This document shows, in pieces, positions 1-64,000 of a DNA stretch of 64,000 nucleotides. Numbering within the stretch: the first letter of the stretch is position 1; each line of letters opens with the position of its first letter. The notes beneath the pieces were generated by a model. That model searched no databases, was not told the DNA's origin, and saw nothing but the letters and a program-made list of their open reading frames with translations. Location: the NCBI GenBank assembly GCA_000828835.1, contig AP014633.1, forward strand, positions 3,472,001 through 3,536,000, written 5' to 3'. The stretch comes from Thioploca ingrica (lineage in GTDB: Bacteria; Pseudomonadota; Gammaproteobacteria; Beggiatoales; Beggiatoaceae). The translations under genes and the position numbers were made by a program.

Positions 1-748
1 GGTTGGGCCATGCTTTGAGTTGGATAGGTATCTCCGGGGAATGTCCTTCAATTAATTGACCCTGTGAGCCATATAAGGCGGCATTCCAAAGTACCTGATT
101 AAGTGGAACAATAACTTGTCCTTTAGCTAAAATCTCAAAATCTGCGCTGGATAATTTAGTACTTTTAAAAGCGTAAGATTGACTAGAAATAATTTTGCGT
201 AAGGTCTCATTGGAAATGGAACTGGCAATAATTCCACTAATGGTATTAACAAAGAGTGGTGAATGGGGAGAACAAAATACTTGAATAACACTCTTGGCTT
301 GCAATGCCTTAAATAAAACAAAAAATAGATTATTTTGAGGATTAAAAGGATTAGACGGTAAATGACTGGTTTCAACTTCTGGTTGTTTGCTGAGTTGAAC
401 GGTTTTAAGCTGAGGATTTAAGCCCAGATAAAGATCATATAAAACGTCTTTCAACGTCTGGACGCGTAAAGGTTTTTTTAAAACTAAATTACGATGGTCA
501 TTAAGTGTTTCAGTAGACAAAAGTAGCATCGCTCGATGACGAGCATAGTTAAAGTGCGTGTAAAAATCTTTTCCACTGGGTGTATCAAAATCAATCAGCA
601 CCAGAGTTCCGGCGGTATTGCCTTTCTCCAAAAGACGTACTTTAAGCCGATTTCTTTCCAGTAGAGTGACTGCAACCTTAAGGACAGAATAATCTGTGCT
701 GCTCAGTTCTATTATAGAAATAGTTACATCAGCATCTTGCTCAAGCAT
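1..748 (-). CDS. Hypothetical protein with degenerate receiver-like N-terminus, C-terminus cut by window edge
   Basis: An open frame runs leftward from an ATG at 748 to the window edge without a stop (about 249 codons visible). Residues 1 to about 115 look like a decayed response-regulator receiver: a beta strand VTISIIEL, a strand LVLIDFD ending in acidic residues where the phospho-acceptor Asp sits, a strand RAMLLLS, and a Lys-Pro pair (LKKPLRV) followed by a helix, which matches the conserved Lys-Pro of receivers. The acidic pocket near the N-terminus is not clear, so phosphorylation is doubtful. The rest (about 130-249) resembles nothing I recognise. The ribosome binding site is weak. The receiver assignment is inference from pattern only; the full gene is needed to see any output domain. 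Confidence 0.6.
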   Translation of the reverse strand, partial: MLEQDADVTISIIELSSTDYSVLKVAVTLLERNRLKVRLLEKGNTAGTLVLIDFDTPSGKDFYTHFNYARHRAMLLLSTETLNDHRNLVLKKPLRVQTLKDVLYDLYLGLNPQLKTVQLSKQPEVETSHLPSNPFNPQNNLFFVLFKALQAKSVIQVFCSPHSPLFVNTISGIIASSISNETLRKIISSQSYAFKSTKLSSADFEILAKGQVIVPLNQVLWNAALYGSQGQLIEGHSPEIPIQLKAWPN

Positions 749-1005
749 GTTTAAGTTTCCAAAAAATAGCTTAACTCTTTAAGCAATTATAAATATAATG
801 GAAATAGTCACTTGGTTTCACTACAAAGTTCTCCATTATTTGCACCAATAATAGTGGTACCGACAGCAGTATTTGTGCCTAAATTAGAATACACGCTAGA
901 TATTTAATTTTGCCAAGGAGTAAGTAATCCTATTTTGTTTCTTAACTCACCTTACGCAACCATTCCCGCCCCCTCTCCCCTCCTTATTACTGTAGTTCTC
1001 AAAAT

Positions 1006-2013
1006 TCACTTTAGTGAATTATCAAATAATAAAGCAGTTCCTGGCATTTGCAAATATTCCAATACTTGTTCAGTTACTAATTGTGTGTAACTTGAGGTTG
1101 GGTTCTGCTTAAATAGCACCTCATTGAATAGTTGGGATAAATTGAATGAAAGACCATAATAAAAATTGCGTTCTTTCGGTTGGCTATTGGTGCCATCAGT
1201 GGGTTGATAACCTCTGGTGCCGTATCCAACAGCGAGTTCTAAATAGCGTAACCATTTTTTCTGCCGCAGTGGGAGTATACCGCTGGCTTTTGTAATAAGT
1301 AAATAAGTTTGTCCGGTATAATCAGTGAAAGGATCGTATTCATTTAGCCTTCTGGCGTCATCAGAAGGCCAATATTTAAGACGTAAATCAAATAAATTGT
1401 CCCAGTATGGATAGTTTTCCAGAATAATGCCGGTGCCAATACCGGTCAAATTCATGACAACGTCTTCTGGACTAAAACCATATTTTTTGGTAAATCCATC
1501 TAGAACTTCAACCCCGACTGACAAAGCGGCTGAAGTTATGCCTGCCAATTGAATAGCTTGTGGTTGAGAATGTCCCGCCCATTGAAAACTTTTAGTCATA
1601 ATACGGGTGCTGACATAAAAAGAATAGGCATGTCCTAATTTGTCAGCACCTCCATTAGGAGTATCGGCACCAAACCAACCTTCATGTCGAATGCGAAATT
1701 GAGAATTACTATGTTTCCACCAAGTGGAATAACCATAAATGGTTGTGCCCAGCAATAAACCAGCAATTAACCGTTTAGTTTGAGTGCTCGTCATTGATGA
1801 AGGTGAGGACGAACTCGGCGATTCTTCGCTTCCGGTTGGTGAAGATGAAGTTAACCCAAGCGGTTGAAATAAATTGAGGGAATTATTAATGGAAAAATTA
1901 TTTTCTCGATGGTGATAACGGCTAATCGAATCTGCATTAGCAATCGTTACCATCATAAATGAGAATAAGCCTAATAATATCTTAAAGAGAAAACCATTTT
2001 GGTAATTAATCAT
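1006..2013 (-). CDS. Exported DUF2279-like protein
   Basis: 335 residues. A hydrophobic N-terminal segment (about 8-27) ending in ANA-DS reads as a signal peptide, followed by a low-complexity Ser/Pro/Thr linker (about 60-80). A second hydrophobic stretch (about 83-95) is followed by the core (about 115-200): GADKLGHAYSFY, an Ala/Gly-rich helix, VEVLDGFTKKYGFSPEDV and NLTGIGTGI. This spacing of DK-H-y, e-lDG and yGfs-eD is what I know from the DUF2279 (YfiM-like) family of predicted periplasmic or outer-membrane-associated proteins, whose function is not established. No good Shine-Dalgarno precedes the ATG. It stands alone, about 120 bp upstream of the PTS genes' end. Confidence 0.6.
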   Translation of the reverse strand: MINYQNGFLFKILLGLFSFMMVTIANADSISRYHHRENNFSINNSLNLFQPLGLTSSSPTGSEESPSSSSPSSMTSTQTKRLIAGLLLGTTIYGYSTWWKHSNSQFRIRHEGWFGADTPNGGADKLGHAYSFYVSTRIMTKSFQWAGHSQPQAIQLAGITSAALSVGVEVLDGFTKKYGFSPEDVVMNLTGIGTGIILENYPYWDNLFDLRLKYWPSDDARRLNEYDPFTDYTGQTYLLITKASGILPLRQKKWLRYLELAVGYGTRGYQPTDGTNSQPKERNFYYGLSFNLSQLFNEVLFKQNPTSSYTQLVTEQVLEYLQMPGTALLFDNSLK

Positions 2014-2132
2014 AATTAAAATTTAAGTTATTATTTAATAATTTAATAAAAAGAGGCGTGAAAATTCTACAAGAGGAAAGAATAAAATATCCTTATATCG
2101 ATTCTCTTTTTTTACCCTCTCTCTTTTAAAAA

Positions 2133-3863
2133 TTAAGCATTAATTGCTTCTAGTCGTTCGGTAATTTCAGTTGGCGAGCTGGTTTGAAGAATTTCATTAG
2201 TCCGCTGTGACAACCCTTTCATATCACTGTTATTAATGATCTGTTTCACTTCTAAGAAAGCTTCTGGATTAACACTAAAATAACGTAATCCTAATCCTAA
2301 GAGTAATCGTACATAACGACTATCACTCGCCATTTCTCCACACATACTAATGGGCTTGTCCACTTTAACCGCCGCATCAATACTCATTTTTATTAAGCGT
2401 AATACCGCCGGATGTAATGGATCATACAAATAATTAACGGCATCATTACCCCGATCAATCGCTAAGGTATATTGAATTAAATCGTTGGTTCCGATTGACA
2501 AAAAATCGACATAAGATGCGATTAAATCACTACAAATAGCCATTGCCGGGACTTCTACCATCACTCCAAATGGCATTTGGGAATTGAATTTAATTGACTT
2601 ATTACGCAGTTCATCTCTAATCTCTTCCATCAGGTTATGAACTTGAACCAATTCTTGAAAGCTACAAACCATTGGTATCATCATTCGTACCTGACCCAGT
2701 GCCGAAGCGCGCAAAATCGCTCGTAATTGTGGTTTAAATAACTTTTGATTTTTTAAGCAGAGCCGAATAGCCCGTAACCCTAGGGCGGGATTAGCGCCGA
2801 CTGAACCATCGTAGAAACGACTATCAATGGGTTTATCTGCACCTAAATCTAAAGTACGGATCGTGACAGATCCACCTTTTAACGCACGAACCACACGGCT
2901 GTACGCTTCAAAGTGTTCTTCTTCATCGGGTGGCTGTTGACGATTCATAAACAGAAATTCGGTTCGATATAAACCAATGCCTTCACCACCAACCCGTTTA
3001 ACCGCAGTCACATCTTCTGGAAATTCAATATTAACGTGTAAAGTAATGGGAGTTCCATCACGGGTCATGGTTGGGGAGTTTTTCAGTTTATTTAAAGCCG
3101 CACGCTGACGTTTTTCTTCCCGTTGGCGCATTCGATAGTAACGTAAACTACGTTCATCGGGTTCAGCCAAGATCATGCCTTGAAAACCATCCACCACCAA
3201 AATGTCATCTGATTGGATATAAGCACGAGCACGACGTAACCCAACAATCGCGGGAATACCTAAACTCCGCGCCAAAATAGCCGTATGTGAGGTCATGCCA
3301 CCATATTCCGTGATAAAAGCAAGAATACCATGATGTTGCATCAGCACCGTATCTGCCGGACTTAAATCATCGGCTAAGATAATCATATTAGCCATATTCT
3401 CGGGTTCAAGCGCCGTTTCTGCATAACCGCGGAGAATCCGCTGAATACGCATAACGACTTGTTCTACATCACTTTTTCTAGCACTAAGATAGGGATCTTC
3501 CATCTTATCAAAAATTTGTACTAGGCTTTCGCACTGTAATTTTAAAGCCCATTCGGCATTGCATTGGTGTTGATGAATCAACTCGATTGGTGCTCGTGTT
3601 AAGAGGCTATCATCGAGCATCAATAAATGGGCTTCAATAATAGCTGCAATGTCAACGGCGGTATCTTTGGGAGCCTTATCACGAATCTGGAGTAATTGTT
3701 GGCGGGCGATAGCTAGGGCTTTTTCAAAGCGGCTAACCTCTTCCTCCAGATTATGTTTAGATAAAGTATATTCACTTACCTCAATTTGATCATGGCGGAT
3801 AATGTGAACTTTACCAATGGCAATACCCTTAGAGACCCCAAGACCATGTAACGTAAAGCTCAC
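2133..3863 (-). CDS. ptsI: Phosphoenolpyruvate-protein phosphotransferase (PTS enzyme I)
   Basis: 576 residues, the normal length for enzyme I, which takes phosphate from PEP and passes it to HPr in the cytoplasm. The N-terminal swivelling domain has the phospho-histidine motif GGMTSHTAILARS near residue 190. The C-terminal PEP-binding barrel shows GIGLYRTEFLFM, the Arg in TIRTLDLGADK, FLSIGTNDLIQY and the catalytic Cys motif SMCGEMASD. No N-terminal GAF domain is present, so it is not a PtsP-type enzyme. The start is a GTG that overlaps the TGA of the HPr gene (GTGA), indicating translational coupling. It follows rapZ, EIIA and HPr, with no sugar permease in view, so a regulatory role is inferred. 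Confidence 0.93.
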   Translation of the reverse strand: MSFTLHGLGVSKGIAIGKVHIIRHDQIEVSEYTLSKHNLEEEVSRFEKALAIARQQLLQIRDKAPKDTAVDIAAIIEAHLLMLDDSLLTRAPIELIHQHQCNAEWALKLQCESLVQIFDKMEDPYLSARKSDVEQVVMRIQRILRGYAETALEPENMANMIILADDLSPADTVLMQHHGILAFITEYGGMTSHTAILARSLGIPAIVGLRRARAYIQSDDILVVDGFQGMILAEPDERSLRYYRMRQREEKRQRAALNKLKNSPTMTRDGTPITLHVNIEFPEDVTAVKRVGGEGIGLYRTEFLFMNRQQPPDEEEHFEAYSRVVRALKGGSVTIRTLDLGADKPIDSRFYDGSVGANPALGLRAIRLCLKNQKLFKPQLRAILRASALGQVRMMIPMVCSFQELVQVHNLMEEIRDELRNKSIKFNSQMPFGVMVEVPAMAICSDLIASYVDFLSIGTNDLIQYTLAIDRGNDAVNYLYDPLHPAVLRLIKMSIDAAVKVDKPISMCGEMASDSRYVRLLLGLGLRYFSVNPEAFLEVKQIINNSDMKGLSQRTNEILQTSSPTEITERLEAINA

Positions 3864-4129
3864 TCTTCTTCTCCAAAACCACCTTGAATTAACTGACTTA
3901 ATTCTTCCATGGCTTTTATTTCATCAACACCATCGACAGTTAATTCAATTTCAGTTCCTTTACTAGCCGCTAATAACATAACTCCCATAATACTTTTGCC
4001 ATTAACTTCTCGTTGCTGACGTTTGACTTGGACTTGACTTTCAAAAGCAGAAGCCAATTTAACTAATTTGGCGGCGGCTCGAGCATGTAGTCCTAATTTG
4101 TTAACGATACGAAGTGTTTGTTTTAACAT
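3860..4129 (-). CDS. ptsH: Phosphocarrier protein HPr
   Basis: 89 residues, normal for HPr. The phosphorylated histidine is His15 in KLGLHARAAA, and the regulatory serine sits at Ser46 in NGKSIMGVMLLAA. HPr relays phosphate from enzyme I to EIIA proteins. Ser46 with the conserved following Ile-Met-Gly could be a target of an HPr kinase, but no hprK lies in the window. The gene is between the EIIA gene and ptsI, overlapping the latter by 4 bp. It could equally be called an NPr-type carrier, since the neighbours (rapZ, Man-type EIIA) are those of the regulatory PTS of proteobacteria. Confidence 0.92.
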   Translation of the reverse strand: MLKQTLRIVNKLGLHARAAAKLVKLASAFESQVQVKRQQREVNGKSIMGVMLLAASKGTEIELTVDGVDEIKAMEELSQLIQGGFGEEE

Positions 4130-4180
4130 ATTTTCTAGTTACTCCGTTAACGGTTTGGTATCAATGGACCGAAGAACCCA

Positions 4181-4579
4181 TTAACTGTTAACAGAATTAA
4201 CATCTAATATGCCCTGACAACCACCAGACAGGGCTTTATTAGCTAAGGTATCCAAATCCGCTGAAGGATAGTTCATAATTTTAATTAGCATTGGTAAATT
4301 GACTCCACAGACAATTCGCACCCGATAATTAGGAATTAAACTACAAGCAATGTTACAGGGTGTGGCACCAAACAGATCCGTTAGGACTAATACACCGTGC
4401 CCATTGTTAAGATTTTGGCACAAACTTTCGGCGTGGTAACAAAACACCAACGGATCATGCTCATGACGGATAGGTAACACTTTGACCGGTAAAGGGAGTG
4501 ATCCCATCATTTGCTGCAAACTTTCTAATAAACTTGAGCCAATATCATCATGAGTAATCAGCAAAATGCCTACGCTCAT
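4181..4579 (-). CDS. PTS fructose/mannose-type EIIA protein
   Basis: 132 residues, a stand-alone mannose-family EIIA domain. It begins with the typical strand GILLITHDDIGSSLLES, in which His10 is the expected phosphorylation site. LVLTDLFGATPCNIA and RIVCGVNLPMLIK are the other family signatures. No EIIB, EIIC or EIID is nearby, so it probably acts as a regulator that reads the HPr phosphorylation state rather than in sugar uptake (inference). It lies 36 bp downstream of rapZ and 51 bp upstream of ptsH in a four-gene run, probably one transcript. The Shine-Dalgarno is weak. Confidence 0.88.
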   Translation of the reverse strand: MSVGILLITHDDIGSSLLESLQQMMGSLPLPVKVLPIRHEHDPLVFCYHAESLCQNLNNGHGVLVLTDLFGATPCNIACSLIPNYRVRIVCGVNLPMLIKIMNYPSADLDTLANKALSGGCQGILDVNSVNS

Positions 4580-4614
4580 AACTGTTATTAAGTTGCAGAA
4601 TTAGTCTTTATCAG

Positions 4615-5490
4615 TTATCTGGGTAACTCTTCACCCCTTACTCCTAATTCGCGATGTCTTACCAATACTTCTTCACGTTGAGGTTTAAAATGTTGTGCCA
4701 ATTGTTCAGCCAAATAAACTGATCGATGTTGTCCTCCTGTACAGCCCAACGCAATCGTTAAATAACTCCGATCTTCAGCAGCAAATTGTGGGATCCAGGT
4801 TTCTAAAAAATAAATAATATGTTCCAGCATTTGCTGTACCTTAGGTTCTTTTTGTAGAAAATGAATAACCGCTTGGTCACATCCCGTTAATTTTCTCAAT
4901 TCCACTTCCCAATGAGGATTGGGCAAACAACGTACATCAAAAATAAAATCGGCATCGTTGGGAATACCATATTTAAAGCCAAATGATTGAAATAATAAAG
5001 TGAGTCCTGGCTTTTTTACTCGTAACCCCACCCGCAGTTGGATAAGATCACGTAATTGATGGACATGAGTAAAACTCGTATTAATACGAACATCCGCTTG
5101 AGAAACTAAGGGATCCAGTAATTGACGTTCTCGTTTAATCGCTTCGGCTAAAGAGACATTCAATGAAGTGAGTGGATGTTTACGACGCGTCTCACTAAAC
5201 CGTTTAATTAATACGGTATCATCGGCTTCAAGAAATAATATCTCATAAGGAATTGCGGTTTCAGTTACCGTTTGCAATAAAGCCGGCATATCGTGAAAAA
5301 TGGCAGTTCGTGCATCAACACCCACCGCAATACTTTCTAAATCAGTACTGAATTGAGCGGCTTGTTTAGCAAAAGCCGGCAGTAAAGCCACTGGCAAATT
5401 GTCAACACAATAAAAACCAATGTCTTCTAAACTATGCAATGCTATCGTTTTACCAGCGCCGGATAACCCACTCACTATCACTAACTTCAT
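4615..5490 (-). CDS. rapZ: RNase adapter / nucleotide-binding protein RapZ
   Basis: 291 residues, close to the 284 of E. coli RapZ. The N-terminal Walker A is VSGLSGAGKT (about residues 5-14), followed by IGFYCVDNLP and a helix with ARRxHPL-like TRRKHPL. The C-terminal domain has FKYGIPNDADFIFDVRCLPNP and the signature GCTGGQHRSVYLAE. In enterobacteria RapZ binds GlcN6P and guides RNase E to the sRNA GlmZ. Elsewhere the family (YvcJ) has other roles, and no GlmZ-like RNA was seen here. Being first in the rapZ-EIIA-ptsH-ptsI run matches the classic link between RapZ and PTS phosphorelay genes. Confidence 0.93.
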   Translation of the reverse strand: MKLVIVSGLSGAGKTIALHSLEDIGFYCVDNLPVALLPAFAKQAAQFSTDLESIAVGVDARTAIFHDMPALLQTVTETAIPYEILFLEADDTVLIKRFSETRRKHPLTSLNVSLAEAIKRERQLLDPLVSQADVRINTSFTHVHQLRDLIQLRVGLRVKKPGLTLLFQSFGFKYGIPNDADFIFDVRCLPNPHWEVELRKLTGCDQAVIHFLQKEPKVQQMLEHIIYFLETWIPQFAAEDRSYLTIALGCTGGQHRSVYLAEQLAQHFKPQREEVLVRHRELGVRGEELPR

Positions 5491-5554
5491 AGTTCATTGC
5501 TTTATTCAGGCTGTTGTTACCCGTACTTATAAGTACTGATAAGCATTGAGTGTG

Positions 5555-6868
5555 TTAGTAACGATAGTGTTCTGGTTTATAGGGTCCATCCACGGGTACA
5601 TTGAGATAATGAGCCTGTGCCGGCGTTAACTGGGTCAAGTGAGCACCGATTCGATCTAAATGCATCCGTGCCACTTTTTCATCCAACTGTTTAGGTAAGA
5701 CATAGACTTTATTTTCGTAACGGTCGGCGTGATTCCACAATTCTATTTGGGCTAATACTTGGTTAGTAAAGGAATTAGACATGACAAAACTGGGATGCCC
5801 GGTTGCACAACCTAAATTAACTAATCGTCCTTCTGCTAACACAATCAAGCGTTTCCCATCTGGAAAAATGACTTGATCCACTTGTGGTTTAATATTTTCC
5901 CACGGATATTGACGCAGTGAAGCAATATCAATTTCGGAATCAAAGTGACCAATATTACACACAATCGCTTGATTTCTCATTCGTTTCATTTGTTCAAACG
6001 TAATGACATTGATATTGCCAGTGGCGGTGACAAAAATATCCGCAGCGGCAGCGGCTTGTTCCATCGTAACTACTCGATAGCCTTCCATAGCGGCTTGCAA
6101 GGCACAAATGGGATCAATTTCAGTTACCCACACGGTAGCACCTAAGCCGCGAAAAGCTTGCGCACAACCTTTACCCACATCACCATAACCGAGGACCACG
6201 CAGATTTTACCGGCAATCATCACGTCCGTTGCCCGCTTAATCCCATCGACTAAAGATTCGCGACAACCATATAAGTTGTCAAATTTAGATTTGGTGACTG
6301 AGTCGTTCACATTTATAGCGGGCACCATTAAGCTCCCATCACCCATCATCTCATAAAGTCGATGTACGCCGGTAGTCGTTTCTTCAGAAATTCCTTTGAC
6401 ATTCTTCAGTAAATCCGGGTATTTATCGTGCATGATTTTAGTCAAATCACCCCCATCATCCAAAATGAGGTTAGGACGCCAACCATTGGGACCCAAAATA
6501 GTTTGTTCAATACACCACCAAAATTCTTCTTCCGTTTCTCCTTTCCAAGCAAACACCGGAATCCCTTGATCAGCAATCGCCGCTGCCGCCTGATCCTGAG
6601 TAGAAAAAATATTACAGGAAGACCAACGGACTTCGGCACCTAATGTCACTAAAGTTTCAATTAATACCGCCGTTTGGATAGTCATATGCAAACAACCGGC
6701 GATTCGAGCCCCTTTTAAGGGATATTGCTCAGCATATTCTCTTCTTAACTGCATCAAGCCGGGCATTTCAGTTTCAGCAATAGCGATTTCTTTATGTCCC
6801 CACTCAGCCAAACGAATATCAGCGACTTGGTAATCCGGTTTTAAGGGAATAACGGGTTGTGTACTCAT
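5555..6868 (-). CDS. ahcY: Adenosylhomocysteinase (S-adenosyl-L-homocysteine hydrolase)
   Basis: Hydrolyses S-adenosylhomocysteine to adenosine and homocysteine, the recycling step after SAM-dependent methylation. Motifs: substrate side [41 protein letters not shown], the NAD-binding loop [20 protein letters not shown], and the C-terminal tail ending in YKPEHYRY that reaches into the partner subunit. An in-frame ATG exists at 6901, but the ATG at 6868 has a strong GGAGG five bases upstream, so I use it (437 residues). It lies 66 bp downstream of metK on the same strand, so synthesis and recycling of SAM are probably co-transcribed. No SAH riboswitch fits between the two genes. Confidence 0.96.
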
Positions 6869-6934
6869 CTTGCCTCCCATTTGCAAGGGTAAATTGAACA
6901 AATTATATTTAAAATGAGATTAGTTAACATCGGG

Positions 6935-9445
6935 TTAAACGCCGGACGCTTCACGTAACATTTGAGCTTTATCAGTACGCTCCCAAGTAAATTGTTCTTC
7001 TTCACGACCAAAGTGCCCATAACTAGCGGTGGCCAAATAAATGGGCCGAAGTAAATCGAGCATGGCTACTAAACCCCGCGGTCGTAAATCAAAATGTTCC
7101 CGTACCAACTGAGTCAGGCGCGTTTCATCAATAATTCCGGTCCCAAAAGTTTCTACTTGAATCGAAGTTGGTTCAGCAATGCCAATTGCATAGGAAACTT
7201 GAATTTCACAGCGTTGTGCTAAACCAGCGGCTACAATATTTTTAGCCACATAGCGACAAGCATAAGCGGCAGAACGATCCACTTTAGAAGGATCTTTGCC
7301 AGAATTATGACAAACAATTCCGTTCGCCGTAAAGGTATGCGAAAATGGGACGTTCAAATCATAAGTATGCGCAAAAGAAGGAATTTTCCGTTCTAGCGGT
7401 GAGTAGTGATGGTGCATGAAATACAATTCTTGCAGAGCAATAAAGTCCGCATCTTGCCCTAAATCTTCCGCATAAGCGGCAATAAATTCTGCGGCTTTTT
7501 GATAGGTCAACTCTTGGGTCGCTTTGCCTTCTGAACTTCGCGTAAAACGCCCAATATGACAGACATCTGCTTGGCGTTGTGCCGGAGACAATTTGCTAAA
7601 CAAATGGCTAATCCGTTGTTTCTGATTGGGAATAATTCCTAAATCCCGTTTTTCAGGCAAGTGAGTTTCCACAACGGCTTGTTTTCTAGGCAGACCAAAA
7701 CCAATGTGGTCTTTAAATTGTCGTACACTATAAGAACCTTTTATCGTTACGTCATAACGAGTGTGCCTTGATTCAATCGTTCTCCCTTCGATATGAGCCA
7801 CGTTACCTTCAACCATTACGGCGTGAATGTGGCAAATAATGCCAAAATTCAACAACAACAATTGGACTTGTTCAGCCAACTTACGACTGGTCGTAGTAAA
7901 GTGAACTCGTAGTGTATTGTTATTTCTACCCTCTATGTGAACACAACCGTCGGTATCAAATAAACCCCGTAAAAAGGCTGCACAATTTTCTGGTGACGCC
8001 GTAAAAATACTGTGAGGAACTATTTTTTCATAGGATTTTGCGTCAGTTAAGCCGAGATGTTTCAAATAGGCCCTTAACTCAACTCCCCCGACATAAGCCC
8101 AGTGTTCATAAATTTTGGCAGGCTCAGAAAATAGACGAGTACAAACATTCTGTACTAATTCAAGCATTTCCACTTCGCATACCGCCAGGCGAATTTGATC
8201 GTGAGAAGTACAACAACCATCACCAATCAATAAACCTAATAGATAGGCATAATCAGTCGTTAATTTGTCCGGATAAGTTCGTTGTTTTTTTCGACCTTCA
8301 GCCGTACCCGCTTGATATTCGTAGTTAAAGGGTGGAATTTCGTTATTACCAAATAAACGGTTTTTGGTTTGAATGGAAATCCAATCCGATTCACCAATTT
8401 CTTCAACAGTTTTCCACACATAATCACCATTTTCATTAATAACTCGAATATGATGATTGAGTGTCGCTTCCAATTGATAGCCATCTTTACTTATCAAAAC
8501 AGCGGTTTCTTTTAAGCCGTTATCATACCAAGCACCAGCCGGCATGGGGTGAACATCCGTTTTGATCAATAAACCATGGCCTCCAATTTCTTGACAATGA
8601 TCGATGCGCAACAAACCTTTTTCCGTGTTGATCAAAGCATCTCCGGCAATGCAGAAAGCGCCACCACCATGTCTCGCCATACCGCCATAGGTATCAACAA
8701 TGATTTTACGCCCAGTTAGACCGCAATCTCCCATCGGGCCACCAATGACAAATCGACCGGTGGGATTAATATAAATGCGGGTTTCCTTAGTAACCCACTG
8801 TTCTGGTAACACCGGTTTAATAATCTCATCCATAACCGCTTCTTGCAAGATTTTATGGCTAATATCCGGTGCATGCTGAGTCGATAACACGACGGCATCA
8901 ATACCGATTGGTTTACCTTGAGAGTAACGGAAAGTCACTTGACTTTTAGCATCGGGACGTAACCAAGGCAAAGTACCATTACCCCGCAATTCGGCTTGAC
9001 GTTTCACTAACCGGTGAGCATAGGTAATGGGTGCTGGCATCAACACATCGGTTTCATTAGTGGCGTAGCCGAACATGAGGCCTTGATCGCCGGCACCTTG
9101 TTCATGATCGGTCGTTTCGTTAACGCCCATGGCGATATCGGACGATTGTTTGCCAATGGCTGACAGAACGGCACACGATTCCCAATCAAAACCCATCTCT
9201 GAACTGTTGTAACCAATTTTCTTGATAGTTTGTCGTACCACGGCTTCGATATCAACATAAGTTTGAGTAGTAATTTCTCCAGCGACAACCACCATACCGG
9301 TTTTAACGAGAGTTTCGCAAGCGACTCGAGCTTGACGATCGCTCATTAATAGGGCATCTAGAATCGCATCAGAAACTTGATCAGCCACTTTATCAGGATG
9401 TCCTTCAGAGACCGATTCAGAAGTAAAAAGCAAGGTTTCAGGCAT
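6935..9445 (-). CDS. metK: S-adenosylmethionine synthetase containing an in-frame intein
   Basis: 836 codons against about 384 for E. coli MetK. The excess is one in-frame insertion of 450 residues. The N-extein is residues 1-264, starting [19 protein letters not shown] and ending [11 protein letters not shown]. The C-extein is residues 715-836, starting [19 protein letters not shown]. Joined, the halves restore the MetK loop [16 protein letters not shown], which binds the triphosphate, giving a 386-residue enzyme. The product makes SAM from methionine and ATP in the cytoplasm. Because the insertion splits the active site, the precursor should be inactive until splicing. An RBS (GAAGAG) precedes the ATG. 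ahcY follows at 66 bp. No SAM riboswitch was recognised upstream. Confidence 0.96.
7304..8653 (-). mobile_element. MetK intein with LAGLIDADG homing endonuclease
   Basis: 450 residues inside metK (residues 265-714 of the precursor). It has the features of a class 1 intein: N-terminal Cys in [13 protein letters not shown] (block A), TLNHHIRV with the block-B TxxH, a C-terminal Hint part [19 protein letters not shown] ending in His-Asn, and Ser as the +1 extein residue. The middle holds two dodecapeptide motifs, [10 protein letters not shown] and [11 protein letters not shown], whose acidic residues are intact, so the homing endonuclease may still be active. The insertion lies between Phe and Ser of the GGGAF/SGKDPSK loop, the kind of conserved active-site position that inteins favour. 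The reading frame is intact across both junctions. Confidence 0.95.
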
Positions 9446-11454
<2,009 letters not shown>

Positions 11455-11758
11455 TCTTGAATGGTGAATGAATAGGAATACATTATAGTTAAGAAGTATT
11501 TCTTTCCTCCCAATAAATTAGTTTCCACTCTAAGCGATTTTACCGTCGATTATTAAACTGGAGTCTTTTATTCCTTTCTTTCGAAAAGTGGTCAAATCTT
11601 TGCAAAAGGTTCTCCAAGTAATGCGCTGAACCCTTACCAAAGTAAGGATAACAAAATCCGAATCACTTGTAATCGATACAGGAATATTGATCCTTATTAT
11701 TTATCTTCCTCAACTAGCGGATGAAATAAGTTAAGGTTTATATTTAAAGAGGGTAGGT
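11455..11758. other. Intergenic region pyrG-rpoS, probable rpoS leader
   Basis: 304 bp without an open frame worth calling. It is AT-rich and ends in GAGGGTAGGT just before the rpoS start, which serves as its Shine-Dalgarno. A long untranslated leader is plausible, since rpoS mRNAs in relatives have one, but I could not identify a specific hairpin or promoter hexamer pair with confidence. nlpD, the usual upstream neighbour of rpoS, is absent. Confidence 0.3.
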
Positions 11759-12688
11759 ATGGACGATGAGCTTGACGAAAGCGATGTCTTTGAAGATTTA
11801 GAAAATGATGATGAACCCGATTTAGTACAACAACTGGACAATTTAGATGAAGGAGATTTAGATGCTACTCGTCTTTACCTAAGAGAAATTGGTTACTATA
11901 CCTTACTAACCCCGGCAGAAGAAATTGAATACGCGCGACGTGCCCTACAAGGAGATGAATCTGCACGTAACCGCATGATTGAATCTAATTTACGTCTGGT
12001 GGTTAAAATTGCTCGCCGCTATATGAACCGAGGTTTAGCTATGCTCGATTTAATTGAAGAGGGTAATCTGGGTCTCATTCGAGCAGTGGCTAAATTTGAT
12101 CCGGAAAAAGGTTTTCGTTTTTCTACTTACGCCACTTGGTGGATTAGACAAACGATTGATCGAGCGATTATGAATCAAACCCGGACGATTCGTTTACCTA
12201 TCCACGTCATTAAAGAAATTAATCATTGTTTACGCGCCTTTCGTTCGCTCTCACAAACTTTGGATCATGAGCCAACTTCAGAAGAGGTCGCCAGGACGCT
12301 TGACAAAACAACCGGTGAAATTGAAAAAATGTTGGGTCTCAATGAACGAATCACTTCAGTAGACACCCCACGTACAGAAGACTTTGACAAATCATTACTA
12401 GACACGATCGCTGATGAACAAAATCCTGACCCGATGCTCGTCTTACAAGAGGAAGACCTGATGAAACACATTGAGTTATGGTTAGCTCAACTGAACGAAA
12501 AACAGCGAATTGTGGTAGAGAGGCGCTTTGGTCTTGGTGGTGGAGAAATTGCCACCTTAGAAGAAGTCGGTGCTGAAATTGGGATCACCCGCGAAAGAGT
12601 GAGGCAAATTCAAATTGAAGCGCTAAAAAAATTAAGAGAACTGCTTGAACGTGAAGGATTTTCTATAGATGCTTTATTTCAACGCTGA
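11759..12688 (+). CDS. rpoS: RNA polymerase sigma factor RpoS
   Basis: 309 residues. An acidic N-terminus ([20 protein letters not shown]) is followed by region 1.2 [21 protein letters not shown], region 2 [29 protein letters not shown] and [15 protein letters not shown], region 3 [11 protein letters not shown] and SVDTP, and region 4 [16 protein letters not shown] with the helix-turn-helix [18 protein letters not shown]. The [16 protein letters not shown] segment, the short length and the terminal ALF group it with RpoS rather than RpoD, which has a long 1.1/non-conserved region. It directs RNA polymerase to stress and stationary-phase promoters. This gene is strong evidence for a gammaproteobacterial host. 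Confidence 0.93.
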
Positions 12689-12870
12689 AAATAGTTACCC
12701 ATGTTAGAACTTCACGAATTATTTGAACTTGAAATTCAAACTCACTCTCAAAAGAACAATCTATTCCCCCACCGGCATTGTTAATTTCAGACCTTTAGCG
12801 GGCGAGTTCTTGCCCATATTTTTAATTGTCTTATCCTTCATGTAATTACTTGATGATAAACTCAACCCTA

Positions 12871-12899
12871 TTGTTTTTTCTTGATAAATCCCATAGAAT
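12871..12899 (+). promoter_or_regulatory. Probable sigma-70 promoter of rplU-rpmA
   Basis: TTGTTT (12871-12876) and TAGAAT (12894-12899) are separated by exactly 17 bp and lie 62 bp before the rplU start. No better pair was found in the 272-bp gap after rpoS. The consensus match is 4 of 6 for the -35 hexamer and 5 of 6 for the -10 hexamer. This is prediction only. Confidence 0.45.
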
Positions 12900-12960
12900 T
12901 TCGCCCCTTTGAAAGGCATTCCTGAATTGCATCAGGTTGGCCAATTAAAGGAGAATAACG

Positions 12961-13290
12961 ATGTACGCTATCATTAAGACCGGTGGTAAACAATATAAAG
13001 TTACCCCCGGTGATACTCTACAAATAGAAAAAATTATTGCCCTAGAGGGAACTGACGTTGAATTCAACGATGTACTGATGGTTGCTCATGGTGAGCAAAT
13101 TGCAATTGGGAGCCCGTTAATTGAAGGCGGCAAAGTAACGGCAACCGTGCAAAAACAAGGTCGTGGCAAAAAAATTAAGATCATTAAATTTAAACGCCGT
13201 AAACATTACCGTAAACAAATGGGACATCGCCAGTATTATACAGAAGTCAAAATTACTGGGATTATGGCAAATAATCTTAATTTGACTTAA
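12961..13290 (+). CDS. rplU: 50S ribosomal protein L21
   Basis: 109 residues, slightly longer than the 103 of E. coli. It starts [18 protein letters not shown] and includes [25 protein letters not shown], the basic rRNA-binding tail typical of bacterial L21. It is a component of the large ribosomal subunit. AAAGGAG lies just before the ATG. rpmA follows after 13 bp, the conserved rplU-rpmA-obgE order. Confidence 0.97.
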
Positions 13291-13303
13291 GAGGTAAAGC
13301 AAG

Positions 13304-13603
13304 ATGGCACATAAAAAAGCCGGTGGTAGTAGCCGTAACGGACGTGAATCAGAATCAAAACGTTTAGGTGTTAAACGCTATGGTGGAGAACGAGTCCAAG
13401 CCGGTAATATCATCGTTCGGCAACGGGGAACTCAATTTCATCCCGGTTTAAATGTGGGACGAGGTCATGATGATACCTTGTACGCTAAAGCGGATGGTGT
13501 AGTTAAGTTTGAAGTCAAAGGGCTTAAAAAACGGAGATATGTGAATATTATAACTTCACCAACGCTGGCGACTGGAGCAGAAGCACCCGCAGCGGTTTCT
13601 TAA
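13304..13603 (+). CDS. rpmA: 50S ribosomal protein L27
   Basis: 99 residues against 85 in E. coli. [20 protein letters not shown] and [20 protein letters not shown] are diagnostic of L27, whose N-terminus reaches the peptidyl-transferase centre. There is no cleavable N-terminal extension. The extra length is an Ala/Thr-rich C-terminal tail. AAGAGGT precedes the ATG. It is co-transcribed with rplU and followed by a terminator before obgE. Confidence 0.97.
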
Positions 13604-13653
13604 CTAGCTATTCATATTGATAACGTGATTTAATTGCAGTTTTTCTATAAAAG

Positions 13654-13674
13654 CCCCGGATGACGGGGTTTTTT
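13654..13674 (+). terminator. Intrinsic terminator between rpmA and obgE
   Basis: CCCCG (13654-13658) and CGGGG (13664-13668) form a 5-bp GC stem with a 5-base loop, followed directly by six T. A flanking run of A can extend the stem into the T tract. It lies 51 bp after rpmA and 13 bp before the obgE start, so it either ends the ribosomal transcript or attenuates reading into obgE. Confidence 0.8.
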
Positions 13675-13683
13675 ATGGAGTAG

Positions 13684-14694
<1,011 letters not shown>

Positions 14695-14798
14695 CCGTTT
14701 AACCACCACTGTACCACAACGTAGACTAACATCATTCCAAATGATGCACATTATGATAGAAAGAAAATTTTAGTTAATCATTAATTAGGAGGAAAAAA

Positions 14799-15551
14799 AT
14801 GACCAGAGTCATAGCAATTATCTGGATGTTGTCAACAACCTCATTAACCTTGGCGTCAACATTGCCTGATTTTCCATTCGTATCTGCTCATGGTCAAGCA
14901 GAGATCGAACTTCCACCGAATATGGCGGAGGTGACATTTTACCTAAAAGCCTTCCATGAGAATCCAAATAACGCTATCACGGTGATTCAGCAACGAAGTA
15001 AGGAACTGCTGTCATTTTTTGTTGAGCAGCAAGTCAAAGAAGAAGATATCGTTGCCTATGAGCTTGACAAAAATATCGTTCATGAACGTGATAAAGATTT
15101 TCAACAACTTAAAATACTTGGATACGAGGTGACTCGTCGTTTCAATATTAAGCTGCATAACCTGAAACAATACGAAATTTTCGCCAAGAAACTTTTTTCG
15201 CTAGAAAATGTCGAAAATATAAATACTGTGTTTGAGAGAACTGATGAAGAAACAATAAAAGCCGATCTCCTTATCAAAGCAGGTAAAGATGCTATGCAAC
15301 AAGCAGAGCGCGCGGCAAAAGGTTTTGATGTATCGGTAGGACCGGTTTTTGCCATCTCAGAACAAGGTTTTTCGGACCTCGGAACACAATTTGGTCTTGG
15401 TAGAGATGATTATTATTCCTCTATCTCCACTGGATCGCGAGGTACGCCATCACCAAGAGATGAAGACGAGTTTCTCTTTGTTCCTTCTACAATCACTTTT
15501 ATGAACAGAGTTTCTGCGCTTTTTAAGCTACAGGCGAAGAATAAAGACTAA
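14799..15551 (+). CDS. Exported SIMPL-domain (DUF541) protein
   Basis: 250 residues. The signal peptide is about 1-20 (MTRVIAIIWMLSTTSLTLAS). The mature part FPFVSAHGQAEIELPPNMAEVTFYL starts the SIMPL fold (SAxGxAxxxxxPDxAxV pattern), followed by the paired helices and strands of the domain: YEVTRRFNIKLHNLKQYEIF, LLIKAGKDAMQQAERAAKGF. Family members are periplasmic or membrane-anchored and poorly characterised; some affect oxidative-stress resistance. The Shine-Dalgarno AGGAGG is strong. It appears to be a single-gene unit after obgE. Confidence 0.8.
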   Translation: MTRVIAIIWMLSTTSLTLASTLPDFPFVSAHGQAEIELPPNMAEVTFYLKAFHENPNNAITVIQQRSKELLSFFVEQQVKEEDIVAYELDKNIVHERDKDFQQLKILGYEVTRRFNIKLHNLKQYEIFAKKLFSLENVENINTVFERTDEETIKADLLIKAGKDAMQQAERAAKGFDVSVGPVFAISEQGFSDLGTQFGLGRDDYYSSISTGSRGTPSPRDEDEFLFVPSTITFMNRVSALFKLQAKNKD

Positions 15552-15616
15552 GGTAAATTACTGCCTTTACCTCGTGTCCATACGCCAGTCCACTGCCATT
15601 AAGTTAAGCCATAACT

Positions 15617-15679
15617 CCCCCCTTTGAAAAAGGGGGGTTAGCTAGGTAGGGTGCGTTAGCGAAGCGTAATGCACCCTAC
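15617..15679. repeat. Two adjacent hairpins (G-run stem and GTAGGGTGC family palindrome)
   Basis: First a stem of CCCCCCTTT (15617-15625) and AAAGGGGGG with a 3-base loop (to 15637). Then GTAGGGTGC (15646-15654) pairs with GCACCCTAC (15671-15679). The second is a member of a small palindrome family found at least seven times in this window. It lies between the convergent SIMPL and antitoxin genes, so it could also end transcription. Confidence 0.75.
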
Positions 15680-15703
15680 ACCTATCCGTCTTACGTATTG
15701 ATT

Positions 15704-15928
15704 TTACGCAGCAAAGCGTCTAATCTCAACTTCAATTCCTTTTTTGACAGCCTCTTCGCCTTGAGTTAATACCGTCTTTGCAATGGGCTCGGACAGGTAA
15801 TATTCCCCGCAATTTGAACAAACTTCAGCGGGAACATCTTTAATAATTACAATTAGTTGTTCACGTTCAACGGTAACGGTAACGTGTCCATGATGAGTTT
15901 CACCGTTCTTGCAAATAACGCATTTCAT
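15704..15928 (-). CDS. YgiT-type zinc-finger antitoxin-like protein
   Basis: About 74 residues. An N-terminal CxxC pair (KCVICKNG) and a second pair (EVCSNCGEYYL) form the YgiT/MqsA-type zinc site, followed by SEPIAKTVLTQGEEAVKKG. The helix-turn-helix domain of full MqsA is absent, as in many small family members. A GTG at 15931 is in frame, but the ATG at 15928 directly overlaps the TGA of the upstream DUF4258 gene, with GAGG upstream. I prefer the ATG. Pairing with the preceding gene makes a type II toxin-antitoxin module; the role is inferred from family and arrangement. Confidence 0.8.
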   Translation of the reverse strand: MKCVICKNGETHHGHVTVTVEREQLIVIIKDVPAEVCSNCGEYYLSEPIAKTVLTQGEEAVKKGIEVEIRRFAA

Positions 15929-16212
15929 CACTGTTTCCTCGTTTTAAAGTCAGCTTGCCATAGAGCAATATCAGGTACATAAGCAGTTACTATAATACAA
16001 TGCTTTTTCTGGATATCTCGCGCTAAGACAACATGTAGTGGTTTATTATCAATGAATCCCAACAATAAAGCACTTGGGAGTGGTTTATCATCAGGATAAT
16101 CATTAATTATCTCACCCAGATTAACGATTGACCGTATATCATCTACAGTAATACCTCTGGTAAACATTTTCATGAGTGCATGACGGCTGAATTCTAGCGT
16201 ATCACATTCCAT
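15928..16212 (-). CDS. DUF4258 protein, probable toxin of a toxin-antitoxin pair
   Basis: 94 residues: FSRHALMKMFTRGITVDDIRSIVNLGEII, then PSALLLGFIDNKPLHVVLARD and CIIVTAYVPDIALWQADFKTR. The opening FSxHAxxRMxxRgI, the central HVV and the final VTaY-PD-xxW are the DUF4258 pattern, a RelE-like fold often coupled to YgiT-type antitoxins. The toxin gene comes first and its stop overlaps the antitoxin start, as in mqsRA. RNase activity is expected from the fold but not proven for this subgroup. Confidence 0.8.
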   Translation of the reverse strand: MECDTLEFSRHALMKMFTRGITVDDIRSIVNLGEIINDYPDDKPLPSALLLGFIDNKPLHVVLARDIQKKHCIIVTAYVPDIALWQADFKTRKQ

Positions 16213-16241
16213 GAACTAATTTTTTTGATGGGTTTTAGTGA

Positions 16242-16305
16242 GTAGGGTGCGTTACGGCTGACGCCTAACGCAAGAATCGGTGCGTTATGCTTCGCTGACG
16301 TACCT
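16242..16305. repeat. GTAGGGTGC-family palindromic repeat
   Basis: GTAGGGTGCGTTACGGCTGA at 16242-16261, then CGCCTAACGCA, then a second imperfect unit GGTGCGTTATGC with CTGACGTACC. It is a diverged relative of the palindrome at 15646-15679 and lies between the toxin gene and the ParB/methyltransferase gene. Confidence 0.6.
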
Positions 16306-16340
16306 TACTTACACTACTTAACTAAGATAAAACAGTAAAT

Positions 16341-17618
16341 TCATGAGTAAATTCTTTCAAAAGTCATTATGACTGTCATATCTGTCAGAGGTAAACGTCG
16401 TTTTTTAGCTATGTTATTTAGCTTTGCCATGGTTGCACTTTGATAACTTTGAATTCGACGAGAAGAATAGGTTTCGATGTATAGTTTATATCCAACAGAA
16501 CGCCAACTTTCACGAATATATTCAACAATATTTACAATTTTTTGGGTTTTATGATCAGTGTGGTTGGGGGAAATGACGGTACATAACTTACTTCCTTTTT
16601 GAGCATTAGCACACACTTCAGCAATACGTGTAATAGCCTTTAAATAGGAATCTTCGCTCATATTCGCAATATCTTGTTTTTTATTAGAGTAGGTCCTATT
16701 AGCCATACCCAAGTATGGTAAATCTATAAAAATGTAATCGGCTTGATCAACCGGAAATCCTTCAAGTAAATCATGTTGTTTGATATCTTCAGTTTGCGGT
16801 GTTAAGTCAAAAAGCATTAACCTGAAATCATAGCTATTTGTCCCCATCCACTCATGTCTATGTTCATAAACATGTTTAGCCATTCCACTACCCGCCATCG
16901 GATCAACAACTAAATCGTTAGGTTTTACGAAGTACCAGAAACAATTAGCGTAAATATCACCCGGAATATAACCATGCGTTTCACTTTTATCTATACGTGG
17001 ATACTGAACCGGAGAAAAATTCCAATTATCACTTGGTTTTATAATGGAACTATAAGTTGAAAATCCTTCTTTTTTATGTAATTTACGATAAGCTGTGGTT
17101 ATTGTTCTTTGATCCATTAACTCAATAAGAGACTGATCATTGGACAACACAATTTTTTTAGCTTGTTCAAAAGTTCTCCTGCTATTAAATCCAACACGAA
17201 CTGCGAGAATTTCATCTTCTTTATGGGTACGATTTTGGGAAATCAGTTTTTTCTTCGTACTTTGTTCTAGTTTTTCAATTGCTAGTGCTTCACGAACCAT
17301 TTCACTAGGTAATCGGTTACGATGATGATTAAGGGTTGTTATTAGCTCAATTTGTGCTAATTCGTTTAACTTTTTAACTTTACGAATAGGTACATGTTTA
17401 ATACCGGCCTCCATGGCTGCTATGGCTCGTCGATGTCCACTAAGGATAACTAATTTAGTTGTAACAATAAGTGGTTCAAATACGCCATGAATACGAATAC
17501 TTTCAACCAGTTGCTTAAAATTAGCTGTGTTGCGTGGTTCTCCATAAATTTGAAGACTGAGAGGATGGGGTACTAAGCGAGTGACTTCTATCATTTCAAT
17601 GGATTCAGTTTGCATCAT
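16341..17618 (-). CDS. ParB-like domain fused to a DNA methyltransferase
   Basis: 425 residues. The N-terminal part (about 8-95) is a ParB/Srx-type domain: RLVPHPLSLQIYGEP, FKQLVESIRIHGVFEPLIVT and the GHRR box VILSGHRRAIAAMEAG. A helical linker follows (about 95-180). The C-terminal part (about 205-420) is a SAM-dependent methyltransferase, with the SAM-binding motif VVDPMAGSGM and a catalytic DLPY (IFIDLPYLGM) in place of the usual D/S-PPY. The order of motif I before motif IV and the DPPY-like site suggest amino-methylation of DNA. The ParB part may add DNA recognition or a nucleotide switch. It is 17 bp downstream of the HerA-like gene on the same strand, so it is probably one operon with it and NurA. 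Confidence 0.75.
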   Translation of the reverse strand: MMQTESIEMIEVTRLVPHPLSLQIYGEPRNTANFKQLVESIRIHGVFEPLIVTTKLVILSGHRRAIAAMEAGIKHVPIRKVKKLNELAQIELITTLNHHRNRLPSEMVREALAIEKLEQSTKKKLISQNRTHKEDEILAVRVGFNSRRTFEQAKKIVLSNDQSLIELMDQRTITTAYRKLHKKEGFSTYSSIIKPSDNWNFSPVQYPRIDKSETHGYIPGDIYANCFWYFVKPNDLVVDPMAGSGMAKHVYEHRHEWMGTNSYDFRLMLFDLTPQTEDIKQHDLLEGFPVDQADYIFIDLPYLGMANRTYSNKKQDIANMSEDSYLKAITRIAEVCANAQKGSKLCTVISPNHTDHKTQKIVNIVEYIRESWRSVGYKLYIETYSSRRIQSYQSATMAKLNNIAKKRRLPLTDMTVIMTFERIYS

Positions 17619-17635
17619 AAAATGTCTTTAGAATC

Positions 17636-18913
17636 TCATGCTGGGTTGTTACCAATTTGATCTCCCAAAGTTTGACGAGGTTTAGCAGACGTTTTTGTTA
17701 ATTCAAATGGAGAAGGCGCCATTTCAGCGTGAACGACTGAACGTGCTTCAAAAATACTTACCAATGCTTCACCAGGGCCAAATGTCAGCGAGTTTGCCAT
17801 CAAATTTTGAGAAGCACTTGGAATCGCTTTACGCAATTCTTCAACACTATTTTGACGGTGTATTAGGCGCGTGTTAAGGTTAGTCAATACGGAATCGGGA
17901 AGTTGGCTAACACTCTGAACGGCAATTACAAATCCGATGTCTTTGCTACGTCTTTTACGAATAATTTCATTCATAGTTGAAGTTGCCGCATCTCGGATAG
18001 CTTTTTCGCCTTGAAAAATATCCTGCGCTTCATCAACTATATTGACGATGGGAAATGAAATCTCTCCAGAACGTTTTAGATCATATACTTTGCGTAACAT
18101 ATACGACAAAAACAGACCATATTCCCGTCCATCAGCATTGGTACGAATAACGATAACTTTACTACTATCAAGGTGTTTTCGTGGAACAAAATATCCTCTT
18201 GAAACGGATGAATCTCCATCAATATCAGAAAAAATACCCGTGTCACTCTTATGAGAATTATCTTCTAACGAATCAAGCCATTGCATTTTACGTTGTTCCA
18301 TTTTTCGCTGCATGGCATCCAGTGTCATTTCATTTAATTTACCCCACCCTTGACTCTCCGCAATTCTATCCAGTTGAGATTGTGTGTTTCCATCTTTTTG
18401 TGTTTTTTTGCGGCTATCACGCACCCAAGTACTAAATTTATTAAGTGTCCAGTTTTTATCTTTGTTGTCTCGATAATAACTCAATAAACCACCAAATACA
18501 TCTCTTTGATTACCTTCATCTGGATAGGGAAACAGTGCATTGATCAGCATTTCCAATGATACATCACGCGCCCGGATTGCAATTGCTTTCTCACTTTTTT
18601 CTGTTTCACCTTCACCTTGGTACAGGCAATATTTTTCAACCTTTTCTAAACCAAAAGGCTTAACCACTTCGGGCTTCCATGCTTGAAAGAGGTGAGTTTC
18701 ATCATTGGGATTACAGATGTTTTTATAATCCGGTTTTTGATCATAGATAATGACACAAGCTCCTTGACCTTGTGCGGCTTTAATTAAATTGGCAACGGTG
18801 TTGCTTTTGCCTGAGCCGGTAGCACCAGCAACCAGAATATGATGTTTGAATGTTGACCAATCCACTGCTATTGGAATTTCTGTACTGTGGATGCGACCAA
18901 TAATGTTATTCAT
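17636..18913 (-). CDS. HerA-like DNA translocase ATPase
   Basis: 425 residues of the HerA/FtsK (DUF87) superfamily. Walker A is GATGSGKSNTVANLI at about residue 30, Walker B is FPIVNIVDEAQDIF (about 305), followed by RKRRSKDIGFVIAVQS with the sensor and arginine residues, and LNTRLIHRQ. HerA forms hexameric rings that pump DNA and work with the NurA nuclease. The usual N-terminal HAS-barrel, about 100 residues before Walker A, is missing; only IIGRIHSTEIPIAVDWSTFKHH remains. The ATG overlaps the stop of the NurA-like gene (ATGA). Either a compact variant or the product of a deletion across the junction. Confidence 0.75.
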   Translation of the reverse strand: MNNIIGRIHSTEIPIAVDWSTFKHHILVAGATGSGKSNTVANLIKAAQGQGACVIIYDQKPDYKNICNPNDETHLFQAWKPEVVKPFGLEKVEKYCLYQGEGETEKSEKAIAIRARDVSLEMLINALFPYPDEGNQRDVFGGLLSYYRDNKDKNWTLNKFSTWVRDSRKKTQKDGNTQSQLDRIAESQGWGKLNEMTLDAMQRKMEQRKMQWLDSLEDNSHKSDTGIFSDIDGDSSVSRGYFVPRKHLDSSKVIVIRTNADGREYGLFLSYMLRKVYDLKRSGEISFPIVNIVDEAQDIFQGEKAIRDAATSTMNEIIRKRRSKDIGFVIAVQSVSQLPDSVLTNLNTRLIHRQNSVEELRKAIPSASQNLMANSLTFGPGEALVSIFEARSVVHAEMAPSPFELTKTSAKPRQTLGDQIGNNPA

Positions 18914-19611
18914 GTTGGTATCATAATTTTCAATAGCAGGAAGATCGATGGCTTTTCTAACTTCTTCTTCACTCCTAACATCTGTGTGTAAAGTTCTCGT
19001 CCTTCTGCTTGCGTTAAAAGATTTTGGGTAATCAAAGGGCCATCAATAAGTACATATTTGGCATGATGATTATAACCTGTTTGTCGCTCTTTATATTCCA
19101 TGAATGTGGCCGGCCAAGATCGAGAAGATGATAAGCGTTCTATCTCTTCAATATGTCGTTTTGTAGCTTCCTTATTTTGAAACAGCTCTTGGTTAGCCTG
19201 AGTTTTTACCACCTGAGCATTTAATGTAAGAGGGTCACGATAAGTCAGTGTGCCAATAGCACACGCAAAAACTTGTGTCGTTAAAAAGCGTTGTGATTGA
19301 AGCAGTGGTGTGCCATCTACAGCAACTACATTTCCACTTTTTAATGCTTCGCGGATAGGTTCACCATATACTTTAGCCCATACAGCCATATCAATTAAAC
19401 CAAGATTTACGTTGGATAAATTGGTATCTGGTGTCAATATCTTATTTTCCATAAGTTGACGCACATTTTGAATATGCGGTTCAGCTTGTCGGCGCGAATC
19501 TACAACATCTTGTGGAATATTGCCTAAATCTATATCAAAAGTATCTGTGACATCCTTAGCATTTTCTAAGACATATTTAAATATTTTTTGGCTTTTCTGT
19601 TGTTTTATCAT
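18910..19611 (-). CDS. NurA-like nuclease, apparently short
   Basis: 233 residues from the ATG at 19611; a TTG ten codons earlier is less likely. VVAVDGTPLLQSQRF (catalytic Asp of NurA), IGTLTYRDPL and YVLIDGPLITQNLL (second Asp) resemble the N-terminal half of NurA, the 5'-3' exo/endonuclease partner of HerA. The C-terminal half of NurA, with its Tyr/His residues, is not present. The last 20 residues (KKKLEKPSIFLLLKIM) look unlike an acidic nuclease tail, whereas another frame reads more naturally (VRSEEEVRKAIDLP). So truncation, a frameshift or a deletion into the HerA gene is possible. The NurA call rests on two motifs and the neighbour. Confidence 0.5.
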   Translation of the reverse strand: MIKQQKSQKIFKYVLENAKDVTDTFDIDLGNIPQDVVDSRRQAEPHIQNVRQLMENKILTPDTNLSNVNLGLIDMAVWAKVYGEPIREALKSGNVVAVDGTPLLQSQRFLTTQVFACAIGTLTYRDPLTLNAQVVKTQANQELFQNKEATKRHIEEIERLSSSRSWPATFMEYKERQTGYNHHAKYVLIDGPLITQNLLTQAEGRELYTQMLGVKKKLEKPSIFLLLKIMIPT

Positions 19612-19812
19612 AATTTTTTCTTTATATTCGCAAAATTTCAATAAAGCCCGTTCCCGTTAGAGTGGAAAGCAGGTTACTCTACTCTTAGGTGAAGGTTTAT
19701 CTGTGTATACTCCTTGAGTTTGGTAGTGCCTAACCAACCAAACCATAATATAGAGTAAATCTGCTCCCTCCATCAAACCATACCAGCGAATTTAATGATA
19801 AATTATTTTAAT

Positions 19813-19850
19813 GTAGGGTGAACAACGATAAATTGTATTACTCACCCTAC
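19813..19850. repeat. Short GTAGGGTG palindrome
   Basis: GTAGGGTG (19813-19820) and CACCCTAC (19843-19850) form an 8-bp stem. It is a member of the same palindrome family, located just after the YafQ-like gene's stop in the direction of transcription, where it could help end that transcript. Confidence 0.65.
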
Positions 19851-19864
19851 AATAACAAGTTAGA

Positions 19865-20134
19865 TTAAAACAAATCTGCATGGGTACCGGTGTCAACCAG
19901 CAGTAACTCGCTACCTTCAACTTTATAAATCAGTAACCAATCAGGTTCGATATGGCATTCTCTAAATCCTTGCCATTTACTTACTAACAAGTGGTCTTTA
20001 TATTTTGGTAGCAAAGAATTTCGTTGAAGCAATTGTTCAATGAGGTAACGAATTTTAGCCTTATCTTTACCACGTGCCACCATTTTCTTAAGATTCTTCT
20101 CAAATCTCCTCGTAGTAACTAATTCCAACGTCAT
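19865..20134 (-). CDS. YafQ-type toxin (RelE superfamily)
   Basis: 89 residues. RRFEKNLKKMVARGKDKAKI is the N-terminal helix pair, SKWQGFRECHIEPDWLLIYKV the central sheet, and LLVDTGTHADLF the C-terminus, where the His in the THADLF tail corresponds to the catalytic-region His of YafQ (THSDLF in E. coli). YafQ cuts mRNA in the ribosome. The ATG overlaps the antitoxin stop by 4 bp, the normal antitoxin-then-toxin order. Confidence 0.88.
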   Translation of the reverse strand: MTLELVTTRRFEKNLKKMVARGKDKAKIRYLIEQLLQRNSLLPKYKDHLLVSKWQGFRECHIEPDWLLIYKVEGSELLLVDTGTHADLF

Positions 20135-20370
20135 AATCCCAATTTAGCAAATAGGTCATCTACTGATTGGTAGTGGTTCACTTGAGTTCTTTCTGCTGCT
20201 GCTTTGATAGCTTGCTGAGTTTCAGGATTATAGTCGTTCAGAAAACCAACGGCAGTTGCGAGAAAGATGTGAACATCCTGTTCCAACAATACCTTAGCCA
20301 GCAAATCTTGTTCTGACTCGTTGAGTTCGGTGGAAAGTTTTTGAAAGGCGGTTTCGAGCAGTTTGGTCAT
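20131..20370 (-). CDS. Antitoxin partner of the YafQ-like toxin
   Basis: About 79 residues from the ATG at 20370 (a TTG at 20385 is the alternative). A helical protein, MTKLLETAFQKLSTELNESEQ, with a C-terminal YQSVDDLFAKLGL, a tail common in antitoxins that wrap a RelE-fold toxin. It lacks an obvious DinJ-type ribbon-helix-helix start. The function is inferred from overlap with the YafQ-like gene. Confidence 0.75.
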   Translation of the reverse strand: MTKLLETAFQKLSTELNESEQDLLAKVLLEQDVHIFLATAVGFLNDYNPETQQAIKAAAERTQVNHYQSVDDLFAKLGL

Positions 20371-20393
20371 AATTGATTTTTTCAAAAAGAGTG

Positions 20394-20428
20394 GGGTGCA
20401 TCAATACACGCTTAGCATTGATGCACCC
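20394..20428. repeat. Perfect 12-bp inverted repeat
   Basis: GGGTGCATCAAT (20394-20405) pairs with ATTGATGCACCC (20417-20428) around an 11-base loop. It lies between the cytochrome stop and the antitoxin start and belongs to the GGGTGC palindrome family. It may sit in the antitoxin 5' leader or act as a control site. Confidence 0.7.
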
Positions 20429-20473
20429 GACGATCACGAGTCAATGATAGTCTACATCACTAACCACGCTAAA

Positions 20474-23266
20474 TTATCTTGCCAATTCATTTTTGTGGCA
20501 AAGGCTACAACTCACCACAGTGCCTTTTTTAAGGGTAATGGTCTTGCTACCATTGGGCTGCTCTTCTTTAGCCTGGAGGGTTCTATCGGCAGCCACTCGA
20601 GCTAATACGGTACCTTCACCTTTCAAACCGTGACAAGCGCGACAAGCGTTCCTATCCTTTTCAACGACATCTTCATGTCTCTTATTCCAGGTTGGATCAT
20701 TAACCGGATGCAAGCCATGCGGTCCTTTTAAAGTGAGTTTGAGGCTACCGGCTTCATGGCAGGTTGTACACTCAATCAGTGTCCCAGCATGTCCTTGTAA
20801 ATCAAGCGCCGCTAAATTGTCATTGGCTAGAGTAACTGAATTAGGCGCATTATCACTGGGTGGAACTGGCCAAATCGCATGCGTGCTACCGTGGCACCCT
20901 TCACACATCACGCCACCATGCCCTTTACTTAACCGGTATAAGTTTTCATTTTCGGCAAATCGCGATTGAGGCATAGCAATAAAGGGTAAATCAGCTTGTT
21001 TGGCAACTGATTTCTGATAAGTTTGCAATAACCGAATACCCGCTTTAGATAGAATAAAGTCAGAAGTATTTAATTTAGCGATGGTTACAGCATCACCAAT
21101 GTGGCAGGATTGACATTTGGGTTCATTTGCCCAGGGAACTCGTTTAGTTAAATCCAGTCCATCTCCCGTCGGTAAGCCATCACTGAAATCATTACCAACT
21201 TGGTTCATATTTCCATGACAATCTTGACAAACGATTCCTGCTTGTGCCATAGCACCGCGTAAGCAGTGGGTTTTCTTGCCGGGATGACATTGATAACAGC
21301 TTGTTTCTAGTAACTGTTGCGCGACTTCTGGGGTACGTTGAGGATCATCGGGTGATAACATCGGTGAAAATAATTCGGTGAATTGACCATGATAATCGTG
21401 CATGGCACGTGACATACTAATATGACGAGTTTGTTGGCGACCAACTTCCCCTTGTTCTGGTTCATCAACTGGACCGGTTTGAGCTAAATCCAATGCTGGT
21501 GAATAGTGACATTGGGAACACTGGACTGGGGTTCGATTAGCCAAACAAGCGGGTTCCGTACCACTGTTACAAGGCGTACTACGGCCATCCGCACTGGAGG
21601 TGTAGCGACTACCCTGTTTCGCATCATGTAATCTTAATATATTTATTTTACTGGCATTCAGTAATTTTTCTGGACCTGGCGCACTGGCTTGGCGCATAAT
21701 TTCCCACGGCGTACCATCAGCATAGGTTTTCACGGAAGCTAAACGAGTCGCGGCACCATTACCAAAGTCATCTGGATCCGCATGACAAGTTTGACAATCG
21801 GCTTCCGACGCTACGGGTAAGACGATATCAACGAATCCTAAGCTAGTTTGAGTGGGATCCGCATTTTTGGCAACCGCTTGAATTCGCATTAAGGGATAGG
21901 CATTCAGGTTGCCATTATCATCTTTAGGTAAAATAGGAATGCCATCGGCAGCAAACCAATGTACTTGTTGAATAATACCACCAAAGGGAAAATTCTTGAA
22001 AAAGGGCAAATCAATATCAAAGCGCTTAAAGTATTGTGGTGAATTGCTTGTACCAGGCATGGCTTGTTGAACCGGAACCAGCTTCGGTAACTGAACGGGA
22101 TCCGGTACTGGTAAGCCGGTATCTAATACCAACGGTTCAAATAAATCCAAACTACTCAGGCAAATTTCTTTAAGTGGATCACAAAGACCTAATTTATCTT
22201 GACCTGGATAAATTGAACGATAAGCTAAACCACCGATCGTGTGTGAACCATCTAAGCTTTCCCAAAAATTACTTTTAGCGCCGTTCTTACTATTGTTACC
22301 GGTGTTAATGGATTCTTTACCGACGGGATCTTTGGGATTAGAAGTCGCTTGGTAAACTACATCGACTTGGCTATTATCTAACAATTGAGGTAAGGTGCTT
22401 TGAGTACCTCGTTGTAACACCTGAGCATGAACGACATTAAAGGGCGGTAAAATGCTAAATACTTGATAATCTAAATCAGCACAGTGCATACCGAGGTCGT
22501 TAGCAGCCAGTACCACCCGGTTGCTGGTGGATGGCGACGAGTTGGTATCACAACCGGCCGGTGCTTGTTCTACCGATTTTTTAGCCATGTCGTTGTCCAA
22601 CTTAGCTTGTATTTGACAAGGCACTATCGCTAGTGCTGGTATCTCCAACTTCCACTCACCTTTATTACTGATTGTCGTTGTACCCAGTACTTGGTTAGAA
22701 CTGACATTACTGATAACAACTTGTTTATTCTTGTTACCTTTACCTTGTACTTGCAATTGAGATTTTTCTGCATCCCATTTCGCTGTTTCAATGGTGAGAT
22801 GTATCGGAACAATACTATTAAAATTATCTTCCACCGTAAAAAGATTATCTCCCTGTTGATTACTAATCCCCACCAGTTGAAAGCGGAGTGGATCTGAATC
22901 CGGAATCGATATCATATTCACTTTGGTGTACTGTACTTGATTACCATTTCGTTCAGCTACCGTAATGGCTGGAATAAATAATTCCCCGGTCTCGAAAGAA
23001 AATACCGTCGGTGAATTGCTAGCAATCGTTGTTAACTGAAAATCTTGTAAAACAAATTCCAGCTTACTTTCATCCACTAGCTGCAACGTGACACCAAATG
23101 TACCTAATAGTGGTATTTTTACAATAGGTAGGTAAAGATTCCCTGTAGCAAAGGAAAAGTTAGCTTGATCAACATTATCATCAGCTAATACCATCCCATT
23201 AAAACTTATCCACCCTATCAAGCTTATCTGGACTAGCCTTTGAATTAAACGACTTACTTTGTTCAC
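20474..23266 (-). CDS. Exported nine-heme cytochrome c
   Basis: 930 residues from a GTG with GGAG eight bases upstream. Signal peptide about 1-28. The first half has no heme motif and includes a carbohydrate/Ig-like stretch and NDLGMHCADLDYQVFSILPP. From about residue 489 to 918 there are nine CxxCH sites: CQTCH, CSQCH, CYQCH, CQDCH, CQSCH, CEGCH, CTTCH, CRACH, CSLCH. Many extra His residues could be distal ligands. It is a periplasmic or surface electron carrier; the donor and acceptor are unknown. No NrfA (CxxCK), MtrC or octaheme hydroxylamine oxidoreductase signature was seen. It stands alone next to the toxin-antitoxin pair. A respiratory role in a sulfur oxidiser is inference. Confidence 0.85.
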   Translation of the reverse strand: MNKVSRLIQRLVQISLIGWISFNGMVLADDNVDQANFSFATGNLYLPIVKIPLLGTFGVTLQLVDESKLEFVLQDFQLTTIASNSPTVFSFETGELFIPAITVAERNGNQVQYTKVNMISIPDSDPLRFQLVGISNQQGDNLFTVEDNFNSIVPIHLTIETAKWDAEKSQLQVQGKGNKNKQVVISNVSSNQVLGTTTISNKGEWKLEIPALAIVPCQIQAKLDNDMAKKSVEQAPAGCDTNSSPSTSNRVVLAANDLGMHCADLDYQVFSILPPFNVVHAQVLQRGTQSTLPQLLDNSQVDVVYQATSNPKDPVGKESINTGNNSKNGAKSNFWESLDGSHTIGGLAYRSIYPGQDKLGLCDPLKEICLSSLDLFEPLVLDTGLPVPDPVQLPKLVPVQQAMPGTSNSPQYFKRFDIDLPFFKNFPFGGIIQQVHWFAADGIPILPKDDNGNLNAYPLMRIQAVAKNADPTQTSLGFVDIVLPVASEADCQTCHADPDDFGNGAATRLASVKTYADGTPWEIMRQASAPGPEKLLNASKINILRLHDAKQGSRYTSSADGRSTPCNSGTEPACLANRTPVQCSQCHYSPALDLAQTGPVDEPEQGEVGRQQTRHISMSRAMHDYHGQFTELFSPMLSPDDPQRTPEVAQQLLETSCYQCHPGKKTHCLRGAMAQAGIVCQDCHGNMNQVGNDFSDGLPTGDGLDLTKRVPWANEPKCQSCHIGDAVTIAKLNTSDFILSKAGIRLLQTYQKSVAKQADLPFIAMPQSRFAENENLYRLSKGHGGVMCEGCHGSTHAIWPVPPSDNAPNSVTLANDNLAALDLQGHAGTLIECTTCHEAGSLKLTLKGPHGLHPVNDPTWNKRHEDVVEKDRNACRACHGLKGEGTVLARVAADRTLQAKEEQPNGSKTITLKKGTVVSCSLCHKNELAR

Positions 23267-23506
23267 GGCATTTCTCCTTTATAGCCGTTAGATTATAAAT
23301 TAATGTTAGGTAATCAAGCGTTATAACTGAATAAAGCGAATTTGTAAAGTGAGTCAAAATAGTGCTTTATTTATATTAATTCGTTTGGTTTTAGGAATTT
23401 TTTTCTACCGCATCCTACACTCGCTTAATGGCATTGACCCTACGCTTGCTTCGCTATTTCAACAAATTTTAGTATATTGAACGGAATTCCAAACAAGGAG
23501 GTTACC

Positions 23507-24322
23507 ATGCTCAGCCATGAAATTTTTAACGAAGTCCCTTTATTTGAATTGCTGGACGACGACGAACGGAAAGTTCTCGCGCAACAGGTTTCGATTCGGA
23601 AATTCAAAAAGGGGCAGGTGATTTTTAAAGCGGGCGACACGGGCGGTCTTGCTTACGTCATCCAAAAAGGGACGGTATACGTCACCATTAAAGACGCGGG
23701 CCATGCGACGGTCGTGGTGGACATTGCCGACGAAGGCGGATTGATTGGGATGTCCTCATTACTAGCTGAAGAAAATCACCAGACGACCGCTATCGCGATG
23801 GAAGATACGACCGCCATTGAAATTGACCGCCACGATATTATCGCTCTTATCAGCGCCAAACCGATGGCGGGACTAGACATGATGACCATCGTCGAGAAAC
23901 ATTTACGCTCCGCCCACGAATTGATGCGAACGCGCGTTTCGCGCAACCCGAATGAAGAAATTGAGGAGCAGGAAACATTCGGCGAAAAGATGGCGGACGG
24001 CGTGGCAAAGTTTGGTGGCTCGTGGACGTTCGTGATTATCTTCGGATTGATTCTCGCGGCATATACGCTTACAAACAGCGAACTCGTTCATCCCTGGGAT
24101 CCATACCCGTTTATTTTGCTAAACCTGTTCCTATCCATGCTGGCGGCAATTCAAGCGCCCATTCTGATGATGAGCCAAAATCGGCAGGACGCGCGAGATA
24201 GATTGAGAAGCGAATTGGATTATCGCGTGAATCTCAAAGCGGAGTTGGAAATTGAGGAAGTGTTGCAACGGATTGGCAAACTCGAGGAAATCCTCATGGA
24301 ACAACGGAAGGATGAAGAATGA
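23507..24322 (+). CDS. Cyclic-nucleotide-binding domain plus DUF1003 membrane protein
   Basis: 271 residues from the ATG preceded by AAGGAGGT; a TTG ten codons earlier is unlikely. Residues about 1-125 are a CRP-like cNMP-binding fold (FKKGQVIFKAGDTGGLAYVIQKGTV, EGGLIGMSSLL). Residues about 155-260 match DUF1003: FGEKMADGVAKFGGSWTFVI, a membrane helix, WDPYPFILLNLFLSMLAAIQAPIL as second helix, then MMSQNRQDARDRLR and a coiled tail. The role is unknown, possibly membrane-bound sensing. The gene is visibly richer in G+C than its neighbours (runs such as GACGACGACGAACGG), suggesting lateral transfer. Confidence 0.85.
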   Translation: MLSHEIFNEVPLFELLDDDERKVLAQQVSIRKFKKGQVIFKAGDTGGLAYVIQKGTVYVTIKDAGHATVVVDIADEGGLIGMSSLLAEENHQTTAIAMEDTTAIEIDRHDIIALISAKPMAGLDMMTIVEKHLRSAHELMRTRVSRNPNEEIEEQETFGEKMADGVAKFGGSWTFVIIFGLILAAYTLTNSELVHPWDPYPFILLNLFLSMLAAIQAPILMMSQNRQDARDRLRSELDYRVNLKAELEIEEVLQRIGKLEEILMEQRKDEE

Positions 24323-24626
24323 TGATCACTAGCTACATCAACTATACTGCGCACGGTTACAAATTGCGGATTTGCAAATCGACAAAATTGAACCGCGAAG
24401 TACGCTAAACACGCTAAGATAAAGCCACCTTCTTTGCGGTTTTACCGGCACTGCGCGCCGGCGCAAGTGTAGCGGTAAGAACAAGCGCAGAAAGTGACCG
24501 TGTTCAGCAACGAATGATGCGCTTCGTTCCTCAGCGCATCCTACACTAGCTACTTAATTCGGCTTAACTTAATGGTATTAACGCGTAGGGTGTATAAGCG
24601 CAGCGTCATACACCCAGTCTCAAAGA
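24323..24626. repeat. Repeat-rich intergenic stretch
   Basis: No gene is visible. It holds several short palindromic pieces: an AAGTACGCTAAACACGCTAAG-like direct-repeat stretch around 24400, a GC-rich GGCACTGCGCGCCGGCG segment near 24450, a hairpin GATGCGCT ... AGCGCATC near 24518-24541, and the start of the GTAGGGTG repeat at 24585. It looks like accumulated small mobile or palindromic elements after the transferred gene. Confidence 0.5.
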
Positions 24627-24659
24627 ATGGTGCATGACGCTATCGCTTATGCACCCTAC
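24585..24659. repeat. GTAGGGTG palindromic repeat, 75 bp
   Basis: It begins GTAGGGTGTATAAGCGCAGC and ends with GCACCCTAC, with an inner CATACACCC / GGTGCATGACGC arrangement. It is preceded by CTTAACTTAATGGTATTA, which recurs before the repeat at 25902. It overlaps the 5' end of the Uma2 remnant. Confidence 0.7.
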
Positions 24660-24932
24660 ACTTGCTTGTATAAATTACAGGATACTGGTTATCTGGAATC
24701 TATAGAACGGTGGTTGCCCAAAGTCAAGTTAGGTTTATGTTTATGGGAGGGAGCCTATGAAAATCAGACCACCACTTGGCTACGATGGTGTGATCAAGAT
24801 AAACAGTTGCTCTTAACTGGTGCTGAACGTACTGCTCAAGCCAAACAACGTGCTGTTCAAGCGGAACAACGGGCTGAACGGTTAGCTGCTTATTTACGTT
24901 CCCAGGGCATTGATCCGGAAAATATTCTTTAA
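24627..24932 (+). pseudogene. C-terminal remnant of an Uma2-family protein
   Basis: The frame of 101 codons ends with YLESIERWLPKVKLGLCLWEG, TTWLRWCDQDKQLLLTGAER, a QAEQRAER-type heptad segment and LAAYLRSQGIDPENIL. This is the usual tail of Uma2 (DUF820) putative endonucleases, which are about 200-250 residues and numerous in cyanobacteria and Beggiatoa relatives. The catalytic PD-(D/E)XK part is missing. The 5' end of the frame lies inside the palindromic repeat, so the apparent start is not genuine. Probably a gene broken by repeat insertion or deletion. Confidence 0.7.
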
Positions 24933-25001
24933 AACAAAGCGTCGGGTGGAAAAGGAATGAATCCCATCTTAATCTGTTAAAATAGCTTATATTGAGTAAG
25001 T

Positions 25002-25082
25002 GTAGGGTGGATAAGGCGCCAGCCGTCATCCACCTTCATCGAATCCGAACAACGATGTATGACGCGAAGCTTTACACCCTAC
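25002..25082. repeat. 80-bp repeat, copy 1
   Basis: Starts GTAGGGTGGATAAGGCGCC and ends ACACCCTAC. It is nearly identical over its whole length to 25902-25983, in the same orientation. The two copies bracket the LURP-one-like gene. The ends form a GTAGGGTG/CACCCTAC inverted pair, with an inner GGTGGATAAGG / CATCCACC pair. Confidence 0.85.
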
Positions 25083-25115
25083 AAGAGCTATTAATAAAAT
25101 TGAGATACTATACTA

Positions 25116-25718
25116 ATGAATCCAATCTTTGAATATAATCGATACTTGTTGAAACGCCAGGGTTTTTCGCTACTAGGCAACTTCCGTATCTATGACCCAA
25201 TGGGCAATCCTGTAATGTTCGGCGAGCAAAAGAGATTTAGCTGGGGCAAAGATATCCGCGTATATTCAGATGAGAACGAGACGCAAGAGGTGTTGATGAT
25301 CAGGCAACGCCAAATCAAGCTACACCAGATGTTTTCCCTTTTCCTCTTCGACTGTATCATATTCGACGTGGTGGATAGTGTCACGGACCAAAAGATAGGC
25401 GCACTGCGCAAGAGCTCCGAGTTTGGTTGGCTCGATCAATGGCACATTCTTGACACAAATGATAACTTGATTGGCATATTGTTTAAAAACAGCAAAGAAA
25501 TCATCTTTTGGTCGCAGAATTACGATATAACCATGGGATCAAAGCACGTAGCTAATCTTAAATGGCGCTTTAATTTGTTTACCTATCAAGTTAATATTGG
25601 TTTTAGCGGCGACAAAAATAGCATACGCAAATTGGATCACCGTGTTGGAATTGCCGCTGGTATTGTTTTGCGAACTTTAAAAGGTGGTGTGGAATTGGAG
25701 ATTGATAGTAATTGTTAA
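25116..25718 (+). CDS. LURP-one-related (tubby-like fold) protein
   Basis: 200 residues, no signal peptide. Features: LLKRQGFSLLGNFRIYDPMGNPVMFGEQK, VLMIRQRQIKLHQMFSLF, FDVVDSVTDQKIGALRKS, WHILDTNDNLIGILF, VANLKWRFNLFTYQVNI. The alternation of strands with D-xx-G/N turns and the GALRKS element match LURP-one/scramblase-like (DUF567) proteins, a twelve-strand barrel around one hydrophobic helix (here near the end, HRVGIAAGIVLRTL). Bacterial members have no settled function. It has no Shine-Dalgarno and is enclosed by two near-identical direct repeats, which suggests acquisition as a unit. Confidence 0.65.
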   Translation: MNPIFEYNRYLLKRQGFSLLGNFRIYDPMGNPVMFGEQKRFSWGKDIRVYSDENETQEVLMIRQRQIKLHQMFSLFLFDCIIFDVVDSVTDQKIGALRKSSEFGWLDQWHILDTNDNLIGILFKNSKEIIFWSQNYDITMGSKHVANLKWRFNLFTYQVNIGFSGDKNSIRKLDHRVGIAAGIVLRTLKGGVELEIDSNC

Positions 25719-25901
25719 AGGTATAAATATATTAACATAGAAATGTCAAGAAACATGATGATTTAATATAGGTTCAATGAAATACCAAACACCTCATTCT
25801 CACGATAGCAACAATCTAGTTTTTGATAATCTATAGGTTTCGCTGCGCTCTACCCATCCTACTCAAGAACATTCTTTAGCTTAACTCAATGGTATTGAAG
25901 C

Positions 25902-25983
25902 GTAGGGTGGATAAGGCGCCAGCCGCCATCCACCTTCATCGAATCCGAACAACGGTGTATGACGCTTCGCTTATACACCCTAC
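25902..25983. repeat. 80-bp repeat, copy 2
   Basis: GTAGGGTGGATAAGGCGCC to ACACCCTAC, differing from copy 1 (25002-25082) by only a few bases. It is preceded by CTTAACTCAATGGTATTGAA, as at 24585. It lies 12 bp after the atpC stop, reading in the operon direction, so its palindrome could serve to end the atp transcript. Confidence 0.85.
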
Positions 25984-25995
25984 TAAATGAAATCC

Positions 25996-26418
25996 TTATT
26001 TTTTCAGTTTACGTAACTTTTCAATGGCTCGTAATTGCAACATCGCTTCGGTTAATTCTGCTTGCGCCTTAGCATATTCAAAGTCGGTTTTTTTATCGGA
26101 TAGCATTTTTTCAGCCCGTTGTTTGGCTTCTAATGCAGCGGCTTCGTCAATATCATGGGCACGTAGGGCGGTGTCAGATAAAACAGTGACTTTATATGGT
26201 TGAACTTCTAACATCCCGCCGGAAATGTAAAATGATTCTTCTCGAGTTGAACTAATTTTCAGTCTGACTTCGCCTTCACGGAGTTGGGTGAGAAAAGGGG
26301 CATGACGAGGCAATATACCTACTTCACCCTGTATAGCCGGGGCAATTACCAATTCCGCTAAACCAGAAAAAATGGCGGCTTCTGCGCTGACAATATCGAC
26401 ATGAATAGTCATGGCCAT
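25996..26418 (-). CDS. atpC: ATP synthase epsilon subunit
   Basis: 140 residues. The beta-sandwich N-terminus has [41 protein letters not shown] and [22 protein letters not shown]. The C-terminal helical hairpin has A-rich repeats ending [10 protein letters not shown]. It is part of the F1 central stalk and inhibits ATP hydrolysis. AAGGAATT lies before the ATG. Last gene of the second half of the atp cluster, 63 bp after atpD. Confidence 0.95.
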
Positions 26419-26481
26419 AGTTATAATTCCTTTCTTAAGAGAGGTCGCATAATAGAATTTGCCATTACTATAAAGATAAAA

Positions 26482-27873
<1,392 letters not shown>

Positions 27874-27915
27874 TTATGCCTAATTTCTTTGATAACACGA
27901 ATAACTGATAACGGA

Positions 27916-28779
27916 TTATACTGCCGCTGCACCCGCAACAATTTCTGATAACTCTTGGGTAATGGCAGCCTGACGCGCTTTATTGTAAGCCAATTGTAAT
28001 TCTTGAATTAATGAACCAGCGTTATCGGAAGCGCTTTTCATCGCCACCATTCGAGCCGCTTGTTCACAAGCTAAATTTTCCACCACACTTTGGTAAACCA
28101 GAGATTCAATATAACGCATTAACAAGCCATCTAACACTTCCTGAGCATTGGGTTCATAAAGGTAATCCCAATGATGAATCAATCTTTCATCTTCTTCATC
28201 CGCTGCGATAGGCAATAGTTGTCGCACAGTCGGTTTTTGAGTCATGGTATTGACAAAATGGTTGTAAATGATAAACAGTTGATCAATCATTTTGTTATCA
28301 TAAGCGTCTAGCATGACTCTAACCGTACCAATCAGATCTTCTAAAGTGGGACTATCTCCTAAATGTGCTGATTGGGCTACAATATGTCCACCAAAGCGTT
28401 TGAAAAACATGGAACTTTTATTACCTACTGTGCACATATCAATCTCGATATTGCTATCACGCCATTTTCTCATCGTGACTAGAGTGGTTTTAAATAGATT
28501 GGTATTTAAACTACCACATAACCCGCGATCGGAAGAGATGATAATCATACCTACTTTTTTCACTTCTCGAGCAATCATATAAGGGTGCTTATATTCTGGG
28601 TGGGCATGGGCAAGATGACCAATGACTGCACGAATTTTTTCGGCATAAGGTCGGGAGCGACTCATTCTGTCTTGTGCTTTACGCATTTTGCTTGCCGCGA
28701 CCATTTCCATTGCGCGAGTGATCTTTTGGGTACTTTTGATACTTGCGATTTTAGTGCGAATTTCTTTGCCAGTTGCCAT
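27916..28779 (-). CDS. atpG: ATP synthase gamma subunit
   Basis: 287 residues, the central rotor shaft of F1. The N-terminal coiled coil has [29 protein letters not shown], the central domain [15 protein letters not shown], and the C-terminal helix [22 protein letters not shown] with [21 protein letters not shown]. It normally follows atpA directly. Here about 1.7 kb with ribE and a nuclease-like gene lies between atpA and atpG on the same strand. Confidence 0.97.
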
Positions 28780-28876
28780 AGTAGAATTCCAATTTTTAAA
28801 TTTTAGTCATTCTTGCTGTGAGGTTAGCCGATTTATTGAATGAATTTATTCGGCTGTAACGACAGTTATCGTCTTG

Positions 28877-29554
28877 CTAAGATTTTTTTTCACAATAGTC
28901 GTTTACAATGAATTTCACGATTTGAAATATTGTTTCTGCCTCAAACCGCTGAAGGTATTCTGGGGAGGATTCAATTGTCATCAGGGGATAATCTGCTTCA
29001 AACCCGCTGACGATTCCAAAGACAAATGTCCACGTATCGCTGATAGTATAACAACCAAAAATAGTTTGTGGTTGGGCTTTAGGTTCCTGACGCCAATTTA
29101 ACCAAGCGGCGGCTAACATTTCTCCATATAATTGATATTGTGGATTGATCGATTCTAAGCCTCGCTTGGCTTCTACTACCACGAGATAAGGCGCTGTTAT
29201 GGTTCCCGAGGTACAATCTCCTAATACACCGTCAATGATGCCTTCTAAATTAAAATGGGGATATTGTGCTTTCAAGCTCACCTGTGACCAGACTTGAATA
29301 TTATCTCGCTCTGCTAACAGCAGCAGTGGATAAATAGCACGCGCCCAAATCGTAGCTTCATTCATTAAGGTAATACGGCGATCATTCAAATAAGATTGAA
29401 TGAGTTGAAGACGTTGTTTTTCTTGAACAGTACATTCTAAACGCCTTGATTGCCATCGCGGTAACACGATTCCTTGGTCATCAATTTTAACCACTGAATT
29501 TAAATTATCAGCGGATAAAGTTGAAAATATAAATTTCGGCGCGATTTCATCCAT
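28877..29554 (-). CDS. Putative PD-(D/E)XK-type protein inserted in the atp cluster
   Basis: 225 residues, no signal peptide. The central part reads NLEGIIDGVLGD, then PYLVVVEAKRG, then QYQLYGEMLAAAW. An Asp, a Glu-x-Lys about 18 residues later, and a Gln helix is the layout of PD-(D/E)XK nucleases. I do not recognise the exact family. It stands between ribE (36 bp away) and atpG (98 bp) on the same strand, so it may be carried on the atp transcript, but it has no expected link to ATP synthesis. The Shine-Dalgarno is weak. Nuclease activity is inference. Confidence 0.6.
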   Translation of the reverse strand: MDEIAPKFIFSTLSADNLNSVVKIDDQGIVLPRWQSRRLECTVQEKQRLQLIQSYLNDRRITLMNEATIWARAIYPLLLLAERDNIQVWSQVSLKAQYPHFNLEGIIDGVLGDCTSGTITAPYLVVVEAKRGLESINPQYQLYGEMLAAAWLNWRQEPKAQPQTIFGCYTISDTWTFVFGIVSGFEADYPLMTIESSPEYLQRFEAETIFQIVKFIVNDYCEKKS

Positions 29555-29589
29555 GTTGCTGAGTTCTTGAACAGCTTGAATTCATTTTT

Positions 29590-30222
29590 TTAGGCGGTGC
29601 TGTTTAGGTCCTTTTCCGCTAAAATTCTTTCCACCGTTTCTACAATCGCTTGAGTTTGAGAATCTATTTCAATATTGACCCAATCACCTACTTGTTTATA
29701 GCCAAAAGTGGTTCGTTTCAAAGTTTCCGGTATGAAGTAAACCCTAAAGGTCGCATTTTGTTTGTCAACCTCAACCAGGGTTAGACTGACCCCATTCAAA
29801 GCGACAAAACCTTTGGTAAAAATATATTTCGTGAGAGGGTGAGGAATTTTAAAAGTCACCACCTGATTATTGGGTATAGAAGTATCTATCGAAGTGATTT
29901 CTGCCATACCATGCACATGACCAGAAAGCAAGTGACCACCGACTTCATCACCGATCTTAAAGGAGCGTTCTACATTAACAAACTGCCCCGTTTTTAATAA
30001 ACCGATAGTGGTTCGTTGTAAGGTTTCTTGCATCGCATCAAAAGACACTTGGTTATGCTCGACTTTAAGCGTGGTAAAACAGACGCCATCAACCGCAACA
30101 CTCGCACCAGTTTGAAGTCCTACCCGCAATTCATCAGGAAAAATGAGGGAAAAGGTGATAAGTCCAGGTTTTTCTATGATTGCTGCAACGCTGACATAAG
30201 CTTGTACGATACCGGTGAACAT
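29590..30222 (-). CDS. ribE: Riboflavin synthase (alpha chain)
   Basis: 210 residues, two tandem homologous barrels. Barrel one: MFTGIVQ, SVAVDGVCFTT, MQETLQRTT, NVERSFKIGDEVGGHLLSGHVHG. Barrel two: KGFVALNGVSLTLVEVD, IPETLKRTTFGYKQVGDWVNIEID. It converts two 6,7-dimethyl-8-ribityllumazine molecules to riboflavin plus a pyrimidine. VDGVC and NGVSLT carry the substrate-contact residues. No FMN riboswitch was seen upstream; instead a hairpin repeat lies between it and atpA. Its position inside the atp cluster is unusual. The C-terminal Thr/Ala tail (DLNSTA) is short. Confidence 0.95.
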   Translation of the reverse strand: MFTGIVQAYVSVAAIIEKPGLITFSLIFPDELRVGLQTGASVAVDGVCFTTLKVEHNQVSFDAMQETLQRTTIGLLKTGQFVNVERSFKIGDEVGGHLLSGHVHGMAEITSIDTSIPNNQVVTFKIPHPLTKYIFTKGFVALNGVSLTLVEVDKQNATFRVYFIPETLKRTTFGYKQVGDWVNIEIDSQTQAIVETVERILAEKDLNSTA

Positions 30223-30296
30223 ATTTTTTATAAAAGTTATGCGGTTTTGACTGGGGTTTCAAGTTCGTTCATTCGTTGTTTTTTCTCGTTTTCTTT

Positions 30297-30408
30297 CTCG
30301 TTCCCACGCTGGAGCGTGGGAATGCGTATGGCACCGCTCCAGCGGTGCAGTTAGCAGACACTAGAGCGTCAAGAAAGACGTTCCCACGCTGGAGCATGGG
30401 AACGAGAG
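30297..30408. repeat. Triple hairpin repeat between atpA and ribE
   Basis: Three stems: TTCCCACGCT/AGCGTGGGAA-type (30301-30322), GCACCGCT/AGCGGTGC (about 30331-30349) and GTTCCCACGCT with AGCATGGGAAC (30380-30403). The outermost TCTCGTTCCC / GGGAACGAGA pair can also fold over the whole unit. It lies in the 268-bp gap after atpA in the direction of transcription. It could stop or stabilise the upstream atp mRNA, separating the two halves of the cluster. Confidence 0.75.
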
Positions 30409-30490
30409 AAGAGGTAACCAAATAATATTTGAAATACGCATTTCTAGTAGAAAGGTGGGTTTCGATACGCTCTACCCACCTTACTGTAAG

Positions 30491-32032
30491 TTACCAAGTA
30501 TGATTTGCTTTAAAATCCTCTAACGCGGCTTTAAAACCTTTAGAGACTTCTTCAGTGTAATCACCTTTTTCATTGATTTTATTCAATAAGTCGGCATAAT
30601 TAGCGCGCATGTAGCTGTGTAAAGCCTGTTCAAAATCAACTACTTTTTTCACATTAACATTATCTAAATAGCCCTCATTAGCAGCATACAGTGAAACGGC
30701 CATTTCTGCTACGGTTAAGGGTGAATATTGTTTTTGCTTCATTAACTCAGTCACCCGTTGACCACGTTCAATTTGTTTACGGGTTTTTTCGTCCAAGTCT
30801 GAAGCAAATTGCGCAAAAGCGGCCAATTCACGGTATTGCGCTAAATCTAATCGAATACCACCGCCGAGCTTTTTGATAATTTTGGTTTGTGCTGCACCAC
30901 CCACCCGTGATACCGAAATACCAGGATTAATCGCGGGACGAATACCGGCATTAAATAGGTCAGTTTCTAAGAAAATTTGTCCGTCGGTAATGGAAATCAC
31001 GTTAGTCGGAATAAAGGCAGATACGTCACCGGCTTGGGTTTCAATAATCGGTAAAGCGGTCAAGGAACCCGTTTTACCTTTGACTTCTCCATTGGTCAAT
31101 TTTTCAACGTAGTTAGCATTCAAACGCGAGGCTCGTTCTAGCAAGCGGGAATGTAAATAGAAAACGTCACCGGGATAAGCTTCCCGTCCGGGTGGGCGTC
31201 GCAATAACAAGGATACTTGCCGATAAGCCCAGGCTTGTTTAGTCAAATCGTCATAGACAATCAAAGCATCTTCGCCCCGATCACGAAAGTATTCACCCAT
31301 GGCACAGCCCGCATAAGGTGCAATAAATTGTAACGTTGCTGCATCAGAAGCATTGGCTGCCACAATAATGGTATGTTCCATGGCACCGTGTTCTTCTAAT
31401 TTACGCACCACGTTGGCTACCGAAGAAGCTTTTTGCCCAATGGCCACATAGATACATTTGATACCGGTACCTTTTTGATTGATGATGGCATCAATCGCCA
31501 CGGCAGTTTTACCGGTTTGACGGTCACCAATGATCAATTCACGTTGCCCGCGACCAATGGGTACCATCGCATCAATGGCTTTTAACCCCGTTTGTACTGG
31601 CTGACCCACTGATTGACGGGTAATCACGCCCGGAGCAATTCGTTCTAACGGGAGAGTTAGTTGAGTATTGAGTGGACCTTTACCATCAATGGGTTGACCT
31701 AATGGATTAACCACTCGACCTAATAATTCCGTTCCCACGGGAACTTCTAAAATGCGACCGGTACATTTTACTTTGTCGCCTTCCGTAATATGTTTATAAG
31801 GTCCCAATACGACACCACCCACAGAATCCCGTTCCAGGTTCAAAGCCATCCCAAAAGAGTCACCGGGAAATTCTAACATTTCGCCTTGCATGACCTCGGC
31901 TAAACCATGGATACGGACGATACCGTCAGTGATGCTAACGACCGAACCTTCACTGCGTGATTCAGTCGTTAAATCATAATTTTTAATTTTTTGTTTAATT
32001 AATTCACTGATTTCAGAGGGATTAAGTTGCAT
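30491..32032 (-). CDS. atpA: ATP synthase alpha subunit
   Basis: 513 residues, same as E. coli. [16 protein letters not shown] starts the N-terminal delta-binding helix. Walker A is [16 protein letters not shown], with [10 protein letters not shown]-like CIYVAIGQK, the Arg-finger motif [16 protein letters not shown] and [25 protein letters not shown]. It is the non-catalytic F1 subunit. GAGAGGAAA precedes the ATG. It is preceded by atpH at 19 bp and followed by the hairpin repeat instead of atpG. Confidence 0.98.
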
Positions 32033-32051
32033 TTATTTCCTCTCATTTGAG

Positions 32052-32588
32052 CTAATGACGCAATTCGGCAGCTAATTTTTGCAAACGTCCCTTAATAGAG
32101 ACATCCATGACTTGATCGCCAGCACGGACTAACCAACCCCCGAGTAGAGATTCATCTGTGGTGATATGAATATGAGCAGCTTTACCTAGACGCTGTTGTA
32201 ATACCGTTTCGATAGCTTGTTGTTGCGGCATCGTCACCGGATAGGGCGTCATTATCTCTACTTCAAGATAATTTTGATATTGCGCTTTTAATGTTTCATA
32301 TTGAATCGCTATTTGAGGTATAGCCAGTAAGCGGTGATTATCCACCAGAATTTTAACCAGATTTTTACCCGTTTCACTCAATTGTCCTTCACCAATCGCT
32401 AACCAGATCTGAGTTAAGGTATTCTTATCAACTTGTGGATTAGCAATCACCGACGCCATGAGCGGATCTTCAACAATGATTTTTAAAAAGTTTAACACCA
32501 CCGACCAATCATCGAGGTGATTCTTTTCTTTGGCTAATTTAAAGATCGCTTCAGCATAGGGACGTGCAATTGTTGCTAATTCTGCCAT
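32052..32588 (-). CDS. atpH: ATP synthase delta subunit
   Basis: 178 residues. MAELATIARPYAEAIFKLA is the F1-binding helical start, LSETGKNLVKILVDNHRLLAIPQIA the middle, and LLGGWLVRAGDQVMDVSIKGRLQKLA the C-terminal b-subunit contact. It connects F1 to the peripheral stalk. It lies between atpF (10 bp) and atpA. Confidence 0.96.
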   Translation of the reverse strand: MAELATIARPYAEAIFKLAKEKNHLDDWSVVLNFLKIIVEDPLMASVIANPQVDKNTLTQIWLAIGEGQLSETGKNLVKILVDNHRLLAIPQIAIQYETLKAQYQNYLEVEIMTPYPVTMPQQQAIETVLQQRLGKAAHIHITTDESLLGGWLVRAGDQVMDVSIKGRLQKLAAELRH

Positions 32589-32598
32589 ATGTTATTGC

Positions 32599-33069
32599 CT
32601 ATAGCTCTTTGATCATTTGGTCTAGAAAATTATGGTGAGCCGAAGCATCAATTTCACGTCCTAAGATTTTTTCGCTCATAAGCAGCGATAAACTGACAAC
32701 TTGTTCACGCAAATGTTCTTTAGCTCGATTGGTTTCTTGCTCAATTTCAGCTTGCGCTAATTCGAGTTGGCGTTGTCCTTCTAGACGTGCTTGTTCCTTT
32801 GATTCTTCGATAATTTCATTCGCTCGTTTATTCGCAGCCGTAATAATCTCAGCGGCATCTTGTTTAGCTTCCCGTAAACGTTCCGCTGCACGTTGTTCCG
32901 ATAACTCTAATTCATGTTTTCCCCGTTCTGCTGCTGCTAAGCCTTGTGCAATTCGCGTGCTACGAGTTGCCATCATTTGGGTTACGGGTCCCCATAAAAA
33001 TTTCCAGACAAATCCCACTAATACCATAAAGGTCAAGATTTGTCCAAATAGTGTGACTGTAATACTCAC
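32599..33069 (-). CDS. atpF: ATP synthase subunit b
   Basis: 156 residues, as in E. coli. One N-terminal membrane helix (LFGQILTFMVLVGFVWKFLWGPV) is followed by a long charged helix rich in Ala/Glu/Arg (RSTRIAQGLAAAERGKHELELSEQRAAERL), the dimeric peripheral stalk. It lies 21 bp after atpE. Confidence 0.96.
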   Translation of the reverse strand: MSITVTLFGQILTFMVLVGFVWKFLWGPVTQMMATRSTRIAQGLAAAERGKHELELSEQRAAERLREAKQDAAEIITAANKRANEIIEESKEQARLEGQRQLELAQAEIEQETNRAKEHLREQVVSLSLLMSEKILGREIDASAHHNFLDQMIKEL

Positions 33070-33090
33070 TTTATCCCCCGTTTAGATAAG

Positions 33091-33384
33091 TTAACCTCCA
33101 AGGGCTTTAACAGCCGCCTGTGCGGCCCCGATAAAGGGGTTAGCGAAAATAAACCACATCGAGATACCTAACACGATCATCGGAAAAGCTTCCATTAAAC
33201 CACCGGTGAATAACATTTGGGTCATCAGTTGTGGTCTCATTTCGGGTTGTCTAGCAATCCCTTCTAAGTATTTAGAACAGATCAGCGCCCACCCCAGGGC
33301 TGAGGCAAATGCTGCTGCTGCCAGAATAATCCCAACGATTAAAGCAGTCGAAGCATAAAGTTGCGTGATCATTTCAGGGGTCAT
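33091..33384 (-). CDS. atpE: ATP synthase subunit c
   Basis: 97 residues, longer than the 79 of E. coli. Two membrane helices surround the polar loop ARQPEMRPQL. The ion-binding carboxylate is a Glu in GGLMEAFPMIVLG. The residue after it is Ala rather than the Ser/Thr of sodium-binding rings, so proton use is likely (inference). The first helix is rich in Ala and has the SALGWALIC packing face. AAGGAG precedes the ATG. A 200-bp gap separates it from atpB. Confidence 0.95.
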   Translation of the reverse strand: MTPEMITQLYASTALIVGIILAAAAFASALGWALICSKYLEGIARQPEMRPQLMTQMLFTGGLMEAFPMIVLGISMWFIFANPFIGAAQAAVKALGG

Positions 33385-33584
33385 TCACTCGTCTCCTTAA
33401 CAGTAGTTGAGGTCAATGAAATAGTTAATGAATAAAATACCGGCTTATCTTCGCCTTTTTACTCCTCATAATTAAGAAGAAATGAATACCTCAATTATCT
33501 TTTGCTTTCCAAAGAAAACGTTTGATCTTCGGTTCTCATATCCTCCGTGGAGGAAAAAGGAAAATAAAATTAGCCTAACTTTAA

Positions 33585-34842
<1,258 letters not shown>

Positions 34843-35282
34843 CACCAATGCTCGATTGCAAAATAAACAGTTAAGGTAGCAGCTTGCTACTCACTGTTAC
34901 CAGTTTTTTGGCAGAAAAAAGCATTTTCATCTTGGCAAGCTCCGTCCTTTAGGGCGGGGTAGTTGACTATACCAACTCACATTGAGCGTGCAGTATAATG
35001 ACATGAACAATTAAGGTCAATCCATTATAAACCGAAAGAACCGGAATAATAAACTCAAAGTGAGTTATCCTATTTTGGCTCATTATCAATTAACTAAGCG
35101 GTTATTTTGGTATTATTTTACTATAATAAAACAGATTAAGTGGTAGGATATTCTGGTTATGGTGTTATAACTATCTGCTTTGATGGTTTAAAATAACTAT
35201 AATTAGCCCTTTGGCAATTGGTGTAACAGGCTTTCTTTAGTATTTTGGATATCACCCTATAATCTTAAATAAGAGGTTACCC
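34843..35282. other. Divergent intergenic region between atpI and the PAS protein
   Basis: 440 bp without a gene, carrying the atp promoter (minus) and that of the PAS gene (plus); I could not fix either. It holds a small stem GTAGCA/TGCTAC at 34876-34890 and a solo IS200/IS605-type end hairpin at 34940-34967. The rest is AT-rich and ends with AAGAGGT before the PAS start. Confidence 0.5.
34940..34967 (+). mobile_element. Solo IS200/IS605-type right-end hairpin
   Basis: CTCCGTCC-TTTA-GGGCGGGG forms an 8-bp stem (with two G-T pairs) and is followed by TAGTTGAC. The whole GCAAGCTCC ... TAGTTGAC unit recurs at 49539-49571 with compensating changes in the stem. Such a hairpin plus TAGTTGAC/TAGTTCAC end is typical of right ends of IS200/IS605 elements and of the 3' end of TnpB guide RNAs. 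No transposase lies nearby. Confidence 0.65.
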
Positions 35283-38200
35283 ATGTCTCCAACGACAACC
35301 CGGTATGATCATTTTTTTACTCATTGTCATACTTTATTTGGTGTCATTGATGCCAAAGGCTATTTTTGCCAAGTAAATTATGCCTGGCAATCCTTATTAG
35401 GATATGATTTAGACGCTTTATCGGCTCATTTATATCTTGATTTGGTACACCCAGATGATCAAGCACAAACGACCGCTGTTCTTCAACAATTAACTAACAT
35501 TTCTGAATCAATCACCGTAGTTAATCGGTTTCAACATCGTGATGGTAATTATCAGGAAATGGTATGGCAAATCACTCCCATTAATCAACAGACTGAATTT
35601 TGCATGGTTGCCATACCAACCGCTATTTTCAAGACTCATTTACTACCATCCCCCCCGGATTGGTCAACTATAGAAAATACTTCCTTACCAGGATTACTGG
35701 GAAAAAAGCAGCAGGAATTAACGTTACTGCAAACTGAACTACAAGACAGACAAGTCGCTTTAACCATCGCCCAGGAAGATCATGTCGAGTTAAGTGCTCA
35801 GTTGGAGACGGCTCAACAAAATTTAGTGTTATTACAAGCACAATTACAAGGAAAGCAAACGGCTTTACTCTCACTTCAGCAAGATAATGTTGCTTTAAAT
35901 ACTCATCTTGAAGAAGCACAACAACATCTGGCTACGCTGCAAATTGAATTAGAAGAAAAACAGGCTGATTTAAATTGGCTTGAAGAAGAAAATAATGTGT
36001 TACGCTCAGTTCTTATTAATATCAGAGAAGGGGTAGTGGTCCAGTATGCTGATAAACATTTACAAACTTTGAATGCTCAAGTTGAACAAATTTTAACTCA
36101 TCCCCTCACCCCGACTGATTTTGAACAATTATGGTATATTAATAATATTGATCCAAATACCACTCGTCAGAATAAGCCCGATCAATTAGTTCAACTTAAA
36201 AAACCACAAGGCGGTTTATTAGAACTCTCCGTTTGTAATCAGGCTTTGTATCATCCAAACGACGTCCAACCTTACGCTAAAATCGTTATGTTTTATGATC
36301 CCAGTAGTCAATACTCAGCAGAATTGACTTTACGCCATTTAAAAGACGATTTTGACATCATTATGCAAAGTAAACGGGAGGGTGTTTTAGATTGGGATTT
36401 ACAAAATAATCAAGTCACTTATTCAACCCGTTGGAAAACTATTTTCGGTTATACCCACGAAGATGTTTGCACCCATATTGATGCTTGGTATTCACGGATC
36501 CATCCCAGTGATCATTCTCAAGTGATGCGAGAGGTTAAAAATTGTTTAGAGAGTGTCAAAACTGTCTATGAAAAAGTACATCGAGTCCAACACAAAGATG
36601 GTTCCTATCGTTGGGTAACCAGTCAAGGGACTGCATTGCGTGATAGTAGTGGTCGCCCCTATCGCTTTATGGCCACATTTATTGATATTACCGAACGTAA
36701 ACGTGCTGAAGAAACTTTAGAAGTCACCGAAAAATACGAACGGTTGTTTACCACACATCCTGATGCGATTTTATTAATCGAGAATAATGGTACTGTGGCG
36801 GAAATGAATCCGGCTGCCTTAAATTTATACGGTTATAACCGCAAAGAAGTGACCCGTTTAACTCAAGCTGACCTATTTGCGAGTGAGATTAATTTAGCTC
36901 ACTTGACTGCTCACACCACTTATCCTGGTTATCATCGAAAACGGGATGGTTCACTGTTCTCAGCAGAAATAATGGTTAATGAATTACGCTGGCAAACCAA
37001 ACGGCTGTTTATCGTTACGGTGCGTGATGTCACTACCGCTCAGCAGCAAACTGCCCAATTGATTGACAATGAAAGAAAATACCACCAACTCTTTGAAGCA
37101 GAGTCAGAAGCGGTTATCGTTTTTAATGCCCAAACCCAGCAGATTTTTGAAGTCAATCAAGCCGCTATTCAGTTATACGGTTATACTTACCCGGAATGGT
37201 TAGAACTCAATATCAGTACGCTATTTGATAAAGCTGACTCCACCGCAATAGGTACCACCCATCAAGAGTTACCCCAAAAATTTTCGGCATGGCATCGCAA
37301 AAAAGATAATACCCGGTTTCCAGTGACCATAGCTATCAGTCAATATACTTTTAAAAATCAGATCCTGGTCTGCGCCATGGTGCATGATATGACGCTTTAC
37401 CAACCGGCTCAAGAGTTTGCTAATACCCTATTACAAACTTCGCCAGTATTTTTTATCGTCCTGTCACCCGCTGGCAAAATTATTTTTGTCAATGAAACTT
37501 TATTAAAAGCACTCAGTTATACCTTAGAAGAACTGCAAAATAAACCCTATCAAACGACTTTAGTTTTACCCACTGACCGACACCGATTCGAAGAAAATTT
37601 GGCTACTTTACTCAGTCATCCGGAAACGCGACTATTGATGGAAATAACGGTATTAGCCAAAAATCAATACTCGCTCCTGTTAGAATGCCATTGTCAAGCG
37701 GTTTTAGATACTCAACAACAAGTGACCTACATTTTAAATATCGGGATTGATATTCGCGAACGGAAAGAAGCACAACAACAATTACATCTCTATAAATCCA
37801 TTGTAGAAACGTCTCAAGAAGCCATTTTTGTCAGTACACCCAATGCCCAATTAGTCTATATTAATCCCGCTCATGAAAAACTTTTTAAATTTCACGATTT
37901 TGTACCTAATAAATACAACTATCGTGATTATTGCACGCCAGCAACCTTAAGAACGATTGAGCACGAAATTGTACCGAAAATTGCCCAAGGACAAACTTGG
38001 GAAGGTATTTTGCCAGTGTTTGATTTCAAGGGGTGCCATTTTCCCATTTGGGGACGCTTTGATGCGATTCGTGATAATCAAGGTCGCTTCTTATTTGCTT
38101 TTGGTTTAATGCACGACGTGACCAAACAGCAAGAAATGGAAGCCAGTTTACGCTATGAGCGCGAGCAATATGAAACCATTTTTCATGCAGCACCCCTGTC

Positions 38201-39659
38201 AATCATTTATAAAGACAAAGAAAACCGGGTTATCAAAGCAAATCGTTATGTGGCACAAATTGCTAAATTTATGAAACCGTCTGAAATGGAAGGCAAATCA
38301 GTTTATGAATTGTTCCCACAATATGCGGAAGAATATTATCTGAATGATTTAGAAGTCATTAAAACCGGCAAGCCTAAGCTGGGTTTACGAGAAAAACATT
38401 CTGGGGGTTATTCTCAAGTGGATAAAATCCCCTATAGAGATGCCAATAGCAATATCGTTGGCGTCATTGTCTTTTCAGTCGATATCACTCGACGGTTGCG
38501 AACCGAACGCGCTTGGCGACAAAAACAACAAGCGTTACAAGAAAGTGAAGCCCAATTACGCTTGACTATTGAGCAACTTCCGATGATGATTTGGGCAGTC
38601 GATACGCAGTTGAATATTACCCTTTGGAATCGTCATTGTGAACGAGTAACCGGCTATACTGCTGATGAAATCATCAATAATCCGCAGGCTTGGCAATTAC
38701 TTTACCCGGATACCCCCTATCGAGAACAAATTATCGGTCTTTGCCAACAACAATTAGAACATCACGGCGAATTTTGCCAGCTTGAATCGCACCTCACTTG
38801 CAAAAATGGCAAAGAAAGAACGATTACTTGGTCTATAATCAATATGGTTAGAATAGAAGGTTCTGCCTTATGGGGGGTCGGTCAAGAAATCTCCAAGCGT
38901 GAGGAACAAACTGTTAAATTATTACGCGAAAGTGAAGAACGGCTACAGTCAATAATACAAAATGTGCCCATTATGCTTAATGCCTATGATGAATCCGGAG
39001 CATTTCTGTTTTGGAATCAACAATGTGAGAAAGTCACCGGTTACTCTGCCCAAGAAATCGTTGGTAATTCTAATGCCTTGAAATGGTTATATCCTCAAAC
39101 TGAATTGTATCAGCAGGTTCAGCAATTTTGCTTACAACCAATGTCTCTTTGGCAATATGAAACTGAAATTAACTGCAAGGACGGTAACCGTAAACAGATC
39201 ATTTGGTCAAACATTTCTAAGCAATATCCGCTACCAGGTTGGTTTGGTTGGATGATAGGTGAAGATATTTCTGCATTCAAACAAATACAGGCTGACTTTG
39301 TTGAAAAAGATTCCTTATTATCGGCCATACTGGATAGCTTTCCAATGAGCATTGGCGTAACTGATAGACGGGGACGCTTTGTTTATCTTAATGAAGCCTA
39401 TTGTAATTTACATGGTTATTCGGCTAAGGAATTGCTTAATAGTCCGTTAACGGTTGTTATTCCACCCGATAATCAAAATGTTGTGTTGCGTCAATATTTT
39501 AGCTTCCTTAATCAAACCGGAGAAAATACGTTTACTGAAACCTATACCGCCTTACATAAAAGAGGATTTCTAGTGGAAGCACATCGTGTGGTAGAACGGA
39601 TTGAACAAGAAAACGGGCAAGTTTATGTCATTTGGTTAGTTAACCAAGTGGAAGAGTAA
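35283..39659 (+). CDS. Giant multi-PAS sensory protein without output domain
   Basis: 1458 residues, cytoplasmic (no signal or membrane segment). An N-terminal PAS domain (about 5-110, FFTHCHTLFGVIDAKGYFCQVNYAW) is followed by a coiled coil (about 135-245) built of LxxLQxxLxxKQxxL repeats. Then about ten more PAS or PAS/PAC units run to the end, several with clear GYxxEE/DE helices and DITERKRAEE-type PAC linkers, for example FGYTHEDV, YGYNRKEV, YGYTYPEW, TGYTADEI, TGYSAQEI, HGYSAKEL. No histidine kinase, GGDEF, EAL, HD-GYP or methyl-accepting segment follows the last PAS; the frame ends VIWLVNQVEE and is followed by non-coding DNA. It may act as a scaffold or adaptor, or it may have lost its output domain. 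AAGAGGT precedes the ATG. Confidence 0.9.
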   Translation: MSPTTTRYDHFFTHCHTLFGVIDAKGYFCQVNYAWQSLLGYDLDALSAHLYLDLVHPDDQAQTTAVLQQLTNISESITVVNRFQHRDGNYQEMVWQITPINQQTEFCMVAIPTAIFKTHLLPSPPDWSTIENTSLPGLLGKKQQELTLLQTELQDRQVALTIAQEDHVELSAQLETAQQNLVLLQAQLQGKQTALLSLQQDNVALNTHLEEAQQHLATLQIELEEKQADLNWLEEENNVLRSVLINIREGVVVQYADKHLQTLNAQVEQILTHPLTPTDFEQLWYINNIDPNTTRQNKPDQLVQLKKPQGGLLELSVCNQALYHPNDVQPYAKIVMFYDPSSQYSAELTLRHLKDDFDIIMQSKREGVLDWDLQNNQVTYSTRWKTIFGYTHEDVCTHIDAWYSRIHPSDHSQVMREVKNCLESVKTVYEKVHRVQHKDGSYRWVTSQGTALRDSSGRPYRFMATFIDITERKRAEETLEVTEKYERLFTTHPDAILLIENNGTVAEMNPAALNLYGYNRKEVTRLTQADLFASEINLAHLTAHTTYPGYHRKRDGSLFSAEIMVNELRWQTKRLFIVTVRDVTTAQQQTAQLIDNERKYHQLFEAESEAVIVFNAQTQQIFEVNQAAIQLYGYTYPEWLELNISTLFDKADSTAIGTTHQELPQKFSAWHRKKDNTRFPVTIAISQYTFKNQILVCAMVHDMTLYQPAQEFANTLLQTSPVFFIVLSPAGKIIFVNETLLKALSYTLEELQNKPYQTTLVLPTDRHRFEENLATLLSHPETRLLMEITVLAKNQYSLLLECHCQAVLDTQQQVTYILNIGIDIRERKEAQQQLHLYKSIVETSQEAIFVSTPNAQLVYINPAHEKLFKFHDFVPNKYNYRDYCTPATLRTIEHEIVPKIAQGQTWEGILPVFDFKGCHFPIWGRFDAIRDNQGRFLFAFGLMHDVTKQQEMEASLRYEREQYETIFHAAPLSIIYKDKENRVIKANRYVAQIAKFMKPSEMEGKSVYELFPQYAEEYYLNDLEVIKTGKPKLGLREKHSGGYSQVDKIPYRDANSNIVGVIVFSVDITRRLRTERAWRQKQQALQESEAQLRLTIEQLPMMIWAVDTQLNITLWNRHCERVTGYTADEIINNPQAWQLLYPDTPYREQIIGLCQQQLEHHGEFCQLESHLTCKNGKERTITWSIINMVRIEGSALWGVGQEISKREEQTVKLLRESEERLQSIIQNVPIMLNAYDESGAFLFWNQQCEKVTGYSAQEIVGNSNALKWLYPQTELYQQVQQFCLQPMSLWQYETEINCKDGNRKQIIWSNISKQYPLPGWFGWMIGEDISAFKQIQADFVEKDSLLSAILDSFPMSIGVTDRRGRFVYLNEAYCNLHGYSAKELLNSPLTVVIPPDNQNVVLRQYFSFLNQTGENTFTETYTALHKRGFLVEAHRVVERIEQENGQVYVIWLVNQVEE

Positions 39660-39810
39660 GCATTTTCTACTCATTACGATCGTGAAAATAAGTAGCGCGT
39701 AGCCTAATTCAAACCGGATAACCAAAATTGTAGGAGAGGTAGAGCGTAGCGAAACCCATCAGATTTCATTGTTCGGGTAATTCTATTCTTGTTTTTGCGT
39801 GAATCCTAAT

Positions 39811-40527
39811 TTATTCAAAATCATAGGAATAATACACAGCGATACCCTTATTTTTAGCGTATTCTTCAACACCACTATTACTAATCATATGGGTTATTAA
39901 TATTGGAAAACACTCTGGTATAACGCCTTCAAATCTTTGCAAACGTTTCCGAATAAACTCATCAATTTTCGGTTTCGATAACTGGCTTTTACTTTCGCCA
40001 ATAATCGTTACTATCTTACCCTCTTGAAGTGCTTGTCCAATAATATTGACCTCCAGTTCCTTACCTTGGTTATCTTTAAGATAACCACGCTTGAGCCGTC
40101 CTTGTACAATCAAACCAAAATCGCGTTGTAATAACTGGGGTAAAACTTTATAAGCTTTATTTTCCAAGCTATAACCAACCGTGGTTGCCAAACCACCGAC
40201 TTGTTTGCGCGTCTCTTTATGTTCCTTGATAAGTTCTATTAAACTTTGTTCAGTGCGTTGCTGGGCAACCGTCAATTCTTCCATCCGTTGCTCGGTGCGT
40301 TGCTGGGCAACCGTCAATTCTTCCATCCGTTGCTCAGTGTGTTGCTGGGCAATCGTCAGTCCTTTTTGCGCCTCGGCAATTTCTCGGACAATAGACTTTA
40401 ATTCATTAAAATCTTTGCTTTTAACCAACTCATCGTAAGCTTCCACAAGGGTTTCAGCTAACAACTTGGCCTGTTTTGGTTCAAACGCTTGACTCAATTT
40501 GTGTTCAAAATACGTGGTGCTAGACAT
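39811..40527 (-). CDS. Coiled-coil protein with PD-(D/E)XK-like C-terminal domain (DUF3782-like)
   Basis: 238 residues. Residues 58-99 are three tandem 14-residue units (TVAQQRTEQRMEEL type), a coiled coil. The C-terminal part (about 120-238) reads LENKAYKVLPQLLQRDFGL, KDNQGKELEVNIIGQAL, KIVTIIGESKSQLSKPKIDEF. The E-L-E-V-N and I-G-E-S-K elements correspond to the D/E and ExK residues of this nuclease-like family, common in cyanobacteria and Beggiatoa relatives. It is usually multicopy and of unknown role. Its DNA repeats can expand or contract in register. Confidence 0.7.
   Translation of the reverse strand: MSSTTYFEHKLSQAFEPKQAKLLAETLVEAYDELVKSKDFNELKSIVREIAEAQKGLTIAQQHTEQRMEELTVAQQRTEQRMEELTVAQQRTEQSLIELIKEHKETRKQVGGLATTVGYSLENKAYKVLPQLLQRDFGLIVQGRLKRGYLKDNQGKELEVNIIGQALQEGKIVTIIGESKSQLSKPKIDEFIRKRLQRFEGVIPECFPILITHMISNSGVEEYAKNKGIAVYYSYDFE
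40231..40356 (-). repeat. Three in-frame 42-bp tandem repeats
   Basis: Three 42-bp units inside the coiled-coil protein gene encode TIAQQHTEQRMEEL, TVAQQRTEQRMEEL and TVAQQRTEQSLIEL. The second and first copies are nearly identical at DNA level (CGTTGCTGGGCAACCGTCA recurs). A 42-bp period keeps the frame and gives whole heptads, so copy number could vary without breaking the gene. Confidence 0.9.
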
Positions 40528-40728
40528 AAGTTATATTTTACCTTGTCTTCTAACAGCTTTTATTCCATCGGATAATAAAGATTTGAGTCAATACTTTATC
40601 TTTCTTAAAAAAATGGGAGAGAACACTTTATACTGAAACCGAATACTGAAACCGATAGCGAGACAACTAATTTTAATTCTGATAAGTTAGTAATTTTGTT
40701 TTTTTAGATCTCAATTTCTAATTAAGAA

Positions 40729-41373
40729 TTACGGGTTACCCACTTTTTTTAACAAAAATTGGCCATTCTTTATTTTGATTACTTTTACAAGGTTGGTGGC
40801 TATAAATTCATCAACTGCCCTCTTTACCCCGTCTTGCCACCAATTACCTTTACCATAATAATCATCGCCTGTAATAAAACCACCGACTTTTATTTTAGGA
40901 TAATATAACTCTAAATCTTTCTTGACGAACTCATACTGGTGGTTTCCGTCAATATAAATCCAATCGAAATAATTATCATCAAAGTTGTTACAGAGTTCAT
41001 GTGAATACCCACGACAGATTTTTACTTGGCCATTGTTAATTTCCTGAGAGAATCTGTTAACAACTTGTTGATAAATATTATCTAAATTTGTTTGAGTTGT
41101 TTTCTTTCCGTAAATTGAATGATCAAAAATATCTTTTTGTTCACATATCCAAGGATCTATCAAATATAACTTGGTGGGGTTCACCATTTGCAAAATCTTT
41201 TTTGAAAAATTCCCTTCCCATACCCCTATCTCAGCACAGATTGAATTTTTTGGCATTTCTTTTAGTAGAAAAGCACGCCCTTTTGATAAAGACAACAGAG
41301 AAGAAGGGATTAACCGTGCTAGTGGCCACAAAACGCGCCAATTTTTAACTTGGTTTATCATTGATTTTCGCAT
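40729..41373 (-). CDS. SAM-dependent methyltransferase (Methyltransf_24-like)
   Basis: 214 residues from the ATG at 41373, which shares its A with the TAA of nuoN (TAATG), so it is translationally coupled to nuoN; a TTG nine codons upstream is the alternative. SICAEIGVWEGNFSKKIL is the SAM-binding motif I, KLYLIDPW motif II, and FDWIYIDGNHQYEFVKKDLELYYPKIKVGGFITGDDY the post-I region with the IDG-H-Y element typical of this class. It is often seen with cell-surface polysaccharide or small-molecule methylation. The substrate is unknown. Nothing in its sequence ties it to complex I. Confidence 0.8.
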   Translation of the reverse strand: MRKSMINQVKNWRVLWPLARLIPSSLLSLSKGRAFLLKEMPKNSICAEIGVWEGNFSKKILQMVNPTKLYLIDPWICEQKDIFDHSIYGKKTTQTNLDNIYQQVVNRFSQEINNGQVKICRGYSHELCNNFDDNYFDWIYIDGNHQYEFVKKDLELYYPKIKVGGFITGDDYYGKGNWWQDGVKRAVDEFIATNLVKVIKIKNGQFLLKKVGNP

Positions 41374-42815
41374 TAGGTTATTCCTAGTGCGCTCAAACAA
41401 ACCGTCATCAATGTGTGTGGCATTAAACCAAGAAACAAAATTACTAAAGCATTAACACTGAGCGCTACCCGCATATCCATTCCCGCTTCAATTAGTATCA
41501 AGTTTTCGGACTTGTCAAAATACATTAATTTAACGATGCGCAAGTAGTAAAACGCCCCAATAATAGCAAAAAACACGGCTGCCACCGCTAACCACACCAG
41601 TCCGGCTTGGACCACTTGAATTAAAACTGACCATTTAGCCCAAAAACCTAAGAGAGGGGGCATTCCCGCCATTGACAACATCAAAATGAGCATAATAAAG
41701 GCATACCACGAATTACGTTCATTCAACCCTTTAAAGTCCTCCAGTCGTTCCGCTTCAAAACCGCCTCTGCTCAGCAAAAGGATGACGCCAAACCCCCCTA
41801 AACTCATTAAAGTGTAGACCACAACGTAAAAGAGAGAAGCTGCATAACCGGCCGGAGTTGCTGTTAAAACGCCCAACATCAAGAAGCCTACATGTGAAAT
41901 CGTTGAATACGCCAACATGCGTTTAATATTGGTTTGGGAAATAGCGACAATATTACCGATTGCCATTGATAAAATTGATAACAAGATCAGTATCTGTTGC
42001 CAATTAGTGTGTAGTTGTGGCATCCCATCTACTAATAATCGCATTAACATAGCAAAAGCGGCTAACTTGGGAGCGGTGCTAATGAATAAAGTGACTGCTG
42101 TCGGTGCGCCTTGATACACATCCGGTACCCACATATGAAAAGGCACCGCACCTAACTTAAAGGCTAACCCAACCACGACAAATACTAACCCAAATATCAT
42201 GATAGTTTTCTGCTCAGATTCTTGAGTCAGTAGTTGGGCAAGTTTTGCTAAATCGAGCGTTCCCGTGATGCCATACAGTATAGAAATTCCATAAAGTAAT
42301 AAACCAGAAGCTAAGGCACCCAGTACAAAGTATTTCATCGCGGCTTCAGTAGCTGCTGGTGAATCACGGTGCATCGCTACCATGGTATATAATGACAGTG
42401 ACAGAAGTTCTAAACCTAAATAGATGGTCAACAAGCTATGGGCAGAGACGATTACCATCATCCCTAAAACGGCCAATAAACCTAAGACGAAATATTCGCC
42501 TTTGAACATATTATGATCACGTAAATAGCGCCGTGAATAAATAAATACCCAAAAAACCACGATGACAATCAAAAATTTAAGTAACCCGCTCAGGGGATCA
42601 CTGACAAATAAGTTATTCATTGCCAGTATCTGTTGTTGCGGATAGTTAGCTAAAATAAGTAAGCCCGTACCCAGTAAAGTGCCTTGAGTTAATTGATAAG
42701 TCAAGTTTCGTAATTGCTCGGGTAGATAAGCATCTATAACCAAGATAAGACAAGCCATGGTAAGGAGTAAAATTTCTGGCAATAACCAAATCGTATTTAA
42801 ATTTGCAACCATCAT
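41373..42815 (-). CDS. nuoN: NADH-quinone oxidoreductase subunit N
   Basis: 480 residues, about 14 membrane helices, one of three antiporter-like proton-pumping subunits. Typical features: GEYFVLGLLAVLGMMVIVSAHSLL, YLGLELLSLSLYTMVAM with the key Glu, a lysine helix (GLAFKLGAVPFHMWVPDVYQGAPTAVT), and IKRMLAYSTISHVGFLMLG. Two in-frame ATGs start it. It follows nuoM by 12 bp. Confidence 0.97.
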   Translation of the reverse strand: MMVANLNTIWLLPEILLLTMACLILVIDAYLPEQLRNLTYQLTQGTLLGTGLLILANYPQQQILAMNNLFVSDPLSGLLKFLIVIVVFWVFIYSRRYLRDHNMFKGEYFVLGLLAVLGMMVIVSAHSLLTIYLGLELLSLSLYTMVAMHRDSPAATEAAMKYFVLGALASGLLLYGISILYGITGTLDLAKLAQLLTQESEQKTIMIFGLVFVVVGLAFKLGAVPFHMWVPDVYQGAPTAVTLFISTAPKLAAFAMLMRLLVDGMPQLHTNWQQILILLSILSMAIGNIVAISQTNIKRMLAYSTISHVGFLMLGVLTATPAGYAASLFYVVVYTLMSLGGFGVILLLSRGGFEAERLEDFKGLNERNSWYAFIMLILMLSMAGMPPLLGFWAKWSVLIQVVQAGLVWLAVAAVFFAIIGAFYYLRIVKLMYFDKSENLILIEAGMDMRVALSVNALVILFLGLMPHTLMTVCLSALGIT

Positions 42816-42827
42816 GTCTTTGTTTCC

Positions 42828-44351
42828 TTACATCGGCACTATTTTAGAATGAGAAAGATGTTCTAATAAATTCTGTACGGTGGCGTGCATCACTTCCAGT
42901 AATGGCTCTGGCCAAATACCAAAAAACAATACCGTTATGGCTAAAATACCGAGAATCAGGGTTTCACGTCCATTAATGTCAGTGAGAGCAGCAACGCCAT
43001 CATTGGCAATGGCACCGTAGATGACTCGTTTAACCATCCATAAGGTATAAGCGGCACCGAAAATTAAAATCGTGGCGGCGGCAAAAGCAATCCAGAAGCT
43101 AGCTTTAAAGCTGCCTAAAATCACTAAAAATTCACCCACAAAGCCGGAAGTACCTGGTAACCCTGAATTAGCCATCGCAAATAAGACCGCCAACATAGCA
43201 AAACGGGGCATCGTATTGGCAACGCCACCATAATCTGAAATTTGGCGACTGTGTAACCGATCATATAAGACGCCCACACAAAGGAATAAGGCAGCGGAAA
43301 TAAAACCATGCGATACCATTTGCACCATACCCCCTTCCATCGCCATAGCCGCACCGTCCCAGGATTTGGTGTGGTCAAAAATCACAAATCCAATGAAAAA
43401 TCCCAACGTGGCAAATCCCATATGAGAAATAGACGAATAAGCAATCAATTTTTTCATGTCCTGCTGCACAATGGCAACAAAGGCGATGTAGATAACGGCA
43501 ATTAACGATAAAGCGATAATTAACCAATCTAACTCACGACTCGCATCCGGGGTAATCGGTAAACTAAACCGCAAAAAACCATAACCACCCATTTTTAACA
43601 TGATAGCAGCTAAAATAACCGAACCACCCGTGGGCGCTTCAACGTGGGCATCAGGTAACCAAGTATGAACTGGCCACATCGGAACTTTAACGGCAAAAGC
43701 TATAAAAAAGGCTATAAAAATAAAAATTTGGACATTAAGTGGAATAGGTAATTTATGAAAATCGAGGATAGCAAAACTGTCTGCTTGGGAATAAAGGTAA
43801 AGGAGTGCTATCAGCATTAATACTGACCCTAAAAAGGTGTACAGAAAAAATTTAATCGCAGCATAAACACGTTGTGGACCACCCCAAACCCCAATAATAA
43901 TAAACATGGGAATAAGCATCGCTTCCCAGAGAACATAAAATAAAATCGCGTCTAATGCAGCAAATACCCCTACCATCAAACCATTCATGATGAGAAAAGC
44001 AGCCATGTATTGGGCAATTTTATAGTGGATGACTTCCCAACCCGCTAATACAACTAATACTGTTGAAAAAGTAGTTAATATAATCAGTGGCATAGAGATG
44101 CCATCAATACCCAAATGGTAATAAATATTAAAATTGGGAATCCAGGAATACCTTTCGGTAAATTGCATGGCAGCGGTGGTGGTATCAAATTCAAAGTAAA
44201 GGGGTAATGACAATCCAAAGGTCAATAACGACACCACCAATGCAATTGAGCGAGCGGTAGCTGCTTCTTTATCGCCGATGGCTAATACCCAAACACCACC
44301 TAGAATGGGTAACCACACGAGTAAACTCAGTAGGGGTAAATCAGCAAACAT
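42828..44351 (-). CDS. nuoM: NADH-quinone oxidoreductase subunit M
   Basis: 507 residues, about 14 membrane helices. YHLGIDGISMPLIILTTF, FYVLWEAMLIPMFIIIGVWGG with the conserved Glu, KVPMWPVHTWLPDAHVEAPTGGSVILAAIMLKMGGYG, and DMKKLIAYSSISHMGF are diagnostic of NuoM. It is a proton-translocating antiporter-like subunit of complex I. 18 bp from nuoL. Confidence 0.97.
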   Translation of the reverse strand: MFADLPLLSLLVWLPILGGVWVLAIGDKEAATARSIALVVSLLTFGLSLPLYFEFDTTTAAMQFTERYSWIPNFNIYYHLGIDGISMPLIILTTFSTVLVVLAGWEVIHYKIAQYMAAFLIMNGLMVGVFAALDAILFYVLWEAMLIPMFIIIGVWGGPQRVYAAIKFFLYTFLGSVLMLIALLYLYSQADSFAILDFHKLPIPLNVQIFIFIAFFIAFAVKVPMWPVHTWLPDAHVEAPTGGSVILAAIMLKMGGYGFLRFSLPITPDASRELDWLIIALSLIAVIYIAFVAIVQQDMKKLIAYSSISHMGFATLGFFIGFVIFDHTKSWDGAAMAMEGGMVQMVSHGFISAALFLCVGVLYDRLHSRQISDYGGVANTMPRFAMLAVLFAMANSGLPGTSGFVGEFLVILGSFKASFWIAFAAATILIFGAAYTLWMVKRVIYGAIANDGVAALTDINGRETLILGILAITVLFFGIWPEPLLEVMHATVQNLLEHLSHSKIVPM

Positions 44352-44369
44352 CCTTTGTTTCCTTATAAA

Positions 44370-46316
44370 CTAGAAGACAAATAGGCCCAGTAATAAAGCT
44401 AAACCCACAATCATGACAAAAGCATAGTGGTATAACAGACCGGTTTGAATCTGGCGAATTATACCCGAAAACCAGCCGACTACTTTGGCTGAACCATTGA
44501 CCATTAGCCCATCAATTAAAGTGACATCACCAATACGCCACAACAGACCGCCTAGCTTGCGAGTGCCACCCGCAAAAAACCAATCATTAAATCGGTCAAA
44601 GCCATATTTTTCAACTAGAATAGTGTAAATAATACCAGAGCGTTCTTTAATCAGGGTTGCCAAATCAGGTCGTTTCAAGTACAAGAACCAAGCGGTAATC
44701 AGGCCAAACATGGCTAACCAAAAAGGGGGTTGAGATAGGCCATGGCCAATAAAACTCCAAACGCCATGATAGTGTTCGGGATGGAAGGGATTATGAGTAT
44801 GATCTACAAAAATAGCGCCTTCAAAATAAGAACCAAATAACAGTGGCCCAATGGTTACTATACCCACTAACACAGAAGGAATAGCTAGTAAGATCAGGGG
44901 GATGGTGACGACAGGTGGCGTTTCATGCAGATGGTGACGAGTATGTTCATCCATCCGTTCTTGACCGTGAAATACTAAGAAAAACATCCTAAACGTATAT
45001 AATGCCGTGATAAACACACCCAACGTAATTGCCCAATAAGCCAGACCGGCTCCCGAACGCTCTGCTACATAAGCATGGTGAGTTGCTTCAATGATCGCAT
45101 CTTTAGAGAAGAAACCCGCAAAGCCGGGAAACCCAATAAGCGCCAATGAACCCACTAGAGATGTCCAGTAAGTAATGGGCATGTATTTCTTAAGCCCTCC
45201 CATTTTACGCATATCTTGTTCATGATGCATGGCGATAATCACTGAACCCGCCGCTAAAAATAACAGGGCTTTAAAAAAGGCATGTGTCATCAAATGGAAA
45301 ATAGCCGCTGTATAAGCAGAAGCACCTAACGCCACAGTCATATAGCCGAGTTGTGATAAGGTAGAATAAGCTACCACCCGTTTAATATCATGTTGTACCA
45401 ACCCCAGTAACCCCATGAATAACGCCGTAATAGTACCAATGACGAGAATGAAACTTAATGCGGTTTCACTTAATTCATACAACGGTGACATTCTCGCTAC
45501 CATAAAAATACCCGCAGTCACCATGGTTGCCGCATGAATCAAAGCGGAGATTGGTGTTGGACCTTCCATGGAATCGGGAAGCCAAACATGTAATGGAAAT
45601 TGTGCTGACTTACCCATCGCACCAATAAACAATAAAATACAGGCTACAGTTATCAATGACCATTGATGTCCAGGAATAATTTCAATCAGGCTGGCTTGCT
45701 GTTGGGGCGCTTGCGCAAACACTTCAGCATAATTGAGACTGCCAAAATACATTAAGATAGCGGCAATCCCTAACACAAAGCCAAAATCACCGACTCGATT
45801 AACTAAAAAAGCTTTCAAATTGGCATAAATAGCAGATTCTCTGGTGAACCAAAACCCAATGAGTAAATACGAAACTAACCCCACTGCTTCCCAGCCAAAA
45901 AATAACTGTAGGAAATTGTTGGACATCACCAACATCAGCATAGAAAAAGTAAACAGCGAAATATAACTAAAGAAACGCTGATAGCCAGGATCCTCATGCA
46001 TGTAGCCAATCGTGTAGATGTGTACCATCCAGGAGACAAAGGTAACAACCACTATCATCAAGGCAGTCAAAGAATCAATGAGAAAACCAATTTCAAAATG
46101 GATGTGCCCGGCAACTAACCAAGTATAGATGGTTTGATTAAAGGGTTCATGCCCCGCTATGACAATCTGATAAAACACATAAAGGGAAAGAAAAAAAGCA
46201 ATCCCGACTGCTGCAATCGTGACAGAATGAGCCACTCGTCGACTCACATCAAACAGCCCAGCAATAATAGCCCCAATAAGCGGGGCTAACACAATGGCAA
46301 GAGAAATATTCTGCAT
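44370..46316 (-). CDS. nuoL: NADH-quinone oxidoreductase subunit L
   Basis: 648 residues. FFGWEAVGLVSYLLIGFW, AQFPLHVWLPDSMEGPTPISALIHAATMVTAG, DIKRVVAYSTLSQLGYM and PGFAGFFSKDAII mark NuoL. The long amphipathic C-terminal helix expected along the membrane arm lies after about residue 510 (VEKYGFDRFNDWFFAGGTRK follows it). It is the distal proton pump of complex I. 44 bp after nuoK. Confidence 0.97.
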   Translation of the reverse strand: MQNISLAIVLAPLIGAIIAGLFDVSRRVAHSVTIAAVGIAFFLSLYVFYQIVIAGHEPFNQTIYTWLVAGHIHFEIGFLIDSLTALMIVVVTFVSWMVHIYTIGYMHEDPGYQRFFSYISLFTFSMLMLVMSNNFLQLFFGWEAVGLVSYLLIGFWFTRESAIYANLKAFLVNRVGDFGFVLGIAAILMYFGSLNYAEVFAQAPQQQASLIEIIPGHQWSLITVACILLFIGAMGKSAQFPLHVWLPDSMEGPTPISALIHAATMVTAGIFMVARMSPLYELSETALSFILVIGTITALFMGLLGLVQHDIKRVVAYSTLSQLGYMTVALGASAYTAAIFHLMTHAFFKALLFLAAGSVIIAMHHEQDMRKMGGLKKYMPITYWTSLVGSLALIGFPGFAGFFSKDAIIEATHHAYVAERSGAGLAYWAITLGVFITALYTFRMFFLVFHGQERMDEHTRHHLHETPPVVTIPLILLAIPSVLVGIVTIGPLLFGSYFEGAIFVDHTHNPFHPEHYHGVWSFIGHGLSQPPFWLAMFGLITAWFLYLKRPDLATLIKERSGIIYTILVEKYGFDRFNDWFFAGGTRKLGGLLWRIGDVTLIDGLMVNGSAKVVGWFSGIIRQIQTGLLYHYAFVMIVGLALLLGLFVF

Positions 46317-46360
46317 CTCATTTCATCCCTAAATTGATGATAACGGGTAACTGATAAAAA

Positions 46361-46666
46361 TCATCCTTTCATGCTACTCATGTCATCGACATTAATGGTA
46401 TTTTTATTACGAAATAATACCACTAAAATCGCTAATCCAATAGCGGATTCTGCGGCTGCCACGGTGAGAATGAAAAAGACAAAAATTTGACCGGTAATAT
46501 CGGCATTAAAGTGAGAAAAGGCAATAAAATTCAAGTTAACTGACAACAACATCAGTTCAATACACATCAACAAAATAATAAGATTCTTGCGATTAAGAAA
46601 GATACCAGCCACACTCAGACAAAATAATACCGCTCCCAAAATAAGAAATTCAGCTAATGTGGGCAT
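46361..46666 (-). CDS. nuoK: NADH-quinone oxidoreductase subunit K
   Basis: 101 residues, three membrane helices, with [23 protein letters not shown] (conserved Glu in helix 2) and [17 protein letters not shown] (second Glu). The C-terminal [11 protein letters not shown] matches the usual NuoK tail. It lies 5 bp from the nuoJ stop. Confidence 0.96.
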
Positions 46667-46671
46667 AATAA

Positions 46672-47259
46672 TTAATCCTTTGATTCTGCTGGCATATTAA
46701 CAAGACGGACGCGATCTTCTCGCCGCACACTTACTTGGTGTTCTGGTTGTTGGTATTTTTGTCGACGTGGACGCATCGTTAAAGCAATCGCAGCAATCAT
46801 GGCTACTAGTAAGATAACCGCCGCTATCTCAAATGGATAGACATAATCGGTATACAAAGCTTGCCCTAAAATTTGCGTATTCGATTTTGCCGTCAGCGTG
46901 GCTGTTGTGGGATCGGGTGGATTTTTCCACACCCTAACAACCAGAACCATTTCTACCAGAATAATGACGCCAACTAACGTTGCAATCGGGAAATAACGGA
47001 CAAATCCTTCTCTTAAGGTAGTCAAGTTGATATCTAACATCATAATGACAAACAAAAATAACACCATCACTGCACCCACATAAACTAAAATGAGTGCTAA
47101 AGCTAAAAATTCAGCGCGTAGTAGTAACCAAATTGCGGCAGAAGAAACAAAGGCTAATACTAAAAATAGCGCCGCATGAACTGGATTTTTGACGGTAATG
47201 ACACGACTGGCGGCAAATATTAAAATGAGGGCAAAAAAGTAGAATGTTAATTTCTCCAT
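46672..47259 (-). CDS. nuoJ: NADH-quinone oxidoreductase subunit J
   Basis: 195 residues, five membrane helices. [37 protein letters not shown] and [18 protein letters not shown] (the pi-bulge helix with [15 protein letters not shown]) are the NuoJ signatures. The C-terminal polar tail ([19 protein letters not shown]) is typical. Instead of following nuoI directly, it is separated from it by two unrelated genes. Confidence 0.95.
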
Positions 47260-47283
47260 ATTTTTTAATCCATTTTCAGTTAA

Positions 47284-47377
47284 CAGTGAACAGTTATCAA
47301 CTAACTGCTATTAGTTAACTATTAACACTAATTAGCTATTAAGAAATCATTATCAATTAACTGATAACTGTTCACTG
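47284..47377. repeat. 16-bp perfect inverted repeat between cNMP gene and nuoJ
   Basis: CAGTGAACAGTTATCA (47284-47299) and TGATAACTGTTCACTG (47362-47377) are perfect inverted copies 62 bp apart, with TTAACTATTAACACTAATTA-like AT-rich DNA between. Similar TTAACTGTTAACTG strings recur before other genes (for example near 4170 and 27900), so it is probably a scattered palindromic repeat that could shape the nuo transcript. Confidence 0.75.
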
Positions 47378-47379
47378 AT

Positions 47380-47850
47380 TTATCCTTCTAACAAAATTCT
47401 TAATTCGGTTTCTTCGTTATGTTTTCGTAATCGGGTGACCAACGTTTCTAACAGATTTTTATAGATAAGCTTACCAACACGATTACTACTATCTACCAAA
47501 GTAGTAAAATCTTCCCGGGTAATTTTATATAATTCACCGAGTTGAAGTGCACGCACTGACGCTGAAGCGGTTTGATTATCAATGCAAGAATATTCACCAA
47601 TCAAAGCACCCGGTTCTAACACATGTAGTTTTATTTCAGTGGGTCGATACAGTTGGGGCAAAAAAACTTCCCATTTACCACTGCCTACAATATAAAGTGC
47701 TTTGACAGTTTGTCCTTCTTGGATAACAATTTCACCTTTGTCAAAATATTCTTTTTTGAAAAACCGAATAACATAATAAGTTTCACTATGATTAAATCCT
47801 CTAAATAAAGAACATTTTGACATCACTTCTAACATGTCCGTAACAGACAT
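47380..47850 (-). CDS. Stand-alone cyclic-nucleotide-binding domain protein
   Basis: 156 residues forming one CRP-like cNMP-binding fold. CSLFRGFNHSETYYVIRFF is the entry helix, DKGEIVIQEGQTVKALYIVGSGKWEVFL the beta roll, and PGALIGEYSCIDNQTASASVRAL the phosphate-binding cassette (GE-S). The last helix is charged and no DNA-binding domain follows. It is inserted between nuoI and nuoJ, same strand. It could be a regulatory partner of a neighbouring protein, but no link to complex I is known to me. Confidence 0.8.
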   Translation of the reverse strand: MSVTDMLEVMSKCSLFRGFNHSETYYVIRFFKKEYFDKGEIVIQEGQTVKALYIVGSGKWEVFLPQLYRPTEIKLHVLEPGALIGEYSCIDNQTASASVRALQLGELYKITREDFTTLVDSSNRVGKLIYKNLLETLVTRLRKHNEETELRILLEG

Positions 47851-47947
47851 AATTTTTTCTCTAACATAGCAAACCCTATTCGCTCGTTTCTATCTTATTC
47901 CTACCTCCATAATGGGCCTTTTTTTTAGAATTAATCATCTTCTCTTG

Positions 47948-48640
47948 CTACCACCATTGTTCCCACCAACTATCAACTCGTTTTCTTTGAATAAGTTGAT
48001 CATCTTTGTAATACCTTTTAGCGATTAGATTGCCCGCTTTATCATATTCTTTACTAACACCATTTAATCGACCATCTTTATCAAATTGCGTGTGAACTAA
48101 CCATTTTTCCCCGGTACTATAATAAATTGTAGCAGATATGGGTTCATCATTTCTAAAAATCCAATCGCCTTGTAATTTACCATTACTATGATAGCCTTTC
48201 GCATTCCCTTCTTTTTTACCGTATTTATAATTTCGTTCCGCTTTTTTTTGGCCATTACGGTAGAATTCGATTTCTAACCCGTGACGATTCCCATCCAGGA
48301 AACTCCGCTGGCGAAAAAGTTGCCCGGTTTGATAATATTCAATTTGGGTTTCAGTTTTATGACCCTCTTCATATTTCATCTCATATTCTAGAGCACCATT
48401 GCGACGATATTCTTTTTTAGAAATTAATTGACCATTTTGATAAACATGTTCCGCCTTCAATTCCCCGGTTTCATAATATTCCTGGGTGGTACCATGTAAT
48501 TCGCCATTGAGATAACTATACTTAAAATGTAAAGCACCACTTTCGTAATAAGTCGCGTTTTCTTTTACTTGGGCTAGTAAATCGGTTGTTGGCGCAATTA
48601 ACCAAAAAAAAGTCAATAAAACGATTTTCATAGCTTGCAT
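47948..48640 (-). CDS. Exported MORN/YwqK-repeat protein
   Basis: 230 residues. Signal peptide about 1-22 (MQAMKIVLLTFFWLIAPTTD). At least seven repeats of the form YYxTGxLxxxxxYxNGxLxG follow: YYESGALHFKYSYLNGELHG, YYETGELKAEHVYQNGQL, FYRNGQKKAERNYKYGKKEG, YHSNGKLQGDWIF. These are MORN-2/YwqK repeats, found in exported proteins, sometimes annotated as antitoxins of uncertain basis. GGAGGG lies before the ATG. It is located between nuoI and the cNMP gene within the nuo operon. It may help a membrane or periplasmic assembly task; this is not established. Confidence 0.8.
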   Translation of the reverse strand: MQAMKIVLLTFFWLIAPTTDLLAQVKENATYYESGALHFKYSYLNGELHGTTQEYYETGELKAEHVYQNGQLISKKEYRRNGALEYEMKYEEGHKTETQIEYYQTGQLFRQRSFLDGNRHGLEIEFYRNGQKKAERNYKYGKKEGNAKGYHSNGKLQGDWIFRNDEPISATIYYSTGEKWLVHTQFDKDGRLNGVSKEYDKAGNLIAKRYYKDDQLIQRKRVDSWWEQWW

Positions 48641-48669
48641 AGGAGTACCCTCCTCTAACCAAGCTTGGC

Positions 48670-49161
48670 TTAACGATAACGTGCATCATAGGCTCTATCA
48701 GCAGCTAATTCTTGTTCTACTTTATCACCCTGTGCTAATAGTTGTTCTTTAGTCATTAATAAATCACCACGTTGTTCCCCGTGATATTCAAAAGTTCGAC
48801 TTTCAACAATGGAATCAACCGGGCAAGATTCTTCACAAAAGCCACAAAAAATGCACTTTAATAAATCAATTTCATAGCGACTGGTACGACGGGTACCATC
48901 GTTTTCACGAGGTGCCGCTTCAATCGTAATCGCCAATGCCGGACACACCGCTTCACACAATTTACAAGCAATACATCGTTCTTCACCATTCGGATAGCGG
49001 CGTAACGCATGCAATCCACGAAAGCGGTTGGATAAAGGCGTTTTTTCTTCTGGATATTGTACGGTAATCTTACTTTTAAACAAATATCGCCCGGTGATAC
49101 TCAGACCTTTAATCAGTTCCCACAAGAACAAACTCTTTATGTAATTCGTAATGGCATTCAT
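48670..49161 (-). CDS. nuoI: NADH-quinone oxidoreductase subunit I
   Basis: 163 residues from the ATG at 49161. Two [4Fe-4S] motifs: [14 protein letters not shown] (cluster N6a) and [17 protein letters not shown] (N6b), with the conserved [16 protein letters not shown] before them. It carries electrons toward quinone. Its 5' flank is unusual: about 9 bp before the ATG begins the IS200/IS605-like element, and no good Shine-Dalgarno is found within 12 bases. Translation might depend on the element's sequence or be reduced. Confidence 0.96.
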
Positions 49162-49169
49162 CAAATTGC

Positions 49170-49571
49170 GCGAGAAACCTCGTCCTTCCGGGCGGGGAGG
49201 GATAGCGCGTCGGCGGAAGCCAACCCTGTTCTCGCTCCTCTTGTTGTTAAGCTATCTCTGTAAAAATTAGGTGCTGGTCTTTCCCAGCGGTCCGGCGATT
49301 AAGCCCTCCCCGTAAGGGGCTAGTGACGCAGCGGTTTCCCGCCATCTCCCTTCGACAAGGCTGATCAGCGGCTCTCACAGTGACCCATGACGGTCAGAAC
49401 CGGCGGGGCTTTACCTTTCCCCAGCGTGATTCTGATCTTTTAGAGCGTAAGACTCAGGAAGCATCCTACGGTAAGTCTTAACGACCTCTTCTCAGCGTAG
49501 TGCCCGTAACGGCACTGAGTCTGGTCAACCTAGCTCTTGCAAGCTCCGCCCTTGAGGGTGGGGTAGTTGAC
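49170..49571 (+). mobile_element. Hairpin-ended IS200/IS605-type non-autonomous element, possible omega-RNA-like sequence
   Basis: About 400 bp without a real gene between nuoH and nuoI, visibly G+C-richer than the surroundings. The left hairpin CCTCGTCC-TTCC-GGGCGGGG (49178-49197) and the right hairpin CTCCGCCC-TTGA-GGGTGGGG (49544-49563), followed by TAGTTGAC, have the same design, with 8-bp stems and 4-base loops. Between are further stems (GCCCTCCCCG/TAAGGGGC near 49300, GACGGTCAGAACCGGC near 49390). The first codons in plus frame 1 ([10 protein letters not shown]) resemble tails of TnpB proteins, so it may be the 3' end of a tnpB unit with its guide-RNA region, tnpB itself being lost. 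Assignment is by structure only. Confidence 0.6.
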
Positions 49572-49578
49572 CTCTACC

Positions 49579-50586
49579 TTATGCAAACCAAGGTGGCAAT
49601 TTAACCAGTATGAACACACTCAGTACCACTATCCATACTAATGTAATCGGAATAAAGACTTTCCAACCCAAGCGCATGAGTTGATCATAGCGATAGCGAG
49701 GAAAAGTAGCACGAAACCATAAGAAGAATAATAAGAAAAGTGCCATTTTCATTATAAACCAAAACAGACCCGGTACCCAAGCAAAAGTACTCTCCAAAAA
49801 AGTACCTTGAAATGGCGATAACCATCCCCCTAGAAACATAATACTCGTCAGTGCCGCAATTAAAATCATATTGGCGTATTCAGCCAAGAAAAAAATGGCA
49901 AATAACATCCCCGAATATTCTACATGAAACCCGGCTACAATTTCTGATTCACCTTCTGCTAAATCAAACGGTGATCGATTAGTTTCAGCGACGCCAGAAA
50001 TAAAATAAATGACAAAGAGCGGCAATAATGGTAACCAAAACCAGTGGAAGATACCACCATTTTGTGCTTGAATAATCTGACTCAAGTTTAAACTGCCAGC
50101 CGCCATCAGCACCCCGACTAGAGCAAAACCCATCGCAATTTCATAAGAAACAATTTGAGCAGCCGAACGTAAAGCACCTAAAAAAGCATATTTAGAATTA
50201 GAAGCCCAACCCGCAATGATAATTCCATAAACACTAATCGAAGTCATCGCCAGGATATAAAGTAAGCCGGCGTTAATATCAGCTAATACCCAACCCGACA
50301 TAAAAGGAATCACTGCCCAAGCTGCTAATGCGGGGGCAATGACTAAAATAGGGGCAATGATAAATAAAAACGCGTCGGCATTAGTCGGAATAATAATTTC
50401 TTTAAACATGAGTTTAACCGCATCAGCTATTGGCTGTAACCAACCGCGTGGTCCGACTCGATTTGGCCCAATCCGCACTTGCATATACCCAATAATTTTG
50501 CGTTCAGCATAGGTCAAATAAGCTACCGATAGCATCAACGGCACTACAATGAGAATAATTCCACCTAAAATATAGATTATTTCCAT
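49579..50586 (-). CDS. nuoH: NADH-quinone oxidoreductase subunit H
   Basis: 335 residues, eight membrane helices, lining the quinone cavity. [65 protein letters not shown] and [19 protein letters not shown] are diagnostic. Its stop is only 7 bp from the right end of the inserted element. nuoG lies 23 bp upstream. Confidence 0.97.
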
Positions 50587-50609
50587 AATAAAACTTTCCC
50601 TTAAAGTCG

Positions 50610-52988
50610 TTAACGAGTTGCAGTCAGCTCAATTTGACCATGCCAGGCACCCAGTTCAACCTGAGCAACTTGTCCCGCATAAATAAGCACACTTTCATCG
50701 GGAACACGTTCATCAATCACCACCGGCAAGTTAATAGCGGCGCCATTTTGTTTAACCATGACGGGGTTATTTGCGGTTAACCCCAGTTGAGTAGCCATTT
50801 GGGTATTGATATGTATACCCGTGACTTGAGTTGCATCCAGAGTGTGTTGTAACGCCATGGCCCGACGAACTAACGCATCGACTGAATAAATGGGCATTTC
50901 GGTAATGCGTTGTAACCCAGAGGTAGAGTTCAATTCCAAGTGCGTCGGAATTTGCCAAGCCGTTTTATTACCAGCGATTTTATTACCAACTTGCTGACGT
51001 AATTCATCACAAATTTGGTCCGAGGCCGTATACTCGAAACCCTCTAAGTTAAATAGATTACCTAATACTCGCAAAATTTTCCAGGCGGGTCGTATGTCAC
51101 CGGTGGGTTGAATGGCGCCTTTAAAACTTTGCCAACACCCAGCCCCATTTATGTAAGTACCTGAGGTTTCAGCAAATAAAGCAATAGGTAACATCACATC
51201 AGCATAATTTTCAATAGTCGAAGTTCGATAAGCGGTTAAAGAAATTACAAAATCAGCTTGTTGTAAATTGCTTAATGCCACCCTCCCATTGCAACTATCC
51301 AATTCTGGTTCTAACCCGAGTAGAATATAGCTTTTCATTCCTTGAGTTAGCATGGTATGAGCATCTAAGCCAGCCGCTTCGATGGGGTTACCCGCAGCAC
51401 TACGGTGAGGAATAGCGCCCGCTAACCAAGCCCCCGCCGTATTATTAGCTTCGCCTAAATAACCGAAGGTTGCCCCACTTAATTTCGCAATAACAGCGGC
51501 TAAAGCTCGAATTATCGAAAATTGGGGATGCGCAGTGGCTAGATTACCCAATAATACAGTTCGCTTATTCCCGATACAGAGTGTCTGTGCCATTGCCCGT
51601 TGTTGGGCGTCAGGTGATACCGTTGCCAATAAGGCTTCTACACTGCGGGGAATAAGACTAGAACGATTTTCTAACAACGCTTTGGCAATACCGGCAAGGT
51701 GATTTAGCCAAGTTGCTGGAGGCGCAATGATTTTAGCGGCAATTGGTAAATTAAATTCATAATCAATTGGATTAACCAGGATGATTTTAGCGCCACGCAA
51801 GCTCGCTTTACGTAGCCGATGATTGAGCAAAGGTTGTTCTTTGCGCAGATGCGAACCAATGATAAATGTAGTATCACTCTGTTCTAAGTCCGCAATAGCT
51901 TGTCCCAAATAAGGAAATAAAGGTGCGGCATTTTGATCACTAAAATCAATTTGGCGCAAGCGATGATCGATATTGTGACTACCGATGCCGCGCATAAATT
52001 TTTGTAATAAATATAACTCTTCTACCGTGGCCGTGGGTGAAGCTAAAGCACCAACCGATTGATTACCATGAACATTAATTACTTTTTTCAGACCTTCTTT
52101 GACAAAGGCTAACGCTTTTTCCCAAGAAGTGGCTTGCCACGTATCACCAATTCTAATCATGGGGGCAGTCAACCGGTCTTCAGCAGTGAGACCTTGATAG
52201 CTAAAACGATCCCGATCAGAAATCCAAACTTCATTAATCGCTTCATTTTCTTTCGGCGCTACCCGCATGATTTGATTACGGCGAATATGTAAATGCAGAT
52301 TAGAACCCAGCGAATCATGTGGTGCTATGGTATCACATTGCTGCATTTCCCAAGCACGGGCAGCAAAGCGAAAGGGTTTGGAAGTCAACGCACCCACTGG
52401 ACAGAGATCAATCATATTGCCAGAAAGTTCCGAAGCAATATTTTTTTCAATATAAGTACCAATATAAGTATGTTCACCGCGTCCCGGAGCACCCATTTCT
52501 TGAATACCGGTAATTTCTTGGCTGAAACGCACACACCGAGTACAGTGAATACAACGAGTCATTTCTGTAGCAATCAGTGGCCCTAAATTTTTATCAACCA
52601 CCACACGCTTGCCTTCATCATAACGCGATACATCCTTGCCATAACCGACCGCCACATCTTGTAATTCGCATTCACCGCCTTGATCACAAATAGGACAATC
52701 CAGCGGGTGATTAATCAGTAAAAATTCCATAACTGCTTGTTGTGCAGTTAGGGCTTTAGCTGAACGTGTCCATACTTTCATGCCATCCATAACTGGAGTT
52801 GCACAGGCTGGCATGGGCTTAGGAGCCTTTTCTACTTCTACCAAACACATCCGACAATTAGCGGCAACGGATAATTTTTTATGATAACAGAAACGAGGAA
52901 TGTTGATTCCATTCGCATCTGCTACCTCAATCAGCATTTGCCCAGGTTGTGCTTGATAAGGTTTGCCATCGATTTCAATAGTCGCCAT
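50610..52988 (-). CDS. nuoG: NADH-quinone oxidoreductase subunit G
   Basis: 792 residues. The N-terminal ferredoxin-like [2Fe-2S] site is [16 protein letters not shown] plus PACAT, the His-Cys site [18 protein letters not shown], and the [4Fe-4S] site [12 protein letters not shown]. The C-terminal part is the molybdopterin-oxidoreductase-like fold without cofactor ([29 protein letters not shown]). It is the largest peripheral-arm subunit. It is the first nuo gene here: nuoA-F are not upstream; a 547-bp gap and unrelated genes follow, so those subunits must be encoded elsewhere. Confidence 0.97.
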
Positions 52989-53535
52989 TATTTACTCACC
53001 AATCTAGTCGAGGAATCAGTTACCCAATATTGATTCAGATAGTTTACCTTGTCAATTATAAAAACTCACGTATTCATTTTTATCCAACCATAAGAAAAAT
53101 TAATTTTTTCTAGAATGATCAATTAACGTATTGATTAAGTTAAATTAAAATAGCGTCACGGCCATTTAAGTTAAGAATTCTCCCCTTGGTTAAAGCAGAG
53201 GTATCTACACCAAAGTAAGAAAAGGATGATAAGTGGAATCACATTTAAAACCTAATCCAAGACTAGCTCAAGACTAGCTACAGCAAGCCAAGATAGGGAC
53301 GCATCAAGCTACTTGACAATTTTATGCTAACGAAAAAACGTGATTAAGTAAATTATTTTTGTCAAAGGGGAAATTTGGATGAACCGTTAAGGGTACATTA
53401 GCGAGGCGCTAGGTCAGGGAGCGTTACGGCTGAGCCTAACGCATCCTATCTGGTTGAAAAAAAAGCAACTGTCTGGTAACTTCGATCACAGTTGCTCTTT
53501 GAGTTATTAGTTAGCTGCTATAAGTAAGTTGCTTA
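52989..53535. other. Gene-free stretch upstream of nuoG
   Basis: 547 bp, AT-rich. It should hold the promoter of the nuoG-N operon (minus), but I saw no clear hexamer pair. CAAGACTAGCT occurs twice near 53258-53280. A fragment of the scattered repeat family (GAGCGTTACGGCTGAGCCTAACGCATCC, about 53420-53448) and the terminator of the first secreted paralog (53464-53496) lie on its right side. Confidence 0.5.
53464..53496 (-). terminator. Terminator of secreted paralog A
   Basis: Read on the minus strand: AGCAACTGT, a 15-base loop containing GATCGAAGT, then ACAGTTGCT, followed directly by a run of eight T. The stem is 9 bp and the position 40 bp after the stop is ideal. Related hairpins with the same AGCAACTG arms follow the other three paralogs. 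Confidence 0.85.
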
Positions 53536-54690
53536 CTAGAAGCAATAATCTTTTGTCATGACTTTGAGAGTATCTACATCCATCATGTGATAGCAAGAAC
53601 CACTTTGAGGCGTGAATGGAGTTGTGAAAGTAACCGGACCATCGCCAAGCTCTACCACAAATAGCTCCCCCACTAACTTCTGGGCGTTTTCCATAATGGC
53701 TACCGCACCTTGGTCGGCAATAACAGTGAAGTTAAGAATGCCATTTTCATATGAATTAATGGTTATTTCACGAACCGGTAGTATGCAGTCGGTATCAGCT
53801 ATGTAAGCAAAATCGACCACATTTATTGGTGTATTGCCTCCAACCGGGGTTGGAAAATCAATGGTCAGCGTTCCATAAAGGTCATGTATCGGTTTACGGT
53901 AGTTGTTAGATAACTTGGGTGCTTCATTGAGTGGAATATTGTTGCCATCTAGCGACGAATTATTCGTTTGCGGATCAGCATCATGAGTGGCAGTATATAC
54001 TGGGTCACTATAGGTTGCCGTGAAAATCGGTGATGGTGCTGTAGGAAGAGTTTGTCTAATAAACTGACCCCTTGCAGACCCCGGGGTATGTTCAGGAGCA
54101 GTAGTTACTGGAGCACGAGGCAGTTTTCCACCAACATCAAAGGCATATACTATTTTCTCCCCTGGATTATCCCCCGACGTGTTTCTTTTTAAAGGTTTGA
54201 ACACAATTTGTTTTATAGATACACCCGTATTAGTAGAGAGTGTCCATTGATGGTTCCAGGTATCATCTTTCTGAGCCAATAACCACCCTGTTCCGGAAGC
54301 ATATCCCTTGGTGCCAGTCCCGGCTGTCCACCACTGTGTCTCTTTAGTCCCATCTCCAAAGGTCACCGTCACCGGAAATTTAGCCATTTCATGTCCATTC
54401 ACAGCGAATGATTCAGGACACATTTTAAGTAGGTGTATTGCGTTGCTACTATCTACAGCAACATTCTTAGGTAAAGCTTGTGCGGGATCAAGGCCAGTAG
54501 GCGAGGCAAGCCCCAAGTCAGGGGCATTTTCCGACATTCCTTTGATTGGCTGAAGATTCATTGTGTCCAGAAAAGCACTGACTTCTGCTGGTGACATTTC
54601 TGGATGTAGGGTTAATTCAGCGAGGGCATAAGTACCTGAAGTACCATATAATAATGCGCCTATTGCCAGCAACAGACTGGTTTTTTTCAT
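53536..54690 (-). CDS. Secreted protein of an undescribed paralogous family, member A
   Basis: 384 residues. Signal peptide MKKTSLLLAIGALLYGTSGTYALA. It then has LHPEMSPAEVSAFLDTM, a Pro-rich linker, and the shared core: MCPESFAVNGHEMAKFPVTV, GTGWLLAQKDDTWNHQWTLS, KIVYAFDVGGKLPRAP, SARGQFIRQ, ATYSDPVY, HDLYGTLTIDFP, ADTDCILPVREITINSYENG, GDGPVTFTTPFTPQSGSCYHMMDVDTL and a terminal YCF. I do not recognise the family. No anchor or sorting motif is seen, so it is periplasmic, outer-membrane associated or secreted. AAGGAG precedes the ATG. Closest to member D by its C-terminus. Confidence 0.85.
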   Translation of the reverse strand: MKKTSLLLAIGALLYGTSGTYALAELTLHPEMSPAEVSAFLDTMNLQPIKGMSENAPDLGLASPTGLDPAQALPKNVAVDSSNAIHLLKMCPESFAVNGHEMAKFPVTVTFGDGTKETQWWTAGTGTKGYASGTGWLLAQKDDTWNHQWTLSTNTGVSIKQIVFKPLKRNTSGDNPGEKIVYAFDVGGKLPRAPVTTAPEHTPGSARGQFIRQTLPTAPSPIFTATYSDPVYTATHDADPQTNNSSLDGNNIPLNEAPKLSNNYRKPIHDLYGTLTIDFPTPVGGNTPINVVDFAYIADTDCILPVREITINSYENGILNFTVIADQGAVAIMENAQKLVGELFVVELGDGPVTFTTPFTPQSGSCYHMMDVDTLKVMTKDYCF

Positions 54691-54766
54691 TATTTTCTCC
54701 TTAATGACTATGATTAATTATCGGGTCAGTCAATACATAGCTTGAAGAAAAAAAGCAAGAATTGGG

Positions 54767-54803
54767 TTGCTCTAGATTGAGCAAATTCCTACCGATTCTT
54801 CTT
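54767..54803 (-). promoter_or_regulatory. Conserved 5' leader hairpin of paralog A
   Basis: Minus strand: AAGAAGAATCGGTAGGAAT followed by TTGCTC-AATCTA-GAGCAA, about 77-113 bp before the start. The same block precedes all four paralogs. The stem here uses C-G where paralog B uses T-A at the same position, a compensatory change. It is followed by a conserved CTATGTATTGA string. Function unknown: leader RNA or operator. Confidence 0.65.
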
Positions 54804-55017
54804 CCCTGAGTTGAAAATGAAATCACATTTCCAACTGGATAGTTAACTACTGGTTGAGGTGGCTTTAGTTGAGCTTACCTCAATATTAGTAAAATAACTA
54901 AAATTAATATACAATAACAAAGTATGATGTACAACTTAAATCTACACTACTCAATTTTTTCTTTTATACTCAATTGAATTCAGTTCAGAATTTTTTTGCT
55001 GAGCAGCAATCAAAACC

Positions 55018-55052
55018 GAGCAACGATTCTCTCAATTTGAGCACCGTTGCTC
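55018..55052 (-). terminator. 3' hairpin of paralog B
   Basis: Arms GAGCAACG and CGTTGCTC (8 bp) around a 19-base loop, 44 bp after the stop. The T run on the minus strand is weak (GGTTTTGATT), so efficient termination is less certain than for A. The arms share GAGCAAC with the hairpins of the other paralogs. Confidence 0.55.
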
Positions 55053-55095
55053 TAGGGTAGAGTTAGTTAGTAATTAATATGGATTTTTTTAGTTG

Positions 55096-56328
55096 TTAGG
55101 GGCAGACCTCATTATTTGCGTTGGTGGACACTCCCAACAGCGGAACTGTATTTTGAGTACCATTATTGGCTATGTTTACCACACTGTAGCAACAACTTTC
55201 GTGAGGAGTCAGTGAAGTGCTAAAACCAACTGCACCATCGATATACGCTACTGCAAATGGACCAGCAACTAAATTAGAACTCGCTCCGCATCTTTCCGCA
55301 ATATAGGCAGACCCGTCTCCAGTTAGAGTAAAGTTCACCATGCCACCCTGATAAGAGTCAAATTTAGCCTCTTTCACTGGTAAGCAATCTGTATCGGCTA
55401 CAAACCTAAAAGAGGGATCTGTTAGTAGCACAGTTCCTTTAATTGCTGGCGCGAAATTGATTTCTAAGGTGCCATAAAGGTCATGTTTAGGTGTACCTCC
55501 GCCTGGAATAGCGGTGTTGCCATCGTTTGGTAAAACACCTGGCGGTGGCGGTAGATGTGCAGGGTCAACGTATACTGGGTCACTATAGATTGCCGTGAAT
55601 TTCACAGTTGCTGGAGACGCTAGAGAAATAAATCGTCCTCTTGCTGCACCTTCGGTATGCTCAAGGGTTGTAATACCACCAGAAACAGGAGCACGAGGCA
55701 ATTTTCCACCGATATCAAAAGCATATACCCTTCCCTTCGGTGGTTTAACATCTAAAGCGTGGATCACAATTTGTTTTATATCTTTAGTGGTAAAGAGTAT
55801 CCATGGGTGATTCGTATACCAGGTGTCATCCCTCTGAGCCAATACCCATCCCTTTCCTAGTGCAAACCCAGTACCTCTAGCTTCACCTCCAGTTGGGCTA
55901 GTTGTTTGCCACCTAGCTGAGCTTGTAGTTCCGTCGGCAAAAGCCACCTCCACGAGGATTCCCTTCATTTCAGCTCCATTCACCGGGAATGAGTTAGGAT
56001 CACACATAGCCGGCTTGTGTACTGCCTCGCTGGTATCAGTAGGATCAAGGGGGCTAGGGGTTGAGCTAGGGGTTGCTGCAACACTAACATTAAGAGGTAA
56101 TTTTTGGGGGGGATCGAGTCCAGCAGGCGAAACATCCCCTGAAACAGGGGCATCTTCTGCTATTTCTGGTACATCTGATGGTGGGATAACAACTTGGTCT
56201 AGAATAGACATGAGTTGTTCTTCTGGCATTCCTGGATAAAGGCTAATTTCTTCTTCAGCAATGGCATAACTACCTGATGCACCATACAATAATGCACCTA
56301 CCGCCAGCAATAGACTGGTTTTTTTCAT
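55096..56328 (-). CDS. Secreted protein of an undescribed paralogous family, member B
   Basis: 410 residues from the ATG at 56328, which has AAGGAG upstream; the frame is open for 28 codons before it, but these lie in the leader. Signal peptide MKKTSLLLAVGALLYGASGSYAIA, then SLYPGMPEEQLMSILDQV, Pro-rich linker and the core blocks: MCDPNSFPVNGAEM, GKGWVLAQRDDTWYTNHPW, RVYAFDIGGKLPRAPV, GAARGRFISLA, HDLYGTLEINF, ADTDCLPVKEAKFDSYQGG. It differs from A and D by an extra Cys (AERCGASS), a double Cys (ESCCYSVVN) and the ending LLGVSTNANNEVCP, shared with C. Confidence 0.85.
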   Translation of the reverse strand: MKKTSLLLAVGALLYGASGSYAIAEEEISLYPGMPEEQLMSILDQVVIPPSDVPEIAEDAPVSGDVSPAGLDPPQKLPLNVSVAATPSSTPSPLDPTDTSEAVHKPAMCDPNSFPVNGAEMKGILVEVAFADGTTSSARWQTTSPTGGEARGTGFALGKGWVLAQRDDTWYTNHPWILFTTKDIKQIVIHALDVKPPKGRVYAFDIGGKLPRAPVSGGITTLEHTEGAARGRFISLASPATVKFTAIYSDPVYVDPAHLPPPPGVLPNDGNTAIPGGGTPKHDLYGTLEINFAPAIKGTVLLTDPSFRFVADTDCLPVKEAKFDSYQGGMVNFTLTGDGSAYIAERCGASSNLVAGPFAVAYIDGAVGFSTSLTPHESCCYSVVNIANNGTQNTVPLLGVSTNANNEVCP

Positions 56329-56420
56329 TACTTTCTCCTTAATTACTATGATTGCTTCACATATGGTTAATACGTTAAGGTCTTTCAATACATAGCCAGA
56401 AAAGAAGAGCAAGAAGTGAT

Positions 56421-56457
56421 TTGCTTGTGATTAAGCAAATTCCTACCGATTCTTCTT
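56421..56457 (-). promoter_or_regulatory. Conserved 5' leader hairpin of paralog B
   Basis: Minus strand: AAGAAGAATCGGTAGGAAT then TTGCTT-AATCAC-AAGCAA, 93-129 bp before the start. Relative to A, one stem pair changed from C-G to T-A, keeping the stem. GGCTATGTATTGAAAGACC follows, shared with C. Confidence 0.65.
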
Positions 56458-56645
56458 CTCTTTCTCTTGGTTGAAAATAAAACGACATTCTCAACCGGAT
56501 AGTTAACTACTTGTTGAGGTTGCTCTGGTCAAGCGCACCGCAATTTTAGTAAGTAAATTAACTACTTTTAGTATATAATACTAAAATCGTTCACACAAAA
56601 AAATTAGAGAGACAATTCTAAATCTAACTTTTTTCTTTGCTACCC

Positions 56646-56680
56646 GAGCAACTGTTTTCTAAATTCGACCGCAGTTGCTC
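56646..56680 (-). terminator. 3' hairpin of paralog C
   Basis: Arms GAGCAACTG and CAGTTGCTC (9 bp) with a 17-base loop that contains GGTCGAATT, as in D. It lies 58 bp after the stop. No clear T run follows on the minus strand, so it may be a processing or stability element as much as a terminator. Confidence 0.55.
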
Positions 56681-56737
56681 TTGAGTAGAGTTAGCTTGCA
56701 ATTAATTGGTTCTTCTGGGTTGCTAGAAACCGAGTAC

Positions 56738-57871
56738 TCATTGCGCGCAGACTTCATTATCCGCGCTGGTGTTGACTCCCAGCAGCTTGACCGTCTCTAA
56801 AGAATCTAAATCCATCAAACTATAGCAACAACCACTTTTAAGTTTAAGTGAGGTACTAATAGTATTCCCATTTTCACCCGTTAACTCAAAAGGACCGGCA
56901 ACAGTACTAACATCCTCGTCGCATCTTTGCATAATAGCGGCTAGTCCATCATTCTCTGCCAGGATCTTCATAACCAACGTGCTCGTTTCCTGATTATAAG
57001 AGATCACTTGACCCTCTCTAATTGGTAAGCAATCGGTATCGGCTCGGAAAGTAAAGAAGGGTGGTAGTTTTATCAGTCCTACAGCCGGGGCGGCAGTGAA
57101 GTTGATTGTTAGAGTACCATACATGTCATGTGGTCCAGGAGGGTTACCATTGATATCAGATGGAGGGGGATAAGTAGTAGTATGATTACCAACTACTACT
57201 GGTCGACTATAAGTTGCCTTGAACCCAACTGGTAGTGATGGAGGTTCTTGAGTAATAGCCCACCCTTTTTGCGAGCCTCCTACAGGTTCGTCACTATGAG
57301 TTGGCCTATGTATTATATCAAAGGCATATTTATGCGCTCCTGGACCTGTCCTTGATAACGGATCAATCTTGATACTAGTTATAGCTATTTTGGTAATCAG
57401 CCACCACTTAGCATCCCAGGTGTCGCCTTTTTCAAATAATAACCACCCCATTCCTTTGGCTATACCGGCGGTGGCTAACACCGGATAAGCAGCTATCATC
57501 GCGGCACTGAATCTTACAAAGTTAACGGTAGCACCTCCATTTACCGTTACCGGGAAATTAGCCATTTGATAACCATTTGGCTGGAACCCACAGAACTCAG
57601 ACATATGTATTATGTTTGAATCATCTACAAAAACATTGGGGGGGATTGCGGCGGCGGTTACATCTCCATCAGACTGGGAATCTCCTTCTTCTTCCTCTGT
57701 AGCTACGGAAACTGTATCAGCGGCTGCTAAAACACCATACTCTTCGAGGACTTTCAGGACGGCTTCATCTGACATATCGGTGGTTATGTCTGTGTCAGCG
57801 AAGACAGAAGGGCTTGAGGCACCATACAACAACATACTGGCTGCCAGCAATAGACTGGTTTTTTTCATCAT
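56738..57871 (-). CDS. Secreted protein of an undescribed paralogous family, member C
   Basis: 377 residues. Two in-frame ATGs begin it after AAGGAGAAA. Signal peptide MKKTSLLLAASMLLYGASSPSVFA, then DITTDMSDEAVLKVLEEYGV, an acidic linker (TEEEEGDSQSDGD), and the core: FCGFQPNGYQMANFPVTV, KGMGWLLFEKGDTWDAKWWLIT, HKYAFDIIHRPTH, ATYSRPVVV, HDMYGTLTINF, RADTDCLPIREGQVISYN. It shares with B the RC (MQRCDEDV), the CC pair and the ending LLGVNTSADNEVCAQ. Confidence 0.85.
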   Translation of the reverse strand: MMKKTSLLLAASMLLYGASSPSVFADTDITTDMSDEAVLKVLEEYGVLAAADTVSVATEEEEGDSQSDGDVTAAAIPPNVFVDDSNIIHMSEFCGFQPNGYQMANFPVTVNGGATVNFVRFSAAMIAAYPVLATAGIAKGMGWLLFEKGDTWDAKWWLITKIAITSIKIDPLSRTGPGAHKYAFDIIHRPTHSDEPVGGSQKGWAITQEPPSLPVGFKATYSRPVVVGNHTTTYPPPSDINGNPPGPHDMYGTLTINFTAAPAVGLIKLPPFFTFRADTDCLPIREGQVISYNQETSTLVMKILAENDGLAAIMQRCDEDVSTVAGPFELTGENGNTISTSLKLKSGCCYSLMDLDSLETVKLLGVNTSADNEVCAQ

Positions 57872-57959
57872 TTTCTCCTTAAATTACTATGATTGCTTCA
57901 CATATGATTAATACGTTAAGGTCTTTCAATACATAGCCAGAAGAAAAAAGCAAGCAGTG

Positions 57960-57998
57960 GTTTACTTTGGATTGAGCAAACTCCTACCGATTCTTCTT
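57960..57998 (-). promoter_or_regulatory. Conserved 5' leader hairpin of paralog C
   Basis: Minus strand: AAGAAGAATCGGTAGGA followed by GTTTGCT-CAATCCAA-AGTAAAC, a 7-bp stem with one G-T pair. The same sequence block and position (about 90-127 bp before the start) as in A and B. Confidence 0.6.
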
Positions 57999-58230
57999 GT
58001 AGTTAACTTTATTTAGAGCGTTTTGGTCAGTTCACTTTAAATAATTGCTAGCTACCATCTCAGTATGGTAAAGGCAATCTGTTTTGTACCACTTAAATAC
58101 GATGGAAGGTAATAATTAAGGGATTAATGGTGATATTAATTATTTTGATTAGCGGCCAATGGAATTAACCTATTGATAATAAATAGTTTTTACTATTAAA
58201 CTTTATGGGACTGATATTAGCGATTTTTAT

Positions 58231-58267
58231 AGAGCAACTGTTATTTCAATTCGATCACAGTTGCTCT
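58231..58267. terminator. 3' hairpin of paralog D
   Basis: Arms AGAGCAACTGT (58231-58241) and ACAGTTGCTCT (58257-58267), an 11-bp perfect stem with a 15-base loop (GATCGAATT on minus). It lies 38 bp after the stop of D. The T run is better on the plus strand (TCTTTTATTTTT), so it may act in both directions. Confidence 0.65.
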
Positions 58268-58304
58268 TTTATTTTTCAGTTAGTTGTTATAAGCGTGCCT
58301 CTTA

Positions 58305-59342
58305 TTAGAAGCAATACTTGTCTGTCATCACAGTGCCGGTGTCTATATCCGTCATAACATAGCAAGAATTGGCTTTAGGAGTGAATTGAGTAGTAAAGGT
58401 ATTTTGACCCTCGCCACGTTCGACTACAAAAGGTCCTTGCACCACCGAGCCGTCTTCTTTTGTAATTGCTACCGCACCTTCGCCAACCACGGTGAAGTTG
58501 AGGGTGGTACCGTCATAGGAATTGAGGAGTACTTCTTGAACTGGCATGCAGTCTGTGTCTGCTTTAAACATCAAGAAGCCACCAAGTGGTGCAGCCCCTG
58601 AAAAACCTGAAGGGAAATTGATTGTCATAACACCATAAAGATCATTTGGCGTTCCTAATACGGGAGTACTATAGACAACATTGGTGTTTGTTGGCCATCC
58701 GGGAGGAACCTTAGTAAAAGGTAATCCATTTGCAGAACCTGGGGTTACTATTGGACCATGAATTATATCGAAAACAGCGTGTTTGTTAGAACCACCTATT
58801 TTATTCCAAGCATCAATTTTGATACTGGATACGACTACGTTTGCATCTGTGATTATCCACCAGTTGTTATTCCAAGTATCGCCCTGTTCAAATAATAGCC
58901 ATCCATCTCCTACAGCCACCCCAGCTTTCCAAGCAGGTGGTCCCACAGCTACCCAGTTTACTGTTTCAGGTGATGAGAGTTGATTAGTAACCGCAGTTAC
59001 AGGAAAAGGACCCATGATGAAACCCATATCCCATCCCGTCACACTGAAACTAGGAGAAGGAGGAGGAGAACATGGCCCAGTTGTATGCACTGGATTGGAA
59101 TTATCTACTTTAACATAGGGTGGTAACGCTTGGGATTGATCTACAGTTGATGGGGTAGCCGCATCTTCTGCTATATCTGTTGTAGAGTCGGGTGGTGGCG
59201 CAAGAGAAATGCCATGTTCCTCGAGAACCGCCTTTATTTCATCCACTGACATGCCTGGATGTATTTTAGTTTCTGCATAAACATTAGGGGCGCCATACAA
59301 GAATATGGCTGCAGCAAACAACATAATAATTTTTTTCATCAC
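58305..59342 (-). CDS. Secreted protein of an undescribed paralogous family, member D
   Basis: 345 residues, the shortest member. Signal peptide MKKIIMLFAAAIFLYGAPNVYA. It continues with KIHPGMSVDEIKAVLEEHGI, a Pro-rich linker and the core: FSVTGWDMGFIMGPFPVTA, GDGWLLFEQGDTWNNNWWIIT, KHAVFDIIHGP, GSANGLPFTKVP, NDLYGVMTINFP, KADTDCMPVQEVLLNSYDG, LNFTVVGEGAVAI, GPFVVERGEGQNTFTTQFTP and CYVMTDIDTGTV with terminal YCF. It has A-type Cys pattern but C-type core (WWIIT, FDIIH), so it bridges the subgroups. A good RBS precedes the two ATGs. Confidence 0.85.
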   Translation of the reverse strand: MMKKIIMLFAAAIFLYGAPNVYAETKIHPGMSVDEIKAVLEEHGISLAPPPDSTTDIAEDAATPSTVDQSQALPPYVKVDNSNPVHTTGPCSPPPSPSFSVTGWDMGFIMGPFPVTAVTNQLSSPETVNWVAVGPPAWKAGVAVGDGWLLFEQGDTWNNNWWIITDANVVVSSIKIDAWNKIGGSNKHAVFDIIHGPIVTPGSANGLPFTKVPPGWPTNTNVVYSTPVLGTPNDLYGVMTINFPSGFSGAAPLGGFLMFKADTDCMPVQEVLLNSYDGTTLNFTVVGEGAVAITKEDGSVVQGPFVVERGEGQNTFTTQFTPKANSCYVMTDIDTGTVMTDKYCF

Positions 59343-59415
59343 TTTCTCCTTTTACTATGAAAGGCTTCATTGCCAAGCAAGTCATAGTTAGGAACAAAGA
59401 AGAAGTAAGAATATC

Positions 59416-59446
59416 TCTGCTTTTTAGCAAATCCCTACCTTTTCTT
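59416..59446 (-). promoter_or_regulatory. Conserved 5' leader hairpin of paralog D
   Basis: Minus strand: AAGAAAAGGTAGGGAT then TTTGCT-AAAA-AGCAGA, a 6-bp stem with one U-G pair. GGTAGGRATTTGCT is the part common to A, B and D; C has GGTAGGAGTTTGCT. It is the most diverged of the four. Confidence 0.55.
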
Positions 59447-59687
59447 TATAATAACACTCAACCATTTGGTCTTGGTTAAGTGGCCTTTTGTATACAAAAA
59501 CAGTATACAATTATTATAATATCAATAAATATATTTTAATTTAGGTTTTAATAGATAAACGGTACTAAATAACTTATATACGGTAAATTTTACAAAAGCT
59601 CATTAATAACGAGCCTTATGCAATAAGTTGATGGCAGTGGAACCCAGTGGATTTAAAAGAAGGTAGAGCAGCCGTGCTTAACTAGGG

Positions 59688-59831
59688 TTATAAATTTTTA
59701 ACATCAATAGAATCACTGTAAACTTCTATCCCTAATTTGTCGGCAACGACTTGTACTTTGGAATCAACCATTGGAGAAAAGAAGTTTCCGTTTGAATGCC
59801 CCACCGTGCACCGAGAGCACCGATACTCCAT
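59688..59831 (-). pseudogene. Possible gene remnant, 47 codons
   Basis: A minus-strand frame from an ATG at 59831 to TAA at 59688 encodes a protein-like string with CSRC, GHSNGNFFSPMVDSK, VQVVADKLGIEVYSDSI. It has two Cys in a CxxC and a plausible alpha/beta ending, but no RBS and no known family. It may be the tail of a lost gene. Weak evidence. Confidence 0.25.
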
Positions 59832-59864
59832 AATCGCAACATCGGTGACTCTATCAAAATCAAT

Positions 59865-60677
59865 TTAATTGGTTTTAGGTGACGCATCCATCGCATGTCG
59901 TAATTCTCGTAAAAATGCCGGTACCACCGCTAAAATTTGCTCTGGCGGCGTGTCGGCAATCCGTTGCACTAAGGCACTACCAACCACGACCGCATCGCTG
60001 ATGGCTGCAATTTGAGCAGCAGTTGAAGCATCTTTAATACCAAAACCAACGCCCAGCGGTAAATGAGTATAGCGGCGAATTTCGGTTATTTTGCTAGCCA
60101 CTTCGGCGACATTGAGATGACTACTTCCGGTGACGCCTTTGAGAGAAACATAATACAAGTAACCATGAGCCTGAGTACAAATCCGTTTAATCCGCTCGGG
60201 TGTCGTGGTGGGTGCCAACAGAAAGATAGGCGCTAAATTGTGAGAACGTAATAAAATACCCAGTTCACCCATTTCTTCCGGTGGTAAATCAACCGTTAAT
60301 ACGCCATCGACTTCGACGGACTCTGCGGTTTCTACAAAAGTTTTATAACCCATTATTTCAATAGGATTAAGATAGCCCATCAGAACCACTGGCGTCGTTT
60401 GATCTTGTTCGCGGAAAATTTTCACCATGTCTAACACATCTCGTAACCGCGTACCAGCCGCTAAGGCTCGTTCACTCGCTTTTTGAATAACGGGACCATC
60501 CGCCATTGGGTCAGAAAAGGGAATACCTAATTCGATGATATCAGCACCGGCGGAGACTAAAGCGTGCATCAAAGGGACTGTTAAAGTGGGCGTGGGATCA
60601 CCCGCCGTGATGTAGGGAATAAGTGCAGCCCGTCGTTGCTCGCGGAGTTGATTGAAACAAAGTGTTAACCGATTCAT
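59865..60677 (-). CDS. trpA: Tryptophan synthase alpha subunit
   Basis: 270 residues. [41 protein letters not shown] (catalytic Glu and Asp), [23 protein letters not shown] and [13 protein letters not shown] are diagnostic. It cleaves indole-glycerol phosphate to indole, which is channelled to TrpB. The ATG overlaps the stop of the upstream trpF-trpB gene (ATGA), so it is translationally coupled. Confidence 0.97.
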
Positions 60678-62539
60678 AGTGAAATACCTTCCAATGTCGC
60701 TACCGTGTGAATGTCTTTATCACCTCGTCCCGAGAGATTGACGATGATAATTTTGTCTTTACTTAATGTCGGTGCTATTTTTTTGCAATAAGCCAAGGCA
60801 TGACTAGACTCGAGGGCGGGTATAATGCCTTCTAACTTGGTTAAGTCGTGAAAAGCGGCGAGCGCTTCCTGATCAGTGATAGCGACATACTGAACCCGCC
60901 CACTATCTTTTAACCAGGCATGTTCTGGTCCCACACCCGGATAATCTAACCCAGCAGAAATAGAATGTGTTTCAATAATTTGCCCATTATCATCGGTCAT
61001 TAAATAAGTTCGATTGCCATGCAGTACCCCCGGTTTACCTGCACATAAGGGAGCAGCATGATGACCGGTGGCGATGCCTTCGCCAGCGGCTTCAACGCCA
61101 TAAATGACAATATTTTTATCTTCTAAAAACGGATAAAATAGACCGATGGCATTAGAACCACCACCCACACAGGCAATGAGTACATCCGGTAACCGACCTG
61201 CCAATACTTTAATTTGCTGGCGAGTTTCTCGTCCAATAACCGATTGAAAGTGGCGAACCATCACCGGGTAGGGATGTGGTCCAGCAACGGTACCGATAAT
61301 GTAAAAGGTATCGTCTACATGAGTTACCCAATCGCGCATCGCTTCATTGAGGGCATCTTTTAAAGTTTGCGAACCGGATTCAACGGCTCGCACTTCGGCA
61401 CCGAGTAAGCGCATTCGATAAACATTGATGGCTTGGCGTTTGATATCTTTGGCGCCCATGTAGACGACACATTTAAAGCCAAAGCGTGCGGCAACCGTGG
61501 CAGTCGCAACGCCATGTTGACCGGCACCGGTTTCCGCGATGATCCGGGTTTTACCCATCCGTTTAGCGAGTAAAGCTTGTCCGACGGTATTATTGATTTT
61601 ATGCGCCCCAGTGTGATTTAAATCTTCGCGTTTGAGGTAAATTTGTGCGCCACCTAATTGTTCCGACCAGCGAGCAGCATGATATAAGGGAGAAGGTCTA
61701 CCCACAAAGTGATGTAAATCATTATTTAATTCAGCTAAAAAAGCGGAATCTTGCAAATGATGTTCGTAGGCTTGGCGTAATTCTTCCAGCGGTTGCATCA
61801 AAGTTTCTGCTACAAAGCAACCCCCGTAAGGGCCGAAATGACCGTGTTCATCGGGTAAGCTATGTGATATATCTTTCGTCATTAAATAGGTAATGGACAT
61901 GGAGACACCTTTCATGAATGCAGTCATTTTGTCTGCGTCTTTAATCCCTTTAGCTGATTCAACGCCACCGCTGACATCAACTGCATAAGGACGTAAAGTC
62001 GCAATCGCTTGGCTTACATTGTCAGGGGTTAAGCCACCGGCAATGATAAATGGTTTGGAAATGTGAGTTGGGATTCGTCGCCAATCAAATGCGACCCCGG
62101 TACCGCCTTGGAGACCGGGTACATAACTATCTAATAATAGAGCGCTAGCTTGAGTATAACGTTGTGCCTCTAGTGGGATATCCAGATCCGGACGCATGCG
62201 TAATGCTTTAATGTAGGGTTTACCGAACGTACTACAGTACTCTGGGGTTTCCTCACCGTGAAATTGCAAGCTATCGAGTGATACTTGAGACAAAATATGG
62301 CTTACCCACTGTGGTTTGGCATTAACAAATAAACCGACCACGGTAACAAAGGGAGGTAAATCTCGAACAATCGCTTGAGCTTGTTCCACCGTGATTGCAC
62401 GAGGACTTTTTTCATAAAATATTAAGCCAATGGCATCAACTCCCAGTTGCGCAGCAACCAAGGCATCTTGAGGACGAGTTATACCACAAATTTTAACGCG
62501 AGTACGTGGTATGAATGAAGTTTGATGGGTGTTAAACAT
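60674..62539 (-). CDS. trpFB: Phosphoribosylanthranilate isomerase fused to tryptophan synthase beta (TrpF-TrpB)
   Basis: 621 residues from the ATG at 62539 (a TTG nine codons earlier is in frame). TrpF part (about 12-215): [13 protein letters not shown] with the catalytic Cys, [22 protein letters not shown] with the catalytic Asp, [17 protein letters not shown]. TrpB part (about 225-621): [35 protein letters not shown] with the PLP lysine, [26 protein letters not shown]. No stop lies between them. An internal ATG at 61900 has AAAGGTG upstream, so separate TrpB could also be made. It is followed by trpA with a 4-bp overlap. TrpF-TrpB fusions exist in some gammaproteobacteria. Confidence 0.94.
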
Positions 62540-62738
62540 GAGGAAATTAAATTTTAAGGTTGACAAAGCCTGGTAATCGTTTTTTAGTCAAAGGTTATTT
62601 ATACCTACCTAAATAATTATCTTTTTGACCATTTTAGGAAAAATTTATTAATGTGCAAGCTTTATTTTGGGGTATTCAATCCGTTTTTGCCAATGAAGAT
62701 CGACCGAAGATTGTCAGCCTATGTTTGCTCCTATGACA

Positions 62739-62986
62739 CTAGGGCGTGTCATCAATTCCGGTTGCTCCTTGAACAACCGGTCAAGGGTTCCAATGAAATC
62801 AATTCAAATCCCCGTGTAGGTCGGACAAAGCGTAGCGTGTCCGACTGTTCTGTTCTGTTCAAAGGAATCCGAAGGAATCCGTCGGACACGCTACGCTTTG
62901 TCCGACCTACCGGGTAGATAATGGATTTATTTTGGGAGAGTTGACATTTTTTTTAATGAGTTACTTTAATTGATGACACGCCCTAG
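62739..62986. mobile_element. MITE with perfect 19-bp ends and nested palindrome
   Basis: CTAGGGCGTGTCATCAATT (62739-62757) and its exact inverse AATTGATGACACGCCCTAG (62968-62986) bound 248 bp with no transposase. The outer CTAG of each end could be a 4-bp target duplication, with terminal repeats starting GGGCGTGTCATC, which would fit an IS5-type element (inference). A 30-bp inverted repeat lies inside. Confidence 0.8.
62816..62910. repeat. 30-bp perfect inverted repeat nested in the MITE
   Basis: Left arm 62816-62845 begins GTAGGTCGGACAAAGCGTAG. Right arm 62881-62910 is its exact inverse and ends TCCGACCTAC. The 35-bp spacer has AAGGAATCCG twice (GGAATCCGAAGGAATCCG). The RNA would be a long perfect hairpin. 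It may be a separate element that inserted in the MITE. Confidence 0.9.
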
Positions 62987-63171
62987 AACAAGAATTTTTA
63001 TTGACAGAGTCAATAAATTTTGTTAACGATAGCCTATTCTGTTTCAGTAGTTATACGAAGAAGAAAAATTGCTGCTGTGTGGTTTTTTATATTCGCTTAG
63101 ATCATACATGGCATAAAATTAGCCTCGAGGCATTGCCTTCCTCGATTTGGCTACTTGGCTAAAAATTGGAT

Positions 63172-64000
63172 ATGTCAACAACGCGCATTTCTAGTATCGA
63201 TTTTATTAGGGTTTTGGCAATGTTTGCAGTCATTTTGATCCATACTCGATCTTTCGTAGTATATACATCTATTTTAGATCAAAGTGCACGATTTGCGGTG
63301 CCATTTTTTTTTATCATCGCTGGGTACCTTGTTGGCAAGAAACTGAATACAGGCAAATCACTTAATCAGGTATTTCTCCGTTATGGAAGTAGAATCTTAT
63401 GGATTTTTTTATTTTGGTCTTTGGTGTATTTGCTATTACCTTTGCTTTCTCTTAAGATATTTACGCTACAAGGTTTTGGTGAAACAAGAAAAATTCTATT
63501 TCAGAACCTCACTAATATATTAAATCAACCAAAGGAGTTTTTTTTTCTAGGAACTAAAGTTCATTTGTGGTTTCTTTCCGCACTGATTCAGTCATTACTC
63601 ATCGCAGTAATATTGATAAAATTAAAATTACGTGCCTATTTTATTCCAATAGCTCTCTCGCTTTATGTATTTGGACTAATTGCCGGCTCCTATTCGACTA
63701 CTCCCATTGGGTTGTCCATTGATTTTGATACTAGAAACGGGCCATTTTTTGGTACAATTTTCTTTGCGACCGGACTCTATTTTTCTCAAGCTGGAAAATC
63801 ATTCTCGCTGACATTTGCCATTGTGTTGACATTGTTAGGTGTTTTGCTACATTTTCTAGAAATTTTCGTGCTTTTGCATTTTTATCATATTTCTCCTCTT
63901 CGGCATGACTACTTGTTAGGGACGGTTTTATTTGGGACAGGGGTTGCGTTAATTGCGTTAGCAAAACCTGCTTTAGGAAAGAATCTTTTTATTACCCAAT
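63172..64000 (+). CDS. Acyltransferase-3 family membrane protein, C-terminus cut by window edge
   Basis: An open frame from an ATG at 63172 to the window edge (276 codons). It starts SSIDFIRVLAMFAVILIHTR, with the R-x10-H spacing (Arg of FIRVLA and His of LIHTR) typical of acyltransferase-3/OafA-type enzymes, then FAVPFFFIIAGYLVGKKL and about eight hydrophobic helices, including KVHLWFLSALIQSLLIAVIL. Family members O-acylate surface polysaccharides or other exported substrates. The Shine-Dalgarno (TTGGA) is weak. The substrate is not deducible. The C-terminal part is missing. Confidence 0.8.
   Translation, partial: MSTTRISSIDFIRVLAMFAVILIHTRSFVVYTSILDQSARFAVPFFFIIAGYLVGKKLNTGKSLNQVFLRYGSRILWIFLFWSLVYLLLPLLSLKIFTLQGFGETRKILFQNLTNILNQPKEFFFLGTKVHLWFLSALIQSLLIAVILIKLKLRAYFIPIALSLYVFGLIAGSYSTTPIGLSIDFDTRNGPFFGTIFFATGLYFSQAGKSFSLTFAIVLTLLGVLLHFLEIFVLLHFYHISPLRHDYLLGTVLFGTGVALIALAKPALGKNLFITQ

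Follow-up and report, generated by a model that had tools for sequence, protein, structure and literature searches.

Paralogous surface proteins that recombine are known as a class with modular exchange, and translational riboswitches and RNA thermometers are known to sequester the Shine-Dalgarno (SD) site. The closest described relatives of the proteins reported here are the PEP-CTERM and VPLPA-CTERM exosortase substrates (TIGR02595/PF07589 and TIGR03370; Haft 2006, PMC1569441). PEP-CTERM proteins have been linked to exopolysaccharide and floc formation (PMC1569441; PMC9850573). The Thioploca family resembles these substrates in its core ectodomain and signal peptide, and further in its apparently single-gene units, its shared upstream element and its many copies per genome. 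The family was recognized through an array of four genes in a window of 64,000 nucleotides of the Thioploca ingrica genome.

Gene array and extent of the family

The four genes are co-oriented on the minus strand. Gene A (53536..54690, 384 aa) encodes a signal peptide, an acidic linker, a core and a YCF-type C-module; gene B (55096..56328, 410 aa from ATG, or 438 aa from an in-frame TTG at 56412) has a divergent C-module with CC/NNEVC motifs; gene C (56738..57871, 377 aa) carries the CC/NNEVC type; and gene D (58305..59342, 345 aa), starting with GTG or with ATG at 59339, again has the YCF type. Identities to A are 48, 39 and 43% for B, C and D, and signal peptides were recognized by eye in all four proteins, in agreement with the original prediction of four exported paralogs. 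Its list of shared motifs holds in part. W(L/V)L....DTW, FD, YSxPV, D(L/M)YGxxxIxF, ADTDC, CY and the C-terminal Cys are found in 4/4 proteins; HPxMSxxExxxxL is exact in A and D only, the AFD block reads VFD in D, ARG is confined to A and B, and DLYGTLTINF is exact in none of the four.

The T. ingrica genome contains ten family genes at six loci, A to D being four of the ten, and a sister Thioploca MAG contains five. Family matches were found in 4/143 relatives searched, T. ingrica included, and two of these four genomes have one distant homolog each; general conservation in Beggiatoa-type genomes, for which a check had been proposed, is thus not seen. Judged from the two Thioploca genomes, the family appears restricted to this genus. 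All 15 genes have full-length open frames, and in 14 of them the start is in register. Tandem duplication, the expansion route first proposed, is too simple, as the family occupies six loci and its C-modules have been swapped.

No significant family was found in a Pfam scan of 17 members and no significant match in an NCBIfam scan of A to D, so that the absence of a known domain was borne out; a sequence-profile search of the PDB was likewise without a match. Neither gene A nor the core of the relative L039 matched plasmid records in tblastn searches, and profile A3 gave five pattern matches on viral contigs, none of them a relative.

Divergence and genomic context

Four clear family pairs across the two genomes share 57-72% amino acid identity, compared with 86.6-98.1% for seven neighbour orthologs and 64% for one. 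Diversification under selection, as suggested earlier, is plausible. The sister sK-sM-sN locus corresponds to two separate T. ingrica loci (I; E/F), the 19 kb surrounding trpA in the sister are free of family genes, and the family loci sit at synteny breaks. This position, together with leader and signal-peptide codons common to family members, would also be expected of a recombining repeat family kept up by gene conversion and genome rearrangement, its members differing little in function. Such an origin is quite improbable, since frames are full-length in 15/15 genes and starts in register in 14/15, and Cys counts are even across module types.

Core domain and PEP-CTERM ancestry

The core spans about 180-220 aa and ends with ADTDC (minus strand; A, 53773..54423; B, 55375..56007; C, 57020..57595; D, 58539..59075). 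Profile comparison shows that it shares its ancestry with the ectodomain of PEP-CTERM/VPLPA-CTERM surface proteins. Profile A3 matched a PEP-CTERM protein in genome G168 (E 3.3e-7), and hhalign of the core against this protein and one close relative gave 98.8% over 142 columns. With these two proteins added to A3, the resulting profile A5 returned four further usable matches (E 6.5e-13 to 6.5e-7), whose tails are PEP-CTERM (L056, L057), VPLPA-CTERM (L059) and Hint_2 (L058). The family can therefore be called unknown only as far as significant family matches go; its core belongs among PEP-CTERM-, VPLPA-CTERM- and Hint-tailed proteins. This placement concerns ancestry and not a described function, and no well-described family took in all four proteins. 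One match (G421/L060, E 0.0018) was dropped as chance and has stops inside, and six other matches (L050-L055), of which L050, L051 and L053 were read in translation, were not taken as core relatives because their alignments are confined to the C-terminal region of the query that contains the PEP-CTERM tail.

The sorting tails of the relatives start at the position that the Cys-bearing C-module takes in the Thioploca proteins, or a little beyond it: no more than about 4 residues separate the tail from the DTD block in L039, L049 and L057, and in L056 and L059 a spacer of some 10-20 residues comes between them. Unlike PEP-CTERM substrates, the Thioploca proteins lack the tail. A Pfam scan of 17 members at E <= 0.1 gave PF07589 in none of them, TIGR02595 is absent from the NCBIfam matches of A to D, and L036 had no NCBIfam match. 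Exosortase, searched with the single Pfam model PF09721, gave 0 matches in the T. ingrica genome. The L058 protein, from the same phylum and another class, has the same core with another C-terminal module at about the same boundary; its module is a Hint domain, whereas that of Thioploca is a Cys module predicted to be Ig-like.

Exchange and fold of the C-modules

The C-modules of the array lie at 53539..53784 (A), 55099..55383 (B), 56741..57028 (C) and 58308..58547 (D), all on the minus strand, and those of A and D are predicted to be Ig-like, a beta sandwich in A. The two C-terminal types originally distinguished hold by motif for A to D; a third type occurs elsewhere in the genus, making three in the family, and the C-module tree gives no firm place to the module of B.

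Nucleotide identity falls sharply at the ADTDC junction in several pairs: from 81.9% before to 47.6% after it between A and its sister ortholog sM, from 73.3 to 51.1% between D and sK, and from 75.0 to 50.0% between B and H, compared with 79.0 and 89.8% in the unswapped pair J/sO. Identity in E/sN, with the same C-module type, also falls (78.4 to 60.8%), so that fast C-module divergence alone accounts for part of such drops. In AU tests the core pairs were rejected on C-module data with p values of 3e-55, 4.5e-7 and 7.7e-4, which are optimistic because the swap clades were chosen after the identity table had been seen. According to these tree tests the modules are exchanged between paralogs, and a single shared history is rejected.

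Module exchange at a conserved junction among dispersed paralogs is what recombining paralogous surface-protein families have in common with this one; different from them, incidental inspection showed no expression site or silent cassettes here. The advantage of tail swapping may lie in escape from phages, predators or grazers, as in surface antigens, and not in building a structure. The swapping itself, the fast divergence relative to neighbour genes and the several dispersed copies available as recombination partners speak for this reading; the surface-sorting tails of the core relatives fit matrix roles equally, and we regard it as somewhat unlikely.

The fold searches barely tested the core. 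For the C-module of the predicted model, the PDB fold search returned generic Ig-like rows only (VIA Z up to 7.0, 78 aligned, rmsd 2.7), which place it at that generic level, and a BFVD fold search gave nothing at E <= 0.001; the PDB rows serve neither to assign a family nor to exclude one. Confidence in the structure models is low (pLDDT 56.7 and 61.4); the C-module probably has an Ig-like fold. A C-module-like match at G000:22836 (E 0.083) was dropped as chance.

Cysteine residues

The Cys count is even in 15/15 proteins, across C-module types, which makes the disulfides suggested earlier plausible. A C91-C302 disulfide (A numbering) probably ties the core, and a second one, C366-C383, is predicted in A; L036 and L037 lack C91, yet have CCC after ADAD, and the coupling of C91 with C302 was not seen there. 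Conserved Cys residues could also point to heme- or metal-binding periplasmic proteins, the other part of that suggestion, which did not hold up: the even counts apply here as well, no CxxC and no CxxCH occurs in the Cys contexts of the 15 proteins, Pfam gave no redox family, and such a function is very improbable indeed.

A conserved leader upstream of every family gene

One conserved leader of 112-135 nt precedes all 15 family genes (minus strand; A, 54688..54805, ending with the ATG; B and C, long forms at 56326..56459 and 57866..58000; D, 59337..59451). Its nucleotide identity is 72%, compared with 53% for core coding DNA. Leader search R1 recovered 10/10 genes in T. ingrica and 5/5 in the sister MAG, and a zero-mismatch leader pattern gave exactly those 15 matches and no other in the two genomes, to whose family genes the leader is thus exclusive. 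The original prediction had overlooked both the leader and a shared 3' inverted repeat behind each gene (minus strand; A, 53464..53498; B, 55019..55053; C, 56647..56681; D, 58233..58267); the repeat of A is followed by a T run and was not flagged by the terminator scan.

From 5' to 3' the leader comprises a GGTAGG..TTTGC element, a UUCUUGC partner, a pyrimidine tract, ACTATG/CATAGT and the SD. In computed foldings, blocking one of two alternative pairings let the other form in 15/15 leaders, and the leader could thus sequester or free the SD site. Several measures limit this model. Only 2/24 pairs have double changes, most changes being one-sided and wobble; paired cells reach 96.9% compared with 96.0% in shuffles; folding z-scores of single leaders range from -0.75 to -3.66; SD pairing is as low as 0.33 in A and 0.24 in sM; and on/off energy gaps are small in shuffled leaders too (mean 2.3 vs 1.5 kcal/mol). 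A predicted anti-SD tract and anti-anti-SD element in a conserved leader recall SD-sequestering riboswitches and RNA thermometers, from which the Thioploca leader differs in its weak covariation, its tie to one gene family and the absence of an Rfam match above gathering at positions 53000-60000.

At E <= 5 the same region gave three sub-gathering Rfam rows, taken as chance, of which mir-606 (E 0.52) overlaps the D leader. At gathering, L028, L030, L031 and L032 yielded tRNA and HEARO RNA and no leader. A leader-like match in G010 (E 0.335) was dropped as chance. A conserved ATG-NNN-stop was seen by eye in the ACTATG arm and considered as a mini-uORF; no SD was seen before it.

Alternatively, the GGTAGG..TTTGC stretch in the 5' portion of the leader might lie outside the RNA and act as a promoter at the DNA level; it may be a degenerate sigma-54 -24/-12 site that goes back to PEP-CTERM genes. 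Such sites have a near-strict N10 spacing. A sigma-54 motif common to proteobacterial PEP-CTERM genes lies at a mean of 71 nt before the start (PMC1569441), and the Thioploca element begins 94-120 nt before it. GG-N9-GC is present in 14/15 leaders, and a sigma-70 scan of the array was at chance (19 sites vs 14.9 in shuffles). Against a promoter, and unlike the PEP-CTERM genes' element, the Thioploca one is not canonical: GG-N10-GC occurs at it in 2/15 leaders only, H lacks the GC, and the leader stays conserved beyond the element in the 3' direction, across the UUCUUGC partner, the pyrimidine tract and ACTATG/CATAGT as far as the SD. A promoter is thus a possibility of some weight on which we remain doubtful, as is co-regulation of the family by transcription in the manner of classical PEP-CTERM genes, held equally tentatively.

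Proposed role in Thioploca

The reading we prefer, with about an even prospect of being right, is that the family consists of secreted, unanchored extracellular-matrix proteins (sheath or trail) that descend from PEP-CTERM proteins, have become diverse by swapping their tails and are regulated jointly via the leader; the matrix role is argued by analogy. In each protein a signal peptide would be followed by a disordered acidic linker, then by a beta-rich core and a C-terminal module with its own Cys pair or pairs. As this module occupies the position of the exosortase sorting tail, the proteins may be released rather than anchored by exosortase and become part of the sheath or trail matrix. 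Paralogs recombine their C-modules just after the ADTDC block and diverge fast, so that the set of outer-coat proteins would keep changing. Each gene stands alone behind the same leader. Its pyrimidine tract has two predicted partners, the SD (off state) and a GAAGAA/AAAGAA element at the 5' end of the leader (on state), and these alternative pairings may provide coordinated translational control. The most specific version would make the family a modular kit, particular to the genus, for the common Thioploca sheath: proteins once PEP-CTERM and now freed from exosortase anchoring, with swappable disulfide tails and a new leader RNA class toggling the anti-SD between SD and GAAGAA. In full, this version is improbable.

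No description of Thioploca sheath proteins was found in the literature searched. The core domain deserves a Pfam entry. The family provides concrete candidates for Thioploca sheath proteins, the leader sequence marking the whole set, and suggests a route by which a surface protein anchored by a sorting tail may become a secreted one that swaps its tails.

Gene array and distribution of the family

The family represented by the array in T. ingrica consists of former PEP-CTERM ectodomain proteins with swapped tails, and its genes carry a family-specific leader. The host genome is complete in a single contig of 4,810,005 bases (GC content of the window 40.9%); in excerpts of two publications it is described as finished, with one contig of 4.8 Mb and a GC content of 41.2% (PMC5728499, PMC4914600). 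Between the nuo genes and trpA (neighbours named by eye) four minus-strand genes, A to D, are located at 53536-59342, with B, C and D being 48%, 39% and 43% identical to A; the predicted array of four paralogous genes was borne out in substance. Several of the sequence blocks described as shared recur in each of A-D; HPxMS, the AFD and ARG blocks and an exact DLYGTLTINF are each missing from at least one gene. In the original prediction no known domain was recognised; Pfam and NCBIfam gave no significant match for A-D, and Pfam searches with 17 family members returned only stray matches to one member each (best E-value 0.0013). Nearby, trpF and trpB are apparently fused in a single 630-aa frame at 60674-62566 (by eye). 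A literature search, which did not cover the T. ingrica genome paper, revealed no earlier description of the family.

The T. ingrica genome contains ten members at six loci (A-D, the tandem E+F, and the single genes G, H, I and J), and a sister Thioploca MAG contains five (the tandem sK+sM+sN, sO and sP). When conservation in relatives was checked, matches were found in 4 of the 143 genomes searched, namely the two Thioploca genomes and G002 and G035, each of the latter with one distant homolog (E-values 7e-20 and 2e-21; 458-459 aa) whose C-terminus differs from those of the Thioploca members in the alignment. Seven orthologous neighbours, located beside family genes or within the trp operon, are 86.6-98.1% identical between the two Thioploca genomes, compared with 64% for one small protein. 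For the four clear family ortholog pairs the values are 57-72%, and the best match of sP reaches 47%. The genes flanking the three-gene array of the sister genome correspond in T. ingrica to the flanks of I at one place and of E/F at another, which puts family copies at rearrangement breakpoints. A tRNA gene lies directly downstream of E (L028 7337-7409), and a tRNA-like start follows sN as well (by eye). At sN in the sister MAG (L033, about 10726), the conserved start codon lies one base out of frame with the ORF, an A-run being one shorter; this may be an error or a genuine frameshift. About 7 kb from J, a 466-aa ORF (L032 1353-2753) adjoins a HEARO RNA (2789-3022; RF02033, 99.6 bits), together about 4176352-4178021 of the genome contig; the ORF product is presumably IscB-like.

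Ancestry of the core domain

The core, a beta-rich domain ending at ADTDC, was used as a 17-row profile to search 369 genomes of the class, and besides the own genome only G168 matched, with a 220-aa protein bearing a C-terminal PEP-CTERM tail (TIGR02595, 20.5 bits, cut-off 16; PF07589, 25.7, cut-off 20.7). A relative in G412, 58% identical to it, also has a PEP-CTERM tail (read by eye), and a two-row profile of both proteins aligned to the core profile with a probability of 98.8% over 142 columns. After extension by these two PEP-CTERM relatives, the profile had matches in six genomes, the own genome included, among 398 searched in the phylum; the match in G421 was dropped as chance. The other four matches carry PEP-CTERM tails (L056 and L057, the latter above the TIGR02595 and below the Pfam cut-off), a VPLPA-CTERM tail (L059) or, in another class of the phylum, a fusion of the core to a Hint_2 domain (L058 1423-2577). 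In L039, L049 and L057 no more than about 4 residues separate the DTD block from the start of the tail, and in L056 and L059 about 10-20 residues do; the Thioploca proteins switch at this same block to a cysteine-bearing C-terminal part, the C-module. The exosortase family PF09721 had no match in the T. ingrica genome.

Exchange of C-modules

Three C-module types were distinguished: YCF (A, D, E, F, J, sO and sN), CC/NNEVC (C, I, sK and sM, with B assigned by motif) and a third type (G, H and sP). In pairs of differing type the nucleotide identity drops at the junction, from 81.9% (735/897) to 47.6% (117/246) for A/sM, from 73.3% to 51.1% for D/sK and from 75.0% to 50.0% for B/H, while in pairs of the same type it is 79.0% before and 89.8% after the junction (J/sO) or 78.4% and 60.8% (E/sN). 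The sM C-module is 72-75% identical in amino acids to those of C and I. The groups A+sM, D+sK and B+H are rejected by the C-module data (p = 3e-55, 4.5e-7 and 7.7e-4) and the three C-type groups by the core data (p = 1.1e-5, 6.8e-4 and 3e-91), these p values being optimistic because the groups were picked after the identity table was known; sP and sN form long branches in the C-module tree. A search of 45 genomes detected no C-module outside family genes, a single extra match being dropped as chance, and the C-module profile found none in G002 (G035 was outside that search).

Cysteines and predicted fold

The cysteine number is even in 15/15 proteins (4 in ten, 6 in four and 8 in one). Every one of the 15 proteins has C91 and C302 (A numbering), and the PEP-CTERM relatives L039 and L049 lack both; this coupling does not extend to the proteins of L036/L037, which lack C91 yet have CCC after ADAD. 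Two C-module cysteines are likewise found in 15/15, and the CC/NNEVC type adds two more. From the even counts and these patterns of occurrence, disulfides are favoured and heme or metal sites disfavoured among the alternatives of the original prediction. AlphaFold2 models from five sequences were weak for A (pLDDT 56.7, pTM 0.53) and D (61.4, 0.56). Their C-module blocks, from residues 311 and 271, have pLDDT values of 58-89 and resemble Ig-like sandwiches at a generic level (A, Z up to 7.0, rmsd 2.7; D, Z 6.7, rmsd 2.6; 78 aligned residues each).

Leader and 3′ ends

The 15 leaders comprise 112-135 nt including the start codon, with a mean column identity of 70% over 141 alignment columns. 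Among the ten own copies, mean pairwise nucleotide identity is 72% in the leader, 74% in the signal-peptide codons, 53% in the core and 56% in the C-module (far upstream 45%; shuffled-leader control 35%); a non-coding stretch is thus conserved better than the protein core. A leader covariance model, with 150 candidates scored per genome, gave 10 matches in T. ingrica and 5 in the sister genome, every one at a family gene, and none in seven other genomes of the taxonomic family; a match in an eighth (E-value 0.335) was at chance level. Neither G002 nor G035 yielded a leader match. In a pattern scan, the 15 family leaders alone matched without mismatch, and one-mismatch matches (9 and 13) were no commoner than control matches with at most one mismatch (15 and 13).

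RNAalifold predicted the pairings GUAGGAA/UUCUUGC, UUUGCU/AGCAA and ACUAUG/CAUAGU, and of a pyrimidine tract with the Shine-Dalgarno (SD) site; in single folds of several leaders the tract instead pairs with a 5′ GAAGAA/AAAGAA element. When the SD is kept open, the alternative pairing forms in 15/15 leaders (mean 0.60-0.85); keeping the 5′ end open instead leaves the SD paired in 15/15 (0.72-0.99), and the energies predicted for the two states differ by at most 2.6 kcal/mol. Both thresholds were reached in 10.5% of 600 shuffles with real ends, the 5′ end being free to pair anywhere, and as energy gaps are small in shuffles too (mean 2.3 vs 1.5 kcal/mol in leaders), the two-state balance alone says little. 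Median SD pairing is 0.85 in leaders vs 0.60 in 37 control genes (p = 7e-4), with low values for sM (0.24), E (0.52) and sN (0.59). Folding z-scores range from -0.75 to -3.66, and covariation is weak (double changes in 2/24 pairs; 96.9% paired vs 96.0% in shuffles); these statistics come from related, not independent, sequences. As a rival to an RNA switch, the 5′ element may be a promoter: according to excerpts of PMC1569441, a sigma-54 site is frequent before PEP-CTERM genes at a mean of 71 nt upstream, and GG-N9-GC in 14/15 leaders resembles such a site, but its spacing is non-canonical.

In most leaders the ACTATG arm holds an ATG-NNN-stop (A: ATG TAT TGA; by eye), possibly by chance. A palindrome, CACTTAACC..GGTTGAGTG (59455-59482), lies directly upstream of the D leader and is a possible operator; similar ones precede I, J, sK and sO.

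Downstream of A, B, C and D a 35-nt inverted repeat, AGAGCAAC....GTTGCT, is found, with similar repeats after most other members and a different one after sP (alignment). Among A-D, a T run follows directly only in A, and none of the four repeats was flagged in a terminator scan. Given the 3′ repeat and the leader, each gene looks like a separate transcription unit.

Proposed function

The proposed function is drawn by analogy to PEP-CTERM proteins, which excerpts of the literature associate with exopolysaccharide loci (PMC1569441) and floc formation (PMC9850573). The neighbours of E/F and of sN include a GGDEF protein, and those of I and of sK include a PKD-domain protein; this matches the matrix theme and proves nothing. 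Close to sO, the sister genome carries a gene for GspG. The proteins would be exported by Sec through their signal peptides, released past the outer membrane, possibly via a type II system, folded with disulfides and then incorporated into an extracellular polymer.
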